Source: Candidatus Rokuibacteriota bacterium (GTDB lineage: Bacteria; Methylomirabilota; Methylomirabilia; Rokubacteriales; CSP1-6). From it: a stretch of DNA of 51,762 nt. The stretch is taken from the NCBI GenBank assembly GCA_003220435.1, contig QHSL01000086.1, positions 1 through 51,762 on the forward strand, written 5' to 3'. Within the stretch, counting starts at the first letter, position 1, and every line of letters starts with the position of its first letter. The notes under the pieces were generated by a model. The model saw only the letters and a program-made list of their open reading frames with translations, was not told where the DNA came from and searched no databases. A program made the translations under genes and the position numbers. Of the stretch, positions 1-51,762 are shown piece by piece.

Positions 1-227
1 TTCGCGGCGAGGTAGACGCCATAGGTCGACGGCGGCGCGCAGAGCTTGTCGACCTCTTCCTTCAGCGCGGTGATCTGCTCGCGCGCCTCGTAGAGCGCGT
101 TCACGAGCTTCTCGTTCTGGTTGAAGGCCTGCACGAGCTGCCGGTTCGCCTCGCGAAGCTTATCCTCGCGGGACGGGGTGTCGCTCGGATCGAGATCTGC
201 GTTGAGCGTGGCGAATCCCCATTTCAT
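1..227 (-). CDS. Proteasome-associated AAA+ ATPase (ARC/Mpa), N-terminal part only
   Basis: Only the first 75 codons lie in the window; the gene continues past base 1. They read as a short polar N-terminus, then a coiled coil (residues about 20-60, containing LREANRQLV and ALYEAREQITALKEEV), then APPSTYGVYLAA (from about 65), which resembles the start of the first OB domain of Mpa/ARC, where a PP-x-x-YGVFL-type motif follows the coiled coil. In characterised relatives the hexamer unfolds Pup-tagged proteins and feeds them to the 20S proteasome; the coiled coil captures Pup. The ATG at 227 is preceded by GAAGG about 8 bases upstream. It follows the 81-residue gene by 5 bases, so the two are probably co-transcribed. 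The AAA module cannot be seen, so the call rests on the N-terminal pattern alone. Confidence 0.72.
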   Translation of the reverse strand, partial: MKWGFATLNADLDPSDTPSREDKLREANRQLVQAFNQNEKLVNALYEAREQITALKEEVDKLCAPPSTYGVYLAA

Positions 228-232
228 CGCGA

Positions 233-478
233 TTACCTTCGGACGCCGCGATGCACCCATTCGCACCAGGGGCGGTTCGTCTCGGCATTGGCGAGATCGC
301 CCATGCTGAAAGCGGTCCGGTCGACGCTCGCCCTCGCGTCCTCGGTGCCCTCGCACGTGGGCCGGTGTTCGTCACACCAGCCGACTGTCAGAATCTCCCG
401 AAGGGGATCACGCTCAGGGTCGCAGCCAGGACAATACGACCCGGCGAGGTTGGGAGTTTCGACGAGCTCGCTACTCAT
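233..478 (-). CDS. Small Cys-containing hypothetical protein upstream of the proteasomal ATPase
   Basis: An 81-residue protein without transmembrane segment. It carries YCPGCDPERDP, GWCDEHRPTCEG and a late Cys in RPWCEW. The CxxC plus CxxH spacing suggests a small metal-binding or redox fold, but no family can be named with confidence. It begins inside the end of the 59-residue gene (8-base overlap, AATGAGTAG) and ends 5 bases before the ATPase start, the arrangement of a translationally coupled operon. The charged, Cys-rich composition and coupling favour a real gene over a chance frame. Function unknown; a link to the proteasome is inferred from position only. Confidence 0.55.
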   Translation of the reverse strand: MSSELVETPNLAGSYCPGCDPERDPLREILTVGWCDEHRPTCEGTEDARASVDRTAFSMGDLANAETNRPWCEWVHRGVRR

Positions 479-650
479 TGAGCACCGAGAGCGGAAGCCA
501 GACCGACTCGACGCACGTGAGGCAGTAGCAGTGTAGTTCCTCCGTGCTCCAACCTTGCACTATCAGTCGCCGGCCACACCGCGCGTGGTGAAGATTGCCG
601 TCGAATAGGCGATACACGGTCGCGATCTCAGCGGAGACTTGGGTCACCAT
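471..650 (-). CDS. 59-residue Cys-containing small protein, first gene of the proteasome-ATPase operon
   Basis: An ATG at 650 opens 59 codons. The product starts MVTQVSAEIATVYRLFDGN and has four Cys, one at residue 25 and three in HCYCLTC (residues 40-46). The start is preceded by GGGAGA about 5 bases upstream, and the stop TAG overlaps the start of the next gene (ATGAGTAG). A perfect 6-bp hairpin (665-680, loop ttcc) sits just upstream of the ribosome-binding site. No family recognised. The CxCxxC cluster together with C25 and the two adjacent His (21-22) could bind a metal. The good ribosome site and coupled overlap are the main evidence that it is translated. Confidence 0.5.
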   Translation of the reverse strand: MVTQVSAEIATVYRLFDGNLHHARCGRRLIVQGWSTEELHCYCLTCVESVWLPLSVLNE

Positions 651-908
651 CGCCGTCTCCCTTCGCCCACTTCCGTGGGCCCTCAGAAGCGCCGTTGCCT
701 CCGAGATGGTCTGAAGTCTATCTGTTGTGGGCGGAGCGGGAATCGGGCAAACGCCGCTACTGAAGCCGGTGAATCCCCTGATTTGTGCGGAGTTCGGGAG
801 ATTTGGAGCGCTATTCCGGAAACTCTGGCCGAGCAGCGTTTGAACCCGCCCTCCCCGCGGTTCTCAGGCGTCGAAGCCCTCGGATATACTCGCGAAGCCG
901 AGGTGAAC

Positions 909-2330
909 ATGGACCGCAGCCGCTACGACGCGACGGGATTTCGGGGCAGGGTAGAACGCACGCGCGCGGACTCCGAGCCCTGGTGGCCGGCACCGACGGG
1001 CGCCGGCATGAGCGCGCCCAACATCGTGATCGTCTACATGGACGACATGGGCTATTCCGACCCGGGTTGCTTCGGCTCGGAGATCGAGACGCCGAGCATC
1101 GACGCGCTGGCCGCACGTGGGCTGCGCTTCAATCACTACACGACGCATCCGATCTGCTCGCCGGCGCGCGCCGCGCTCCTGACCGGTCGCAACGCTCATT
1201 CCGTCGGCACCGGATGGCTTGCCAACAACAACGCCGGTTTTCCTGGCTACACCGGCGAGATCCCGCTCGACGCCGCGACCCTGGCCGAGACGCTGCGCGC
1301 CGGTGGGTACGCGACGATGATGGTCGGCAAGTGGCACAACACGCCCGGGCCCTTGAGCCTGCCCTCCTCGGTCCAGGACTCCTGGCCGACGCAGCGTGGC
1401 TTCGAGCACTTCGACGTGCCGGCGCTGACGCAGGTGAACGGTCGGTCCGCCCGGGAGCTGCACGGCCGGAGCTTCGCGGCCGTGGTGTCCAGCGCCGGCG
1501 CGGCGTCGCCGCGCCACGAGCAGTACTACGAGTGTTGGAGCAACCGCGGCTACTATCGAGACGGCTGGCTGGCGCGCTCGCTCCAGAAGCGCGGCCAACC
1601 GATCGACCTCGACAACTGGACGCTGCACGATCTGAACCGTGACTTCTCCGAGAGCGTGGACGTGGGTGAGCGCCACCCGGACACGCTGCGCGAGCTGGTC
1701 GCGGCCTTTGACGACGCGGCCTGGACCAACCTGGTGTACCCGCTCGACAACCGCACGATGGTGCAGAAGATGAGTGACGGCGCGGCGCGAGCGGTCGGGG
1801 CCGCGCCGGCCGCGCGCGCGTTCGCGTCCGGCACGCAGACGGTGCATCGCGCGGTCGTCGTCCCGCTCATCTCGGACCGCTCGTACACGGTCCGCGCGGC
1901 GTTCGTCTGGCGCGACATCGACCAGGGCGTCGTCTGGGCGATCGGCGAGCAGATCGGCGGCGTGGTGCTGTACGTCGAGGATGGCCGGCTCCGACTCTGC
2001 TACAACGGCTACGGGGAATTCAGCGAACTGCCTCCGGTGGCGCTGGCGGCGGGCGAGGTCGAGGCGACGCTCGAGTACGAGGCCCTCGGCAACCGCCAGG
2101 GTCGCGGGCGCATCCTTCTCAACGGCGTTGAGAAGACTCCGTGGCAGGCGCTGTCGCCCACCCTGATGGTGGGTTTTCACGAAGGGCTCGACATCGGCCT
2201 CGACCGCCGCGCCCCGGTGTCCTGGGACGTCTATCAGAAGCACGGGACCTTCCGCTACACCGGCACGATCCGCGGTGTGACGATCGAGCCAGGCGCCCGC
2301 GCGCCGGATTCACCGCTGGCGGGAGGTTGA
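909..2330 (+). CDS. Arylsulfatase of the AtsA type lacking its central catalytic region
   Basis: 473 residues from ATG 909, preceded by GAGG; an N-terminus of the form FRGRVERTRADSEPWWPAP is usual for this family, which supports this start over the upstream frame. The N-terminal third is a normal sulfatase: acidic metal ligands in YMDDMGYSD (45-46), formylglycine site ICSPARAALLTGR (Cys83, C-x-P-x-R), and GKWH (140-143). After GFEHF (residue about 168, base about 1410) the sequence jumps to the region that normally lies near the end of the catalytic domain (ARELHGRSF), then runs normally through the C-terminal domain (YECWSNRGYYRDGWL, YPLDNR, GFHEGLDIGLDRRAPV). The Asp-Asn metal motif and central His/Lys residues are absent, and relatives are usually near 770 residues. 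Hydrolase activity is doubtful; it may be an in-frame deletion relic. A TATACT -10 box lies at 885-890. Confidence 0.85.
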   Translation: MDRSRYDATGFRGRVERTRADSEPWWPAPTGAGMSAPNIVIVYMDDMGYSDPGCFGSEIETPSIDALAARGLRFNHYTTHPICSPARAALLTGRNAHSVGTGWLANNNAGFPGYTGEIPLDAATLAETLRAGGYATMMVGKWHNTPGPLSLPSSVQDSWPTQRGFEHFDVPALTQVNGRSARELHGRSFAAVVSSAGAASPRHEQYYECWSNRGYYRDGWLARSLQKRGQPIDLDNWTLHDLNRDFSESVDVGERHPDTLRELVAAFDDAAWTNLVYPLDNRTMVQKMSDGAARAVGAAPAARAFASGTQTVHRAVVVPLISDRSYTVRAAFVWRDIDQGVVWAIGEQIGGVVLYVEDGRLRLCYNGYGEFSELPPVALAAGEVEATLEYEALGNRQGRGRILLNGVEKTPWQALSPTLMVGFHEGLDIGLDRRAPVSWDVYQKHGTFRYTGTIRGVTIEPGARAPDSPLAGG

Positions 2331-2363
2331 CGGCTCGACCGCCGCGAGTCACCGTCTGATTCC

Positions 2364-3062
2364 TTGGTCCACGGTCGATGTCAGAAGAAACTAGGTGACG
2401 TGGGCTGGATAGTCCTTCTCGTCCTCGTCGCCCTTCTCGCGCTTCCCCTTGACACCAGCGCCGCGGAGCCGATCGTCATCCAGGAGGGGAGCCCAGGACG
2501 CCCGCGCGTGGTCGTGAGCGTCGATCCCCGGACCGATCAGCGGTCCATCCAACTCACGGGCCAGGGAACGCCCACCTATCCCACCGTCGATGTGACATGT
2601 GACGGCCAGCGGCGCGCGATCGCGCTGACTCGCTCCGAACTGGTAGGGAACAGGATCCTGGCGATCTACGGGGTGCCAGCGAATACCGCCAAGTTCATGC
2701 TCGACGCGGTCGAATGTCGCATGCTTCTCCCGGCTTACGAGATCAGCCTTCCGGCGCGTCAGTTGCGGGCAGCATGGCGTGCCGTCCCGAAGAGCATCGA
2801 GGCGCCAAAAGCGACGCCCACCCCGGCACCGGTCGCCCAGGCTGACCGCCCGACCGCATCAGCTCGGCCGGGAGTCCATCCGGAGGACGCGTGGAGGTGT
2901 CCCAGCGCCCAGCCTATCAAAGGCAACTTCACGACCTCCTCGGGCGAGTCGTGCATCTATCACATGCCCGGCGGCCAATTCTACGGGAAGACGAAGCCGG
3001 AACTGTGCTATGCAACCGAGGCTGATGCGCAGCAGGATGGTTGTCGCAAATCTCGACGTTAG
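2364..3062 (+). CDS. Secreted protein with C-terminal small Cys/His domain of the thermonuclease-tail type
   Basis: 232 residues. The open frame begins at TTG 2364, but GTG 2400 (AGG 5 bases upstream) gives a clean signal peptide ending PLDTSAA and may be the true start. The middle (about 40-140) is a beta-rich domain of unknown family with two Cys in DVTCDG and AVECRML. An Ala/Pro/Thr linker follows. The C-terminal 50 residues (CPSAQPIKGN, ESCIYHMPGGQFY, KPELCYATEADAQ, GCRKSRR) match the short IKGN...YH.PGG..Y..T..E.CF.TE..A...G pattern often attached to secreted nucleases. That motif is recognised; its function is poorly defined. Probably an exported envelope protein. No catalytic residues identified. 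Confidence 0.65.
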   Translation: MVHGRCQKKLGDVGWIVLLVLVALLALPLDTSAAEPIVIQEGSPGRPRVVVSVDPRTDQRSIQLTGQGTPTYPTVDVTCDGQRRAIALTRSELVGNRILAIYGVPANTAKFMLDAVECRMLLPAYEISLPARQLRAAWRAVPKSIEAPKATPTPAPVAQADRPTASARPGVHPEDAWRCPSAQPIKGNFTTSSGESCIYHMPGGQFYGKTKPELCYATEADAQQDGCRKSRR

Positions 3063-3078
3063 ATAGTAGCCTCGCAAT

Positions 3079-3867
3079 GTGCGGCGATTCCTAGCTGGCA
3101 TTGCGAGCATCCTGCTCGCAATCTCCATCAACCAGATCAGTCACCGGATCGACTCCTCCTGGGGCGTCCACGCCGCCGTGGCTTCAGCCGTCATCGGTTA
3201 TGGCCTCCTACTTACTGCCGAGCCGACCAGACACCACGTCTGGTCCAGGCTGGGGAGGACGCATCCCGTGGATATTGTCTTGGCAGCCGCTCTCATAACG
3301 GGCGGGTTGGGCGGCGCCGCCGCATGGGTCCTCGTCACACAAGAAGAGGCGCGGGCTCTCCGGGACCGCGTACGTAATGGCGGCTTTGAGAAGGGGACGG
3401 ACTTTTGGGGGACTGGCGACCTGGAGGAGCGAATCAGGGACGGTAACGTTGCCGAGCAGCTGAAGCGGCTACCGTTCGTCATTTCTGGAGGCGCGGATTC
3501 TCAAGGGACGTTGGATACGACCGACCGCCACTCCGGAGCGGCCGCATTCCGATTTGACCACGGCAGCCCGAAGGCCGATCACCTTTGGGGCTCCCTCTCC
3601 CAACGAATAACAGGGTTGCGACCACGGACCGTCTACGTGGCAACCTTCTGGGCTCTGGTGAGCAGGGCGGAGCCGAGGCCCCTCTTTCTGACGGCCGATC
3701 TTCAGTGGGCCAATAGAACCTACGTCGAAAACGAAATCGCTGGATGGCGCGAGTATCGACATGTGTTCAACATCGGCGACTCGAGCTCTATCGACCTCCG
3801 CTTCGTCATCGAGGCTCCCGGCACCGTCTGGATTGACGACGTCACGCTCCGCGAGCTCAAGCAATAG
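3079..3867 (+). CDS. Membrane-anchored protein with C-terminal CBM-like jelly-roll domain
   Basis: 262 residues from GTG 3079, 16 bases after the preceding gene. Three hydrophobic segments (about 3-17, 30-46, 64-86) form a membrane anchor. The outside part starts VRNGGFEKGTDFWG and ends GTVWIDDVTLREL; these are the typical first and last strands of a CBM4/9-like or galactose-binding-like jelly roll (NGGFE...W and F...G.VWIDDV.L). The middle has SLSQRITGLRPRTVYVATFWAL, also typical of that fold. It may bind polysaccharide or act in cell-surface assembly. Ligand unknown. A hairpin terminator follows at 3872-3893. Confidence 0.6.
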   Translation: MRRFLAGIASILLAISINQISHRIDSSWGVHAAVASAVIGYGLLLTAEPTRHHVWSRLGRTHPVDIVLAAALITGGLGGAAAWVLVTQEEARALRDRVRNGGFEKGTDFWGTGDLEERIRDGNVAEQLKRLPFVISGGADSQGTLDTTDRHSGAAAFRFDHGSPKADHLWGSLSQRITGLRPRTVYVATFWALVSRAEPRPLFLTADLQWANRTYVENEIAGWREYRHVFNIGDSSSIDLRFVIEAPGTVWIDDVTLRELKQ

Positions 3868-3871
3868 AGAC

Positions 3872-3893
3872 GCAACCGCACCTTGCGGTCTGC
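3872..3893. terminator. Hairpin between convergent genes
   Basis: Stem gca-accgca with loop cct and tgcggt-(c)-tgc, nine pairs with one bulged base. It sits between the stop of the CBM-like gene (3867) and the end of the convergent frame at 3899. No strong T-run, so Rho-independent activity is only likely. Confidence 0.45.
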
Positions 3894-3898
3894 CGCGT

Positions 3899-4080
3899 CT
3901 ACTTTGCGAACTCGATCCGCCCGGTGAAGGCGAGGTATTCGCGGTCGCCGAGAGGCGTGCACGAGATGTTGTCAATGTGGATGATGGCAGCTCGGTCCGG
4001 ATCTCCGACGGCGCGGATGAGCGCGTCGAGGACCTCGGTGGGAGCCCAATCGGCCGTCAGACGGCGGGATCGAGGCTCAC
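3899..4080 (-). pseudogene. Small frameshifted ORF downstream of the flavoprotein
   Basis: The bases next to the flavoprotein stop read GTGAGC, a stop/start overlap of the kind used for translational coupling. From that GTG (4080) the frame gives MSLDPAV and stops at TGA. In the next frame an open run continues RLTADWAPTEVLDALIRAVG and ends IDNISCTPLGDREYLAFTGRIEFAK before the stop at 3899. Joining the two with a single-base shift near 4060 gives a plausible protein of about 60 residues. The second half has a protein-like composition not expected of a shadow frame. No family recognised. Could be a real frameshift, an assembly error, or an ORF using a non-standard start. Confidence 0.35.
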
Positions 4081-5996
4081 GGCGTTCCTGTACTGGGCGC
4101 GCCCGTGAGCCGCAGCAGTTCGCCGACCGCGCGGTGAGCCTGGTCGATAGCCGCGTCGGTGTAGGCGTAGGCCGCCGCGTCAGCGTTGGCGATCGCGATG
4201 CGACCAAACGGCTGGCGCGCGGCCACGCACGGCAGCGGGCCGCCGGCGATCCAGAACGGATCCCACAGCGAGTTGTACTGATACGCGTAGCCATGCGGCC
4301 AGCGGTTCACGGTGAGGGCCAGGACGTCACGCGCCGGGTCGAAGCCGCCGGCTCCCAGCATTCGTGCCAGCTGCTCGCGAACGTTACGCTCGAACGTTGC
4401 GAAGGTCGTCCTGAACAGCTCGAGGCGGCCGGCTCGGTGCTGCTCGCGGGCCGGCCGGCCAGGCAGGCACGGTGTGCGCATCATATGGACCACGATCGGC
4501 TCGTTGGGCCGGCGCGGCGGGCGGTAGCTTCCCACGCGCACCGGCAGGTTGAGTTCGACCGACGTGTGGAAGCCACCCGGGCAGTGCACGCGGCTGACGC
4601 GCAGCGCGTGGAAGCTCGCCCAGCTTCGCAGTACGACGTTGGTGTAGACGATCGGCACCTTGGTCTCGTACGCGAGCGCCTCGCGCTGCGCCTCGGGCAG
4701 CTCGGGACAGAGATACGGGATCACGCTGCTCCAGCAGGCCAGCACGCAGTTCCGGGCGCGCACGCGTTCCAGACGACCGCCTTGCACGTAGACGACCTCG
4801 ACCTCCGCCGCCCGCGCCGCCCCGCCGGGGTGGTGCACGCGCACGACGGTGCTGTCGAGGCGAAGGCGCACCGGCCCCGGCTCGTCGAGCCGCGTGTAGT
4901 CGGCGCGCGCCACCGCTACGTCGTCGACGCTGCGGCCGGGAACCGCGCCCGGAATCAACCGCTGGACGAGCAACCGGGCCAGGGTCGCGTTGCCGTCGGG
5001 GAAGTGCAAGAACGGCGAGCGCTGGCCCGGCCGCACGTCGAGTCCCATTCCGGGTCCCGCGGTCGGGGCCAGCTTCATCGCGGCGAAACCGGGCAACCCG
5101 AGGCCCCAGGCGTCGAGCGCCGAGACCGCGTCGATGCCCAAACCGTAGAGCGAATGGGGGCGCGCCTGGAAGAACGGCAGCACGTCGGCATGGCAGCCCG
5201 CGCTCTTCACCAGGAAGTCGGCGTACGTCATCCGCGCCAGCCGGGCCTTCTTCGCGTCGTCGTCGAGCCCGGAAAGATGGTCGGTACGATCGTTGACGAG
5301 CCGCCCGATGTCGCGCCTGGCCGCCTCCGATAACGGGGCCTGGGCCAGGAACGCCGACCACGAGTCGCCCGCGGCCGGCGCGCGCAGCAGCCGATCGGCA
5401 CTGAACGTCTCGCGGTCGAAGAATACGGCCGGCCCCATGCCGAGGCCGGCGTAGAGGCCGCGCTCGAACATGCGCGCCCAGCGCGTGACGTCGACGCCGA
5501 GCTCCGAGACCATTGCGCGTGCGGTCGCGCTGTACGGCGCCGGGCTGTCGATAGCGAACGTGCCGCCGTAGCCGATCAGCGTGCGCCCGCCGACCTGAAA
5601 CTCGTTGCGGCGCGCGTGACCACCGAAATCGTCGTGGTTGTCGAGAATGAGGATGCGCGCGGATCGGCCGGCGGCCTTGCGGAAGTACCAGGCCGCGGCC
5701 AGCCCACTGATGCCGGCGCCCACCACCACGAGATCGTAGCTCTCGCCGTTGTCGACAGCGGGGCCCGCGGTCTCCCAGAAGGTCCCGTCACGCAGACGGT
5801 GGGCGACTTCGAACGAGCCATCGTGGCTGCCGCGCAGGCCCGTGCGCGCAGGTGGATACGGCGCCGCGTCGCGTGCCACGTCGGCGGCGCCCAGCCCGAA
5901 CAGCTCGTCCGGTGACAGCAACGCGCCGCCGACGGTAAGCGCGACGCCGTTCAGGAAGTCGCGCCGCGCGATGGCGCGGCCAAGCCCGAGATCCAT
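4077..5996 (-). CDS. FAD-dependent amine oxidase, spermidine dehydrogenase-like
   Basis: 639 residues from ATG 5996; a longer upstream frame to 6161 lacks protein character. The N-terminus has a Tat-like ARRDFLNGVALTVGGALLS, so the protein is probably exported folded with its cofactor. A Rossmann FAD site is clear: YDLVVVGAGISGLAAAWYF (GxGxxG at 93-98), followed by LILDNHDDFGGHARRNEF, the usual second FAD/GG motif. The C-terminus WPHGYAYQYN and FGRIAIANADAAAYAYTDAAIDQAHRAV is typical of the SpdH-like NAD(P)-binding flavoproteins. Characterised relatives oxidise spermidine in the periplasm; substrate here is unproven. Its stop overlaps the small frameshifted ORF, and the amidohydrolase gene is transcribed divergently. 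Confidence 0.8.
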   Translation of the reverse strand: MDLGLGRAIARRDFLNGVALTVGGALLSPDELFGLGAADVARDAAPYPPARTGLRGSHDGSFEVAHRLRDGTFWETAGPAVDNGESYDLVVVGAGISGLAAAWYFRKAAGRSARILILDNHDDFGGHARRNEFQVGGRTLIGYGGTFAIDSPAPYSATARAMVSELGVDVTRWARMFERGLYAGLGMGPAVFFDRETFSADRLLRAPAAGDSWSAFLAQAPLSEAARRDIGRLVNDRTDHLSGLDDDAKKARLARMTYADFLVKSAGCHADVLPFFQARPHSLYGLGIDAVSALDAWGLGLPGFAAMKLAPTAGPGMGLDVRPGQRSPFLHFPDGNATLARLLVQRLIPGAVPGRSVDDVAVARADYTRLDEPGPVRLRLDSTVVRVHHPGGAARAAEVEVVYVQGGRLERVRARNCVLACWSSVIPYLCPELPEAQREALAYETKVPIVYTNVVLRSWASFHALRVSRVHCPGGFHTSVELNLPVRVGSYRPPRRPNEPIVVHMMRTPCLPGRPAREQHRAGRLELFRTTFATFERNVREQLARMLGAGGFDPARDVLALTVNRWPHGYAYQYNSLWDPFWIAGGPLPCVAARQPFGRIAIANADAAAYAYTDAAIDQAHRAVGELLRLTGAPSTGTP

Positions 5997-6050
5997 GTCG
6001 CGCCGCAGTGTAGCGTGGCGTTGTCCGCGATACTCGATTACCCTCGCGCC

Positions 6051-6922
6051 ATGAGCTCTGCTCGGCTGATCGCACTTCTGGCGCTCAGCCTCGTTCTCGT
6101 GCCACTCACGGCCCAGGCGCAGCCTCCCGCGAGCCCGGCCCTGATCGATCTTCATTTCCACGCGGAACGAGGACTGTCACCGGACAAGGTGCTCCAGACG
6201 ATGGACCAGGTGGGGCCGGTGCCTCTCGCTTCCTCCCCTTCGCCGGCCAGGGGCCGATCGGGAGGATGGTCCAGGAGCTGGGCGAGATGGCGTGGACGCT
6301 GAAGGCGGACCCGATGAACTCGTATCTAGAGAGCCTCGAGCGCGGGCTTCGCGCGGGCCGCTTCCGCGGCATTGGCGAGCTGTTCGTCAACAATACGAGC
6401 AGTCACCCCCGGGGGTTTCCCCCGACCAAGTACCCGGCCGATTCGCCGCTGGTGAGGCGACTTCTCGCGCTGTCCGCCAAGTACGCCGTCCCGCTCAGCA
6501 TTCACATGGATGCCGAGGCCGATTCGGTCGCGGGGCTCGAGGCCCTCGTCGCGACGGAGCGGAGCGGGGTCGTCATCTGGGCGCATTGTGGGACCTGGGC
6601 CCACGCCGCCCTGATCCGCCGATTGCTCCAGCAGCAGCCGAATCTCCTGTGTGAGCTCTCCTGGCGCGACGCGGTGCATCTCGCGAAAGTGCAGCGCGGC
6701 CGAGGAGCGGAGATCACCGGGTTTCGAACCAAGCTTGCTGAGGACTGGAGGGAGTTGCTGGAAGCATTCTCGGACCGGTTCCTCGTCGGAACCGATGCTG
6801 ACGACCTCGGCCAGTACAAGGACATCATCGATTTCTATCGGAAGGTTCTGGGCCAGCTTTCGCCAGAAGCCGCGCAGCGGATCGGGTCGGGCAATGCGAA
6901 ACGAATCTTTCGGCTGGACTAG
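6051..6922 (+). pseudogene. Secreted amidohydrolase-2 family protein, frameshifted
   Basis: ATG 6051 starts a signal peptide (ARLIALLALSLVLVPLTAQA) followed by LIDLHFHAERGLSPDKVLQTMDQ, an amidohydrolase start with the HxH metal pair. This frame loses sense after about 6215. The next frame reads ASRFLPFAGQGPIGRMVQEL (from about 6221) and continues to 6922 with PLSIHMDAEAD, VIWAHCGTWAH and FLVGTDADD, the later metal and catalytic positions. A one-base insertion or two-base loss at about 6210-6225 joins the frames. The joined product would be about 290 residues, normal for a TIM-barrel metal hydrolase. It may be a true null allele or a base-calling error. The next gene starts right after its stop. 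Confidence 0.7.
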
Positions 6923-8584
6923 GTGCGTATGCAAAGGCGCAACAGCACTTCACGTATCGATCCCGATCTGAGCCGCCGTGATCTGCTCAAGAGCGGCATC
7001 ACCGGCGGGGCCTGGCTGTCCCTCTCCGGGCCGGCGTCGCTCCTCGCTGGGGAAGCGGGGCCGCCCAAGCGGGGTGGAATCCTACGCGTGCGAGGCTGGG
7101 ATCCCCCGCATTTCGATCCGCATCTGACGCGCAACTTCATGACGATGACGACCCTGAGCTTTGTCTACAGCAAGCTGTTGCGCCACAAAGTGGGCGCGGA
7201 GGTGCCGCCGGGCACCTTTGTCGTGGAGCCCGACCTAGCCCAGCGGTGGGAGCAGCCGGACGACACGACCTACATCTTCCATCTGCGCAAGGGGGTGCGC
7301 TGGCACAACAAGCCTCCCGTCAACGGCCGTGAGCTGGTGGCCGAAGACGTCAAGTTCACCTACAACCGGTTCCTGACGGTCAAAGGGAACCCGGAGCGCT
7401 ATCTGCTCGACTCGGTAGACCGGGTCGAGGCGGTGGATCGCTATACCGTGAAGTTCGTCCTCAAAGAGCCGTATGTCTGGTTGCCTCAGAAGCTGGCCAA
7501 CGCTCTCTGCATGTGGGTCGTCGCTCCCGAGGTGGTGGACAAATACGGCGACCTGAAGAAACCCGAAACGGCCATCGGCACCGGACCCTTCACCCTGGAG
7601 CGTTATGAACGCAACGTGAAGGCGAGCTTCAGACGCAACCCGCTGTACTTCCGCTCCCCTCAGCCGTTCTTGGACGGCGTCGAGTGGCTGATCGTCGAGG
7701 ACGAATCGACCGGGCTGGCCACGTACCGCACCGGGCAAATCGACGCCGGGCCATTCACCTGGTGGGCGGTGCGTCAGGCAGACCTGGGAGGAATGAAGAA
7801 GAGTCACCCCCAGCTGACCTACCAGGATTTCCTCGGCAACATGGTCTATGCGATCTCGCTGCGGAACGATCTACCTCCGTTCAACGATGTGCGGGTGCGA
7901 CGCGCCGTCTCGCGCGCCCTCGATCGCCAGTCGATCATCGAGTCGGTATGGATCAGGGGCGAGCCGAGCGGGCCCATGCCCCGTGGCCTGAGGGAGTGGT
8001 CGCTGCCCGTCGACCGGCTCGGCGAGGGCGCTAAGAACTATCGATACGATCCGCAGGACGCCAAGCGGCTCCTCACCGAGGCCGGCTACCCCAACGGTTT
8101 CAAAACGCAGCTCACGGCAACGCCCGGCTACGGCACCGATCTCATCGATGCGGTGCAGCTGGTGCTCGGCCATCTCAAAGAAGTCGGAATCCAGGTCGAG
8201 CTGAAGCTGCAGGAATACGGCGCCTATCAGGCGACGACGATCCAGGGCAAGTTCGAGGGCATGACGATGGGCCCCTTCGCTGTCGCGTGGGACCCCGATG
8301 ACGCGCTGTACGGGCCGTATGTCCCGGACCAACCGCGCAACCGTGGACACGTCAACGACACCAAGCTGACGGCGATGATCAAAGAGCAGCGTCGGCTGAA
8401 GGACCTGGAGGCGCGCAAGAAGCTTGTTTTCGAGATCCAGCGATACATGGCCGAGCAGCAGCACTACGTGTGCGTGGCCTCTCCCATGTACACCGGCTCG
8501 TGGCAGCCGTACGTGAAGAACTTCTCCCAGAACCCCACGTTCGACTACGGCAGCCGCGTCGCGGCCCTGTGGCTGGAACGATAG
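6923..8584 (+). CDS. ABC transporter substrate-binding protein, family 5 (peptide/opine/nickel type)
   Basis: 553 residues from GTG 6923 (ATG 6929 is also possible). The N-terminus contains SRRDLLKSGITGGAWLSLSG, a twin-arginine signal. The mature part begins PKRGGILRVRGWDPPHFDPH, the usual first strand of DppA/OppA-like proteins. FHLRKGVRWHNKPPVNGREL and AEDVKFTYNRF match the family signature (about 120-145), and IGTGPFTLERYERN and NDVRVRRAVSRALDRQSII occur in the usual places. Length is typical. Such proteins deliver peptides, glutathione or other organic solutes to a permease, which is not encoded nearby, so this may be an orphan. The upstream amidohydrolase is immediately adjacent and may be co-transcribed. 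Confidence 0.88.
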   Translation: MRMQRRNSTSRIDPDLSRRDLLKSGITGGAWLSLSGPASLLAGEAGPPKRGGILRVRGWDPPHFDPHLTRNFMTMTTLSFVYSKLLRHKVGAEVPPGTFVVEPDLAQRWEQPDDTTYIFHLRKGVRWHNKPPVNGRELVAEDVKFTYNRFLTVKGNPERYLLDSVDRVEAVDRYTVKFVLKEPYVWLPQKLANALCMWVVAPEVVDKYGDLKKPETAIGTGPFTLERYERNVKASFRRNPLYFRSPQPFLDGVEWLIVEDESTGLATYRTGQIDAGPFTWWAVRQADLGGMKKSHPQLTYQDFLGNMVYAISLRNDLPPFNDVRVRRAVSRALDRQSIIESVWIRGEPSGPMPRGLREWSLPVDRLGEGAKNYRYDPQDAKRLLTEAGYPNGFKTQLTATPGYGTDLIDAVQLVLGHLKEVGIQVELKLQEYGAYQATTIQGKFEGMTMGPFAVAWDPDDALYGPYVPDQPRNRGHVNDTKLTAMIKEQRRLKDLEARKKLVFEIQRYMAEQQHYVCVASPMYTGSWQPYVKNFSQNPTFDYGSRVAALWLER

Positions 8585-8590
8585 CCGCTC

Positions 8591-8613
8591 CCGGGCGACC
8601 AGCGGTCGCTCGG
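8591..8613. terminator. Hairpin between convergent genes
   Basis: Ten-pair stem ccgggcgacc / ggtcgctcgg with loop agc (one G-T pair), lying between the ABC protein stop (8584) and the end of the convergent LLM gene (8627). Likely serves both strands. Confidence 0.5.
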
Positions 8614-8626
8614 CGAGCCGCCCTCG

Positions 8627-9709
8627 TCAGCGCAGACGCGGAGCAACCTCCTGCGCGTAGAGGCGGATCGACGTAAGAACGCGCTCGAGCGGGATCCGCC
8701 CGCCCACGTTCGACTCCATGATGACCCCCGACAGCCCGAGCTGACTCCGCAGCTGGCGCAACCGGTCGACGACCATGTCCGGGGTACCGTAGGCGACCCG
8801 ATCGCGCAACAACTCGTCGTAGGTCACGTGGGAGAGGCGGTCGGCGCGCTCCGCGCGCTCCTCCGCGGCGGTCGTCCCGGCCGCGCCGACCGACGCGGCC
8901 ATGTTCTCGGCGAGCCGGCGATAGGCACGCATGGTGCTCTCCTCCGGCTCCGAGCGGGCCTGGTGCGCCGTCGCGGCCACATAGACAGGCATGCGGAGGT
9001 AGACGTTGCCGTCGCCTGGATGTCCGGCTTCCCGCAGGGCGGTGCGGTACGCTTTCAGGTGCCCGACGGCCTCGGGGACGTCGAAGCCGCGCAACCCGGT
9101 GACGAGCGAGAAGCCCATGCGCCCGACCATCGGAAACGTGTCGTGGGTCGTGGCCGCCACCCAGATGGGCGGGTGGGGCTTCTGATACGGCCGCGGGACC
9201 ACCGTCAGATTGTCGAACGTGAAGTATTTTCCCGTGTGCGTGAAGCCATCCTGCGTCCACGCCTTGAGAATGACGTCGAGCGATTCCAGGAAGCGCTCGC
9301 GGCTCTCGTCGTACCGAACGCCGTAGCCCGAGTAGGCGCGAGGGAAGCCGCTGCGCCCGACGCCGAAATCGAGGCGGCCCTGGCTGATCTGATCGACGGT
9401 GGCCGCCTCCTCGGCGGTGCGGATGGGATGACTGAGCGGGAGAACGCTGACGCCGGTGCCGATCCGTATGCGTGTGGTGCGCGCGGCGATGCCCGCGGCC
9501 AGCACGAGCGGCACGGAGGCGATCGACGGGATGCCGGCGCCCATCGGGTCAGTCGGTCTCCGGTGGATCGCGAAGTGTCGCTCGGCCAGCCAGACACCGT
9601 CGAGCCCCTGGGTCTCCGCGATCTCGGCGATGGACATCGCTTCCGCAAACGCCTGTTCCTGCGTTCTTCCCTCGCGGTAGTCGCATTCCATCACCAGGCC
9701 GACGTGCAT
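8627..9709 (-). CDS. LLM-class flavin-dependent oxidoreductase
   Basis: 360 residues with the bacterial luciferase-like fold: DGVWLAERHFAIHRRPTDPM (about 36-56), RIRIGTGVSVLPLSHPIRTAEEAATVDQISQGRLDFGVGRSG (80-122), FTHTGKYFTFDNLTVVPRPYQKPHPPIWVAA (155-187). These bind FMN or F420 and place it on a TIM barrel. It is likely an F420- or FMN-dependent monooxygenase or dehydrogenase; the substrate cannot be read. The ATG at 9709 has GAGGAG upstream, and a TATAAT -10 box lies at 9734-9739, giving a leader of roughly 20 bases. A second LLM enzyme lies at 14718-15956 but belongs to a different subgroup. Confidence 0.87.
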   Translation of the reverse strand: MHVGLVMECDYREGRTQEQAFAEAMSIAEIAETQGLDGVWLAERHFAIHRRPTDPMGAGIPSIASVPLVLAAGIAARTTRIRIGTGVSVLPLSHPIRTAEEAATVDQISQGRLDFGVGRSGFPRAYSGYGVRYDESRERFLESLDVILKAWTQDGFTHTGKYFTFDNLTVVPRPYQKPHPPIWVAATTHDTFPMVGRMGFSLVTGLRGFDVPEAVGHLKAYRTALREAGHPGDGNVYLRMPVYVAATAHQARSEPEESTMRAYRRLAENMAASVGAAGTTAAEERAERADRLSHVTYDELLRDRVAYGTPDMVVDRLRQLRSQLGLSGVIMESNVGGRIPLERVLTSIRLYAQEVAPRLR

Positions 9710-9733
9710 GTCAGTCTCCTCTGCAGCGCTTGG

Positions 9734-9739
9734 ATTATA
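9734..9739 (-). promoter_or_regulatory. TATAAT -10 element ahead of the LLM oxidoreductase
   Basis: Reads TATAAT on the minus strand, 25 bases before the LLM start codon. No good -35 hexamer is seen at 16-18 bases, so the element is a -10 candidate only. Confidence 0.45.
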
Positions 9740-9749
9740 CTGCGCCCTT

Positions 9750-9884
9750 CTACAGACTCGCCCTCACACGCTCGAGCGCTTCTTCCTTGCTGATGCTGCC
9801 CGCGTCCTTGCCACGCGCGATCTCCTGAAGCCGCTGCAGCTCTTCCTCGCTCGCGCCCAGCGGATGCTCAGGGCCATGGGCCAA
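9750..9884 (-). CDS. Possible 44-residue protein upstream of the LLM oxidoreductase
   Basis: From TTG 9884, with GTAGG immediately upstream, 44 codons encode an acidic/basic helical peptide, including ASEEELQRLQEIARGKDAG and SISKEEALERVRASL. The composition (EEL, KEEALERV) is unlike the Arg/Pro/Ser-rich shadow frames of this genome and looks like a short-helix protein. No family recognised. The weak TTG start and small size keep confidence low. It ends 40 bases before the LLM gene, with a -10 box between them. Confidence 0.33.
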   Translation of the reverse strand: MAHGPEHPLGASEEELQRLQEIARGKDAGSISKEEALERVRASL

Positions 9885-9953
9885 CCTACGGTGAGTGCGA
9901 GGGGGCGTCAAGATCTCGGTGTGTGATGCTACCCTGCGCAGGGAGGATCTACG

Positions 9954-10379
9954 ATGGCTCTGCGCCCTGCGTCGTTGTTCACCGTCGTACGACTCGCGCT
10001 GGTTGCCCTCGCCGTGACGGCCTGCGCGAGCTCCGGTGGCTTCCTGGGCCCGTCGGCGTCGACCACCACGCTGATGGCCGGCTGGGAGCGCCACTTCGCC
10101 GTCGATTGGACGACCGAGTCCGAGCGAGGCGGAACGCATCGGCTGGTCGGCTATGTAACCGGACGGCAGGGGGCGTATGCTGAGCCGGTCCGTTTGCTGG
10201 CGCAGGCGCTCGATTCATCCGGCGCCGTCGTGGCGCAGCGCATCAGGTGGGTGCCCGGGGGCGTCAACGGCTTCCAGCGCGCGTATTTCGACATTCCCGA
10301 CCTTCCGTCCGCCGCGCAGTACCGGGTCACCGTGTGGGACTACACCTTCCAACAGAGTGGCGACTCAGGCTGGCTCTGA
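9954..10379 (+). CDS. Small lipoprotein with FxLYD/YcfL-like beta domain
   Basis: 141 residues; ATG 9954 preceded by AGGGAGG. The signal peptide ends LAVTACAS, a lipobox-like site, so the protein is probably lipid-anchored. The rest (WTTESERGGTHRLVGYVTGR, VRLLAQALDSSGAVVAQRIRWVPGGVNGF, RAYFDIPDLPSAAQYRVTVWDYTF) is an all-beta domain of about 100 residues in which strands carry GYV, LLAQALD and YFDIP. It is a distant paralogue of the protein at 22558-22974: same order of motifs (GYVYN, KIERVDASG, WIPGEV, YFSASVPAAANYRV). Function unknown. An extended -10-like TGCTACCCT lies upstream. Confidence 0.6.
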   Translation: MALRPASLFTVVRLALVALAVTACASSGGFLGPSASTTTLMAGWERHFAVDWTTESERGGTHRLVGYVTGRQGAYAEPVRLLAQALDSSGAVVAQRIRWVPGGVNGFQRAYFDIPDLPSAAQYRVTVWDYTFQQSGDSGWL

Positions 10380-10405
10380 CCCCGTAGGCTGGCGCTGAAA
10401 CAGAC

Positions 10406-10442
10406 ACGCGCACGGGAGGGCCGGCACCCTTCCCGTGCGCGT
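10406..10442. terminator. Strong hairpin terminator between convergent genes
   Basis: Perfect 12-pair stem acgcgcacggga / tcccgtgcgcgt, extended inside by ggg/ccc with one bulged t. Sits between the lipoprotein stop (10379) and the pilin stop (10462). T-runs are weak on both sides. Confidence 0.65.
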
Positions 10443-10461
10443 TGTGCTTCCTCGCTGACCG

Positions 10462-10872
10462 TTACGGCAGCGAGACGGTCGTGCCGTCACCCGACGCCGA
10501 GATGACGAAGGTGCCGGCAGCGGTGCTGCCCGCGTACACGTACGGGGTCGTCCACCCAGACGGAGGCGTCGGAAGCGACGCCATGAACGGACCGGCCGTC
10601 TGGTTTTGAGAGTTGGTAACTACCGCCGTCAGCGGGTTGAGCGTGGCCGGGACCACACCCATGTGGGCGGAGTAGATCGAGACGGCCGAGGCGAGGGTCC
10701 GGGCGTCGGCCTGGGCCTTGGCGATCCGCGCGCGCGCCTGAACGTTGGCGTAGAGCGGGATGGCGATGGCCGCCAGGATGCCGATGATCGCCACGACGAT
10801 CATCAGCTCGATGAGGGTGAAGCCTCGCTGGTTCGCAACCGTGAGCCGCTTTCTCGTCCACCATTGAAACAT
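10462..10872 (-). CDS. Type IV pilin-like major pseudopilin
   Basis: 136 residues. After a positively charged leader of 17 residues (MFQWWTRKRLTVANQRG) comes the class III signal GFTLIELMIVVAIIGILAAI: cleavage after Gly17, N-methyl-Phe at +1 and Glu at +5. The following segment IAKAQADARTLASAVSIYSAHMG is the usual alpha-1 extension of GspG/PilA-type proteins. The C-terminal part is short, Thr/Ser/Gly-rich and has no Cys pair. The leader is longer than the usual 6-10 residues. No assembly genes (pilB, pilC, pilD) lie nearby, so it is an orphan pilin. AGGGGG precedes the ATG. A sigma-54-type promoter lies at 10936-10951. Confidence 0.88.
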   Translation of the reverse strand: MFQWWTRKRLTVANQRGFTLIELMIVVAIIGILAAIAIPLYANVQARARIAKAQADARTLASAVSIYSAHMGVVPATLNPLTAVVTNSQNQTAGPFMASLPTPPSGWTTPYVYAGSTAAGTFVISASGDGTTVSLP

Positions 10873-10935
10873 TGAAGCCCCCTGACTCAGCGTCTGCCGC
10901 TTGGAGTTAGATGTTGTTCCGTGGCTGAGTGAGAG

Positions 10936-10951
10936 AGCAGCTTTGGTGCCA
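10936..10951 (-). promoter_or_regulatory. Sigma-54 (-24/-12) promoter of the pilin gene
   Basis: On the minus strand the bases read TGGCACCAAAGCTGCT. The consensus is TGGCAC-N5-TTGC; all positions match except one T in the -12 box, and GG/GC spacing is correct. It would give a leader of about 55 bases ahead of the pilin ATG. pilA promoters in other bacteria are often sigma-54/PilR dependent, which fits. Confidence 0.7.
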
Positions 10952-11108
10952 CGCAGCGGTCGAGGTACACCGCAGCTATCTCGAACATTTGCGAGGCGTC
11001 GATTTCCGGAGGCCTGAAGAATTCACCGGTCGGAGTCTGATCAGCGCGGCCAGTTCGGTGTCAGCTCCATGAGCAGCGGACGAATTTGCGGCAGTTTCCG
11101 GAGACGCC

Positions 11109-13319
11109 TCAGTCCCCCTGTTTGCGCAGAATTTTCGGAATCACCGCGCCGTCGACGGTAGGCGCCGGCGCCACGCCGAGGATCGCCATGACCGTGGGCG
11201 CCACGTCCACGTTGTGGATCACGTCGAGTTTCCGGTGCTGCTTGAGGCTCGGGCCGGCGGCGTAGAGGATCGCGCTCATCGAGGGCAGCTCCGAGTTGTG
11301 GCCGTGGGCGCCGTAGAAGTTGGGCACCGAGTAGACGGTGGTCGTGCCATTGAAGGGCGCGTCGCCGAGCCGGGCGACCCCGGGGGTCTGGGTGCCGTCG
11401 AAGTTGTAGCCCTCGATCATCAGGCCCACCACGTCGCCGGTGTCCTGGCCGATGCTCTCGTTGGTGCAGAAGCCAGGAAAGCCGCAGTTGTTCGGCCGCG
11501 TCACGACGTCGCTGAAGAGCCCCGCGGCCCCGGGGTTGTAGAACGCATTGGAGTCGATCGCCGCGCGCAGCGCCGCCCCGACCTGGGTGACCAGCGCCGG
11601 ATAGTCCGCCGGCGTCACGGTGCCGCCGGCCTCGCGACCCTGGAGGTTCACGTGGACGTTGGCGGCCGGGCCGGTGGTCCGAAGGCCGAGCAGACTCACG
11701 TTCACGCCGGCGTTGGCGAGCAGGTTGCGCAGGCTCACCGCGGTGTGGAAGGGCGCCATGCCGTGGTCCGACACGACGAACACGTCGCGCAGCGGCTCGC
11801 CGTTCGGGCGCGCGCCGACCGCGTTCAGGATCGCCTCCACGGCCCCGTTGGCCTGCTGGTAGGCGAATTTGAGATAGCCGTCATAGCGGGCGATCTTGTC
11901 CGCGTCCTGGCCGACGGCGCCGGGCGGGTTGCCGGGAGTGCCGACCGTCCCGGCGTCGAGCGGGTTGGTCGCCTGGCGGGGGTCGGTGAGAGTGAACTGG
12001 TGGCCCGAGCCGTCGGGTTGCTCGAAGTAGAGCATTATGAGGTCGGCGTCGGGGTTCTGGGCGATCGCGCGCAGCGCCACCTGGATCTGGTAGCTGGTCC
12101 AGGTTCCCACCTGATCGCGGTACATCGCTTCGAGCTCGAGATCCGGGAAGGTCCCGAAGCCCGGGCTCAGCCGCTCGGGAATGCGGAAGTCGGGCTGCGG
12201 AGCCCAGAAGCCGACGTTGTTGTTGATGTCGTCGACCACCGCGAGCACGGGCGCGTTGCGGGGAATGAAGTTCGCGGAGTAGCGCGCGAGGCGGACGGTC
12301 GAGAGGTCGGGGGCCAGCAGGCTCACGAAGTACGCGGCGCCGACCTTGTTGCCCGAGCCTTCGAAGAAGAACTTCGCCGACGGGCCCCCGAGCTTCACGT
12401 AGGCCGGGCCGGTCGAGGGGAGCGGGAACGGCCCGGGCGGGATGCCGGCGGTGGCTTCGAAGAACACCAGCGTGTCGTAGTTGACGGTGTTGTCGTCTGT
12501 CGTGTCGAGAGCCGCGGCCTTGATGTCGTAGCGCAGCGTGCGGCCCGATGCGTTGGTGGTCCCGCAGGTGGCCGTGGTCGCCGGGGCGCAGAACACGGTC
12601 TCGATCGGGGCCGCCGTCACCTGGACGGGGCTGAACGACGGGTGACCGGCGGCCGCGAGCTGGCTGTTCAGGGTCGCGTCGGCGGCCACGAAGCTTCCCG
12701 CGACCAGCGAGAAGCCCTGCGCGCCCAGCCCGCCGAACGCGCCGAACGGCAGCGTATAGTCGGTCGTCCGTGTCGGGACCGCGGCCTGCGCCAGCGTTCC
12801 GGCGATGCCGATGTCGGCGCCGTCGCTGCCCGGCCACGTGGCGGTCACGACCTTCCTCCCAGCCTTCCGCAGCTGCACCCACAGGGGCTCGGCCGTCGGC
12901 GTCGTGGTCGCGCCGAGCGGGCTCAGCTGGTAGCCGCCGATCGGCGCGGCAAACCCGCTGATGCTGGTGCCGATGGACGCGGCGACGGGATGGAAGGTAT
13001 TCAAGGGAATGTCGTTGTGGGGCGCGGTGGAGCCGGTCGCGATCGCGATGTGGGCCACGGCGGTCACCGAGGGCGTGACCGTGATGTTCTGCTCGGCAAC
13101 GACCCCGTGAGCCTTGAGGCGGCCAAGGCCGGTCTTCTTGTCCAGCACCCCGGACTTGAGATAGCTCTGGATCAGGTCCGGCTTGGCGCCGTCGAGAGAG
13201 ATCACGACGACCTGAGGTTTGGACGTCTTGGCCCCGCCCTCGTCCGCCGATGCGAACTGGACGGCCGCGGCGACGACGATCGCGGCAGCAAGCGCGACGG
13301 CGCGCGATTTGAGGTCCAT
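11109..13319 (-). CDS. Secreted alkaline-phosphatase-fold phosphodiesterase/nucleotide pyrophosphatase
   Basis: 736 residues from ATG 13319 (AGGAGGGG upstream). A signal peptide (LAAAIVVAAAVQFASA) precedes PQVVVISLDGAKPDLIQSYL, the first metal-binding strand with Asp43. The nucleophile region is VTPSVTAVAHIAIATGSTAPHND, with a Thr as in NPP-type enzymes. Later metal ligands appear in LIMLYFEQPDGSGHQ, VFVVSDHGMAPFHT and YGAHGHNSELPSM, and the end VAPTVMAILGVAPAPTVDG is typical of the type I phosphodiesterase family. It is longer than usual, with a beta-rich insert (about residues 190-350) including two Cys (FCAPATTATC). It likely cleaves phosphodiesters outside the cytoplasm; substrate unknown. 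The MFS gene is divergent. Confidence 0.85.
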   Translation of the reverse strand: MDLKSRAVALAAAIVVAAAVQFASADEGGAKTSKPQVVVISLDGAKPDLIQSYLKSGVLDKKTGLGRLKAHGVVAEQNITVTPSVTAVAHIAIATGSTAPHNDIPLNTFHPVAASIGTSISGFAAPIGGYQLSPLGATTTPTAEPLWVQLRKAGRKVVTATWPGSDGADIGIAGTLAQAAVPTRTTDYTLPFGAFGGLGAQGFSLVAGSFVAADATLNSQLAAAGHPSFSPVQVTAAPIETVFCAPATTATCGTTNASGRTLRYDIKAAALDTTDDNTVNYDTLVFFEATAGIPPGPFPLPSTGPAYVKLGGPSAKFFFEGSGNKVGAAYFVSLLAPDLSTVRLARYSANFIPRNAPVLAVVDDINNNVGFWAPQPDFRIPERLSPGFGTFPDLELEAMYRDQVGTWTSYQIQVALRAIAQNPDADLIMLYFEQPDGSGHQFTLTDPRQATNPLDAGTVGTPGNPPGAVGQDADKIARYDGYLKFAYQQANGAVEAILNAVGARPNGEPLRDVFVVSDHGMAPFHTAVSLRNLLANAGVNVSLLGLRTTGPAANVHVNLQGREAGGTVTPADYPALVTQVGAALRAAIDSNAFYNPGAAGLFSDVVTRPNNCGFPGFCTNESIGQDTGDVVGLMIEGYNFDGTQTPGVARLGDAPFNGTTTVYSVPNFYGAHGHNSELPSMSAILYAAGPSLKQHRKLDVIHNVDVAPTVMAILGVAPAPTVDGAVIPKILRKQGD

Positions 13320-13424
13320 GGGGTCCCCTCCTGTTCTCGAGGCCGGAGCAGAGCATGTCACGATTACGGGCCCGTGTGCATTACGTGTCGTTCTCGCTCA
13401 GTCGGCTCGTGTAGAGTCAGGGCG

Positions 13425-14699
13425 ATGCCCGGGGGACCGGATGGCACCCGAGGAGCAGGGGAGCATGCGCCGAGTGAAAGACGTCTCGGCGCTCTCCGGC
13501 ACCGGGACTTCCGGCTGTTCTGGGCCGGCCAGCTGATCTCCCAGATCGGCACCTGGATGCAGAGCGTGGCGCAGGCGTGGCTGGTGCTCGAGATCACGCA
13601 ATCTCCGCTCAAGCTCGGAGTCGTCAGTGCGCTTCAGTTCACGCCGGTCCTCCTGCTGTCGCCGGTGGGCGGCGCGCTGAGCGATCGCTTCGCCAAGCGG
13701 CGGGTGCTGCTCATCAGCCAGGTGGCGATGAAGCTCCAGGCGCTGGTCCTGGCGCTGCTCGTCTGGAGCGGCCACATTCAGTTCTGGCACGTCGCGATCC
13801 TCGCCACTGTCTACGGGCTCGGGCGCGCCCTCGATATCCCGGCACGCCAGGCCTACGTGACAGATCTCGTCGGCCGCCGCGATCTGGCGAACGCGGTCGC
13901 GCTGAACTCGATCGTCATGAACGGCGCGCGCATCGTCGGGCCCGCCGTCGCGGGGCTGCTCATCTCGGGCTTCGGCGTCGCGATGGCGTTCCTCCTCAAC
14001 GGCGCGAGCTTCGTCGTCGTGCTCGCGGTGCTCCTGGCCATCCGCACCGAGGGCCAGCCTGACCCCGCCGGACGTATCGGGATCGGCAAGGGCCTTCTCG
14101 GCGCCGTGACCTACGCAGCGGAGACTCCGCCCGTCGCGTTCACGCTCGGATTGATGGTCGTCGTGAGCCTGCTGGTCCTCAACTTCAACGTGGTGGTCCC
14201 GCTGGTCGCCCGCGACATGCTCAAGCTGGGAGCTCATGGGTTCGGGCTGCTCATGTCGGCGCTGGGCGTCGGCGCCGTGGCCGGTGGGTTCGGGATTGCG
14301 CTGCTTCGCCGCGACCTGCCGCCGCTCTCGTTCCTGGCCGGCTCGGCCGTGATCCTCTGCGCGGGTCTCCTGGCGCTGGCGTTGGCCCACCAGTTCGTCA
14401 CCGCGGCGGTTGTGCTCGCCCTGCTGGGAGGCTGTCAGATCTTTTTCACGACGGGCTGCAACACGACGCTGCAGCTCAGCGCGCCCAACGCGCTCCGCGG
14501 TCGGGTGATGGGGCTCTACACGGTGACCTTCGCCGGCATGACGCCCTTCGGCTCGCTGCTGATCGGGACGATCGCCGAACACCTGGGCGTGCGCGTGGCA
14601 TGTGCCGCGGGCGGCGCCGCCGGGCTGCTGGCGGTGGCGGTGATCGTGCTGGTGGCGAACCGCGCGGGTCTCACGTGGAGGCCCGCGCGTGCGACGTGA
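13425..14699 (+). CDS. MFS transporter, DHA3/EntS-like exporter
   Basis: 424 residues from ATG 13425 (AGGG upstream). The frame extends far upstream antisense to the phosphodiesterase, but only the part from here has membrane-protein character. Twelve hydrophobic segments can be counted. Family marks: LRHRDFRLFWAGQLISQIGTWMQSVAQAWLV (TM1), LSPVGGALSDRFAKRRVLL (the MFS loop 2-3 motif G-x-x-x-D-R-x-x-x-R/K-R), ALDIPARQAYVTDLV and ALNSIVMNGARIVGPAVAGLLI, all usual in the enterobactin-exporter-like group. Probably an efflux pump for a small organic compound. Substrate cannot be inferred. Confidence 0.88.
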   Translation: MPGGPDGTRGAGEHAPSERRLGALRHRDFRLFWAGQLISQIGTWMQSVAQAWLVLEITQSPLKLGVVSALQFTPVLLLSPVGGALSDRFAKRRVLLISQVAMKLQALVLALLVWSGHIQFWHVAILATVYGLGRALDIPARQAYVTDLVGRRDLANAVALNSIVMNGARIVGPAVAGLLISGFGVAMAFLLNGASFVVVLAVLLAIRTEGQPDPAGRIGIGKGLLGAVTYAAETPPVAFTLGLMVVVSLLVLNFNVVVPLVARDMLKLGAHGFGLLMSALGVGAVAGGFGIALLRRDLPPLSFLAGSAVILCAGLLALALAHQFVTAAVVLALLGGCQIFFTTGCNTTLQLSAPNALRGRVMGLYTVTFAGMTPFGSLLIGTIAEHLGVRVACAAGGAAGLLAVAVIVLVANRAGLTWRPARAT

Positions 14700-14717
14700 C
14701 CTCGGGGGCCACCTCCC

Positions 14718-15956
14718 TTAGATCGCGGCGGCGCCGGCCGGCTGGGCGGGCGCCTGGAATTGCATGCTGACGGGCGAGTTGGCTTCGAACGGGCTCCACA
14801 GATCGAGCTCCTTCGCGATCTCCCGGAGCGCTGGAAGCACTTCCTCGCCGAGAAGCCGGATGCAGTTCCTGGTGTCTTCGTTGGTGACGAATCCGTCGGC
14901 CGCCCAGAAGCCCATGATGGACGGCCGCGTCTCCTCGAGCAGGCGCCGGAGCTTCGGGATGACCGTCTTCGGCGTTCCCGCGACGATCTGCTGGTTCTTG
15001 ATCTGATCCTCGAACGCGGCGCCGCGCGGGTTCGGGCGGCGCCCGACCGCGTACTCGACGAACGCCGAGCGGTAGGACGGCGAGAAGTAGCCCGAGGGGG
15101 TCGACCAGACCGGATGCGCCAGGCCGGTGAACTCGCCCTGCATCCACATGAACTGCTGCGCGTTCTGCATCGCCTTTTCCTCGGTCTCGGCGACGTGGCA
15201 GCGCTGGAGATAGCCGCGGTACTCGGGCCCGCCGGCGTACCCGGTCTCCGCCGCGACGCGATCGTATTGCTCCCAGATCTTCTTGGTCGCCTCGATCTCG
15301 GTGCTGAGCGCGATGTACGGATAGCGCTTGCGCGCGGCCCAGATGATCGTCTCCTTGCTGAGCACGCCGGGGATCCAGACGCGCGGGTGGGGCTTCTGGA
15401 GCGGCACCGCCCACGGGTTCACCACGCGATGCTGGTAGTGGGTGCCCTCCCAGCGGAACGGCCCCGGCTGGGTCCACGCCTTCACGATGAGGTCGTGCGC
15501 TTCCTCGAAGCGCTCGCGATTGAAGGCGGGGTTGACGCCGGTTGCCAGCTGCTCCTGGCCGCCGCCGCGCACGAAGCCCGACACGAGGCGCCCGCGCGAG
15601 ACCATGTCGATCATCGCCAGCTCCTCGGCGAGCCGAACCGGGTTGTCGGCGAGCGGCAGCGGGTTGCCGAGCAGGACGATCTTCACGCGCTTCGTCGTGG
15701 CCGCCAGGATCGACGCGAAGACGTTGCACTTGGCCTGCATGCAGAACGGCGCGTTATGGTGCTCGTTCAGCATGATGCCGTCGAAGCCGACGTCCTCGGC
15801 GAGCCGGTAGTGCTCGAGGTACTCGTTGTAGAGACGGCTGCCGGCGACCGGGTCGAAGTGACGGTTCGAGAACATGAGCGCGGTGGCGCCGAACTCGCGC
15901 CCCTCGTCCGCGGGGTACGCCGACATCGGCTGTTCGGTGAAGTACATGAGGTGCAT
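14718..15956 (-). CDS. LLM-class flavin-dependent oxidoreductase
   Basis: 412 residues. Luciferase-like marks: AEDVGFDGIMLNEHHNAPFCMQ (about 51-74), KIVLLGNPLPLADNPVRLAEELAMIDMVSRGRLVSGFVRGGGQEQ (92-136), NPWAVPLQKPHPRVWIPG (178-195). This longer subgroup is common beside alpha/beta hydrolases in soil bacteria. It follows the hydrolase gene by 11 bases on the same strand, so the two are an operon and probably act on the same compound, flavoprotein oxidation followed by hydrolysis or the reverse. Cofactor FMN or F420; substrate unknown. The MFS gene ends just beyond it on the other strand. Confidence 0.87.
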   Translation of the reverse strand: MHLMYFTEQPMSAYPADEGREFGATALMFSNRHFDPVAGSRLYNEYLEHYRLAEDVGFDGIMLNEHHNAPFCMQAKCNVFASILAATTKRVKIVLLGNPLPLADNPVRLAEELAMIDMVSRGRLVSGFVRGGGQEQLATGVNPAFNRERFEEAHDLIVKAWTQPGPFRWEGTHYQHRVVNPWAVPLQKPHPRVWIPGVLSKETIIWAARKRYPYIALSTEIEATKKIWEQYDRVAAETGYAGGPEYRGYLQRCHVAETEEKAMQNAQQFMWMQGEFTGLAHPVWSTPSGYFSPSYRSAFVEYAVGRRPNPRGAAFEDQIKNQQIVAGTPKTVIPKLRRLLEETRPSIMGFWAADGFVTNEDTRNCIRLLGEEVLPALREIAKELDLWSPFEANSPVSMQFQAPAQPAGAAAI

Positions 15957-15967
15957 CGCAGGTCTCC

Positions 15968-16765
15968 TTAGCTCACGAAGTCCGCGACGAGTCGCGCCAG
16001 CTCATCCGGCTTCTCCAGCTCGACGAAGTGCCCGGCCCCATCGACGATCTCGAGGCGGGCCCTCGGCAAGATCTTGGCGAAGCGCTCGCCGCACTCCAGC
16101 GGGACGATGCGATCGTCCCGGCCCCACACGACGAGACTCGGCGCCGCCACCCCGCCGAGCAGGTGCGGGAGCGTCGGGTTGTACATGTAGGGCTTCCACG
16201 CGATGCGGAAGCTCATCTCGCGATTGAGGTCCCACTGCTCGAGCAGCCGGGTCGGCGGCTCGGCGCCGAACACGCGATCGAAGGTTCGCGGGTCCGCGAA
16301 CCCGAGTCGCACGTAGTCGATGTAGGACAGCAGCGCCTGGTCGGCGATCTCGCCGCGCTCGGGCTTGAGGCCCATGGCCCCGACCAGGACCAGCCGCCGA
16401 AACGCGCGTGGCGCGAGCGCGGCCATCTCGGCCGCGATCCACCCGCCGAAGCCGAGGCCGACCACGGCGATAGGGCCGGCCGCGCGGGCTGCGGGGAGCT
16501 CGCCGAGCAGCCACTGGTACATGGCCGCGACGTCGCGCACGTTGCGAATCCAGTCGCCCCGCTCGGCGCCGTCGTACCCGGGGTGCGAGGGTACGAGCAC
16601 CGTGAACCGTCGGGCCAGCGCGTCGTAGAAGGGCAGCGGGCGTAGTGTTCCGATATCGTGGTGCAGCACCAGCAGGGGCGGTCCCTGACCGGCTCGCGCC
16701 ACGGGCATCGCGAGGCCCGCGATGGGAATCGTCTCGGTGACCCAGGCGCCGACGGTCGTGCTCAC
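15968..16765 (-). CDS. Alpha/beta-hydrolase fold protein with Gly at the nucleophile position
   Basis: 265 residues from GTG 16765. The fold is plain: LLVLHHDIGT (oxyanion region), VLVPSHPGYDGAE, VVWGRDDRIVPLECGERF (acid Asp) and VDGAGHFVELEKPDEL (catalytic His). The nucleophile elbow reads VVGLGFGGWIAAEMA, so the G-x-S-x-G Ser is replaced by Gly105 in what would normally be GHSFGG. With Asp and His kept but Ser missing, esterase chemistry is unlikely; it may act like cofactor-free dioxygenases or lyases of this fold, or bind a ligand only. It is the first gene of a two-gene operon with the LLM oxidoreductase. Confidence 0.82.
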   Translation of the reverse strand: MSTTVGAWVTETIPIAGLAMPVARAGQGPPLLVLHHDIGTLRPLPFYDALARRFTVLVPSHPGYDGAERGDWIRNVRDVAAMYQWLLGELPAARAAGPIAVVGLGFGGWIAAEMAALAPRAFRRLVLVGAMGLKPERGEIADQALLSYIDYVRLGFADPRTFDRVFGAEPPTRLLEQWDLNREMSFRIAWKPYMYNPTLPHLLGGVAAPSLVVWGRDDRIVPLECGERFAKILPRARLEIVDGAGHFVELEKPDELARLVADFVS

Positions 16766-16880
16766 GGGGGAAGCGCTCCTTCCAGTCGCGGCGGCTCGGG
16801 GCCGCCGGCCTGCCCGCAGAGTACTCGCTTCCCGCGGGTCGTGGCAACAAACGCTCGGCCGCGGGTCGGGTGCGTCGGGT

Positions 16881-16998
16881 GGGGTCAGCGACGACCACGC
16901 GGCACGCGTGCGCTGCCCCGGCTCGGCTGGGCTCCATCCGGGCGCCGCGCGCCCGCCGACGCGTTTCTGGAACGGGTCGCTGAGACCGCACCCGCCCG
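16881..16998. repeat. Dispersed intergenic repeat, family 1, copy 1
   Basis: A stretch of about 118 bases shares blocks such as gaccacgcggcacgcgtgcg, ggctgggctccatccgggcg and gaacgggtc with 19875-19985. Flanks are partly inverted repeats of each other (ggggtcagcga against tcgctgagaccgc). The surrounding gap 16766-17055 (290 bases) holds no gene that I can support. No transposase; it resembles a REPIN or MITE-like element. Confidence 0.75.
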
Positions 16999-17055
16999 CC
17001 CACGCCCCGACCGCTCGGCCACGCGTGCGTGGAACCAGCGAAGACGAGGCGTGAA

Positions 17056-18123
17056 CTAGGCGAAGACGATCGAGGAGGGGCTGCCGGTCTGGATGACCTG
17101 GCCCGTGGGGGTGAGGAGGCCGCGAAAGGGGTCGACCCGGAAGCAGACGATCGTGTCGCTATCCTGGTTGGCGACATAGAGAGTCGCGCCGTCGGGATCC
17201 AGCGCGAAGAAGCGCGGCGTCTTGCCCTGTGTCGACTCCCAGCCGACCGGCGCCAGCACGCCGGCGCCATCGTCGACGGTGAAGATCGCGATGCTCGCGT
17301 GCCCACGATTCGACGCGTAGACGAAGCGGCCGGAGGGCGCCACGGCTATCTCCGCTGTGGTGTTGTTGCCGGTGAAGCTCGGCGGCAGGGTCGGGATCAC
17401 CTGGAGCGGCTCGAGCGTGCCCCGCTCGGGATCGAGGTGATAGGTCGTGATCGTGGAGTCGAGCTCGTTGAGGACGTAGCACGCGGGCTTGCTCGGATGG
17501 AAGTCGACGTGTCGCGGCGCCGCGCCCCGCCGCGCCGCCACAGACGGGGGGTCGTTCGCCAGCAGCTTGCCACTGACCGAATCCAACCTGAAGACGAAGG
17601 TTCTGTCCAAGCCCTTGTCGGGTACCACGATGAAGCGCCCGCGCCGATCGAATCGGATGTCGTGCGGGTGGGAGCTGGTCTGCTGCGTCCGGTGGGGCCC
17701 GTGCTCGCCCGCCAGCTTCACCAGATCGCATAGGGGTTCGAGCGAGCCATTCGCGTTGATCGGCAGGACCGCGATCGTCTCCGAGCTGTAGTTGACGAGG
17801 ACGAGGAACCGGCTAGCCGGGTCGACGGCGAGCGACACGCCGTTCCTGCCGCCGGTCGCCTGTTGGTTCAGCACCTCGAGCCGGCCAGTCTGCCGATCGA
17901 TCGCGAACGCGGTCGCGTGCTCACCGTCGCCGTGAGCCGAATAGAGAAAGCGCCGTGCCCGATCGAGCGTCAGGAACGACGGGTTCACCAGATCCCGCAC
18001 GAGTTGAATCTGCGTCATGGCGCCCGAGCTGGGGTCGATCCGGCGAACACTGATGCCTTCGCCCCGACCGTTGCGTTCCCTGGTGGTGTAGCAGCCGAAG
18101 TAGGCGAACGCCGCTGCGCTCAC
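17056..18123 (-). CDS. Lactonase family protein (6-phosphogluconolactonase-like beta propeller)
   Basis: 355 residues with seven repeating blades such as FLTLDRARRFLYSAHGDGE, LAVDPASRFLVLVNYSSETI, HVDFHPSKPACYVLNELDST, IAVAPSGRFVYASNRGHASI and FFALDPDGATLYVANQDSDTI. These belong to the 7-bladed lactonase family (PF10282), which includes Pgl of E. coli and muconate cycloisomerase-like proteins. No signal peptide. Its GTG start overlaps the stop of the dienelactone hydrolase by four bases (GTGA), and that gene follows another dienelactone hydrolase by three bases, so three lactone-acting enzymes form one operon. A role in opening lactone intermediates of aromatic or sugar breakdown is inferred. 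Confidence 0.85.
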   Translation of the reverse strand: MSAAAFAYFGCYTTRERNGRGEGISVRRIDPSSGAMTQIQLVRDLVNPSFLTLDRARRFLYSAHGDGEHATAFAIDRQTGRLEVLNQQATGGRNGVSLAVDPASRFLVLVNYSSETIAVLPINANGSLEPLCDLVKLAGEHGPHRTQQTSSHPHDIRFDRRGRFIVVPDKGLDRTFVFRLDSVSGKLLANDPPSVAARRGAAPRHVDFHPSKPACYVLNELDSTITTYHLDPERGTLEPLQVIPTLPPSFTGNNTTAEIAVAPSGRFVYASNRGHASIAIFTVDDGAGVLAPVGWESTQGKTPRFFALDPDGATLYVANQDSDTIVCFRVDPFRGLLTPTGQVIQTGSPSSIVFA

Positions 18124-18998
18124 GGCGAGGCCAGGTGCGCGCGGAAGAATCGTTCGGCGCGGGCCCGGGCGTCTTCGGTCGCCCGACGGTTGGCGTCGCG
18201 GCTCTGCTTGGTCTCGCCCGGGTCGTCGAAGTTGTGCTCGGCCCCTTCGTACATTACGAGCTCGAGCGGGCCGCCGGCGGCTCGGGTGCGCTCGGCCAGC
18301 TTCGCGCAGGTCGCCGGCGACACCTCGTCGTCGGCCGACGCGAGCAGCACCAGAAGGGGCGCGTAGGGAAGGTAGCGCTGCTTGACGCGGTCCATGTTGC
18401 AGCCGGGATAGAGCGCCAGCGCAGCGCGGAACCCCGTCGCCGGTGAGGGCCTCGTGATGCCGGGTGCCGTGTCCGACACGGTCACCAGCGTCGTCATGGC
18501 TCCGTTGGACCAGCCCTGGATCCCCACACGATCCGGCACGACGTCACTGCGCTGCCGGAGGTAGGCGAGCGCCCCGTACGCGTCGAGCGGCCGCACGCTC
18601 TGCTCGCTCACCTCGGCCGGGCGCTTCGAGTAGCTTCCGCGCGGAAAGCCGCCTGCGTAGCCGCGCGGACCGAAGCTATCCACAAGGAGCGCCACGTAGC
18701 CGCGCTGCTGCCAGAACTCGCTCCAGGCCATGTGTCGCTTCGAGAGCGTCCCGGCGTTGTACGCGCCGCGGGCGAGAGAGGAATAGACGCCGCTTCGCCC
18801 GTGCAGCAGGACGATGGCGGGATGAGCGCCGGAGCTCTCGGGCGCGAAGAGATAGCCGACCAGCGTGGTCGTGCCGTCCGCGCTCGGAAAGTGCACGGTC
18901 TCAGGCGCGCGCGCCGCCGAGACAGGCCTCGGGTGGCCAGCCAGCAGGAGTACCAGAGCGAGCCCGAGTCCCTGCGCGCGGGCCACCCGCGGCAGCAC
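18120..18998 (-). CDS. Secreted dienelactone hydrolase-family protein (Ser nucleophile)
   Basis: 292 residues with a signal peptide (LGLALVLLLAGHPRPVSAA). The alpha/beta fold shows IVLLHGRSGVYSS, LLVDSFGPRG, elbow GIQGWSNGAM (Ser164), LASADDEVSP (Asp) and YEGAEHNFDDPG (His), a complete triad. It thus differs from its operon neighbour, which uses Cys. Members hydrolyse dienelactones, carboxylic esters or lactones outside the cytoplasm. It starts three bases after the neighbouring dienelactone hydrolase stop and overlaps the lactonase start by four bases. Confidence 0.85.
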   Translation of the reverse strand: MLPRVARAQGLGLALVLLLAGHPRPVSAARAPETVHFPSADGTTTLVGYLFAPESSGAHPAIVLLHGRSGVYSSLARGAYNAGTLSKRHMAWSEFWQQRGYVALLVDSFGPRGYAGGFPRGSYSKRPAEVSEQSVRPLDAYGALAYLRQRSDVVPDRVGIQGWSNGAMTTLVTVSDTAPGITRPSPATGFRAALALYPGCNMDRVKQRYLPYAPLLVLLASADDEVSPATCAKLAERTRAAGGPLELVMYEGAEHNFDDPGETKQSRDANRRATEDARARAERFFRAHLASP

Positions 18999-19001
18999 GC
19001 G

Positions 19002-19775
19002 CTACTTCCCGGTGTTTTGTCGCACGAATCCCTGCACGCGCTTCCAGGCGTCGGCCGACGCGTCGGCGAACTCCGTCTGCTTGCGGTCGAAGAAGCTGTG
19101 CGGCGCCCCGGGGTAGACGGCGGCATCGTGCTTGACGCCGGCCTTGGTGCACGCCGCGCTGAACTGGTCGACCGCGCTCTGCGGAATGCCCTGATCCGCG
19201 CCACCGAAGAGCGACAGCACCGGGCACGTGTACTGGGCGACGGCGTCGATGGGCTTGGGCCGATCCGGCCAGCGCGTGAGCCCGAGCGGCCAGCCGTAGA
19301 ATCCGATCACGCCGGCATACCGAAGTCCGCTGGCCGCCTGCAGATACGACAGCGCCCCGCCGAAGCAGAAGCCGACCGAGAAGACCGAGCGGACCTGGCC
19401 GCCGGCCGGGCTGCGCAGATACACGACCGCGGCCGCGATGTCCGCCTGGAGACTTTCGGGCTTCGTCAGTGGCACCTGCGCCATGAAGTCGAAGCTGTCG
19501 CTCCGGTCTTCGGAGGGCGCGGTGCGTGCGAAGAAGTCGATGGCCACCGAATCCACGCCGATCTCAGCGAAGCGGTCCGCGAGCTCTTTGTAGTAGGGGT
19601 GCAGCCCGCGCACGTCAGGAATGACGACCATCCCGGCGCCCGTCGGCGCGCTCGCCCGGGCCGCGTGAGCCATGAAGCGCGTGCCGTCGGACGACGCGAG
19701 CTTGAGATCTTGCGAACCGGCTGAGCCGCCCGCAATCGGATGAATCGGGGGACGCGAATCGTTGTCAACGCACAT
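19002..19775 (-). CDS. Dienelactone hydrolase family protein (Cys nucleophile)
   Basis: 257 residues; ATG 19775 has GGGAGGG upstream. The core matches classical DLH: MVVIPDVRGLHPYYKELADRFAE, VDSVAIDFFARTAP, elbow SVGFCFGGALSY (Cys137), LFGGADQGIP (Asp) and YPGAPHSFFDR (His). The Cys nucleophile and the E/R environment are those of enzymes that open dienelactones of the chlorocatechol pathway, though many members have other substrates. First gene of the three-gene lactone-enzyme operon. Its upstream region contains the palindromic repeat at 19847-20009. Confidence 0.87.
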   Translation of the reverse strand: MCVDNDSRPPIHPIAGGSAGSQDLKLASSDGTRFMAHAARASAPTGAGMVVIPDVRGLHPYYKELADRFAEIGVDSVAIDFFARTAPSEDRSDSFDFMAQVPLTKPESLQADIAAAVVYLRSPAGGQVRSVFSVGFCFGGALSYLQAASGLRYAGVIGFYGWPLGLTRWPDRPKPIDAVAQYTCPVLSLFGGADQGIPQSAVDQFSAACTKAGVKHDAAVYPGAPHSFFDRKQTEFADASADAWKRVQGFVRQNTGK

Positions 19776-19846
19776 GGCACCCTCCCTTTCCGGACTCCGC
19801 CGCTATATCAAACCTCGCGCTCACGCGTCAATCTCCACGCTGGCGG

Positions 19847-20009
19847 CCGGGGAGTGGGTGAGGCCGACGTGGGCGGGGTCGCGGGACCACGCGGCACGCG
19901 TGCGCATACCGTTTGCGGCTGGGCTCCATCCGGGCGCCGGGCGCCCGCCGTCGCCTTTCGGGAACGGGTCCCGCTGACCCCGCCCACATCGACCTCACTC
20001 ACTCCCCGG
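19847..20009. repeat. Dispersed repeat, family 1, copy 2, with long imperfect inverted ends
   Basis: Outer arms of about 40 bases (19847-19886 and 19969-20009) are near-perfect inverted repeats; a core of 12 bases, gtgggcggggtc / gaccccgcccac, is exact. The inside (19875-19985) is shared with copy 1 at 16881. The gap 19776-20138 (363 bases) holds this element, a 6-bp hairpin (20004-20019) and the promoter at 20024-20052; no gene is seen. MITE- or REPIN-like, without coding capacity. Confidence 0.8.
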
Positions 20010-20023
20010 TCACCCGGGGGAAC

Positions 20024-20052
20024 TTGACTCCGTCTGCTGGCGGATTCATAGT
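20024..20052 (+). promoter_or_regulatory. Sigma-70-type promoter of the amidohydrolase gene
   Basis: TTGACT (20024-20029), 17-base spacer, CATAGT (20047-20052). It lies directly next to the repeat element and about 87 bases ahead of the gene start at 20139. Confidence 0.55.
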
Positions 20053-20138
20053 GCCCGCGAATCTGGACGCGACGCCAGCTTGGCCGACGGCTGAGCGTTC
20101 TCAGGCGACGCGAGCAGAGATCATACGGGGAGGGTGGG

Positions 20139-21359
20139 ATGAAGGATGGATTGCGGTTTGTCGACTGCGACATGCACATCATGGAGCCGGTGGATCTCTT
20201 CGAGCGCTATCTGGATCCGCGCTTCAAGGACCGCGTGACGACGACCATCGGGGCCGACGGCCGGCCCCGGCGCGGCACGATCGTGATCGACGGCCTGCCG
20301 ACGACGATGGACGCCGAGCTGCAGCAATACCGGAAACGGAACCGCCCCGGCTCCACGCACAGCTCGCAGCCGCTCTCGGGCTCGCGCCTGGCCGACACCG
20401 GCCGGCTCGACTTCGCGATCGAGCGCAAATACAACGCCGAGGCCCAGGTGATCGGGATGCAGATGGAAGGGGTCGACATCGCGGTGCTCTATCCCACCAC
20501 CGGCCTGAGCCTGATCGCCCGCGACAACCTCGATCCGCTGCTCTCGCTGGCGCTCTGCCAGGCCTACAACAACTGGATCCACGAGTTCTGCCAGTACAGC
20601 CCGGAGCGGTTGAAGTTCGTGGCGATGCTGCCGGTCCACGACGTGCACCTGGCCTGCCGCGAGCTGGTGCGCTGCGTGCGGGAGATGGGCGCCGTCGGGT
20701 CCTTCATACGCCCGAATCTCGTGAACGGGCACTTCTGGCACTCGAACTACTGGGATCCGCTCTACAGCATCCACGAAGAGCTGAACGTGACGTGGGGGTT
20801 CCACGAGGGCACCGGCGCCTGGTACTCGCACATGAACGTGCTCTACGGCGAAAACCGGTTCTATCGCCACGTGGCCAGCCACTGGATCGAGATGCAGCAG
20901 GCTCTGATCGCGATGATCATCGGCGGGGTGTTCGAGTTCCACCCGAAGCTCCGCGTGGGCTTCCTCGAGGCTCAGAACTCGTGGGTGCCCGGGATCTTGT
21001 CGCGCATCGAGTGGGACTATCCCCAGTACCGTGACTCCCACGCGCCCTACCTCAGCTTGATGCCGCGGGAGTACTTTCGCCGCAATTGCTGGGCAGCGGT
21101 CGAGGGGAGCGAGCCGGAGATCGAGGCGACGGCGGGACTCATCGGCGCCGACCGGATGTGCATCTCGACGGACTATCCGCACTTCGACTCCAACTTCCCG
21201 TACGTGTCCACGAATCTCCTCAAGAACGTCCCGCGCGAGATCGCGGGCCAGATCTTCATGGGAGGCGCCCAGCTCTACGGGTTCACGGAGAACGATTTCC
21301 GGAAAGCGACCGCGGCGGCGGCGGCGGACAAGCTGACGGCGACGCCAGCCGGCAACTGA
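20139..21359 (+). CDS. Amidohydrolase-2 family (ACMSD-like) metal-dependent hydrolase or decarboxylase
   Basis: 406 residues from ATG 20139 with GGGAGGG upstream. Metal-binding start VDCDMHIMEP (Asp11, His13), then LYPTTGLSLIARDN, YNNWIHEFC, RLKFVAMLPVHD, a His-rich middle (GFHEGTGAWYSHMNVL), KLRVGFLEAQNSWVPGILSRIEWD and CISTDYPHFDS. These are the regular marks of the amidohydrolase-2 family common in environmental bacteria, related to ACMSD and 5-carboxyvanillate decarboxylase. In this group the reaction is often decarboxylation or hydrolysis of aromatic acids; the substrate is unknown. Transcribed away from the lactone-enzyme operon. Confidence 0.85.
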   Translation: MKDGLRFVDCDMHIMEPVDLFERYLDPRFKDRVTTTIGADGRPRRGTIVIDGLPTTMDAELQQYRKRNRPGSTHSSQPLSGSRLADTGRLDFAIERKYNAEAQVIGMQMEGVDIAVLYPTTGLSLIARDNLDPLLSLALCQAYNNWIHEFCQYSPERLKFVAMLPVHDVHLACRELVRCVREMGAVGSFIRPNLVNGHFWHSNYWDPLYSIHEELNVTWGFHEGTGAWYSHMNVLYGENRFYRHVASHWIEMQQALIAMIIGGVFEFHPKLRVGFLEAQNSWVPGILSRIEWDYPQYRDSHAPYLSLMPREYFRRNCWAAVEGSEPEIEATAGLIGADRMCISTDYPHFDSNFPYVSTNLLKNVPREIAGQIFMGGAQLYGFTENDFRKATAAAAADKLTATPAGN

Positions 21360-21422
21360 CGGGGCGCCGCCGGCGGCTCGACGCGCGTGCACGCGCGCCC
21401 CGTCGAGAGTACGCTGGTCGGG

Positions 21423-21890
21423 ATGGTCTGGCCCCGCTACGCGGTCGCCGTGCTCTGGCTCGCCGTCGTCCTGTTCCTGGGCGGGTCATACTTCGCGGCG
21501 CACAACACGGCGGTGCTCGTCCTGCCCGTCTTGAAGGTCTTCGTGCCCCACGCCTCCCTCCGGCAGCTCAACGCGATCCACGCCGTGGTGCGGAAGGTGG
21601 CGCACCTCACCGAGTACGCGATCCTGGCTCTGCTCTGGTTCAGGGCGCTGATCCTCAGCGGCCGGCGCACGGGGCGGGCGGCGGCCTGGATCGCGCTGGG
21701 CGTGTGTCTGCTGTGCGCATTCGCCGACGAGGGGCATCAATCGACACTCCCCACGCGTTCGGGAAGCGCGCGGGACTTCGTCATCGACTCGTCCGGCGCC
21801 GTCGCTGCGCTCATGCTCGTGCGAGCACGCCGGACGCCGGGCGACCGCGCGACGCTGGCGGCGTCCGTCGCCGTCGAGCCCGCCGACTGA
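21423..21890 (+). CDS. VanZ family membrane protein
   Basis: 155 residues from ATG 21423 (a GTG 12 codons upstream is also possible). Four hydrophobic segments. The family core is clear: VVRKVAHLTEYAILALLWFRAL (about 48-69) and CAFADEGHQSTLPTRSGSARDFVIDSSGAVAALML (93-129), matching VanZ R-K-x-x-H...E-Y and D-E-x-H-Q...P-x-R...D-x-x-x-D-x-x-G. VanZ-like proteins affect teicoplanin resistance in some bacteria; the general role is unknown. A TACGCT box lies seven bases before the ATG, and no clear Shine-Dalgarno is seen, so the message may be leaderless. Confidence 0.8.
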   Translation: MVWPRYAVAVLWLAVVLFLGGSYFAAHNTAVLVLPVLKVFVPHASLRQLNAIHAVVRKVAHLTEYAILALLWFRALILSGRRTGRAAAWIALGVCLLCAFADEGHQSTLPTRSGSARDFVIDSSGAVAALMLVRARRTPGDRATLAASVAVEPAD

Positions 21891-21924
21891 GAGACGTCGC
21901 GCGGCGTCCGGATTCGCCGACCGC

Positions 21925-22518
21925 TCAGGCGAGCAGGCCCGCGAGGATCCCGGTCAGGAACACGCCGTCGAACGTGCCGGCTCCCCCGATGGACGCGACC
22001 GGTGCGCCCAGCCGCTCGATGTGCCGGAGGTTGAGGAGGTCGGCGCCGACCAGCGTGCCCATCGACCCCGACACGTAGGCCACCGGCGGCGCGCGCCGAA
22101 AGGCGAGGATCAAGGCGACGCCGGCCGCGATCAGGGGCGGCATCAGCATGGGCACCGCGATGCCGACGCCGGGGATGACGTACGCCAGCTGGTGCACGAT
22201 CAGCGCGACCACCGCGGTGCCCATCAGCATCCGACCGAGCATCCCCGTGCGCACCACCAGGTACACCGAGACGAGAATCGGGATCAGCGCGCCGCCCACG
22301 TTGAGCGCCACGACGGTGCCTCCCGACGCCTGGTAGAGCGGGATGTTCACCTGGCTGCCGAGCAGGGAGAGCAGCATGACCGCGAAGGCGTAGCGCGGGT
22401 GGACGCCGACCTTGCGGTAGGCGTAGGTCAGGATGCGCACTTCGAACAGGAGGATCAGCAGCCCCAGGAGAACCAGCAGCACGAAGACCAGCGGGAGGGC
22501 GGCGGGCGAGTGGATCAT
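21925..22518 (-). CDS. DUF1614 integral membrane protein
   Basis: 197 residues with about six hydrophobic segments. The end GAPVASIGGAGTFDGVFLTGILAGLLA and the middle LGSQVNIPL, NVGGALIP and MLMPPLIAAG are the conserved pieces of the DUF1614 family, which is found mainly in archaea and some bacteria. Function unknown. Neighbours are VanZ (convergent) and a small secreted protein on the same strand 40 bases upstream, possibly co-transcribed. Confidence 0.8.
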   Translation of the reverse strand: MIHSPAALPLVFVLLVLLGLLILLFEVRILTYAYRKVGVHPRYAFAVMLLSLLGSQVNIPLYQASGGTVVALNVGGALIPILVSVYLVVRTGMLGRMLMGTAVVALIVHQLAYVIPGVGIAVPMLMPPLIAAGVALILAFRRAPPVAYVSGSMGTLVGADLLNLRHIERLGAPVASIGGAGTFDGVFLTGILAGLLA

Positions 22519-22557
22519 CGGCTGGAGTCGGCGCGTGGAGGGTCGAGCGACGCTCGA

Positions 22558-22974
22558 CTACATCCCGCCCCCGCCCCCCTCGCACGACCAGTCGAACGAG
22601 ATGATCCGCACGCGATAGTTCGCCGCCGCCGGGACGGACGCGCTGAAGTAGACGCGGTCCGTCATGGGCACCTCGCCGGGGATCCACACGGTCGACGACC
22701 CGACGTCGCGCCCTGACGCGTCTACGCGCTCGATCTTGAGACTGACTCGCTGGGCCGTTCGGGAGGACGTGTTGTAGACGTAGCCTTCGATCCCCGGCCC
22801 TTTCCGATTCTGCGTCGCCTGCCACTCGACCCGGAAATAGCGCTGGAGGCTTTCGGGCGCGAACATCAGCTGAGCCGATGCCGGGACGATGCCCATGAGC
22901 ACGAGCGCCAGGACGAGCAGCGCGATCGCGCCGTGAGCCACGTGACGCCCGGTGGCTCCCGCGAACGCGGTCAT
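22558..22974 (-). CDS. Small secreted beta-domain protein, paralogue of the 9954 lipoprotein
   Basis: 138 residues from ATG 22974 (the open frame extends further but GGGGG precedes this ATG). A signal peptide (AIALLVLALVLMGIVPASA) is followed by an all-beta domain: YFRVEWQATQNRKGPGIEGYVYNTS, VSLKIERVDASGRDVG, WIPGEVPMTDRVYFSASVPAAANYRVRIISFDW. The order of motifs and spacing mirror the lipoprotein at 9954, but no lipobox is present. The end CEGGGGGM is Gly-rich. It resembles FxLYD-like domains, of uncertain function. Divergent from the glycine-zipper gene. Confidence 0.62.
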   Translation of the reverse strand: MTAFAGATGRHVAHGAIALLVLALVLMGIVPASAQLMFAPESLQRYFRVEWQATQNRKGPGIEGYVYNTSSRTAQRVSLKIERVDASGRDVGSSTVWIPGEVPMTDRVYFSASVPAAANYRVRIISFDWSCEGGGGGM

Positions 22975-23195
22975 GGATTTCCCCCGCGGCGGCTCTCGGT
23001 GTAACACCTGATCCGCCGCTGCCCTCGAGCGTCTCCGCGTCATGCGCTGGATGATACGCGGTCGCGCTCGGAGATGCGAGAGGCGGAAGAGGGGTTTACA
23101 CTCGACGTCATGGCGTCGAGCGCCTCGCGCTCACGCCGCGGCAACGCAGTCCTGACCGACGAACCAAAATCCGACAAACGATCAAGGAGGTCACG

Positions 23196-23429
23196 ATGAT
23201 CTCTCGACAGCTGCTTTCTCGACAGCTGGTCTCGGGGATGCTCGGTCTCTCGCTCCTGAGCCTCGCGGCCACGGGCTGCGGCACCGCGACCGGCGCGGCG
23301 GTCGGGGCGGGCGCCGGTGCGGCCATCGGCGCCGGGACCGGCTACGGGGCAGGCAAGGGCGCGCTGATCGGCGTTGGCGTCGGCGCCGCGGCCGGCGCGA
23401 TCTACGACCTCACGAAGCACGACAAGTAG
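23196..23429 (+). CDS. Glycine-zipper small lipoprotein
   Basis: 77 residues; AAGGAGG lies about 9 bases before ATG 23196. Signal peptide ends LAATGCGTA, a lipobox-like site. The remainder (GAAVGAGAGAAIGAGTGYGAG and GALIGVGVGAAAGAIYDL) is a repeat of G-x-x-x-G zippers, as in the OmpA-like glycine-zipper lipoprotein group. Such proteins insert hairpins into the outer membrane. It is followed 13 bases later by another small exported protein, probably co-transcribed. Confidence 0.75.
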   Translation: MISRQLLSRQLVSGMLGLSLLSLAATGCGTATGAAVGAGAGAAIGAGTGYGAGKGALIGVGVGAAAGAIYDLTKHDK

Positions 23430-23442
23430 GGAGGCGAACACG

Positions 23443-23727
23443 ATGAATCGCTGGCTGACGATTCTTGCCGGGGCGCTCGCGACAACCCTCGCCCTCACAA
23501 CAGGTCTCGCCTTCGGGCAGTCGAAGCCCGCGGACTGCCAGAGTCGCGCGAAGGCGCCGGAACGGGTGGAGGGGCAGGTGGTGAACGTCGATCAGGCAGC
23601 CGGGCGGGTCACAGTGCGCGACAAGAGCGGCACCACGCACGAGTTTCAGGCGAACCAGGAGACGCTGCAGGATATGAAGAAAGGCGATCGGATCGAAGCG
23701 ACGCTTCGCGAAGCGCCGAAGTGCTGA
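23443..23727 (+). CDS. Small periplasmic OB-like protein
   Basis: 94 residues from ATG 23443 (GGGAGG upstream). Signal peptide (ILAGALATTLALTTGLAFG) is followed by RVEGQVVNVDQAAGRVTVRDKSG and KGDRIEATLREAPKC. The pattern, one conserved V-x-G-x-V-x-x-V...G-x-V-T-V...G followed by D-x-x-K-K-G-D-R-I, is that of the short DUF5666/copper-binding-like OB-fold exported proteins. Two Cys (one early, one at the C-terminus) may bond. Function unknown. Confidence 0.65.
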   Translation: MNRWLTILAGALATTLALTTGLAFGQSKPADCQSRAKAPERVEGQVVNVDQAAGRVTVRDKSGTTHEFQANQETLQDMKKGDRIEATLREAPKC

Positions 23728-23741
23728 GCCGCGTCGTGCGT

Positions 23742-23747
23742 TAGAAT
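23742..23747 (+). promoter_or_regulatory. TAGAAT -10 element seven bases before the amidase start
   Basis: TAGAAT followed by seven bases and GTG, with no Shine-Dalgarno. This is the spacing expected for a leaderless transcript. No clear -35 element. Confidence 0.45.
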
Positions 23748-23754
23748 CGCTCGG

Positions 23755-25248
23755 GTGGCAGCGACGCCTGACGATCCGTGCGGCGCGACGATCGCGGAGC
23801 TCCAGGCGGCCATGCAGGACGGGCGCCTGACTTCCCTTCGTCTGACCGATTCGTTTCTGCAGCGCGTCGCGACGTACGATCGCAGCGGCCCGCGGCTCAA
23901 CGCGGTGCTCGAGGTGAACCCCCAGGCGGGTGAGATCGCCGAAGCGCTCGACCGGGAGCGCGCCTCGGGCCGGATCCGCGGGCCGCTGCACGGAATCCCC
24001 GTCCTCCTCAAGGACAATGTCGCCACCGCCGACCGCCTGCATACGAGCGCGGGCTCGCTCGCTCTTCGCGAGAGCGTCGCCCCGCGCGACGCGTTTCTCG
24101 TGACGCGCCTGCGCGAGGCCGGCGCGGTGATCCTCGGCAAAGCGAACATGACGGAGTGGGCCAACTTCATGACCACCAGCATGCCCGCTGGCTACAGCTC
24201 GCGCGGCGGGCAGGTGAAGAACCCGTACGATGCGGCCCTGAGCCCCGGAGGCTCCAGCAGCGGCTCGGCGGTCGCCGTCGCCGCCAATCTGTGCACCGTG
24301 GCGGTCGGCACCGAAACGTCCGGCTCGATACTGAGCCCGGCCAACCAGAACTCGATCGTCGGCATCAAGCCGACGCTGGGGCTCATCTCCCGCTCCGGGA
24401 TCATCCCGATCGCCGCGAGCCAGGACACCGCGGGCCCGTTCGGGCGGACGGTCGCCGACGCGGCGGTGCTCCTGGGCGCGATGACGGGCGTCGATCCGAC
24501 CGACCGCGCGACTCGCGCGAGTCGCGTGCATGGTCGCCGCGACCAGACCGCGGCCCTCGATCCGCTCGGGCTCGAGGGCGCCCGGCTGGGTGTGCCGCGA
24601 GCGGGGTTTTTCCAGCAGCTGAGCGACGCCGAGGCGCCGGTGATCGAGGCCGCGCTGCAGGCGCTGCGCGGCCTCGGCGCCGTCCTCGTCGACCCCGCCG
24701 ACATTCGCACCGCGCAGGAGGTGGCGGACTTCCGCTCCGCCGTGATGGTCTACGAGTTCAAGCGTGATCTGAACCGCTACCTGTCGGGTCTGGATAAAGA
24801 CTCGCCGATTCGGTCGCTGCGAGACGTGATCCGCTACAACGAGGCCCATCCTCGCGAGATGCTGCGCTACGGCCAGGTCCACCTGCTCGCCGCCCAGGCG
24901 ACGAGCGGTCCGAGGGCCGAAGCGTACCGCTACAGCCGCGCCGAGGACCTCCGGCTCGCGAAGACGGAAGGTGTCGACCCCGTGCTCGAAGGGGCCCGGC
25001 TCGACGCGCTCGTCTTTCCCGGGTGGTCGGGGGCGGCCATCGGCGCCAAGGCGGGGTATCCGAGCGTGATCGTGCCGGCCGGCTACACCGCCGCTGGAGC
25101 CCCCGTCGGCCTGACCTTCCTCGGCCGGGCGTGGAGCGAGCCGACGCTGATCCGCCTGGCCCACGCGTTCGAGCGTGGGACCAGCCACCGCCGCCCGCCC
25201 CGAGCATCGGCTGAGGGCGCCGCCTCCAATCCCGGCGCTCCGCTATAA
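23755..25248 (+). CDS. Amidase signature family hydrolase
   Basis: 497 residues from GTG 23755. The Ser-cisSer-Lys catalytic set is complete: GIPVLLKDN (Lys, about 86), LSPGGSSSGSAVAVAANL (cis-Ser) and VGTETSGSILSPA (Ser nucleophile), with the family pattern KPTLGLISRSGIIPIAASQDTAGPFGRTVADAA just after. It cleaves an amide bond; relatives range from aryl-amidases to GatA, but GatB/C are not nearby and the sequence is closer to stand-alone amidases. No signal peptide. The TAGAAT box at 23742 suggests a leaderless message. Confidence 0.87.
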   Translation: MAATPDDPCGATIAELQAAMQDGRLTSLRLTDSFLQRVATYDRSGPRLNAVLEVNPQAGEIAEALDRERASGRIRGPLHGIPVLLKDNVATADRLHTSAGSLALRESVAPRDAFLVTRLREAGAVILGKANMTEWANFMTTSMPAGYSSRGGQVKNPYDAALSPGGSSSGSAVAVAANLCTVAVGTETSGSILSPANQNSIVGIKPTLGLISRSGIIPIAASQDTAGPFGRTVADAAVLLGAMTGVDPTDRATRASRVHGRRDQTAALDPLGLEGARLGVPRAGFFQQLSDAEAPVIEAALQALRGLGAVLVDPADIRTAQEVADFRSAVMVYEFKRDLNRYLSGLDKDSPIRSLRDVIRYNEAHPREMLRYGQVHLLAAQATSGPRAEAYRYSRAEDLRLAKTEGVDPVLEGARLDALVFPGWSGAAIGAKAGYPSVIVPAGYTAAGAPVGLTFLGRAWSEPTLIRLAHAFERGTSHRRPPRASAEGAASNPGAPL

Positions 25249-25249
25249 T
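25244..25249 (+). promoter_or_regulatory. Perfect TATAAT box eight bases before an ATG
   Basis: TATAAT at 25244-25249 overlaps the end of the amidase gene; the next ATG is at 25258. This gives a leaderless or nearly leaderless mRNA. No Shine-Dalgarno is seen and no -35 hexamer is recognised. Confidence 0.55.
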
Positions 25250-25257
25250 TCGGCGGT

Positions 25258-25959
25258 ATGACTCCCGAGGAGTGGTTCGAGGCGCTGACCGCGGAGCTGC
25301 TCGCGCGGAGCCCCTTCCGACGCTCCGAATACTTCAAGCGGTTCGCCAGCGGCGCGCTGAGCGGCGAGCAGGTCTGGGGACACGTCGCCCAGCACTATCT
25401 GCTGGTCGCGTGGTTCCCGCGGATCTTCAGCGGCATTCACGCACGCTGTGACGATCTGGAGGTTCGCAAGGACTGCGCGCGCCATTTGCTGGTCGAGGAT
25501 CTCGGCTACTTCGACGGTCGGGTGGGGGGAACGCCCGACCACGACGAGATGTTCCGGCGGATCGGGGACGACCTCGGCTACCCGCGCGAGGCCTACGACG
25601 CTATCGTCGCCGTCCCCGAGATGGCGGCGATCCTCGATTTCTTCCGACGCCTGGCCTACGACGTCCCGTGGAGCGCCGCGCTCTGCGCGACGGCGCTGCT
25701 GGAAGAGGAGGTCGTGGAGATCGCTCAGACGGTCGGCCGCGCCCTCGTCCACCACTACGGGGTGCGCCCGGAGTGGGGCGGCCTCAACTACACCGCGCAC
25801 GAGGCGATCGAGAAGGAAGAATCGGGCGAGACGCAGAAGATCATCCTCAAGCACCTGCGCACGCGGGACGACCTCCGCGCCGCCGAAGCCGCGATGCGGG
25901 AGATGCACCAGCTGCTCGACGCGTACGCCCAAGGGCTCACGCGCCGCTACGCATCCTGA
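25258..25959 (+). CDS. Haem-oxygenase-like (iron-containing redox/PqqC-TenA fold) protein
   Basis: 233 residues, all helical. Motif residues fit the Haem_oxygenas_2 / iron-containing redox enzyme family: HYLLVAWFPRIFSGIHARCDD (41-61), HLLVEDLGYFDG (70-81), LLEEEVVEI (150-158), HHYGVRPEWGGLNYTAHEAIEKEE (166-189). Glu and His in EEE, HH and AHEAIEKEE could hold two irons, as in CADD/UndA-type oxygenases. Substrate unknown. The TATAAT eight bases upstream suggests its own leaderless start inside the amidase end. Convergent with the NHL protein, with 15 bases between the stops. Confidence 0.75.
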   Translation: MTPEEWFEALTAELLARSPFRRSEYFKRFASGALSGEQVWGHVAQHYLLVAWFPRIFSGIHARCDDLEVRKDCARHLLVEDLGYFDGRVGGTPDHDEMFRRIGDDLGYPREAYDAIVAVPEMAAILDFFRRLAYDVPWSAALCATALLEEEVVEIAQTVGRALVHHYGVRPEWGGLNYTAHEAIEKEESGETQKIILKHLRTRDDLRAAEAAMREMHQLLDAYAQGLTRRYAS

Positions 25960-25974
25960 GCCGGCGGGACGCCC

Positions 25975-26949
25975 TCAGGACTTCAGCGCAAACTTCTGGA
26001 ACGTGTGGCAGCTTTCGGGTACGTGACCGCGGCTGCCCGCGAAGGTCCACGTCACCTCACTGACGTAGACGTCGCCGTGCGAGTCCACCCCGATGCCGTG
26101 CGGGGCGGCGAAGCTTCCGGCCGCGACGGGATCGGGCCCGCCCCAGCGCGCGATCACGCGTCCGTCCCGGTCGTAGACGCTGACGCGCCCGGAGCGGATC
26201 TCGCCGGCCGGGCCGTAGCGGTGCGACGTCTGCCCGGGCTGCCACCAGAGCTCGGAGACGTGGGCGCGCCCCTGGCTGTCGAACACCAGGTGAGTCGGGC
26301 GCCGCGTGTCTGTCCACTCGGCCAGGTACTCGCCGTCGGGGCTGAAGATCTGGATTCGGTCGTTCTCTCGGTCGCAGACGAAGACGCGGCCGTCGGCGGC
26401 GATGGCGATGCCGTGGGGCAAGAAGAACTCGCCCGGACCCTGACCCGGCACGCCCCACGACCGCTTGAGCTCGCCGGTCGGCGAGAAGAGGTGGACGCGG
26501 CAGTTGCCGTAGCCGTCGGACACGTAGAGATCGCCGCGGGGGCCGACCGCGAGGTTCGTCGGGCGGTTGAAGGGTCCGCCCGGGCGCTTGACGGTCGCCG
26601 TGTTCTTGCCGTCGTAGCCGGTGTCGGACGGCGTGTTCATCGTGCCCAGGGTCATCAGCAGCTTGCCCTGCGGCGTGAACCGCCGCACGGTGTGGTTGCC
26701 GTCGTCCGAGCAGTAGAGCGTGCCGTCCGGCGCCACGGTGATCCCGTGCGTCCGCAGCGTGAACTGTCCCTCGCCCCACGAGCTCTGAAAGTTGCCCTTG
26801 CGGTCGTAGACGATGATCGGATGATCGCCGCGGCAGATCAGGAACACCCGGTCCTCGCCGTCGACGGCGACGCCCGCGACGTCACGATGCGCCCAGCCTG
26901 ACGGCAGCTGCTCCCAGCCCTCGACGACTCCGTAGCTCAGTGCGGCCAT
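25975..26949 (-). CDS. NHL-repeat beta-propeller protein
   Basis: 324 residues, six or so repeats of the NHL type: GVAVDGEDRVFLICRGDHPI, GITVAPDGTLYCSDDGNHTV, NLAVGPRGDLYVSDGYGNCRV, GIAIAADGRVFVCDRENDRI, FDSQGRAHVSELWWQPG and GIGVDSHGDVYVSEV. The set resembles the bacterial relatives of peptidyl-alpha-hydroxyglycine lyase. No signal peptide. It begins 10 bases after the cupin stop, so it is the last gene of the cluster deacylase-cupin-NHL. Function in bacteria unknown. Confidence 0.82.
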   Translation of the reverse strand: MAALSYGVVEGWEQLPSGWAHRDVAGVAVDGEDRVFLICRGDHPIIVYDRKGNFQSSWGEGQFTLRTHGITVAPDGTLYCSDDGNHTVRRFTPQGKLLMTLGTMNTPSDTGYDGKNTATVKRPGGPFNRPTNLAVGPRGDLYVSDGYGNCRVHLFSPTGELKRSWGVPGQGPGEFFLPHGIAIAADGRVFVCDRENDRIQIFSPDGEYLAEWTDTRRPTHLVFDSQGRAHVSELWWQPGQTSHRYGPAGEIRSGRVSVYDRDGRVIARWGGPDPVAAGSFAAPHGIGVDSHGDVYVSEVTWTFAGSRGHVPESCHTFQKFALKS

Positions 26950-26959
26950 GGAATTTCCC

Positions 26960-27460
26960 TCACACTTTCTCGTAGGATAGCCGGCGCACCTTGTCCATGT
27001 TCGTGCCCTCGATACGAATCAGCCGCGTGGACCCTTCGCGCCGGGGCGAGTGCAGGTCGCCCTCGTTGTACACGTACGCCATGCCGGGCTTGAGCGTGTA
27101 ACTGCGGACGTGACGAACCTTGCCGGGCTTGTCGGGGCCGGCCGGGTCGACGAGGGCCCAGTCGTTCATGATCGTCTCGCCGCGCGCCTGGCCGTAGATC
27201 GCCCACGACGGCCCGTGATCGTGCGGGTTGCTCTCCCTGGCGCCGTGGTACACGTGGGCGAGGATGCAGAAGCCGAGCTTCGGATCTTCGTAGAGGATCT
27301 TGCGCTCCGGCACGTCGTCGCCGACGTGCTTGGCGATGAACGCGTCGTCCTTCAGAACATCCTGGACGATCTCGCACACCTTCTTGCGCCCCGCGGACCC
27401 CGGCTCCTCCGTCAGCGCACGCTGACAGGCGGCGCCGAACTGCTCCAACGTCCAGCTCAT
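26960..27460 (-). CDS. Cupin-fold metal-binding protein, cysteine dioxygenase-like
   Basis: 166 residues from ATG 27460 preceded by AGGAGGT, an optimal ribosome site; the longer upstream frame is antisense shadow. Cupin motif 1 is NPHDHGPSWAIYGQARGETI (His80, His82, Glu95), and motif 2 PGMAYVYNEGDLHSPRR holds His137. The order fits a non-haem iron or zinc dioxygenase-like cupin close to the cysteine dioxygenase type, but the substrate is unknown. It lies between an amidohydrolase and an NHL-repeat protein, in the same direction, separated from the first by repeat copy A. Confidence 0.72.
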   Translation of the reverse strand: MSWTLEQFGAACQRALTEEPGSAGRKKVCEIVQDVLKDDAFIAKHVGDDVPERKILYEDPKLGFCILAHVYHGARESNPHDHGPSWAIYGQARGETIMNDWALVDPAGPDKPGKVRHVRSYTLKPGMAYVYNEGDLHSPRREGSTRLIRIEGTNMDKVRRLSYEKV

Positions 27461-27501
27461 CGTGTGACCTCCTCGGTGCTCAGGATTTCCATGATTGCGC
27501 A

Positions 27502-27547
27502 CCTCGGCCGGCGGGGTCCCAGCCCCGCGACGGCCTGCGGCGCGCAC
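27502..27547. repeat. Dispersed short repeat, family 2, copy A
   Basis: Core of about 46 bases cctcggccggcggggtccca... ending gcggcgcgcac, shared almost exactly with 29274-29319 and with differences at 49408-49453. It contains the small hairpin gcgggg/ccccgc. The stop codon of the deacylase gene lies at its edge. Confidence 0.75.
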
Positions 27548-29247
27548 TACCACGGCCGCGGCGTGCGCAGAAGCCGGCCCGGCAGCGCCCCGGTTGGTTT
27601 GCCGTCGCGCAGCACGACCTCGCCGTTCACGACGGTCGCGGCGATCCCGCGCGCCTTCTGCACGAGGCGCCGCGCCCCGGCGGGCAGGTCGTGGACCACC
27701 TCGGGCATCTCCGGCGCGATCGTCTCCGGATCGAAGACGAGCAGATCGGCGACCATGCCCTCGCGGATCAGGCCCCGATCGCTGAATCCCCACAGCGTGG
27801 CTGGCTCGAAGGAGAGCATCCGCACGCCTTGCTCGAGCGTCAGCGCCTGCTTGGCCCGCACCCAGTAGCTGAGCAGATGGGTTTGGAGCGAGGCGTCCAT
27901 GATCTGCGAGACGTGGGCGCCCGAGTCCGAGAACGTCACCACCGTGCGGGGATGTTTCATCAGCTCGAGGGCGTGCGCCTGATTCTCGTTGGCGATCGGC
28001 TGGAGGAAGAATCGCTCCAGATCCTTCTCGAGGGCGAGGTCGATCATCGCCTCGACCGGGTCGACACCGCGCTGTCGAGCGATCTCGGCCACCGAGCGGT
28101 GCGGCCCGTCGGCCGTGTCCATCACGAAGATCCATTCGTACGACGTCTGACGCGCCTCGGCGCCGACCGGGGGGCGCTCGTCGCGCTCGCGTGCGGCCTC
28201 GACCAGCCGGCGCCGCATCGCGGGGTCGCGCAGCCGACGCTTCTGCTCCTCGAGCGGCAGCGCGCGCAGCTCCCGCCACACCGGCAGCCGGTCGAACGGC
28301 AGGTTGGTCTGGAACGACAGCACGATCGCGAGCGCGCGGCTGTGCACCTGGGCGAACATCCGGCCGCCCGCGGCCGCCGTCTCCTCGAGCAGCGCGAGGT
28401 AGACCCGCCAGAGGTCGGGCTCCTCGCGCCGGCTAAAGAGCCCCCAGGTGATCGGTCGGCCCGTTTCCACGGCCAGATCGCGGAGCCGCACGTGATACTC
28501 GCGCAGGCGCGCCGGGTCGCCGTCCGCGCGCTCCCCGGCGAGCTCGAAGATCCCCGCGTTCATCTCGCCCATGACGGAGACGAGTCGGCGGATCTCCTGC
28601 CAGGAGGCCAGGCGACTCGCGACCGGTCGCCGGTCGGGCGTCTCGTGGCTCGGCGAGCGTGAGGTCGTGAAGCCGATGGCGCCGGCCCGCAGCGCATCGC
28701 GCAGCTCGCGTTCCATTGCCCGCAGGTCGTCCTCGGTCGCTTCCTTCTCGAACGCGCGCTCGCCCATCACGAACGTGCGCAGCGCCGAGTGCCCGATGTA
28801 GCCCGCGTAGTTGATCCCCTTGGGCAGCGCGTCGACGCGATCCAGGAACTCCGGGAAGGTGGTCCAGGTCCAGTCGATCCCCGCGTCCATCGCGGCGCCG
28901 GCGATGTCCTCGGCGCGCTCGAGGTTACGCACGACCAGGTGACGCTCGGCCTTGCCGCAGGGGGCGAGCGTGAAGCCACAATTGCCCATCACCACGCTCG
29001 TCACGCCGTGCCAGCACGAGCAGGTGCCGAGCGGATCCCAGAAGATCTGGGCGTCCATGTGCGTGTGCCCGTCGACGAAGCCGGGCGCGACCACCTGGCC
29101 GTCGGCGTCGAGGACCTCCCGCGCTCCCTCGCGAATGCGCCCGATCGCCGCGATGCGGCCGTGTCGCACCGCGACGTCACCCCGGTAGCGGGGCAGGCCG
29201 GATCCGTCGACCACGGTGCCGTTTTTGATCAGCAGGTCGTAGGGCAT
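27547..29247 (-). CDS. D-aminoacylase / N-acyl-D-amino-acid deacylase family amidohydrolase
   Basis: 566 residues from ATG 29247 (GAGGAGG upstream). Strong family marks: YDLLIKNGTVVDGSGLPRY at the start, VAPGFVDGHTHMD (His-x-His metal pair), CSCWHGVTSVVMGNCGFTLAPC (with the family's GNCGFT), VTFSDSGAHVSQ, LLSYWVRAKQALTLEQGVRMLSFEPATLWGFSDRGLIREGMVADLLVFDP and AATVVNGEVVLRDGKPTGALPGRLLR. The two-domain amidohydrolase fold is complete. Members act on N-acyl-D-amino acids, though many environmental ones have unknown substrates. The C-terminal codons touch repeat copy A and the upstream gap has copy B. Confidence 0.85.
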   Translation of the reverse strand: MPYDLLIKNGTVVDGSGLPRYRGDVAVRHGRIAAIGRIREGAREVLDADGQVVAPGFVDGHTHMDAQIFWDPLGTCSCWHGVTSVVMGNCGFTLAPCGKAERHLVVRNLERAEDIAGAAMDAGIDWTWTTFPEFLDRVDALPKGINYAGYIGHSALRTFVMGERAFEKEATEDDLRAMERELRDALRAGAIGFTTSRSPSHETPDRRPVASRLASWQEIRRLVSVMGEMNAGIFELAGERADGDPARLREYHVRLRDLAVETGRPITWGLFSRREEPDLWRVYLALLEETAAAGGRMFAQVHSRALAIVLSFQTNLPFDRLPVWRELRALPLEEQKRRLRDPAMRRRLVEAARERDERPPVGAEARQTSYEWIFVMDTADGPHRSVAEIARQRGVDPVEAMIDLALEKDLERFFLQPIANENQAHALELMKHPRTVVTFSDSGAHVSQIMDASLQTHLLSYWVRAKQALTLEQGVRMLSFEPATLWGFSDRGLIREGMVADLLVFDPETIAPEMPEVVHDLPAGARRLVQKARGIAATVVNGEVVLRDGKPTGALPGRLLRTPRPW

Positions 29248-29273
29248 CGACCGAGCCTCCTCTTGAAGCCGCG

Positions 29274-29319
29274 CCTCGGCCGGCGGGGCCCCAGCCCCGC
29301 GACGGCCTGCGGCGCGCAC
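29274..29319. repeat. Dispersed short repeat, family 2, copy B
   Basis: Nearly identical to copy A (one difference in the loop, gggg-t-ccc against gggg-c-ccc) and located just upstream of the ribosome site of the deacylase gene. Copies A and B thus bracket one gene. Confidence 0.75.
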
Positions 29320-29437
29320 CACGGCGGGCCGCGCGGGCTCCGCGTCTGAGCGTGCGCGTATCGTACGTCAGCAGTGGCGCGGTGGCCAGGCGAAGATTGC
29401 GGGACGATCGAGGGACCGCGAACGACCGAACGCGAGG

Positions 29438-30151
29438 CTACGCGGCGTCGATTCCGGAAAGCCGAGCGTAGCCGACCACGACCTGCCCGCCGCCGCCCTG
29501 GTCGACCAGGAGCCCCTCGCGCGTCAGATCGACGAGCGTCCCGACGATCGGGGCCCGAGCATTCATGACGGAGAGAGAGACGCGTTGCCCCTTGTGGACG
29601 GCCGCTTCCCCCATCCAGAGCAACGCCATGGCCTGGCTCAAGTCGTCGACCTCGCGGATCGCCCCGAGGCCGGGCACCCTCGGCGTGTCGGGCGCCGAAA
29701 CCGATGCCGGCAGTACCACGACGGGTTCGGCCGGTGGCGCGCCGCGGGGTGCGCTGTGGGCCGCCGGAGCGGTGGCAGCGTGCGCAGGGGCGGGAGCTGC
29801 GCCTGGCGATCGCTCGTCGTTCCCGCGGCGTAGGGGAGTGGCGGCTCGAGCCGCAGCCACGGAGGGGACCACTTCCGCGCGCGGCTCTGACGTCGCTCGG
29901 GCACCCTGAGCGACCACGCGGCCGAGCGCCGAAACGAGGTCGGACATCTGCCCCATCAGCCGCCGGAAGATATAGAAGCCGAACAGGGCCACGCCCAGCG
30001 CCAGGCCGAGGCCGACCTGCGACTGCTGGTGGTTGAGCGCACCGATTCTATACAGGGTCAGGACGAAGATCAGCAGCGGGAGAATCGTCGTCACCGCGAA
30101 CACGGCCGAGGCCGCGTGACGGAGCGAGTTCGGCTTGGTGCTGGCTGTCAT
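29438..30151 (-). CDS. Membrane protein with Ala/Pro linker and C-terminal small beta domain
   Basis: 237 residues from ATG 30151. Two hydrophobic segments (about 17-35 and 45-63, with FYIFRRLMGQMSDLVSALGR continuing as a helix) anchor it. A disordered Ala/Pro/Arg linker (about 85-165) follows. The C-terminal 60 residues (KGQRVSLSVMNARAPIVGTLVDLTREGLLVDQGGGGQVVVGYARLSGIDAA) look like an Sm/PilZ-like beta barrel. No family can be assigned. Topology suggests a membrane-tethered cytoplasmic domain. Divergent from the OsmC gene. Confidence 0.6.
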   Translation of the reverse strand: MTASTKPNSLRHAASAVFAVTTILPLLIFVLTLYRIGALNHQQSQVGLGLALGVALFGFYIFRRLMGQMSDLVSALGRVVAQGARATSEPRAEVVPSVAAARAATPLRRGNDERSPGAAPAPAHAATAPAAHSAPRGAPPAEPVVVLPASVSAPDTPRVPGLGAIREVDDLSQAMALLWMGEAAVHKGQRVSLSVMNARAPIVGTLVDLTREGLLVDQGGGGQVVVGYARLSGIDAA

Positions 30152-30263
30152 CCTTTCAATCGTAGGTGAGGGGGGGTGCCCGGGCTCTAGAAAAACGGAC
30201 AGCCTCTCCGCAAGGCTGGAAGCGGCAGAGTGAGGTATCGTGGGGCCCGAAGGAGGGCGCGCG

Positions 30264-30680
30264 ATGAGCGATATGAAGGTCGACACGGTACGATCATCGA
30301 GCAGCGGGGTGGTCGGTCGGGCGCAGAGCGAGGCGCGAGGCTACCGGCTCCTCCTCGACTCGTCGTCCAGGGCTCAGCCGGACGCGTTCACGAACAGCGA
30401 GGCGTTTCTGGCCGGCGTCTCGTCCTGCGGCGTCACGTTGATCGAGGGGCACGCCAAGGACGTCGGAGTGCCGATGCGGTCCATCCAGGTCACCATCGAG
30501 GGCGCGCGAACGGCGGCCGAGCCGAACCGCTTCGCCACCGTCACGATGACCTTCGAGATCTCTGGCGTGAGTCCGGCGCAGGCGGACGAGCTGGTCGCGA
30601 CCTATCGCGGGCGTTGACCGCTCTACCGTACGGTCGCGGGCGCGACCGACGTGAAGGTTCAGGTGGTGGCGGTTCCGTGA
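30264..30680 (+). CDS. OsmC-family peroxiredoxin, probable selenoprotein with Sec encoded by in-frame UGA
   Basis: ATG 30264 (AGGAGGG upstream) opens a 117-codon frame ending TGA at 30615-30617; the same frame continues for 20 codons (PLYRTVAGATDVKVQVVAVP) to a second TGA at 30678-30680, giving 138 residues. The first part is OsmC: EAFLAGVSSCGVTLIEGHAKDVGV holds the peroxidatic Cys55. The family's second reactive Cys normally lies 63-66 residues later in a C-P motif; here codon 118 is UGA followed by PLYRTV, 63 residues after Cys55. The added tail has the strand pattern expected for this family. Read as Sec, it gives a full-length redox-active thiol/selenol peroxidase. A hairpin at 30627-30651 has bacterial SECIS geometry, and tag starts only 4 bases after the second stop. 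The alternative is a nonsense mutation or base error (TGC to TGA). Confidence 0.68.
30627..30651 (+). promoter_or_regulatory. Candidate bacterial SECIS hairpin inside the OsmC gene
   Basis: Stem cgt-(a)-cggtcgc, loop gggc, gcgaccg-acg: ten pairs with one bulged A, all G-C rich. The apical loop begins 21 bases after the in-frame TGA, within the 16-37 range known for bacterial SECIS elements, and the loop starts GG, as required by consensus. It lies inside the coding frame as bacterial SECIS elements do. Confidence 0.6.
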
Positions 30681-30684
30681 CGAC

Positions 30685-31266
30685 GTGGTGAGCCGGCGGC
30701 GGTGCGCGTGGGCGCAGGGGGCGCTCGATCGCCGTTATCACGACCAGGAATGGGGCGTGCCGGTCCATCACGACCGCCGGCTCTTCGAGATGCTGATCCT
30801 GGAGGGTGCGCAGGCGGGTCTCAGCTGGTCGACGATCCTGAAAAAGCGGATCGCCTACCGCCGGGCGTTCGATCGTTTCGACGCGACGAAGGTCGCGCGC
30901 TACACGGCCGTGCGAGTCCGGCGCCTCCTGAACGACGAGGGGATCGTCCGCAACCGAGCCAAGATCACGGCGACGATCGGCAACGCGCATGCGTTCCTCG
31001 CGGTGCGGCGCGAGCACGGCAGCTTCGACGCGTACCTGTGGCGGTTCGTCGACGGCCGGCCCATCCAGAACGCGTGGCGTCGCCACGGCGAGTGTCCGAC
31101 GGAGACCGACGTGTCGCGGGCCCTCAGCCGCGACCTGCTCGCGCGCGGCTTCCGGTTCGTGGGACCGACGATCTGTTACGCTTTCATGCAAGCCGTGGGC
31201 ATGGTGAACGACCATACCCGCGACTGCTTTCGGTGGCGCGAGGTCCAGCGGCTCGCGCGGCACTAG
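30685..31266 (+). CDS. tag: DNA-3-methyladenine glycosylase I
   Basis: 193 residues. Begins CAWAQGALDRRYHDQEWGVPVHHDRRLFEMLILEGAQAGLSWSTIL, the usual Tag start, with the zinc ligands Cys and His here and in MVNDHTRDCFRW (His, Cys) near the end. NRAKITATIGNAHAFL and RGFRFVGPTICYAFMQAVGMVNDH are further signature pieces. It removes 3-methyladenine from alkylated DNA by flipping the base into an HhH pocket. It starts four bases after the end of the extended OsmC gene, so peroxide defence and alkylation repair would share a transcript. Confidence 0.92.
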   Translation: MVSRRRCAWAQGALDRRYHDQEWGVPVHHDRRLFEMLILEGAQAGLSWSTILKKRIAYRRAFDRFDATKVARYTAVRVRRLLNDEGIVRNRAKITATIGNAHAFLAVRREHGSFDAYLWRFVDGRPIQNAWRRHGECPTETDVSRALSRDLLARGFRFVGPTICYAFMQAVGMVNDHTRDCFRWREVQRLARH

Positions 31267-31301
31267 ATCCCGGAGGGCCGCGATGAGCTGGAGAGACGAC
31301 A

Positions 31302-31616
31302 ATGGCTGACAAGCGGAGGGTGCGGGTGGCGGCCGTGGGGGACATCCCGGGCGGGGAGGGGCGCGTGATCGAAGCCGAGGGCAAGACGCTGGCGGTCTTC
31401 AACGTCGACGGCGCCTACTACGCCATCGACAATCTGTGCTCGCATCGCGGGGGACCGCTCGGCGAGGGCGACCTCGACGGCAATGTCGTGATGTGTCCCT
31501 GGCACGCGTGGCGCTGGGACGTCACGACCGGCGCCAACGTCAACAACCCCGCCGTGAAGGTGGCGTGCTACCCGGTCGCCGTCGAGCACGGCACGATCTT
31601 CGTCGACCTGCCCTGA
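31302..31616 (+). CDS. Rieske [2Fe-2S] ferredoxin-type protein
   Basis: 104 residues. Cluster ligands are complete: NLCSHRGGPLGEG (Cys46-x-His48) and MCPWHAWRWDVTTGAN (Cys65-x-x-His68). The rest (VFNVDGAYYAIDN, VACYPVAVEHGTIFVDLP) is the standard small Rieske fold as in NirD and aromatic-dioxygenase ferredoxins. No signal peptide, so a soluble electron carrier. Partner oxygenase is not nearby. It follows tag by 35 bases on the same strand. Confidence 0.88.
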   Translation: MADKRRVRVAAVGDIPGGEGRVIEAEGKTLAVFNVDGAYYAIDNLCSHRGGPLGEGDLDGNVVMCPWHAWRWDVTTGANVNNPAVKVACYPVAVEHGTIFVDLP

Positions 31617-31631
31617 GGATCGGGTCTGCTC

Positions 31632-31823
31632 GTGGAGCTCGTGCTCTCCTCTCCGCCGCTGATCATCGGCGTGGCGATCGCCGCGGGGATCGGGCTGGTG
31701 TTCGGCTGGATGAACTACCAGCGGTGTCCGCACTGCGGGCACCTCGTCCGTCGCGCGGGTCAGGGCTGGCGTCGCTGCGGCGCCTGTGGGCGCCAGTATC
31801 GCCGCGGGCTCCGCATCCGATGA
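31632..31823 (+). CDS. Small zinc-ribbon membrane protein
   Basis: 63 residues from GTG 31632. One hydrophobic segment (PPLIIGVAIAAGIGLVFGW, about 8-26) followed by QRCPHCGHLVRRAGQGWRRCGACGRQYRRGLRIR, with two CxxC knuckles (33-36 and 49-52) that would bind one zinc. The C-terminal tail is basic. It is 16 bases after the Rieske gene. Family unknown; the zinc ribbon is certain from the motif. Confidence 0.55.
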   Translation: MELVLSSPPLIIGVAIAAGIGLVFGWMNYQRCPHCGHLVRRAGQGWRRCGACGRQYRRGLRIR

Positions 31824-31857
31824 CGGCGCCTGGCCGGAGCCGCCCGGAGGGCTGACA

Positions 31858-32475
31858 ATGACTCTGCCGTCGCGTCGTGCGCTGCTCATGGCGGCTGCCG
31901 CGATCGTGGCTGCGGCCCTGCTCGGGACGGGCGCTTGGTTCTGGCATTTCTCCGGCCAGCATCGCGCGCTGTCCGCGTACGCGGCGGCGCTGACGCAGGC
32001 GCAACCCGCTCAGAGCCCGCAAGCCACGCCCGATGCCAGAGAAGCCGCCATCCGCGCCCTCGAATCGGCGCTCACGCAGTACCCCGCGGGCCCCGGCGCC
32101 GCCGAGGTGGCCTATCAGCTGGGGAACCTCCGCTTCGAAGCCCAGCAATACGCGCAGGCCCGGGGAGCCTGGGAGCTTGCGGTCGCCCAGGGCGCCACGC
32201 GCACGCTGAAGGCACTGAGCCTGGGCGGCGTGGCCTACACGTGGGAGGCCGAGCGCAACTATCAGAAAGCCGTCGAGGCGTTCAAGACTGCGCTCACCGG
32301 CGTAGGCCCGAAGGACTTTTACTACGAGGAGCTATTGTTGGGCCTCGGCCGCACGCAGGAGCTGGCCGGCCAGAAGGCCGAGGCGATCGCAACCTACCGC
32401 CGCGCGCTCAGCGAGCTGACCCAAAGCCGTCGAGCCGAGGAGATTCGCGCGCGCCTGGCCGCGCTCGGCGCCTAG
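31858..32475 (+). CDS. TPR-repeat protein with N-terminal membrane anchor
   Basis: 205 residues from ATG 31858, preceded by GGAGGG. N-terminal hydrophobic segment (LLMAAAAIVAAALLGTGAWFW, about 9-30). The following part is helical with TPR-like units: GAAEVAYQLGNLRFEAQQYAQARGAWELAVAQG, LKALSLGGVAYTWEAERNYQKAVEAFKTALT and YEELLLGLGRTQELAGQKAEAIATYRRALSEL. TPR helices form protein-binding surfaces. It resembles YfgM/YbgF-like periplasmic tetratricopeptide proteins; the partner is unknown. Ends the plus-strand run begun by OsmC. Confidence 0.78.
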   Translation: MTLPSRRALLMAAAAIVAAALLGTGAWFWHFSGQHRALSAYAAALTQAQPAQSPQATPDAREAAIRALESALTQYPAGPGAAEVAYQLGNLRFEAQQYAQARGAWELAVAQGATRTLKALSLGGVAYTWEAERNYQKAVEAFKTALTGVGPKDFYYEELLLGLGRTQELAGQKAEAIATYRRALSELTQSRRAEEIRARLAALGA

Positions 32476-32552
32476 CTTGGGCGGCGCCCCGACGGCGCGT
32501 CAGCGCTCGGCAAGACTTCCGATAAGGAGGATTATGTAAACTTCAAGGGCAG

Positions 32553-32573
32553 GCCGCTCTGGCGGCGGCTTTT
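32553..32573. terminator. Short GC hairpin with T-run after the TPR gene
   Basis: Stem gccgc/gcggc with loop tctg, then ggctttt. Between convergent TPR and PaaA genes. Weak but correctly placed. Confidence 0.4.
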
Positions 32574-32585
32574 CAAGGCGTACTC

Positions 32586-33407
32586 CTACCCGGGGATGTG
32601 GGCTTCTTCTGGCAGCTCGGCCCACTTCGGCGTCCACACCGGGACGGTCAGGCCGAACTTCTCGCAGAGGTCCTTCACTTCCGAGGCGAACGCCTGGCGG
32701 ACTTCGTCGTTGTCACGGAGCTTGAGCCTGAGGCGTCGATAGACCTGATTCTTCGGCGATCCGGGCCGTCCGAAGATGTTCATCGTGCGGATGAACCACT
32801 TGCCGAACGTCGCCTGCGCCTCGTCGTGGGTCCGGGGATCCTCGGAGAGCCGCTTCACCCAGTACTCGCCGTGGCGGATGTGAAACTTCTCTTCCTTGAA
32901 GATCCCGTCGATCGCGCGGACCCAGGGACCGTAGGAGCACTCGCGCACGTCCTCGAGCTGGTGACCGGCGCCGCGGTCCATGCAGAAGTTGAAGAAGACG
33001 AAGTCGGCCCAGGTGTCGATCGGATAGTAGAAGATGTTGACGCGCTTGTCGCTCGTGATGCGAGCGGTCCCGATGTCCGCCGTCGCCTCGATCCGCATCG
33101 TGAGGGTCTCGTCGTGCTTGCGCACGTGGGTATCGACGTCGAAGCCGAGGTCGCCGAGGAGCCCGTACATGACCGCGGCGTGGCGGAGCTCGTCCTTCAC
33201 GATCTGGGCGACGACGTGCTTTTCCTCCACGGTCGGCGCCTTGGTGATCCAGGGCACATAGCCGTAGCCGCCGGCCAGCTCGGAGTCGGCTTGCATCGTC
33301 AGCAGATGGACGAGGTTGTCCCGATATTCGGGCGTCATCTCCTCGGCTGATTCGAGCCGGACGCCGCCGTTGATCTTCGCCATCATGTCCCCGGCCCCAT
33401 CGCTCAT
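32586..33407 (-). CDS. Phenylacetate-CoA epoxidase-like diiron subunit (PaaA family)
   Basis: 273 residues from ATG 33407 (GGGAGGGG upstream; an earlier ATG at 33422 is less well placed). The ferritin-like diiron fold is indicated by KDELRHAAVMYGLL (E-x-x-H) and FKEEKFHIRHGEYW (E-x-x-H), with ECSYGPWVRAI before the second, as in PaaA of E. coli. Epoxidation of phenylacetyl-CoA normally needs PaaB, PaaC and the reductase PaaE; none is in the window, so this may be a different aryl-CoA oxygenase or a lone relative. It follows the phenylacetate-CoA ligase by 19 bases, which supports a role on aryl-CoA substrates. Confidence 0.75.
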   Translation of the reverse strand: MSDGAGDMMAKINGGVRLESAEEMTPEYRDNLVHLLTMQADSELAGGYGYVPWITKAPTVEEKHVVAQIVKDELRHAAVMYGLLGDLGFDVDTHVRKHDETLTMRIEATADIGTARITSDKRVNIFYYPIDTWADFVFFNFCMDRGAGHQLEDVRECSYGPWVRAIDGIFKEEKFHIRHGEYWVKRLSEDPRTHDEAQATFGKWFIRTMNIFGRPGSPKNQVYRRLRLKLRDNDEVRQAFASEVKDLCEKFGLTVPVWTPKWAELPEEAHIPG

Positions 33408-33426
33408 CGCGTCCCCTCCCACGCTC

Positions 33427-34731
33427 TCAGGATACTCTACCGCGCTCGATGACGCGCACGGCCTTGCCCTCCGACCGTGGCAGCGTCCGCGGGGCGACGA
33501 TCGTCAGCTCGACGCTGAGGCCGATGGCCTTCTGGAGACGGTCGGCGACGCGCCGCCGGAGCGCGGCGATCTCCGGGTGCTCCACGCTGAAGCCGCCACA
33601 GCGGGCTACCAGCTCGGGCACCGGCTCGACCTGGACCTCGAGCCTCGCCAGCGTGACGGCGCGGTCGACCACGAGCTGATAGTGCGGCGCCAGCTCCTCG
33701 ACGCTCAGCAGCGTGCGCTCCACCTCGGACGGATAGAGGTTCACGCCCTTGACCACCAGCATGTCATCGGAGCGGCCCTTGACGCGCGCCATCCGGACGG
33801 AGGTCCGGCCGCAGCGGCACGGCTCCGTGGTCAGCGAGGTGATGTCGCCCGTCCGGTAGCGGATGAGCGGTATCGCGCGCTTGGTGAGCGTGGTCAGCGT
33901 CAGCTCGCCCTCGGCGCCGGGCGGCAGGCTGGCGCCGGTCGCCGGGTCGATGATCTCCGGCAGGAAGTGATCGTCGGCGATATGCAGACCCGCGCGCTCC
34001 TCGCACTCGCCGGCGACGCCCGGCCCGATGATCTCGGAGAGGCCGTAGGTGTCGAAGGCCCGGAAACCGAAGGCTCGCTCGAGGGCCTCGCGCATGCCTT
34101 CGGTCCAGGGCTCGGCGCCAAACATCCCGATGCGCAGCCCGAGCTCGCCGGGCTTCCCCCCCTGCTCGATCAGTGTCTCGGCGAGGTGGAGGGCGAAGGA
34201 CGGCGTCGCGGCCAGCGCATCCGGTCGGAAATCCTGCAGCAGCAAGTGATGGCGTGTGGTGTTACCGGCCGACACCGGGACCACCGTCATGCCGATCCGC
34301 TCGGCGCCGTCGTGGAAGCCGAACCCGCCGGTGAAGAGACCGTAGCCCAGCGCCACGTGCAGAAGGTCGCCCCGCCGCGCGCCGGTGGCGGTCATCACGC
34401 GCGCCATCACCTCGCGCCAGACCTCGAGGTCGTCGGGCGTGTAAGCGGCGACCGTCGGCTTGCCCTTGGTGCCGGACGATGCGTGGACGCGTGCGACGTC
34501 CTTGCGGTCCACCGCCAGGAGCCCGAAGGGGTACTGCTCGCGGAGATCGCTCTTGCGCACAAACGGCAGATCGACCAGATCCGGGAGCCCGCGGACGGTG
34601 GCAGCGCCCAGCCGGTCCCGGTGAAACGGCACCCGCGCCACAGCCCAGGCGATCGTCTCGGCGAGGCGCTGGAGCTGAAGACGCTCGCGCGCCTCGCGCG
34701 ACATCGTCTCGGCCTCGCGGTTCCAGATCAT
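33427..34731 (-). CDS. paaK: Phenylacetate-CoA ligase
   Basis: 434 residues, the length typical of PaaK. Motifs: VHASSGTKGKPTVAAYT (AMP-binding P-loop), MFGAEPWTEGMREALERAFG, DTYGLSEIIGPGVAGEC (core A5), GELTLTTLTKRAIPLIRYRTGDIT (A7), RMARVKGRSDDMLVVKGVNLYPSEVE (A8/A10 hinge). It activates phenylacetate or a related aryl acid with ATP and CoA. It overlaps the upstream receiver gene by four bases (ATGA) and is followed by the PaaA-like oxygenase. Exact acid substrate is unproven; the family is most often phenylacetate-specific. Confidence 0.88.
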   Translation of the reverse strand: MIWNREAETMSREARERLQLQRLAETIAWAVARVPFHRDRLGAATVRGLPDLVDLPFVRKSDLREQYPFGLLAVDRKDVARVHASSGTKGKPTVAAYTPDDLEVWREVMARVMTATGARRGDLLHVALGYGLFTGGFGFHDGAERIGMTVVPVSAGNTTRHHLLLQDFRPDALAATPSFALHLAETLIEQGGKPGELGLRIGMFGAEPWTEGMREALERAFGFRAFDTYGLSEIIGPGVAGECEERAGLHIADDHFLPEIIDPATGASLPPGAEGELTLTTLTKRAIPLIRYRTGDITSLTTEPCRCGRTSVRMARVKGRSDDMLVVKGVNLYPSEVERTLLSVEELAPHYQLVVDRAVTLARLEVQVEPVPELVARCGGFSVEHPEIAALRRRVADRLQKAIGLSVELTIVAPRTLPRSEGKAVRVIERGRVS

Positions 34732-35324
34732 CGCGGCGGGTCCTCGAACCCGTGCTCCCGGCGCAGGCGCTGGATCTCTTCGCGGATCAGCCGCTCGGCG
34801 ATCCCCGGTACGACGTCTCGCGCTACCTCGCGCACGATCCGCTCGACGGCCGCACGCACTTCCTCCTCGCAGGAACGCGTCACCGCCGCCTCGGCGGCGC
34901 GGGCGGCGGCCTCACGGACCGTCCCCTCGCCCGCGTAGCCGAACCCATGCGCCCGGAGCGCGGTCCGGATCGTGTCGAGCAGCGCGGCGCCGCTGAGCTG
35001 TTCGAGCTCGAGCGCGCCATCGATCGGCACTCCGGCTGGGGCGCTCTGCCCGTTGCGGAGCAGGAAGAACACCGGGACCTGGCGGAAGCGCGGTGCGGCT
35101 TTGAGCGTGCGGACCACGTCGACGCCGGACACGCCGGGGCCCGGTAGGTCGGGATCGATGAGGACGACGCTGACGTCGTCGTGGTCGCGAACCGCGCGGA
35201 GGACCTCGAAGCTCGAGCCGACCGCGAGCACGTTCCAGCCGGCTTGACGCAGAGGCCCTTCGAGCTGCGCCCGGCTCGCTGGCGCCCCATCGGCGATGAG
35301 GACGCGGGGAGGGTCGGCGCTCAC
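34728..35324 (-). CDS. Degenerate receiver-domain protein
   Basis: 198 residues. The first 110 fold as a CheY-like receiver (RVLIADGAPASRAQLEGPLRQAG, VLIDPDLPG with phosphorylatable-type Asp57, RFRQVPVFFLLRN). The acidic pair is reduced to Asp12 and the conserved Lys region reads ALELEQLSGAA without Lys, so phosphotransfer may be lost. The C-terminal helix IVREVARDVVPGIAERLIREEIQRLRRE is a recurrent partner of such receivers, possibly for dimerisation or polar localisation. It overlaps paaK by four bases, which ties it to the aryl-CoA operon though its function is unclear. Confidence 0.7.
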   Translation of the reverse strand: MSADPPRVLIADGAPASRAQLEGPLRQAGWNVLAVGSSFEVLRAVRDHDDVSVVLIDPDLPGPGVSGVDVVRTLKAAPRFRQVPVFFLLRNGQSAPAGVPIDGALELEQLSGAALLDTIRTALRAHGFGYAGEGTVREAAARAAEAAVTRSCEEEVRAAVERIVREVARDVVPGIAERLIREEIQRLRREHGFEDPPR

Positions 35325-35376
35325 GTGCGCGCCGGCCGCCGGTCGGCGAGGCGCCGCGGCGGTTGGCGGAGCCCCA

Positions 35377-36525
35377 TCATCGGGCGCGCGCGATCGCTTC
35401 CTGATAAACGGCCATCGTCCGGGCGATCTGGAGCTGGACGTCGAACAGGCGCTCGGCCACTTCGCGCGCGCGTCGCGCCATCCCGCGGCGGCGCTGCGGA
35501 TCCAGCAGGAGCCCGATCGCCGCCTCGGCCAGCGCGGCGGGGTCGCCCTTCGTCAGGAGGCCAGTGTCGCCGTCGCGCACGACCTCATCGCACCCGGGCG
35601 CGTCGACGGCCACGGCCGGCAGGCCGCAGGCGGCGGCTTCGGCGAGCACCAGGCCCTGGGTTTCGGTCTCGGAGGCGAACAGGAACACGTCGGCCGCCTG
35701 ATAGCACTCGACGAGTGCCTCGTGCGGCCGCACGCCGAGAAATCCGATCCGCGTCGCGACTGGCAGCGTGCTCGCGAGCCGGCGGAGCCGCTCTGCCTCG
35801 GTCCCGTGTCCGACAAGGAACAGGCGCGCCGCCGGCACCGTGGAGGCGATGCGCTCGAACGCCAGGAGGACGCAGTCGACGCTCTTCTCCCGGTCGAGGC
35901 GCCCGACGTACAGCACTACCGCCTCGTCGTCGGCGATGCCGAGTCTGCGACGGGCGGCGGCCCGGTCGCCGGGCCGGAAACGCTTCAGGTCGACGCCGGT
36001 CGGCACCACGCTGATGGGCGTGTGGACGCCGCGGGCGCCCAGCTCGTCGCGGATGACCGCCGAGGGCGCCAGTACCGCGTCGGCCCTGGCCGCGAACGCG
36101 GCGCTCAACCGCATCGCCGCCGCCTCGACGAGGGCCCGCTTGAGCGGCACGTAGTGCGCGTACTTCTCGTAGCGCGTGTGGTAGGTGAACACGAGTGGGC
36201 GCCGGGCCCGTCGGGCCAGGCGGCGCGCCGCCGGCCCGAGCAGGAACGGATGGTGCGCGTGGAACACGTCGAAGTCGACCGCCGCGACCAGCCGGGCGAT
36301 CCGCCGTGAGTACGGGACGGCCAGCGCGAACTCGGGATAGGTCGTGGCGGGAATCGACGGATAGCGGACGACACGGGCCGAGGCGTCGCTGGCGCCCCTC
36401 AGGCGCGGTCCGAAGACCCAGGCCTCGTGCCCGGCCGCTTCCAGCCCGCCGCGAAGCGTCTCGACCGAGATCGTGACGCCCCCGCAGAACGGCAGATAGT
36501 TGTTGGTGAAGAGCGCGATCCGCAC
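35377..36525 (-). CDS. GT4-family glycosyltransferase
   Basis: 382 residues. N-terminal domain NNYLPFCGGVTISVETLRGGLEAAGHEAWVFGPR (nucleotide-sugar glycosyltransferase group 1 start), DVFHAHHPFLLGPAARRLAR, and C-terminal VVLYVGRLDREKSVDCVLLAFERI, FLGVRPHEALVECYQAADVFLFASETETQGLVLAEAAACGLPAVAVDAPGCDEVVRDGDTGLL, with the E-x7-E pattern of GT-B retaining enzymes. Close to mannosyl/glucosyl transferases that act on lipids. Acceptor unknown. Ends 13 bases before the BFN gene on the same strand in reverse order, so it probably belongs to the miaB-bfn transcript. Confidence 0.87.
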   Translation of the reverse strand: MRIALFTNNYLPFCGGVTISVETLRGGLEAAGHEAWVFGPRLRGASDASARVVRYPSIPATTYPEFALAVPYSRRIARLVAAVDFDVFHAHHPFLLGPAARRLARRARRPLVFTYHTRYEKYAHYVPLKRALVEAAAMRLSAAFAARADAVLAPSAVIRDELGARGVHTPISVVPTGVDLKRFRPGDRAAARRRLGIADDEAVVLYVGRLDREKSVDCVLLAFERIASTVPAARLFLVGHGTEAERLRRLASTLPVATRIGFLGVRPHEALVECYQAADVFLFASETETQGLVLAEAAACGLPAVAVDAPGCDEVVRDGDTGLLTKGDPAALAEAAIGLLLDPQRRRGMARRAREVAERLFDVQLQIARTMAVYQEAIARAR

Positions 36526-36538
36526 CGGCAGACGCCTG

Positions 36539-37026
36539 TCAGGCCTTGTTGAACTTCTCGAAGTCCTCCGGCTTGATGTTCTGCAGCCACTCCCGCAGCT
36601 GTTCGGGGTCGTCGGCCTTGACCGGCTCCGCTTCCTTGGTCACCTCCAGGCTCTTCGCCTTGCGGATGACCTCCTCGTCGACGTAGATCGGCGCGGCCAC
36701 CCGGAGGGCGAGCGCGATCGCGTCCGACGGGCGCGAGTCCACCGTGTACTCGGTCTCGCCGAGCTGCACGTGGAGCACCGCGAAGAAGGTGTTCTCCTTG
36801 AGATCGGTCACGACGACCTTGAGCACGCGAGCCTCGAGCGCCTCGAGGATGTTCTTGATGAGGTCGTGGGTCATCGGGCGCGCCGGGGCCACCTTCTCGA
36901 GCTCGAGGGCGATCGCGTTGGCCTCGAAGATCCCCACCCAGATCTGCAGCGAGCGCTTGTCCTCTTCATCGCGGAGGATGATGATCGGCATGTTCGAGAC
37001 GGCGTCGAGAGCCAGCCCGCGAACCT

Positions 37027-37042
<16 letters not shown>
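36539..37042 (-). CDS. Bifunctional nuclease (BFN/DUF151) family protein
   Basis: 167 residues from ATG 37042 with GGAGGAGG upstream, overlapping miaB by 16 bases. Core RSLQIWVGIFEANAIALELEKVAPARPMTHDLIKNILEAL, VVVTDLKENTFFAVLHVQ, YTVDSRPSDAIALALRVAAPIYVDEEVI is the DUF151 domain; the conserved S-R-P-S-D-A-I-A-L-A is intact. The C-terminal 30 residues (KADDPEQLREWLQNIKPEDFEKF) are the usual acidic tail. Reported plant and archaeal members cut DNA and RNA; bacterial function is not settled. Gene order miaB-BFN is common in bacteria. Confidence 0.9.
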
Positions 37043-38370
<1,328 letters not shown>

Positions 38371-38405
38371 GCGTCCCCGGAAAATTCAGTCTTTACGCTG
38401 ACCTG

Positions 38406-38434
38406 ACCGTAGCATCCACGCTAGGGCAAGTCAA
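38406..38434 (-). promoter_or_regulatory. Sigma-70 promoter ahead of miaB
   Basis: Minus strand TTGACT (38429-38434), 17-base spacer, TACGGT (38406-38411). The gap 38371-38594 otherwise contains the two hairpins below and no gene. Confidence 0.6.
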
Positions 38435-38497
38435 ACGAACGCAGCGGGAAAGCGCCCAAACGGAACGTGCGCAGGGTCGAGTCAGTCGTAGTTTCGA

Positions 38498-38516
38498 GCG
38501 CCGGCTTTGCCGGCGC
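38498..38516. terminator. Small perfect hairpin
   Basis: gcgccggc-ttt-gccggcgc, eight pairs with a 3-base loop. Possible backup terminator for the bisphosphatase gene or an RNA structure at the miaB promoter. Confidence 0.4.
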
Positions 38517-38561
38517 CCCGAGTCCTATAGGAGAAGCGCCGAGTACTCCCGGTGGGGGGAA

Positions 38562-38591
38562 ATCGGGGGGAGCGGCGCCGCTCCCCCCGAT
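38562..38591 (-). terminator. Perfect 30-base palindrome at the end of the bisphosphatase gene
   Basis: Arms of 15 bases, atcggggggagcggc and its exact complement, meet without a spacer; loop formation needs opening of a few central pairs. It begins four bases after the minus-strand stop at 38595 and is followed by C-runs, not U-runs. Strong hairpin, likely terminator. Confidence 0.6.
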
Positions 38592-38594
38592 CTT

Positions 38595-40103
38595 CTAATC
38601 GATCTCTTCGGGTCGGCCGCTGCCCCGCGCGCCGGCTGGCTTCTTGCCGCGGTCGTCCCCGTGGCCGTTGCCGTTGCCGAAGGTCAGTGGCGGCTGCAGC
38701 ACGAACTGCCGCTCGAGGCGGTTGCGCCGCTCCTTCCACCCTTCCTGGTACTCGAGCTCGTCCTCGTGCAGGGTGGCGGGCTGCTTGACACCGTGCGCGT
38801 GGCGGAACTGGATCGCCAGCTTCGAGGCGGTGCGACGCACCTCGTCCCACGGCGTGCCCAGCGCGAACTGATCGGAGATGGCGCCGATCCGACCGGTGTG
38901 GATATTGCATGAAAGCGTGACGGCCGAGAGGATCGGGCCCGACCAGTACGAGGTCTGTGAGTTCAGCGGCATCGGCAGGATGTGCAGGTTGTGGCTGCCG
39001 CGGCAGTCGCCGGCCACCATGGGCGCGGTGGCCCACGGCGAGGTGATCTCGCCGGGCGCCGGCCAGTCGCCCTGGGCGAAGGCCAGCAGCACCGGGTCGT
39101 CCTTGCCGCCGTAGGTGAAGCCCTTCTTGGTCTTGATGTTGTGCAGCCGCTCGGCCGAGCAGACGTAGCCGAGCTGATCCCGCTCGCCCTTCTCGTTGCG
39201 GCTCCAGATGCGCGCGATCACGAAGCGCGAGGAGCGCGTGAGCCCCTCGATGTCGTAGAGATCCTCCGGCGCGCGCAGCGTGATCACCTTCTCCTGCAGC
39301 CCCTTGGCGAGCTCTTCCATCTTGCCGTCCAGCGCCTGCTGATCCCGCGGATGGGCGCCGGCTTCGATGGCCTGTGCCTTGGTGTCGAGGTCGACGATCT
39401 CGAAGAGGTACCCGCGCTTCATCTTGGAGGCGGCGATGATCAGGCCGGTGTTGAAGCGGGGCAGCATGTAAGCGCCGGTGGCGTAGTGGTTGAACGCCAT
39501 CGGCTCCGTCTTGTCGGCGAAGGAGACGAGGACGGTCTGCGAGGGGTTGTCCTTACGGACCGGGAACGGCAGCACGACCGTCGCCGGGCCCGCGCCGCGC
39601 AGGTTGCCGGTGAAGGCGTCGGCGACCAGGTCCTGGCCGGGGCCGTACAGGCCGAGCTCGGCCGCCTTGGTGGCGCCCTCCTGGAGCGCGTCCCACATGA
39701 GCTCGTCGACCACCGTCATGTCCACGGTCTCGGCCATGATGCCGGTGACGGCGCAGTCGTCGCCGGTGTGGGTGACGATGAGCGAGGTGAAGATGGGCTC
39801 ACCGCGGTAGCTGTTGTTGTCGAGGACGTACTTGGCGAGGATCGACTTCACCTCGTCGGCGGCCACGACGTGCCCGCCGACCCCGCCCACGTCGGCCTTG
39901 GTGGCCTTGATGAAGCGCCGGACGAGCGCGGGGTTCTTCGCGAACACGTACGACTTGTACGAGAAGATGTTCGGCGTGTTGGTCACCGGGATCTTCTCCG
40001 TGACGGTCACGGGGAGCCCAGCGAGCTCGTCCTTGGACTGGTGGTATTCGCTCATCTTGACTGGGGACTGGCCATCCTGGGGGCCGTAGCGCTTCGCCGC
40101 CAT
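38595..40103 (-). CDS. Fructose-1,6-bisphosphatase class V (archaeal-type FBP aldolase/phosphatase), extended form
   Basis: 502 residues from ATG 40103 (AAGGAGG upstream). Core family marks: ATKADVGGVGGHVVAADEV, FTSLIVTHTGDDCAVTGIM, ELGLYGPGQDLVADAFTGNLRGAGP, SFADKTEPMAFNHY, FNTGLIIAASKMKRGYLFEIVDL, RFVIARIWSRNE, VGKDD-like YGGKDDPVLLAFAQGDWPA and RGSHNLHILPM. This is the bifunctional archaeal-type enzyme that makes fructose 6-phosphate from triose phosphates. Usual length is 360-390 residues; here there is an N-terminal extension of about 65, inserts, and a disordered C-terminus rich in Gly/Asn/Arg. Promoter TTGACG-N17-TATTCT is upstream, and a SorC-type regulator is divergent, matching a CggR-like control of sugar phosphate flow. 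Confidence 0.85.
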   Translation of the reverse strand: MAAKRYGPQDGQSPVKMSEYHQSKDELAGLPVTVTEKIPVTNTPNIFSYKSYVFAKNPALVRRFIKATKADVGGVGGHVVAADEVKSILAKYVLDNNSYRGEPIFTSLIVTHTGDDCAVTGIMAETVDMTVVDELMWDALQEGATKAAELGLYGPGQDLVADAFTGNLRGAGPATVVLPFPVRKDNPSQTVLVSFADKTEPMAFNHYATGAYMLPRFNTGLIIAASKMKRGYLFEIVDLDTKAQAIEAGAHPRDQQALDGKMEELAKGLQEKVITLRAPEDLYDIEGLTRSSRFVIARIWSRNEKGERDQLGYVCSAERLHNIKTKKGFTYGGKDDPVLLAFAQGDWPAPGEITSPWATAPMVAGDCRGSHNLHILPMPLNSQTSYWSGPILSAVTLSCNIHTGRIGAISDQFALGTPWDEVRRTASKLAIQFRHAHGVKQPATLHEDELEYQEGWKERRNRLERQFVLQPPLTFGNGNGHGDDRGKKPAGARGSGRPEEID

Positions 40104-40151
40104 GCACGCCTCCTTGCGAGGTCGGGACAAGAGAATGGGTGGTTGCGTTCG

Positions 40152-40180
40152 AGAATATCGAGGTACACTGAGACCGTCAA
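40152..40180 (-). promoter_or_regulatory. Near-consensus promoter of the bisphosphatase gene
   Basis: Minus strand TTGACG (40175-40180), exactly 17 bases, TATTCT (40152-40157). Transcription would begin about 40145, giving a leader of about 42 bases before the ATG at 40103. Confidence 0.75.
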
Positions 40181-40184
40181 GCAA

Positions 40185-40208
40185 GAAATTTATGGCAATG
40201 AAATTTAT
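40185..40208. promoter_or_regulatory. Direct-repeat operator candidate between bisphosphatase and SorC regulator
   Basis: GAAATTTAT occurs twice (40185-40193 and 40200-40208), 15 bases apart, immediately upstream of the bisphosphatase -35 box and just before the SorC gene. In a GC-rich genome such AT-rich repeats stand out. SorC/CggR proteins bind direct repeats as tetramers. Confidence 0.55.
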
Positions 40209-40226
40209 TTCTGGAGGATCGCCGGT

Positions 40227-41222
40227 GTGAAGTCGGCCTCCCTCACCCCGCGCGAGCTCCGCCAGACGGTGCGGTGTCTGGAGCTCTACTACCGCCAGGG
40301 GCGCAGCCAGAAGGACATCGCGGGCACGCTGGGCGTCTCGGCGGCGACGGTCTCGCGCCTGCTCAAGCGCGCGTTCGACGAGGGGCTGGTGCGGGTCGAG
40401 CTCGATCTCCCCAGGCGTGAAGAGCTCGAGGCCGCGCTGGTCGACCGCTTCGGCCTCCGTGACGCGGTGGTCGTCCCGGCCGGCGGTCGGGGCGACGTCA
40501 AGGAAGAGCTCGGGACCGCCGCCGCCGCGTATTTCGAGAAGATCGCCGCCAACGGTCTGCGCGTGGGTCTCTCCTGCGGCTTCACGCTCTACCAGACGAT
40601 CCGCCAGCTCCACGAGCGACGGTTCCGCGACCTGATCCTCTACCCGCTCTCCGGCGAGAGCACGCTCGAGCTGGTCGACCTCTTCCCCAATACGCTGGTG
40701 GGCATGATGGCGGCGAAGTACCGGCCCCACGTACACGCCTACGCGCTGCCGGTGCAGCACCTGCTCTCGTTGCGGGAGATCGACCGGGAGCGCCGCCGGC
40801 TCCTGCGCGATCCCGAGATCCGCCGGATCTACGAGGCGGCCCAGGACGTCGACATCGCGCTCGTGGGGATCGGCGTCATCGGTGAGGAGACGCCCGGATT
40901 CTGCTCGCTGGCCGAATCCTACGGCGTGAGCGTGAAGCGGCTGCGACAGCTCGGCGTCGTCGGCGAGATCAACTACCAGCCGTTCGACCACGAGGGCCGC
41001 ATCGTGGACCGCCCCGAGCTGCAAGCCCTCATGCGGCGCGTGCTCTCGGTGCAGGGCGACCGGCTCCAGGCTCTGTCGCGGCGCGACGACCGGTACGTGG
41101 TGGCGATCGCCGGCGGCAAGGCGAAGCTCGAGGCGGTGCGCGGTGCCGTCGCGGGCCGGTTCATGAACGTGCTGGTCACTGACGAGGACGTGGCGACCGC
41201 ACTGCTGCGACGCCCGAGCTGA
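40227..41222 (+). CDS. SorC/CggR-type sugar-phosphate-responsive transcriptional regulator
   Basis: 331 residues from GTG 40227 (GGAGG upstream); the frame continues far upstream but that part is antisense to the bisphosphatase. HTH: YYRQGRSQKDIAGTLGVSAATVSRLLKRAFDEGLVRVEL (about 20-58). C-terminal sugar-binding domain of the SorC family: RVGLSCGFTLYQTIRQL, DLILYPLSGES, DIALVGIGVIGEETPGFCSLAESYG, VVGEINYQPFDHEGRIVDRPELQALMRRVLSV, VVAIAGGKAKLEAVRGAVAGRFMNVLVTDEDVATALL. Effectors in this family are sugar phosphates (FBP for CggR). Divergent pairing with a fructose-1,6-bisphosphatase makes FBP or a related triose phosphate the likely signal. Confidence 0.85.
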   Translation: MKSASLTPRELRQTVRCLELYYRQGRSQKDIAGTLGVSAATVSRLLKRAFDEGLVRVELDLPRREELEAALVDRFGLRDAVVVPAGGRGDVKEELGTAAAAYFEKIAANGLRVGLSCGFTLYQTIRQLHERRFRDLILYPLSGESTLELVDLFPNTLVGMMAAKYRPHVHAYALPVQHLLSLREIDRERRRLLRDPEIRRIYEAAQDVDIALVGIGVIGEETPGFCSLAESYGVSVKRLRQLGVVGEINYQPFDHEGRIVDRPELQALMRRVLSVQGDRLQALSRRDDRYVVAIAGGKAKLEAVRGAVAGRFMNVLVTDEDVATALLRRPS

Positions 41223-41234
41223 CGGGCCGGCGCG

Positions 41235-42206
41235 CTAGGCGCCCGCGCCCGGCGTCGACGCCTCTTCGAACGCCCCGATCTTCCTGAATTTCTCGTAGCG
41301 CTCGGCGACGAGGCTATCGGCCGGCTTGGACGCCAGCTGGCCGAGCTGGTCGCGTAGGGCTTCGCGCAGGTGGCCGGCCGCTCCCTCCCAGTCGCGATGG
41401 GCGCCCCCGACGGGCTCGGGGATGATCGCGTCGATCACGCCGAGCTTGAGAAGATCCGGCGCGGTGATGCGCATCGACTCGGCGGCCTCGGGGGCCTTGC
41501 TGGCGTCGCCCCACAGGATCGCCGCACATCCCTCGGGCGAGATCACCGAATAGATCGCGTACTCGAGCATGAGCACCCGATTGCCCATGCCGATCGCGAG
41601 CGCCCCACCGCTGCCGCCCTCGCCGGTCACGACCGCCAGGATGGGCGTCCGCAGGCCGGCCATCTCGCGCAGGTTGCGCGCGATCGCTTCGGCCTGGCCG
41701 CGCTCCTCGGCCCCGAGCCCCGGGTATGCGCCGGGCGTGTCGATGAACGTGATGACCGGCTTGCCGAACTTCTGGGCCATCTGCATGAGCCGCAGCGCCT
41801 TGCGGTAGCCCTCGGGGTGCGGCATCCCGAAGTTGCGCGCGATCTTCTCCCGGGTGTCCCGGCCCTTCTGGTGGCCGATCACGACGACCCCCTCCCCGTT
41901 GAACCGCGCCAGACCGGCGACGACCGCCGCATCGTCGCCGAAGACGCGGTCGCCGTGGAGCTCGACGAAGTCTTCGAACAGCAGCTTGAAGAAGTCGCGC
42001 GTGTGCGGACGCTTCGGGTGGCGCGCCATCTGTGTACGCTGCCAGGCCGTCAGGCTCGCATAGGTCTTCTGGCGGAGGCGCGCAAGCCGGTCTTCGAGCT
42101 TGGCGATCTCGTCGCGCGCCCGGGGCCCGCCCTCGTCGGTCTGAAGGGCGGCGATCCGATTCTCGAGCTCGAGGAGCGGCTGCTCGAAGTCAAGCGCGTC
42201 CGGCAT
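41235..42206 (-). CDS. accA: Acetyl-CoA carboxylase carboxyltransferase subunit alpha
   Basis: 323 residues from ATG 42206, overlapping dnaE by 17 bases, the E. coli-like dnaE-accA order. N-terminal helix LLELENRIAALQTDEG, RHPKRPHTRDFFKLLFEDFVELHGDRVFGDDAAVVAGLARFNG, NFGMPHPEGYRKALRLMQMAQKFGKPVITFIDTPGAYPGLGAEERGQAEAIARNLREMA and GGSGGALAIGMGNRVLMLEYAIYSVISPEGCAAILW are family standards. With AccD it transfers the carboxyl group from biotin to acetyl-CoA, the first step of fatty acid synthesis. birA, which attaches the biotin, lies 8 kb away on the same strand. Confidence 0.95.
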   Translation of the reverse strand: MPDALDFEQPLLELENRIAALQTDEGGPRARDEIAKLEDRLARLRQKTYASLTAWQRTQMARHPKRPHTRDFFKLLFEDFVELHGDRVFGDDAAVVAGLARFNGEGVVVIGHQKGRDTREKIARNFGMPHPEGYRKALRLMQMAQKFGKPVITFIDTPGAYPGLGAEERGQAEAIARNLREMAGLRTPILAVVTGEGGSGGALAIGMGNRVLMLEYAIYSVISPEGCAAILWGDASKAPEAAESMRITAPDLLKLGVIDAIIPEPVGGAHRDWEGAAGHLREALRDQLGQLASKPADSLVAERYEKFRKIGAFEEASTPGAGA

Positions 42207-45200
42207 AGTCCACGCTGATCGCGCCGGCGCCGAGGGTCGTCTCGCCGTCGGCGACGAGCTCCTGACTGCCGTCGACGGACAGGCCACGGGCTCGAACCAC
42301 CACTTCCTGGATGCCGAGCAGCAGATGGAGGAACACGGGCACGCGTCCGGGGTGCGCCTCACACAGTTGCCGCACCACGGCGAGCGACGCGCTCGCGTCC
42401 GCGCCCGGCGCCACGCGGATCCGGCAGGCGTTCGGCTCGCCGGCTGTCCCGCCGTTGCGCGGCCGACCGGCCGACTCCGCCAGCGCTTGCTCCAGCAGCC
42501 GGATGTCCTCGGCGAGCACCACCCGTCCCTTCTCCCCGTCGTCCACACGCCCGCGCACGAGCAGGGCCTCGCGCGAGCGCAGGCACACGGCGGCGGCCTT
42601 GAACGGCTCCGGGAAGACCGTGATGTCGACGGTGCCGTCCATGTCCTCGAGCGTGAAGAAGGCCATCCGGTTACCGCTCTTGGTCGACGTTTCCTTGAGA
42701 TCGAGGGGATGGCCGAAGAGGATGACGCGGGCCCCGTGGCCCTTGGCGGCGAGGTCGCCCGAGGTCGTGATGCCGAGGGTCTCGACGACCCCGCGGAAGC
42801 GCGCGAGCGGATGACCGGAGATGTAGAAGCCGAGCACTTCCTTCTCGAAGCCGAGACGCTGGTCGGCGTCCCACTCCGGCGTGATCTCGGCCACCGGCCC
42901 GCCCTGACGCGCCGGCTGCGGCGGCAGTAGCTCGAAGAACGACCCCTGGCCTTCGGCCTGGTCCCGCTGCTGGCGCTGCCCACTCTCGAGGGCGGCGTCG
43001 GTGGTCGCTAGCAGATGCGCGCGCGTCAGGCCAAGCGAGTCGAACGCTCCCGCCTTGACGAGGCTCTCCACGACCCGCCGGTTCACGAGCCGCAGGTCGA
43101 CCCGCGCGCAAAAATCCTCGAGCGTGCGGAAGGCGCCCTGCTCGCGCCGGGACGTCAGGATCGATTGCATCGCAGCCTCGCCGACGTTCTTGATCGCCGC
43201 CAGGCCGAAACGGATCGTGTCGCCGGCCACGGTGAACTGCACGGCCGAGACGTTCACGTCTGGCGGCTCGACGCGGATCTCCATCGCCCGACACTCTTCG
43301 ATGTACTTCACGATCTTGTCGGTGTCGCCCATTTCCGAGGTCAGCAGCGCCGCCATGAACTCGACCGGATAGTTCGCCTTGAAGTACGCGGTCTGGTAGG
43401 CGACGAGCCCGTACGCCGCGGCGTGCGATTTATTGAACCCGTACCCCGCGAACTTCTCCATGAGCTCCCAGACGCGCTCGGCCTTGGCGGCGGCGGTCCC
43501 GCGCTCGCGGCAGCCGATGACGAACTTCTCGCGCTGCTTCGCCATCAGCTCGCGGTCCTTCTTGCCCATGGCGCGGCGCAGGATGTCGGCCTCGCCCATG
43601 GCGAACCCCGCCATGTCCGAGGCGATCTGCATGATCTGCTCCTGGTACACCATGATCCCGTACGTCTCCTGCGTGAACTTCTCCATCGCCGGATGCTCGA
43701 AGGTGATCCTGGACCGGCCGTGCTTGCGCTGGATGAAGTCGGGGATCAGCTCCATGGGGCCGGGCCGGTAGAGCGAGACCATCGCGATGAGGTCCTCGAG
43801 ACGCTCGGGCTTGAGGCCGCGCAGCGCGTCGCGCATGCCGCCCGACTCCAGCTGGAACACGCCGAACGTGCGCGCCTCCGAGAGGAGCTCGTACGTCTTG
43901 GCGTCGTCGAGCGGCAGCGTGTCGAGGTCGAGCTGGAGGCCGCGCGACTCCTGGATCAGCCCCACCGTGTTGGCGAGGACCGTGAGGGTCCGGAGGCCGA
44001 GGAAGTCCATCTTGAGCAGGCCGAGCTTCTCGATCGGGCCCATGGCGTAGCCGGTGATCAGCTCCGGACGCTTGGGGTCCTTGTAGAGCGGGATGTGCTC
44101 CTCGAGCGGCTCGTCCGAAATCACGACCGCCGAGGCGTGGACCGAGGCGTGGCGCGTGCAGCCCTCGAGCGTCCGGGCGATGTCCCATAACTCGCGGACG
44201 TTCGCCTGGCTCCGCACCATCTCGGCCAGCGGCGGCGACTTCTGGTGCGCGTCGTCGAGCGCGATGTTCAGCGGGAAGTTCGGCACCAGCTTCGCGATGC
44301 GATCGACGTCGGCGTACGGCATGCCGAGCACGCGGCCGACGTCGCGGATGGCCGCTTTGGCGCCGAGGGTCCCGAACGTGATGATGTGGGCGACCCGATC
44401 GCGCCCGTAGCGCTCGGCGACGTAGCGGATGACCTCGTCACGGCGGTCGTCCGCGAAGTCGATGTCCATATCGGGCATCGAGACGCGCTCGGGGTTCAAG
44501 AATCGCTCGAAGAGCAGGCCGTAACGTATCGGATCGATGTTCGTGATCCCGAGGCAATATGCGGTCAGCGACCCGGCCGACGAGCCGCGACCGGGCCCGA
44601 CCGCGATGCCCCGCTCGCGGGCGTATCGGATGAAGTCCCAGACCACCAGGAAGTAGCCCGCGAACCCCATCTTCTCGATCACGGCCAGCTCGTGGGCCAG
44701 CCGCGCCTGGATCGCGTCGCCGGGGTTGGGGCCGTACCGGCGGCGGAGCCCGGCGTGAGCCTGCTCGTGGAAGAAGCTGTCGAGCGTGTGACCTTCGGGG
44801 ACGACGTAGCGCGGCAGATGGAACTCGCCGAAGTCGAGCGTCAGGTTGCACCGCTCGGCGACCGCCAGCGTGTTGCGGCACGCCTCGGGGAGCTCCGAGA
44901 AGACCAGCGCCATCTCCTCGGCGGACTTGACGTAGAACTCCTGCGTCGAGAATCGGAAGCGGCCCGAGTCCTGAAGGTTCGTGCCGGTTTGGATGCAGAG
45001 CAGCGCCTCGTGGGCCCGCGAGTGGCCGGCGTCGAGGTAGTGCGAGTCGTTCGTCCCGACGATCGGCGCGCCGATGGCCTTCGCGATCTGCAGCGTCTCG
45101 GCGGTGACGCGCGTCTGCTCGTCGAGGCCGTGGGCCTGGACCTCCATGAAGTAGTGGTCCCTGCCGAAGACCTCCTGGTGCCACCCGGCCGTCTCCCGCG

Positions 45201-45675
45201 CCCGCGCGACATCGCCGGCGCTCAGGTTCCGGGAGACCTCGGAGTTCAGGCACCCCGAGAGCACCAGCAGCCCGTCGGCGTGCTGTGCGAGGAGCTCGTG
45301 GTCGACCCGGGGCTTGTAGTAGTAGCCCTCGAGGTACGCCCGCGAGACGAGCTTGATGAGGTTCTTGTAGCCGGTCCGGTTGCGCACGAGGACCGTGAGG
45401 TGGTTGGCCCCTTCGTAGCCGCCGTCCTGCGAGCCGCGCTCCTTGCGGCTGCCGGGCGCGACGTACAGCTCACAGCCGACGATCGGCTTGACACCGGCCT
45501 TCTGGGCCGCCAGGTAGAAATCGATCGCGCCGAAGAGATTGCCGTGATCGGTCAGAGCGATCGCGGGGAAGCGCAGTTCCTTCGCCTTCTGGACGAGCTT
45601 CTCGAGCTGGGCGGCGCCGTCGAGCAGGCTGTACTCGGAGTGAACGTGCAGGTGGACGAAGTCGCTATGCTGCAT
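42190..45675 (-). CDS. dnaE: DNA polymerase III subunit alpha
   Basis: 1161 residues, standard for DnaE. PHP domain at the start is intact: FVHLHVHSEYSLLDGAAQ, ALTDHGNLFG, GTNDSHYLDA (metal-binding His and Asp pattern), as in bacteria with PHP-linked proofreading. Polymerase palm: GRGSSAGSLTAYCLGITNIDPIRYGLLFERFLNPERVSMPDMDIDFADDRRDEVIRYV with the D-x-D-x-D catalytic site. HhH and OB domains follow (GFYISGHPLARFRGVVETLG, DMDGTVDITVFPEPF). It replicates the chromosome. Lies between guaA and accA, same strand; a hairpin (45730-45744) separates it from guaA. Confidence 0.96.
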   Translation of the reverse strand: MQHSDFVHLHVHSEYSLLDGAAQLEKLVQKAKELRFPAIALTDHGNLFGAIDFYLAAQKAGVKPIVGCELYVAPGSRKERGSQDGGYEGANHLTVLVRNRTGYKNLIKLVSRAYLEGYYYKPRVDHELLAQHADGLLVLSGCLNSEVSRNLSAGDVARARETAGWHQEVFGRDHYFMEVQAHGLDEQTRVTAETLQIAKAIGAPIVGTNDSHYLDAGHSRAHEALLCIQTGTNLQDSGRFRFSTQEFYVKSAEEMALVFSELPEACRNTLAVAERCNLTLDFGEFHLPRYVVPEGHTLDSFFHEQAHAGLRRRYGPNPGDAIQARLAHELAVIEKMGFAGYFLVVWDFIRYARERGIAVGPGRGSSAGSLTAYCLGITNIDPIRYGLLFERFLNPERVSMPDMDIDFADDRRDEVIRYVAERYGRDRVAHIITFGTLGAKAAIRDVGRVLGMPYADVDRIAKLVPNFPLNIALDDAHQKSPPLAEMVRSQANVRELWDIARTLEGCTRHASVHASAVVISDEPLEEHIPLYKDPKRPELITGYAMGPIEKLGLLKMDFLGLRTLTVLANTVGLIQESRGLQLDLDTLPLDDAKTYELLSEARTFGVFQLESGGMRDALRGLKPERLEDLIAMVSLYRPGPMELIPDFIQRKHGRSRITFEHPAMEKFTQETYGIMVYQEQIMQIASDMAGFAMGEADILRRAMGKKDRELMAKQREKFVIGCRERGTAAAKAERVWELMEKFAGYGFNKSHAAAYGLVAYQTAYFKANYPVEFMAALLTSEMGDTDKIVKYIEECRAMEIRVEPPDVNVSAVQFTVAGDTIRFGLAAIKNVGEAAMQSILTSRREQGAFRTLEDFCARVDLRLVNRRVVESLVKAGAFDSLGLTRAHLLATTDAALESGQRQQRDQAEGQGSFFELLPPQPARQGGPVAEITPEWDADQRLGFEKEVLGFYISGHPLARFRGVVETLGITTSGDLAAKGHGARVILFGHPLDLKETSTKSGNRMAFFTLEDMDGTVDITVFPEPFKAAAVCLRSREALLVRGRVDDGEKGRVVLAEDIRLLEQALAESAGRPRNGGTAGEPNACRIRVAPGADASASLAVVRQLCEAHPGRVPVFLHLLLGIQEVVVRARGLSVDGSQELVADGETTLGAGAISVDYAGRA

Positions 45676-45759
45676 CGCTGGTCGGGCTATTTCCCCCGGC
45701 TATTTTCAGAGCCATTGAAGCGTCGGCTCGGCCGTCGAACGGCCTCACCTCCTACTGCC

Positions 45760-47313
45760 TCACTCCCACTCGATGGTGGACGGAGGCTTCGACGAGATGT
45801 CGAAGACTACGCGGTTGACGCCCTTCACCTCGTTGATGATACGGCTGCTGATCCGCCCCAGCAGATCGTAGGGCAGACGCGCCCAGTCCGCCGTCATCGC
45901 GTCCTGGCTCATGACGGCCCGCAGCGCGACGACGTGCGCATACGTGCGGAAGTCGCCCATGACCCCTACGGTCTTGATGGGCAGGAGCACCGCGAACGCC
46001 TGCCACACCTCACGCTCGAAGCCGGCCGCTCGCACCTCTTCCTGCACCACGGCATCGGCCTCGCGAAGAATGTTGAGACGGTCCGTCGTCACCTCGCCGA
46101 GCACGCGGATGGCGAGCCCCGGCCCCGGAAACGGCTGGCGCCAAACGATCTCCGGCGGCAGCCCCAGCAGCTCGCCCAAACGTCGGACCTCGTCCTTGAA
46201 GAGCTCCCGCAGCGGCTCGACGAGCTTGAACCGCATCTTCAGGGGGAGCCCGCCGACGTTGTGGTGGGTCTTGATCGTGGCCGACGGCCCGCGGGATGAG
46301 ACGGATTCGATCACGTCGGGGTACAGGGTGCCCTGAGCCAGCCAGGGGATGTCGCCGAGCTTCCGCGCCTCGTCCTCGAACACGGCGATGAACTCGGCCC
46401 CGATGCGCTTGCGCTTGATCTCCGGATCCGTGACCCCTCGGAGAGCTCCAACGAATTGGCCAGTTGCATCCACGTGGATGAGGTTGATCTTGAATGCATC
46501 ACGGAAGGTGTGAACGACCGACTCGCTCTCGCCCTTGCGCATGAGCCCGTTGTCCACGTACATGCACGTGAGCTGGTCGCCGATCGCTCGATGGACCAGC
46601 ACGGCGGTCACAGCCGAGTCGACACCGCCGGAGAGGGCGCAAAGCACGCGCTGGCCGTTTACCTGAGCCCGGATAGACTCCACCGTGGAGTCGATGAAGC
46701 CGGCCATCGACCACGTGCGGCTCACCTCGCAGATCGAGAGGAAGTTCTCGAAGATCTTCTGGCCCTGAGGTGTGTGGACGACTTCCGGGTGGAACTGGAC
46801 GGCATAGAGCCGGCGGTCCTCGTCGGCCATCGCCGCCACCGGGCAGTTCGCGGTGTGCGCGAGCGCGGTGAAACCCTTCGGCGGGCGCAGCACCGTGTCC
46901 CCGTGGCTCATCCAGACAGTGACCCGCCCCGTCTCCTCCGGCTCGACGCCCCGGAGCAGACGGCTCGTTCCCTGGAGCGCGATCTCGGCCTTGCCGTACT
47001 CGCGGCGCTCGGCAGGCACCACGTGGCCGCCCATGAGGTAGCCCATCGCCTGCATGCCGTAGCAAATCCCGAGGACGGGCACGCCAGCGTCGAAGAGCGC
47101 CTTCGGCGGCAGCGGTGAGCCGTCTTCGTAGACGCTCGACGGACCACCGGAGAGAATGATGCCTTTGTAGCCCGCGGCCAGGATCGGCTCGAGCGGATGG
47201 GTGCACGAGAAGATCTCGGAGTACACGGACAGCTCGCGGACACGGCGGGCGATCAGCTGGGTGTACTGACCCCCGAAATCGAGGACCGCGATCTTGCCGG
47301 CGCCGGCCGACAT
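45760..47313 (-). CDS. guaA: GMP synthase (glutamine-hydrolysing)
   Basis: 517 residues. Class I glutamine amidotransferase: [37 protein letters not shown] (Cys) and [15 protein letters not shown] (His, Glu). ATP pyrophosphatase loop: [23 protein letters not shown]. Dimer domain ends [19 protein letters not shown]. It aminates XMP to GMP. It starts 11 bases after the guaB3 stop, and the two share the promoter at 48575-48603. Confidence 0.96.
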
Positions 47314-47324
47314 CGGACGCCCCG

Positions 47325-48485
47325 CTACCGCGGGCGCCCCAGCTTCTGAGCCTGCTGGAAGACTTTCCCTTCGGTCTTGATGGTCGGGGCGATGATCAGC
47401 TCCGTCTGCTGTAGCTCACGGATCGTCCGCGCGCCGACCGAGCCCATGCACGTACGGATCGCGCCGACGAGATTGAGGGTTCCGTCCTCGGTGAACGCCG
47501 GTCCAAAGAGGATCTGTTCGAGCGAGCCGGCGATGCCGACACGGATCCGGGTACCCCGCGGCAGGTTGGCGTGGGGCGTCGCCATACCCCAGTGGTATCC
47601 GCGCCCGGGCGCCTCGGTCGCGCGTGCGAACGCCGAGCCGATCATGACGGCGTCGGCGCCGGAGGCCAGCGCCTTGCACACGTCGCCGCCGGTCGTCATG
47701 CCGCCGTCGGTGATGATCGGGACGTACCGCCCGGTCTGCTTCCAGTAGAAATCGCGCGCCGCAGCGGCGTCGGCGGTGGCCGTCACCTGCGGCACGCCCA
47801 GACCCAGCACCTCGCGGCTCGTGCACGCAGCGCCCGGACCCACGCCGATCAGTAGCGCGTCGGCGCCGACGTCCATGAGCTCGAGACACGCCTCGTAGGT
47901 CACGACGTTGCCGATCACCAGCGGGATGGCCAGGTGCCGCTTGAGGTTGCGCAGATCGACGGGCTGATACTCGGTGGCGATGTGGCGGGCGGTGGTGACC
48001 GTGGACTGGACCACGAAGATGTCCGCTCCGGCCTCCTGCGCAATCTGGGCGAAGCGCTCGGCGCGCTGGGGAATCGAGGAAACGACCGCCGGGCCCCCAC
48101 CCTTCTTGATCTCGCGGATCCGCTGATGAATCAGCTCTTCCTTGATGGGCTCGACATAGAGCGACTGGATGATCTTGGTCGCTTCTTCCTGGCTGGCAGA
48201 GACGATGCGCTCGAGGACTTCTTCGGGGTCGGCGTAGCGGGAGAAGATGCCCTCCAGGTTCAGGACCGCGAGGCCCCCGTGCCGTCCCATCTCGACGGCG
48301 AGCGTTGGCCCTACCACGCCGTCCATCGCCGCGGCGATGATCGGCAGCTCGAAACGGTGACCGCACAGCTCCCAGGAGATGTCGACTTCGTTCGGGTTGA
48401 CGGTCACGGTCCCGGGAACGAGCGCTATGTCATCGAACCCGTACGCGACCCTGGCCTTGCGCCCTCGCCCGACCCACATCCCCAT
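47325..48485 (-). CDS. GuaB3-family IMP dehydrogenase-related protein
   Basis: 386 residues without CBS domains. TIM-barrel IMPDH/GMPR fold: [23 protein letters not shown] at the start, [29 protein letters not shown] (catalytic Cys loop), [41 protein letters not shown] (phosphate loop). Proteins of this GuaB3 type are found beside or in place of GuaB in actinobacteria and cyanobacteria; a cyanobacterial member has been described as a GMP reductase. Here it is directly upstream of guaA, so an IMP-to-XMP or GMP-salvage role is open. Near-perfect promoter TTGACA-N17-TATACT upstream. Confidence 0.88.
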
Positions 48486-48574
48486 CTCACCCTCCCGTCG
48501 GCCAAACCCTCGTCGATTCCCGGCATCCCCTGTATATAGGGATCCCCCGCCCAGAGACCCACTAGATTTCGTGC

Positions 48575-48603
48575 AGTATACCGAGGGGGCTATCCACTGT
48601 CAA
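48575..48603 (-). promoter_or_regulatory. Near-consensus sigma-70 promoter of the guaB3-guaA operon
   Basis: Minus strand TTGACA (48598-48603), 17-base spacer, TATACT (48575-48580). It overlaps the last codons of coaX. Leader is about 80 bases and holds a short hairpin near 48524-48543 (atccc...gggat). Confidence 0.8.
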
Positions 48604-49381
48604 CGGCGGAGTCCGACGGGTGCGCGTCGGCGTAGAGCATGCGGAGCCCATCGAGCCTCAGGTGCTCGTCGACCTTCTCGATGCTTCGGGCCACCTCGAC
48701 GACGAGGCCGGCGTTTCCCCCGGTGGCGATCACCTGTGCGGTCCCGCCCATCTCCCCCCGCATCCGATCGACGAGCCCGTCGACCAGGCCGGCGTAGCCG
48801 TAGATCGCTCCCGACTGGAGGTTGGTCGTCGTGTTGCGGCCGATCGCCTCCTTGGGGCGTGCCAGCTCGACCCGGGCGAGGCGGGCGGCCCTGGTCACGA
48901 GCGCCTCAACCGAGGTCGCGAGCCCCGGGGCGATGGCGCCGCCGATGAACTCGCCGCGCCCGTTCACGCAGTTGAAGGTCGTCGCCGTGCCGAAGTCGAT
49001 CACGATCAGCGGCGGTCCGTATTTCACGGTCGCCGCAAACGCGTCCACGTAGCGGTCGGCACCGACCTCGGCCGGGGCATCGACCACGAGCGGCATGCGC
49101 GTGTTCACGCCCGGCTCGATGAAGTAAGGCGCCGCGCCGAAGTACATCTCGCACATGCGCTCGAGGGTCTGATGGACCGGCGGCACGACGTTCGAGATGG
49201 CGATGCCGAGGATGTCGGCGGCGCGAATGCCGCGCGTCTGCAGCAACGTCCCGATGAAGAGCCCGTACTCGTCGGCGGTCTGCTCACGCCGGCTCGTCAG
49301 GCGCCAGGAGGCGAGAAGACGCGACCCGTCGAACACGCCGATCTTGGTGTTGGTGTTCCCGACGTCAGCAACGAGCAGCAT
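48590..49381 (-). CDS. coaX: Type III pantothenate kinase
   Basis: 263 residues. LLVADVGNTNTKIGVFDGSRLLASWRL (ASKHA phosphate loop), AEVGADRYVDAFAATVKYGPPLIVIDFGTATTFNCVNGRGEFIGGAIAPGL, ATGGNAGLVV. These are the CoaX motifs; the enzyme phosphorylates pantothenate, the first step to CoA, is not feedback inhibited by CoA and needs a monovalent cation. It follows birA on the same strand, a pairing seen in many bacteria, with repeat copy C in the gap. Confidence 0.93.
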   Translation of the reverse strand: MLLVADVGNTNTKIGVFDGSRLLASWRLTSRREQTADEYGLFIGTLLQTRGIRAADILGIAISNVVPPVHQTLERMCEMYFGAAPYFIEPGVNTRMPLVVDAPAEVGADRYVDAFAATVKYGPPLIVIDFGTATTFNCVNGRGEFIGGAIAPGLATSVEALVTRAARLARVELARPKEAIGRNTTTNLQSGAIYGYAGLVDGLVDRMRGEMGGTAQVIATGGNAGLVVEVARSIEKVDEHLRLDGLRMLYADAHPSDSAVDSG

Positions 49382-49407
49382 GGGCCGGCTCCTTGTCTAT
49401 CGCCGTG

Positions 49408-49453
49408 CCTCGGCTGGCGGGGCCCCACCCCCGCGACGGCCTGCAGCACGCAC
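49408..49453. repeat. Dispersed short repeat, family 2, copy C
   Basis: Diverged copy (cctcggctggcggggcccca...cagcacgcac) of the repeat at 27502 and 29274, between the birA stop and the coaX start. Differences cluster at five or so positions; the gcgggg/ccccgc hairpin is kept. Confidence 0.65.
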
Positions 49454-49458
49454 CACTG

Positions 49459-50184
49459 TCAGGCAATCTCTCCGGCGATCACCCGCTGAACGGTGCCGCC
49501 GACGTCGATCAAGAGGGCGCCGTCGTGGTCGAGATCCTGGGCGACGCCCGTCACCGTGTCCACCGTGACCTGCCGGCCTAGCGTGTCGCTGAGCGCCCGC
49601 CACCGCTCGCGGACGAGCCCGAAGCCTTCGCCTTCGAGCCGGGCGCGCCAGGCATCGAATTCCTCGAGCAGGACCGCGAGCATCGTGTCGCGGTCGACCC
49701 GGCGGCCGGTTTCGAGGGCGACCGAGGTGGCGATCCCTGCCAGCTCGGGTGGGAACTCGCGCTGGCCGATGTTGATCCCGATGCCGATTATTGTAACGGG
49801 TGCGGCCGGTCCCATCCGGGACTCGAGGAGAATACCCGCGATCTTCTTGCCCTCGATGAGGACGTCGTTCGGCCACTTGAGGCGAGCCGTCACGGCGGCG
49901 ACCCGGCGGAGCGCCTCGGCGGTGGCGACCGCCGCCGTCGGCGAAAGCGTCGCCAGAAGTGACTTTGGCAGCCGCGATCGGACGAGGATCGAGGCGAGCA
50001 GGCTCGTTCCGGCCGGCGCCCGCCAGGCTCGCCCGCGTCGGCCCCGGCCCGCCGACTGCTCGTCGGCGACGACCACGGTGCGATCGGCCGCGCCGCGCTC
50101 GGCGAGCGCGAACGCGACGGACTGGGTGGAGTCGACGGAAGCGAGCCGAACGATGGCGGCGTCGGTGCTAGCGGGCGCCGTCAT
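49459..50184 (-). CDS. birA: Biotin--[acetyl-CoA-carboxylase] ligase
   Basis: 241 residues from ATG 50184, overlapping valS by 17 bases. Catalytic signature VVADEQSAGRGRRGRAWRAPAGTSLLASILVR (G-R-G-R-x-G) and LKWPNDVLIEGKKIAGILLESR, then VTIIGIGINIGQREFP. The N-terminal helix-turn-helix of the bifunctional repressor is absent, so it is a ligase only. The C-terminal SH3-like domain is present. It biotinylates AccB. Confidence 0.93.
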   Translation of the reverse strand: MTAPASTDAAIVRLASVDSTQSVAFALAERGAADRTVVVADEQSAGRGRRGRAWRAPAGTSLLASILVRSRLPKSLLATLSPTAAVATAEALRRVAAVTARLKWPNDVLIEGKKIAGILLESRMGPAAPVTIIGIGINIGQREFPPELAGIATSVALETGRRVDRDTMLAVLLEEFDAWRARLEGEGFGLVRERWRALSDTLGRQVTVDTVTGVAQDLDHDGALLIDVGGTVQRVIAGEIA

Positions 50185-51762
50185 CGATCCAGGCGAGGCT
50201 GGCGACGAGCTTGGCGTGCAGCCCCTCGTTCTCGGCAAGCCGCTCCCGTTCGCGCGCCACGACCTCCTCGGGCGCACGCTCGACGAACTCCGGCCGCTCG
50301 AGCTTCTTCCGGCCGAATGCGACCGCCTCGTCGAGGCGGTGGATCTCCTTCTCGATCCGCTGGCGCTCCGCGGCTAGGTCGACGCCGGTCAGATCCACGT
50401 AGAGCTCGGATCCGCCGATGACCGCCAGGGCCGAATTCTTCGGCCGCGCCGCCCCGGGATCGATGGTCAACCTCACGCGCGCCAGCGTCTCGATGAGCGC
50501 ACTATTTGCGGCGTACAGATCCCTGGTGTCTGGGCTCGGGCGCACGGTCGCGCCGAGCGTCTGCGCCGGCGTGATCCGCATCTCACCGCGGATGTTCCGG
50601 ACCGCGGTGACGAGGTCCATGACCACGGACATCTGGCGCTCGGCGTCGGCGTTGCGCTGCTTCCGTGCCGCCTTCGGGAACGGCGCGATCATGATCGACT
50701 CGCCCTTGTGCGGCAGCCGCTGCCAGATCTCCTCGGTGATGAACGGCATGAACGGGTGCAGCAGCCGGAGCGTCGTCTCCAGCACGGTCACCAGCGTCAC
50801 TTGGGTGCGCGCGCGCTGGCCCGGGCTCTCGGCCCGGTAGAGCGACAGCTTCGCGATCTCGAGGTACCAGTCGCAGAACTCGTGCCAGAGGAATTGGTAC
50901 ACCGCCGAGGCTGCCTCGTTGAACTTGTAGCGCCGGAGCCCGTCGCGCACCTCGGCGATCGCCGCCGCCAGGCGGCTCTCGATCCACACGTCGGCCAGCG
51001 CCGGCGCCGTCTTCTTGGCGAGCGCCGGGTCGTAGCCATCGAGGTTGGACAGGACCAGGCGCGAGGCGTTCCAGATCTTGTTGGCGAAGTTCCGGTAGCC
51101 CTGGATTCGCTCCTCGGAGATCCGGATGTCGCGGCCCTGGGCCGCGAGCGCCGCCAGCGTGAAGCGGAAGGCGTCAGTGCCGAACTTCCCCATGACCTCC
51201 AGCGGATCGGCGACGTTGCCCTGGGACTTCGACATCTTCTGGCCCTCGGCGTCGCGCACGATCGCGTGCAAGTACACGTCCCGGAACGGCACCTCTTTCA
51301 TGACGTGGATGCCGAACATCGCCATGCGAGCGACCCAGAAGAAGATGATGTCGGGCGCGGTGATCAACACCGACGTCGGATAGTAGGTCCGGAGCTCGGG
51401 CGTGTCGTCGGGCCAGCCCAGCGTCGAGAACGGCCAGAGCCCTGAGGAGAACCAGGTGTCGAGCGTGTCGGGGTCCTGGCGCAGCGGCCCCCCGCACTGC
51501 GGGCACGCCGTCGGATCCTCGCGCGAGACGTGCACGGAGCCGTCGCGGTCGCAGTGCCACGCCGGGATCCGATGCCCCCACCAGAGCTGCCGCGAGATGC
51601 ACCAGGGCCGGATGTTCTCCATCCAGTGGTAGTAGGTCTTGGTCGCGGTGCGGGGCACAAGCTTGATCCGGCCCTCGCGCACCGCCTTCAGCGCGGCCTC
51701 GGCCAGCGGCTTCACGTTCACGTACCACTGCTTGGAGACGAGCGGCTCGACCACGGTCTTGG
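50168..51762 (-). CDS. valS: Valyl-tRNA synthetase, C-terminal part
   Basis: The gene enters from beyond base 51762; 530 codons to the stop at 50168 are seen. ISRQLWWGHRIPAWHC, TDAFRFTLAALAAQGRDI, DAEGQKMSKSQGNVADPLEVM (KMSKS), DTLDTWFSSGLWPFSTLGWPDD (cf. the ValRS D-T-W-F-S-S pattern) and PQCGGPLRQDPDTLD are typical. The anticodon-binding domain and the C-terminal coiled coil (DLAAERQRIEKEIHRLDEAVAFGRKKLERPEFVERAPEEVVARERERLAENEG) close the protein. The KMSKS and the W-F-S-S context fit ValRS over IleRS. First gene of the run toward birA and coaX. Confidence 0.95.
   Translation of the reverse strand, partial: KTVVEPLVSKQWYVNVKPLAEAALKAVREGRIKLVPRTATKTYYHWMENIRPWCISRQLWWGHRIPAWHCDRDGSVHVSREDPTACPQCGGPLRQDPDTLDTWFSSGLWPFSTLGWPDDTPELRTYYPTSVLITAPDIIFFWVARMAMFGIHVMKEVPFRDVYLHAIVRDAEGQKMSKSQGNVADPLEVMGKFGTDAFRFTLAALAAQGRDIRISEERIQGYRNFANKIWNASRLVLSNLDGYDPALAKKTAPALADVWIESRLAAAIAEVRDGLRRYKFNEAASAVYQFLWHEFCDWYLEIAKLSLYRAESPGQRARTQVTLVTVLETTLRLLHPFMPFITEEIWQRLPHKGESIMIAPFPKAARKQRNADAERQMSVVMDLVTAVRNIRGEMRITPAQTLGATVRPSPDTRDLYAANSALIETLARVRLTIDPGAARPKNSALAVIGGSELYVDLTGVDLAAERQRIEKEIHRLDEAVAFGRKKLERPEFVERAPEEVVARERERLAENEGLHAKLVASLAWIDDGAR

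Follow-up and report, generated by a model that had tools for sequence, protein, structure and literature searches.

A predicted OsmC-fold selenoprotein of the Rokubacteriales with selenocysteine at the second reactive site

Known OsmC-like selenoproteins and cysteine-based peroxidases

The known OsmC-like selenoproteins are of the UxxT type, with selenocysteine (Sec) at the site of the first reactive cysteine (Zhang et al. 2005, PMC1088965, table 3). The same motif is given for them in PMC2398784 and in table 1 of PMC13188914. The latter is an inventory from 2026 with 119 families and subfamilies, in which different Sec positions make different subfamilies. In the cysteine-based Ohr proteins, an Arg-Glu pair activates the first Cys for reduction of the peroxide; the sulfenic acid formed on this Cys condenses with the second Cys, and the disulfide is reduced by a lipoylated protein (PMC5962072). 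Cys followed by Sec is the order found in CxxU selenoproteins, among them the AhpD-like and SelW-like proteins (PMC13188914, table 1), where the two residues lie three positions apart within one motif and in other folds.

Here we describe an OsmC gene with an in-frame UGA at the second reactive site, located in a 51,762-nt stretch of DNA (the window). The window corresponds to contig C109 in a draft genome of 5.4 Mb from a Rokubacteria-type member of the Methylomirabilota; the near relatives that bear a name are Candidatus Rokubacteria MAGs. We consider it likely, at a probability of roughly two in three, that the gene represents a new OsmC selenoprotein subfamily of the Rokubacteriales, in which a resolving Sec is paired with a peroxidatic Cys, the reverse of the known type, and works in an S-Se peroxidase cycle. 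Because PMC13188914 counts different Sec positions separately, an OsmC protein with Sec second would be a new subfamily under that rule. It is absent from the curated NCBIfam models and from the 119 families and subfamilies of the 2026 inventory (PMC13188914); an earlier machine prediction is possible.

Gene layout and neighborhood

The gene lies at positions 30264..30680 of the forward strand, the strand also of its sequence elements and of the adjoining Tag gene described below, and encodes 138 residues with a predicted Sec at residue 118. It starts with an ATG at 30264, and a Shine-Dalgarno-like AAGGAGG, recognized from the sequence, is located 7 nt before it (30250..30256). The TGC codon of Cys55, the peroxidatic-site Cys in the motif SSCGVT, is at 30426..30428 and is invariant across the clade. 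Codon 118, at the position of the second Cys (the C-P site), is an in-frame TGA at 30615..30617; Pro119 follows directly, and there are 20 sense codons in all between this TGA and a second one at 30678..30680. The second TGA is the true stop codon, replaced by TAG or TAA in many orthologues, and ends four bases ahead of the GTG of the next gene. Both the reading frame and the placement of the two TGA codons agree with the original prediction, in which the gene had been read from its letters as that of a likely OsmC selenoprotein.

The adjoining gene encodes DNA-3-methyladenine glycosylase I (Tag; 30685..31266), is a neighbor within the same genus only and stands outside the mechanism proposed below. 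Further downstream (31302-31616 and 32586-34731) are a small Rieske [2Fe-2S] ferredoxin-like gene, which likewise adjoins the OsmC gene within the genus only, a gene for a PaaA/PaaC-type protein and one for an AMP-binding enzyme. The neighbors (an upstream membrane protein, the Tag glycosylase and the Rieske protein) were considered as a clue to function and set aside, as the arrangement is common to the genus only. An Rfam search of the window returned nothing at the gathering score.

OsmC fold and the two reactive sites

The read-through product matches the Pfam OsmC family (PF02566) over residues 39-132, a range that spans the TGA (5e-12, 46.5 bits against a cut-off of 27.5). In phmmer alignments to solved Ohr/OsmC proteins, Cys55 is placed on their first Cys, and residue 118 coincides with the Cys in their C-P motif. 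An AlphaFold model of the window protein, built with 28 family members as input, has a pLDDT of 87.9, and its top PDB matches are all OsmC/Ohr proteins (VIA Z up to 15.9). The OsmC identity first proposed for the gene is borne out by the Pfam match across the TGA and by the fold match to OsmC/Ohr PDB entries. The read-through product also matches the Ohr family model, a match that is lost by a 117-residue stub ending at the first TGA; such a stub would have neither the second reactive residue of the active site nor the final helix and strand. The window protein is thus confirmed as an OsmC-fold protein with Cys at the peroxidatic site and UGA at the site of the second Cys.

Compared with the Ohr/OsmC Cys-based peroxidases (TIGR03561, TIGR03562), the window protein is alike in fold, in the Pro after the second reactive residue and in an acidic residue ahead of the first Cys, and the spacing of the reactive residues is 63 (64 in XfOhr); it differs in that its second Cys is Sec. 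With the UxxT type (PMC1088965, NF041052) it shares the OsmC fold, PF02566 and a single Sec at one reactive site, but there Sec occupies the first (peroxidatic) site, whereas the window protein carries Cys at the first site and Sec at the second. The CxxU selenoproteins resemble it in their Cys and Sec pair with Sec second, while the 63-residue separation within an OsmC fold sets the window protein apart from them.

Profile scores agree with a separate placement. The score of the window protein against TIGR03561 (Ohr) is 23.9, below the cut-off of 88.85, and the protein therefore falls outside that subfamily. Against NF041052 (OsmC_like_Se, ‘OsmC-related (seleno)protein’) it scores 20.8 bits, under the cut-off of 95, and the best E among 28 aligned clade members is 3.8e-6; the window clade reaches no curated NCBIfam cut-off.

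Conservation of the UGA

A TGA occupies the codon 118 site in 41/41 copies of the gene, from 39 genomes all within the order; besides the window copy, these are 39 copies at ≥50% identity and one fragment. Across 99 related genomes, each copy at ≥50% identity has exactly one TGA, at the same place, the exception being L042, which has a TAA shortly downstream in addition to the TGA. No close homologue with another codon at residue 118 was found among the 41 copies. The distance from Cys to UGA is 63 residues in the copies that have both sites, as had been noted for the window copy, and 62 in two copies that are one residue short upstream. The residue after the UGA, likened from the start to the Pro of the C-P motif, is Pro in every copy. 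The final stop, by comparison, is TGA in 23 copies, TAG in 12 and TAA in 6; since this codon varies and position 118 never does, position 118 is not behaving as a real stop, which should vary likewise.

Residues +1 to +18 past the UGA have a mean identity of 83% to the window protein, compared with 64% for the 29 residues ahead of the UGA and 12% for the frame continued past the final stop. This upholds the earlier argument against a nonsense mutation, namely that unconserved sequence would be expected to follow one, as does the presence of the same TGA in 39 genomes. L042 (genome G048, G048:C333) is the only copy that loses family resemblance after UGA-Pro-Leu, and it is without the SECIS hairpin described below; it may be decayed or misassembled.

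A profile search of 95 genomes of the phylum recovered the gene in 39, all in the order Rokubacteriales, and none outside the order. Searches for a Cys-118 orthologue found none: 291 genomes of another phylum yielded a single weak match, which has no TGA (E = 1.6e-4, L095), plasmids yielded nothing, and a further phylum, represented by one genome, was uninformative. The Sec/Cys pairing therefore rests on distant OsmC/Ohr proteins.

A candidate SECIS hairpin

A hairpin with arms CGGTCGC and GCGACCG around the loop GGGC is located at 30631..30648. It begins 13 bases past the UGA, and 20 nt separate the UGA from the start of its apical loop. Bacterial SECIS elements are defined in PMC13188914 by a loop of 3-9 nt, a stem of 4-16 bp, a G within the two bases that open the loop, a distance of 16-37 nt from the UGA and an MFE of at most -7.5 kcal/mol. 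The 18-nt hairpin alone, with a stem of 7, a loop of 4 that starts with RG and a folding energy of -12 kcal/mol, lies within each of these limits.

In the 39 copies compared, the arms are nearly invariant and the loop is RGNN. Because the stem base pairs hardly vary, covariation gives no evidence. The synonymous-site test was limited to four-fold codons whose amino acid is conserved; the mean share of minor third bases is 0.02 over the 5 codons within the hairpin and 0.35 over the 19 outside it (permutation p = 6.5e-5). The 59-nt stretch folded whole has a weak z-score (-0.75); the information comes from the 18-nt hairpin on its own and from the synonymous-site test, rather than from this fold.

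Selenocysteine machinery

The genes for Sec synthesis and insertion, for which a search had been proposed, are encoded on the genome: selA and selB are adjacent on contig C138 with tRNA-Sec (selC) 1.3 kb away, and selD maps to C100, each of them scoring above its curated cut-off. ARAGORN identifies the tRNA as Sec with the anticodon TCA (UCA), and selD has an in-frame TGA of its own within the active-site motif ACAGUASK. With all four genes present, the cell is equipped to use Sec. Another selA-like match (L019, G000:C28:7978-8775), which is partial and scores under the curated cut-off, also occurs in many relatives within the genus and is possibly a different PLP enzyme. Among relatives, selA was found in 85/99; it was not found in 4 of the 39 genomes bearing the OsmC gene (G029, G038, G051 and G055, all draft MAGs). 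Co-occurrence with selA was dropped as evidence, as nearly all relatives have selA.

Proposed function and alternative explanations

The conserved UGA, the SECIS hairpin under synonymous constraint and the sel machinery together support the original prediction that the window gene encodes a selenoprotein, which we regard as very probable. Were the UGA an ordinary stop, a 117-residue protein would be functional, and the downstream frame would be a remnant or would be translated only as a minor read-through product. Standard annotation would end the gene at this codon, and L042 does lose homology right past it, but the amino acids beyond the UGA are strongly conserved, TGA is exclusive at the site, the hairpin has frozen synonymous bases, the Sec machinery is complete, and the stub would be deprived of part of the active site and fold; we consider an ordinary stop highly improbable. 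Still less credible is that an error in sequencing or assembly turned TGC into TGA, or that UGA is reassigned genome-wide to Trp or another residue; nothing speaks for either beyond the MAG origin of the genomes. An identical TGA in 39 separately binned genomes makes both sequencing error and nonsense mutation untenable and disposes of a misread TGC at 30615-30617, a possibility raised at the outset, and reassignment is at odds with the UGA that also terminates the same gene in the window and in 22 other copies.

A closer competitor concerns the roles of the two residues, which could be exchanged, with Sec118 attacking the peroxide (or another substrate) and Cys55 resolving. Sec usually takes the place of an attacking Cys. 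In the known Sec-OsmC proteins it is found at the attacking site (PMC1088965, PMC13188914), and in the window clade we did not find, in the expected loop, the Arg that usually adjoins the first Cys: R19 and R25 are invariant, and no Arg is present in the loop equivalent to that of Arg19 in XfOhr. Against the exchange, Cys55 and the nearby E46 are invariant in the clade, Cys55 is placed as in Ohr, and the fold around both sites is the Ohr fold. As the Arg could not be assigned in the loop, we retain exchanged roles as an unlikely but serious alternative. The Arg that is catalytic in Ohr (Arg19 of XfOhr) is not confidently placed, and a peroxidase activity is thus proposed by fold analogy only; on that analogy the window protein is most likely a peroxidase, with Sec118 probably acting as the resolving residue.

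In the favored reading, SelB and tRNA-Sec would insert Sec at UGA118, directed by the SECIS hairpin that follows 20 nt downstream. By Ohr chemistry, Cys55 would reduce an organic or lipid hydroperoxide and become a sulfenic acid, with which the Sec118 selenolate would form a selenenylsulfide (S-Se) bond. The reductant of this bond would be a dithiol, which might be a lipoylated protein, as it is for Ohr. Sec at this site would speed both resolution and re-reduction and guard Cys55 from over-oxidation.

OsmC proteins with Sec at the first site

Earlier predictions of OsmC-like selenoproteins, a precedent invoked for the window gene, do exist, but those proteins carry Sec at the first Cys (UxxT), and the window gene is not simply one more of their kind. 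The same holds for the other UGA-containing copies in our analyses. Paralogue L059, on contig C17 of the same genome, has the motif ULMT with Sec first and Cys second and scores 164 bits to NF041052; L060, the other paralogue on C17, likewise carries Sec first. In related genomes, 54 more TGA-containing OsmC copies have Sec first (54/54); their second site is Cys, replaced by Ser in a few. Together with the two paralogues, all 56 other copies carry Sec at the first site. In the window clade, every copy that spans both sites has Cys first and, judged from its sequence, Sec second. In a tree of 90 OsmC proteins, for which the program warns of few columns and long branches, the copies with Sec second form one clade (support 97/87) with one change of label, and those with Sec first scatter over several groups.

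The same genome thus holds OsmC proteins with Sec first and with Sec second, a natural matched pair for comparing selenium at the attacking and resolving positions in one fold. Ordinary annotation would truncate the latter at residue 117. Sec is a rare amino acid, and the hosts of the Sec-second family are uncultured soil bacteria; Sec-OsmC genes are strongly concentrated in the Methylomirabilota. A 2026 study of groundwater MAGs by Deng et al. is said to include a Methylomirabilota MAG with 63 predicted selenoproteins.

Across G001-G080 (L104-L165), most Methylomirabilota OsmC copies have one in-frame TGA. Outside the window clade, the Sec-first OsmC proteins of this phylum comprise several subfamilies (UTSMT, UMTGT, UMTTT, ULMT), and three of them, tested as core fragments, score below the NF041052 cut-off. 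L059 and L060, each with the TGA at the first Cys site, are about 1 kb apart at ~97.2-98.9 kb of G000:C17; a peroxiredoxin-like gene with the motif RGRW-U-PYC lies between them, making three apparent selenoprotein genes in ~2 kb.
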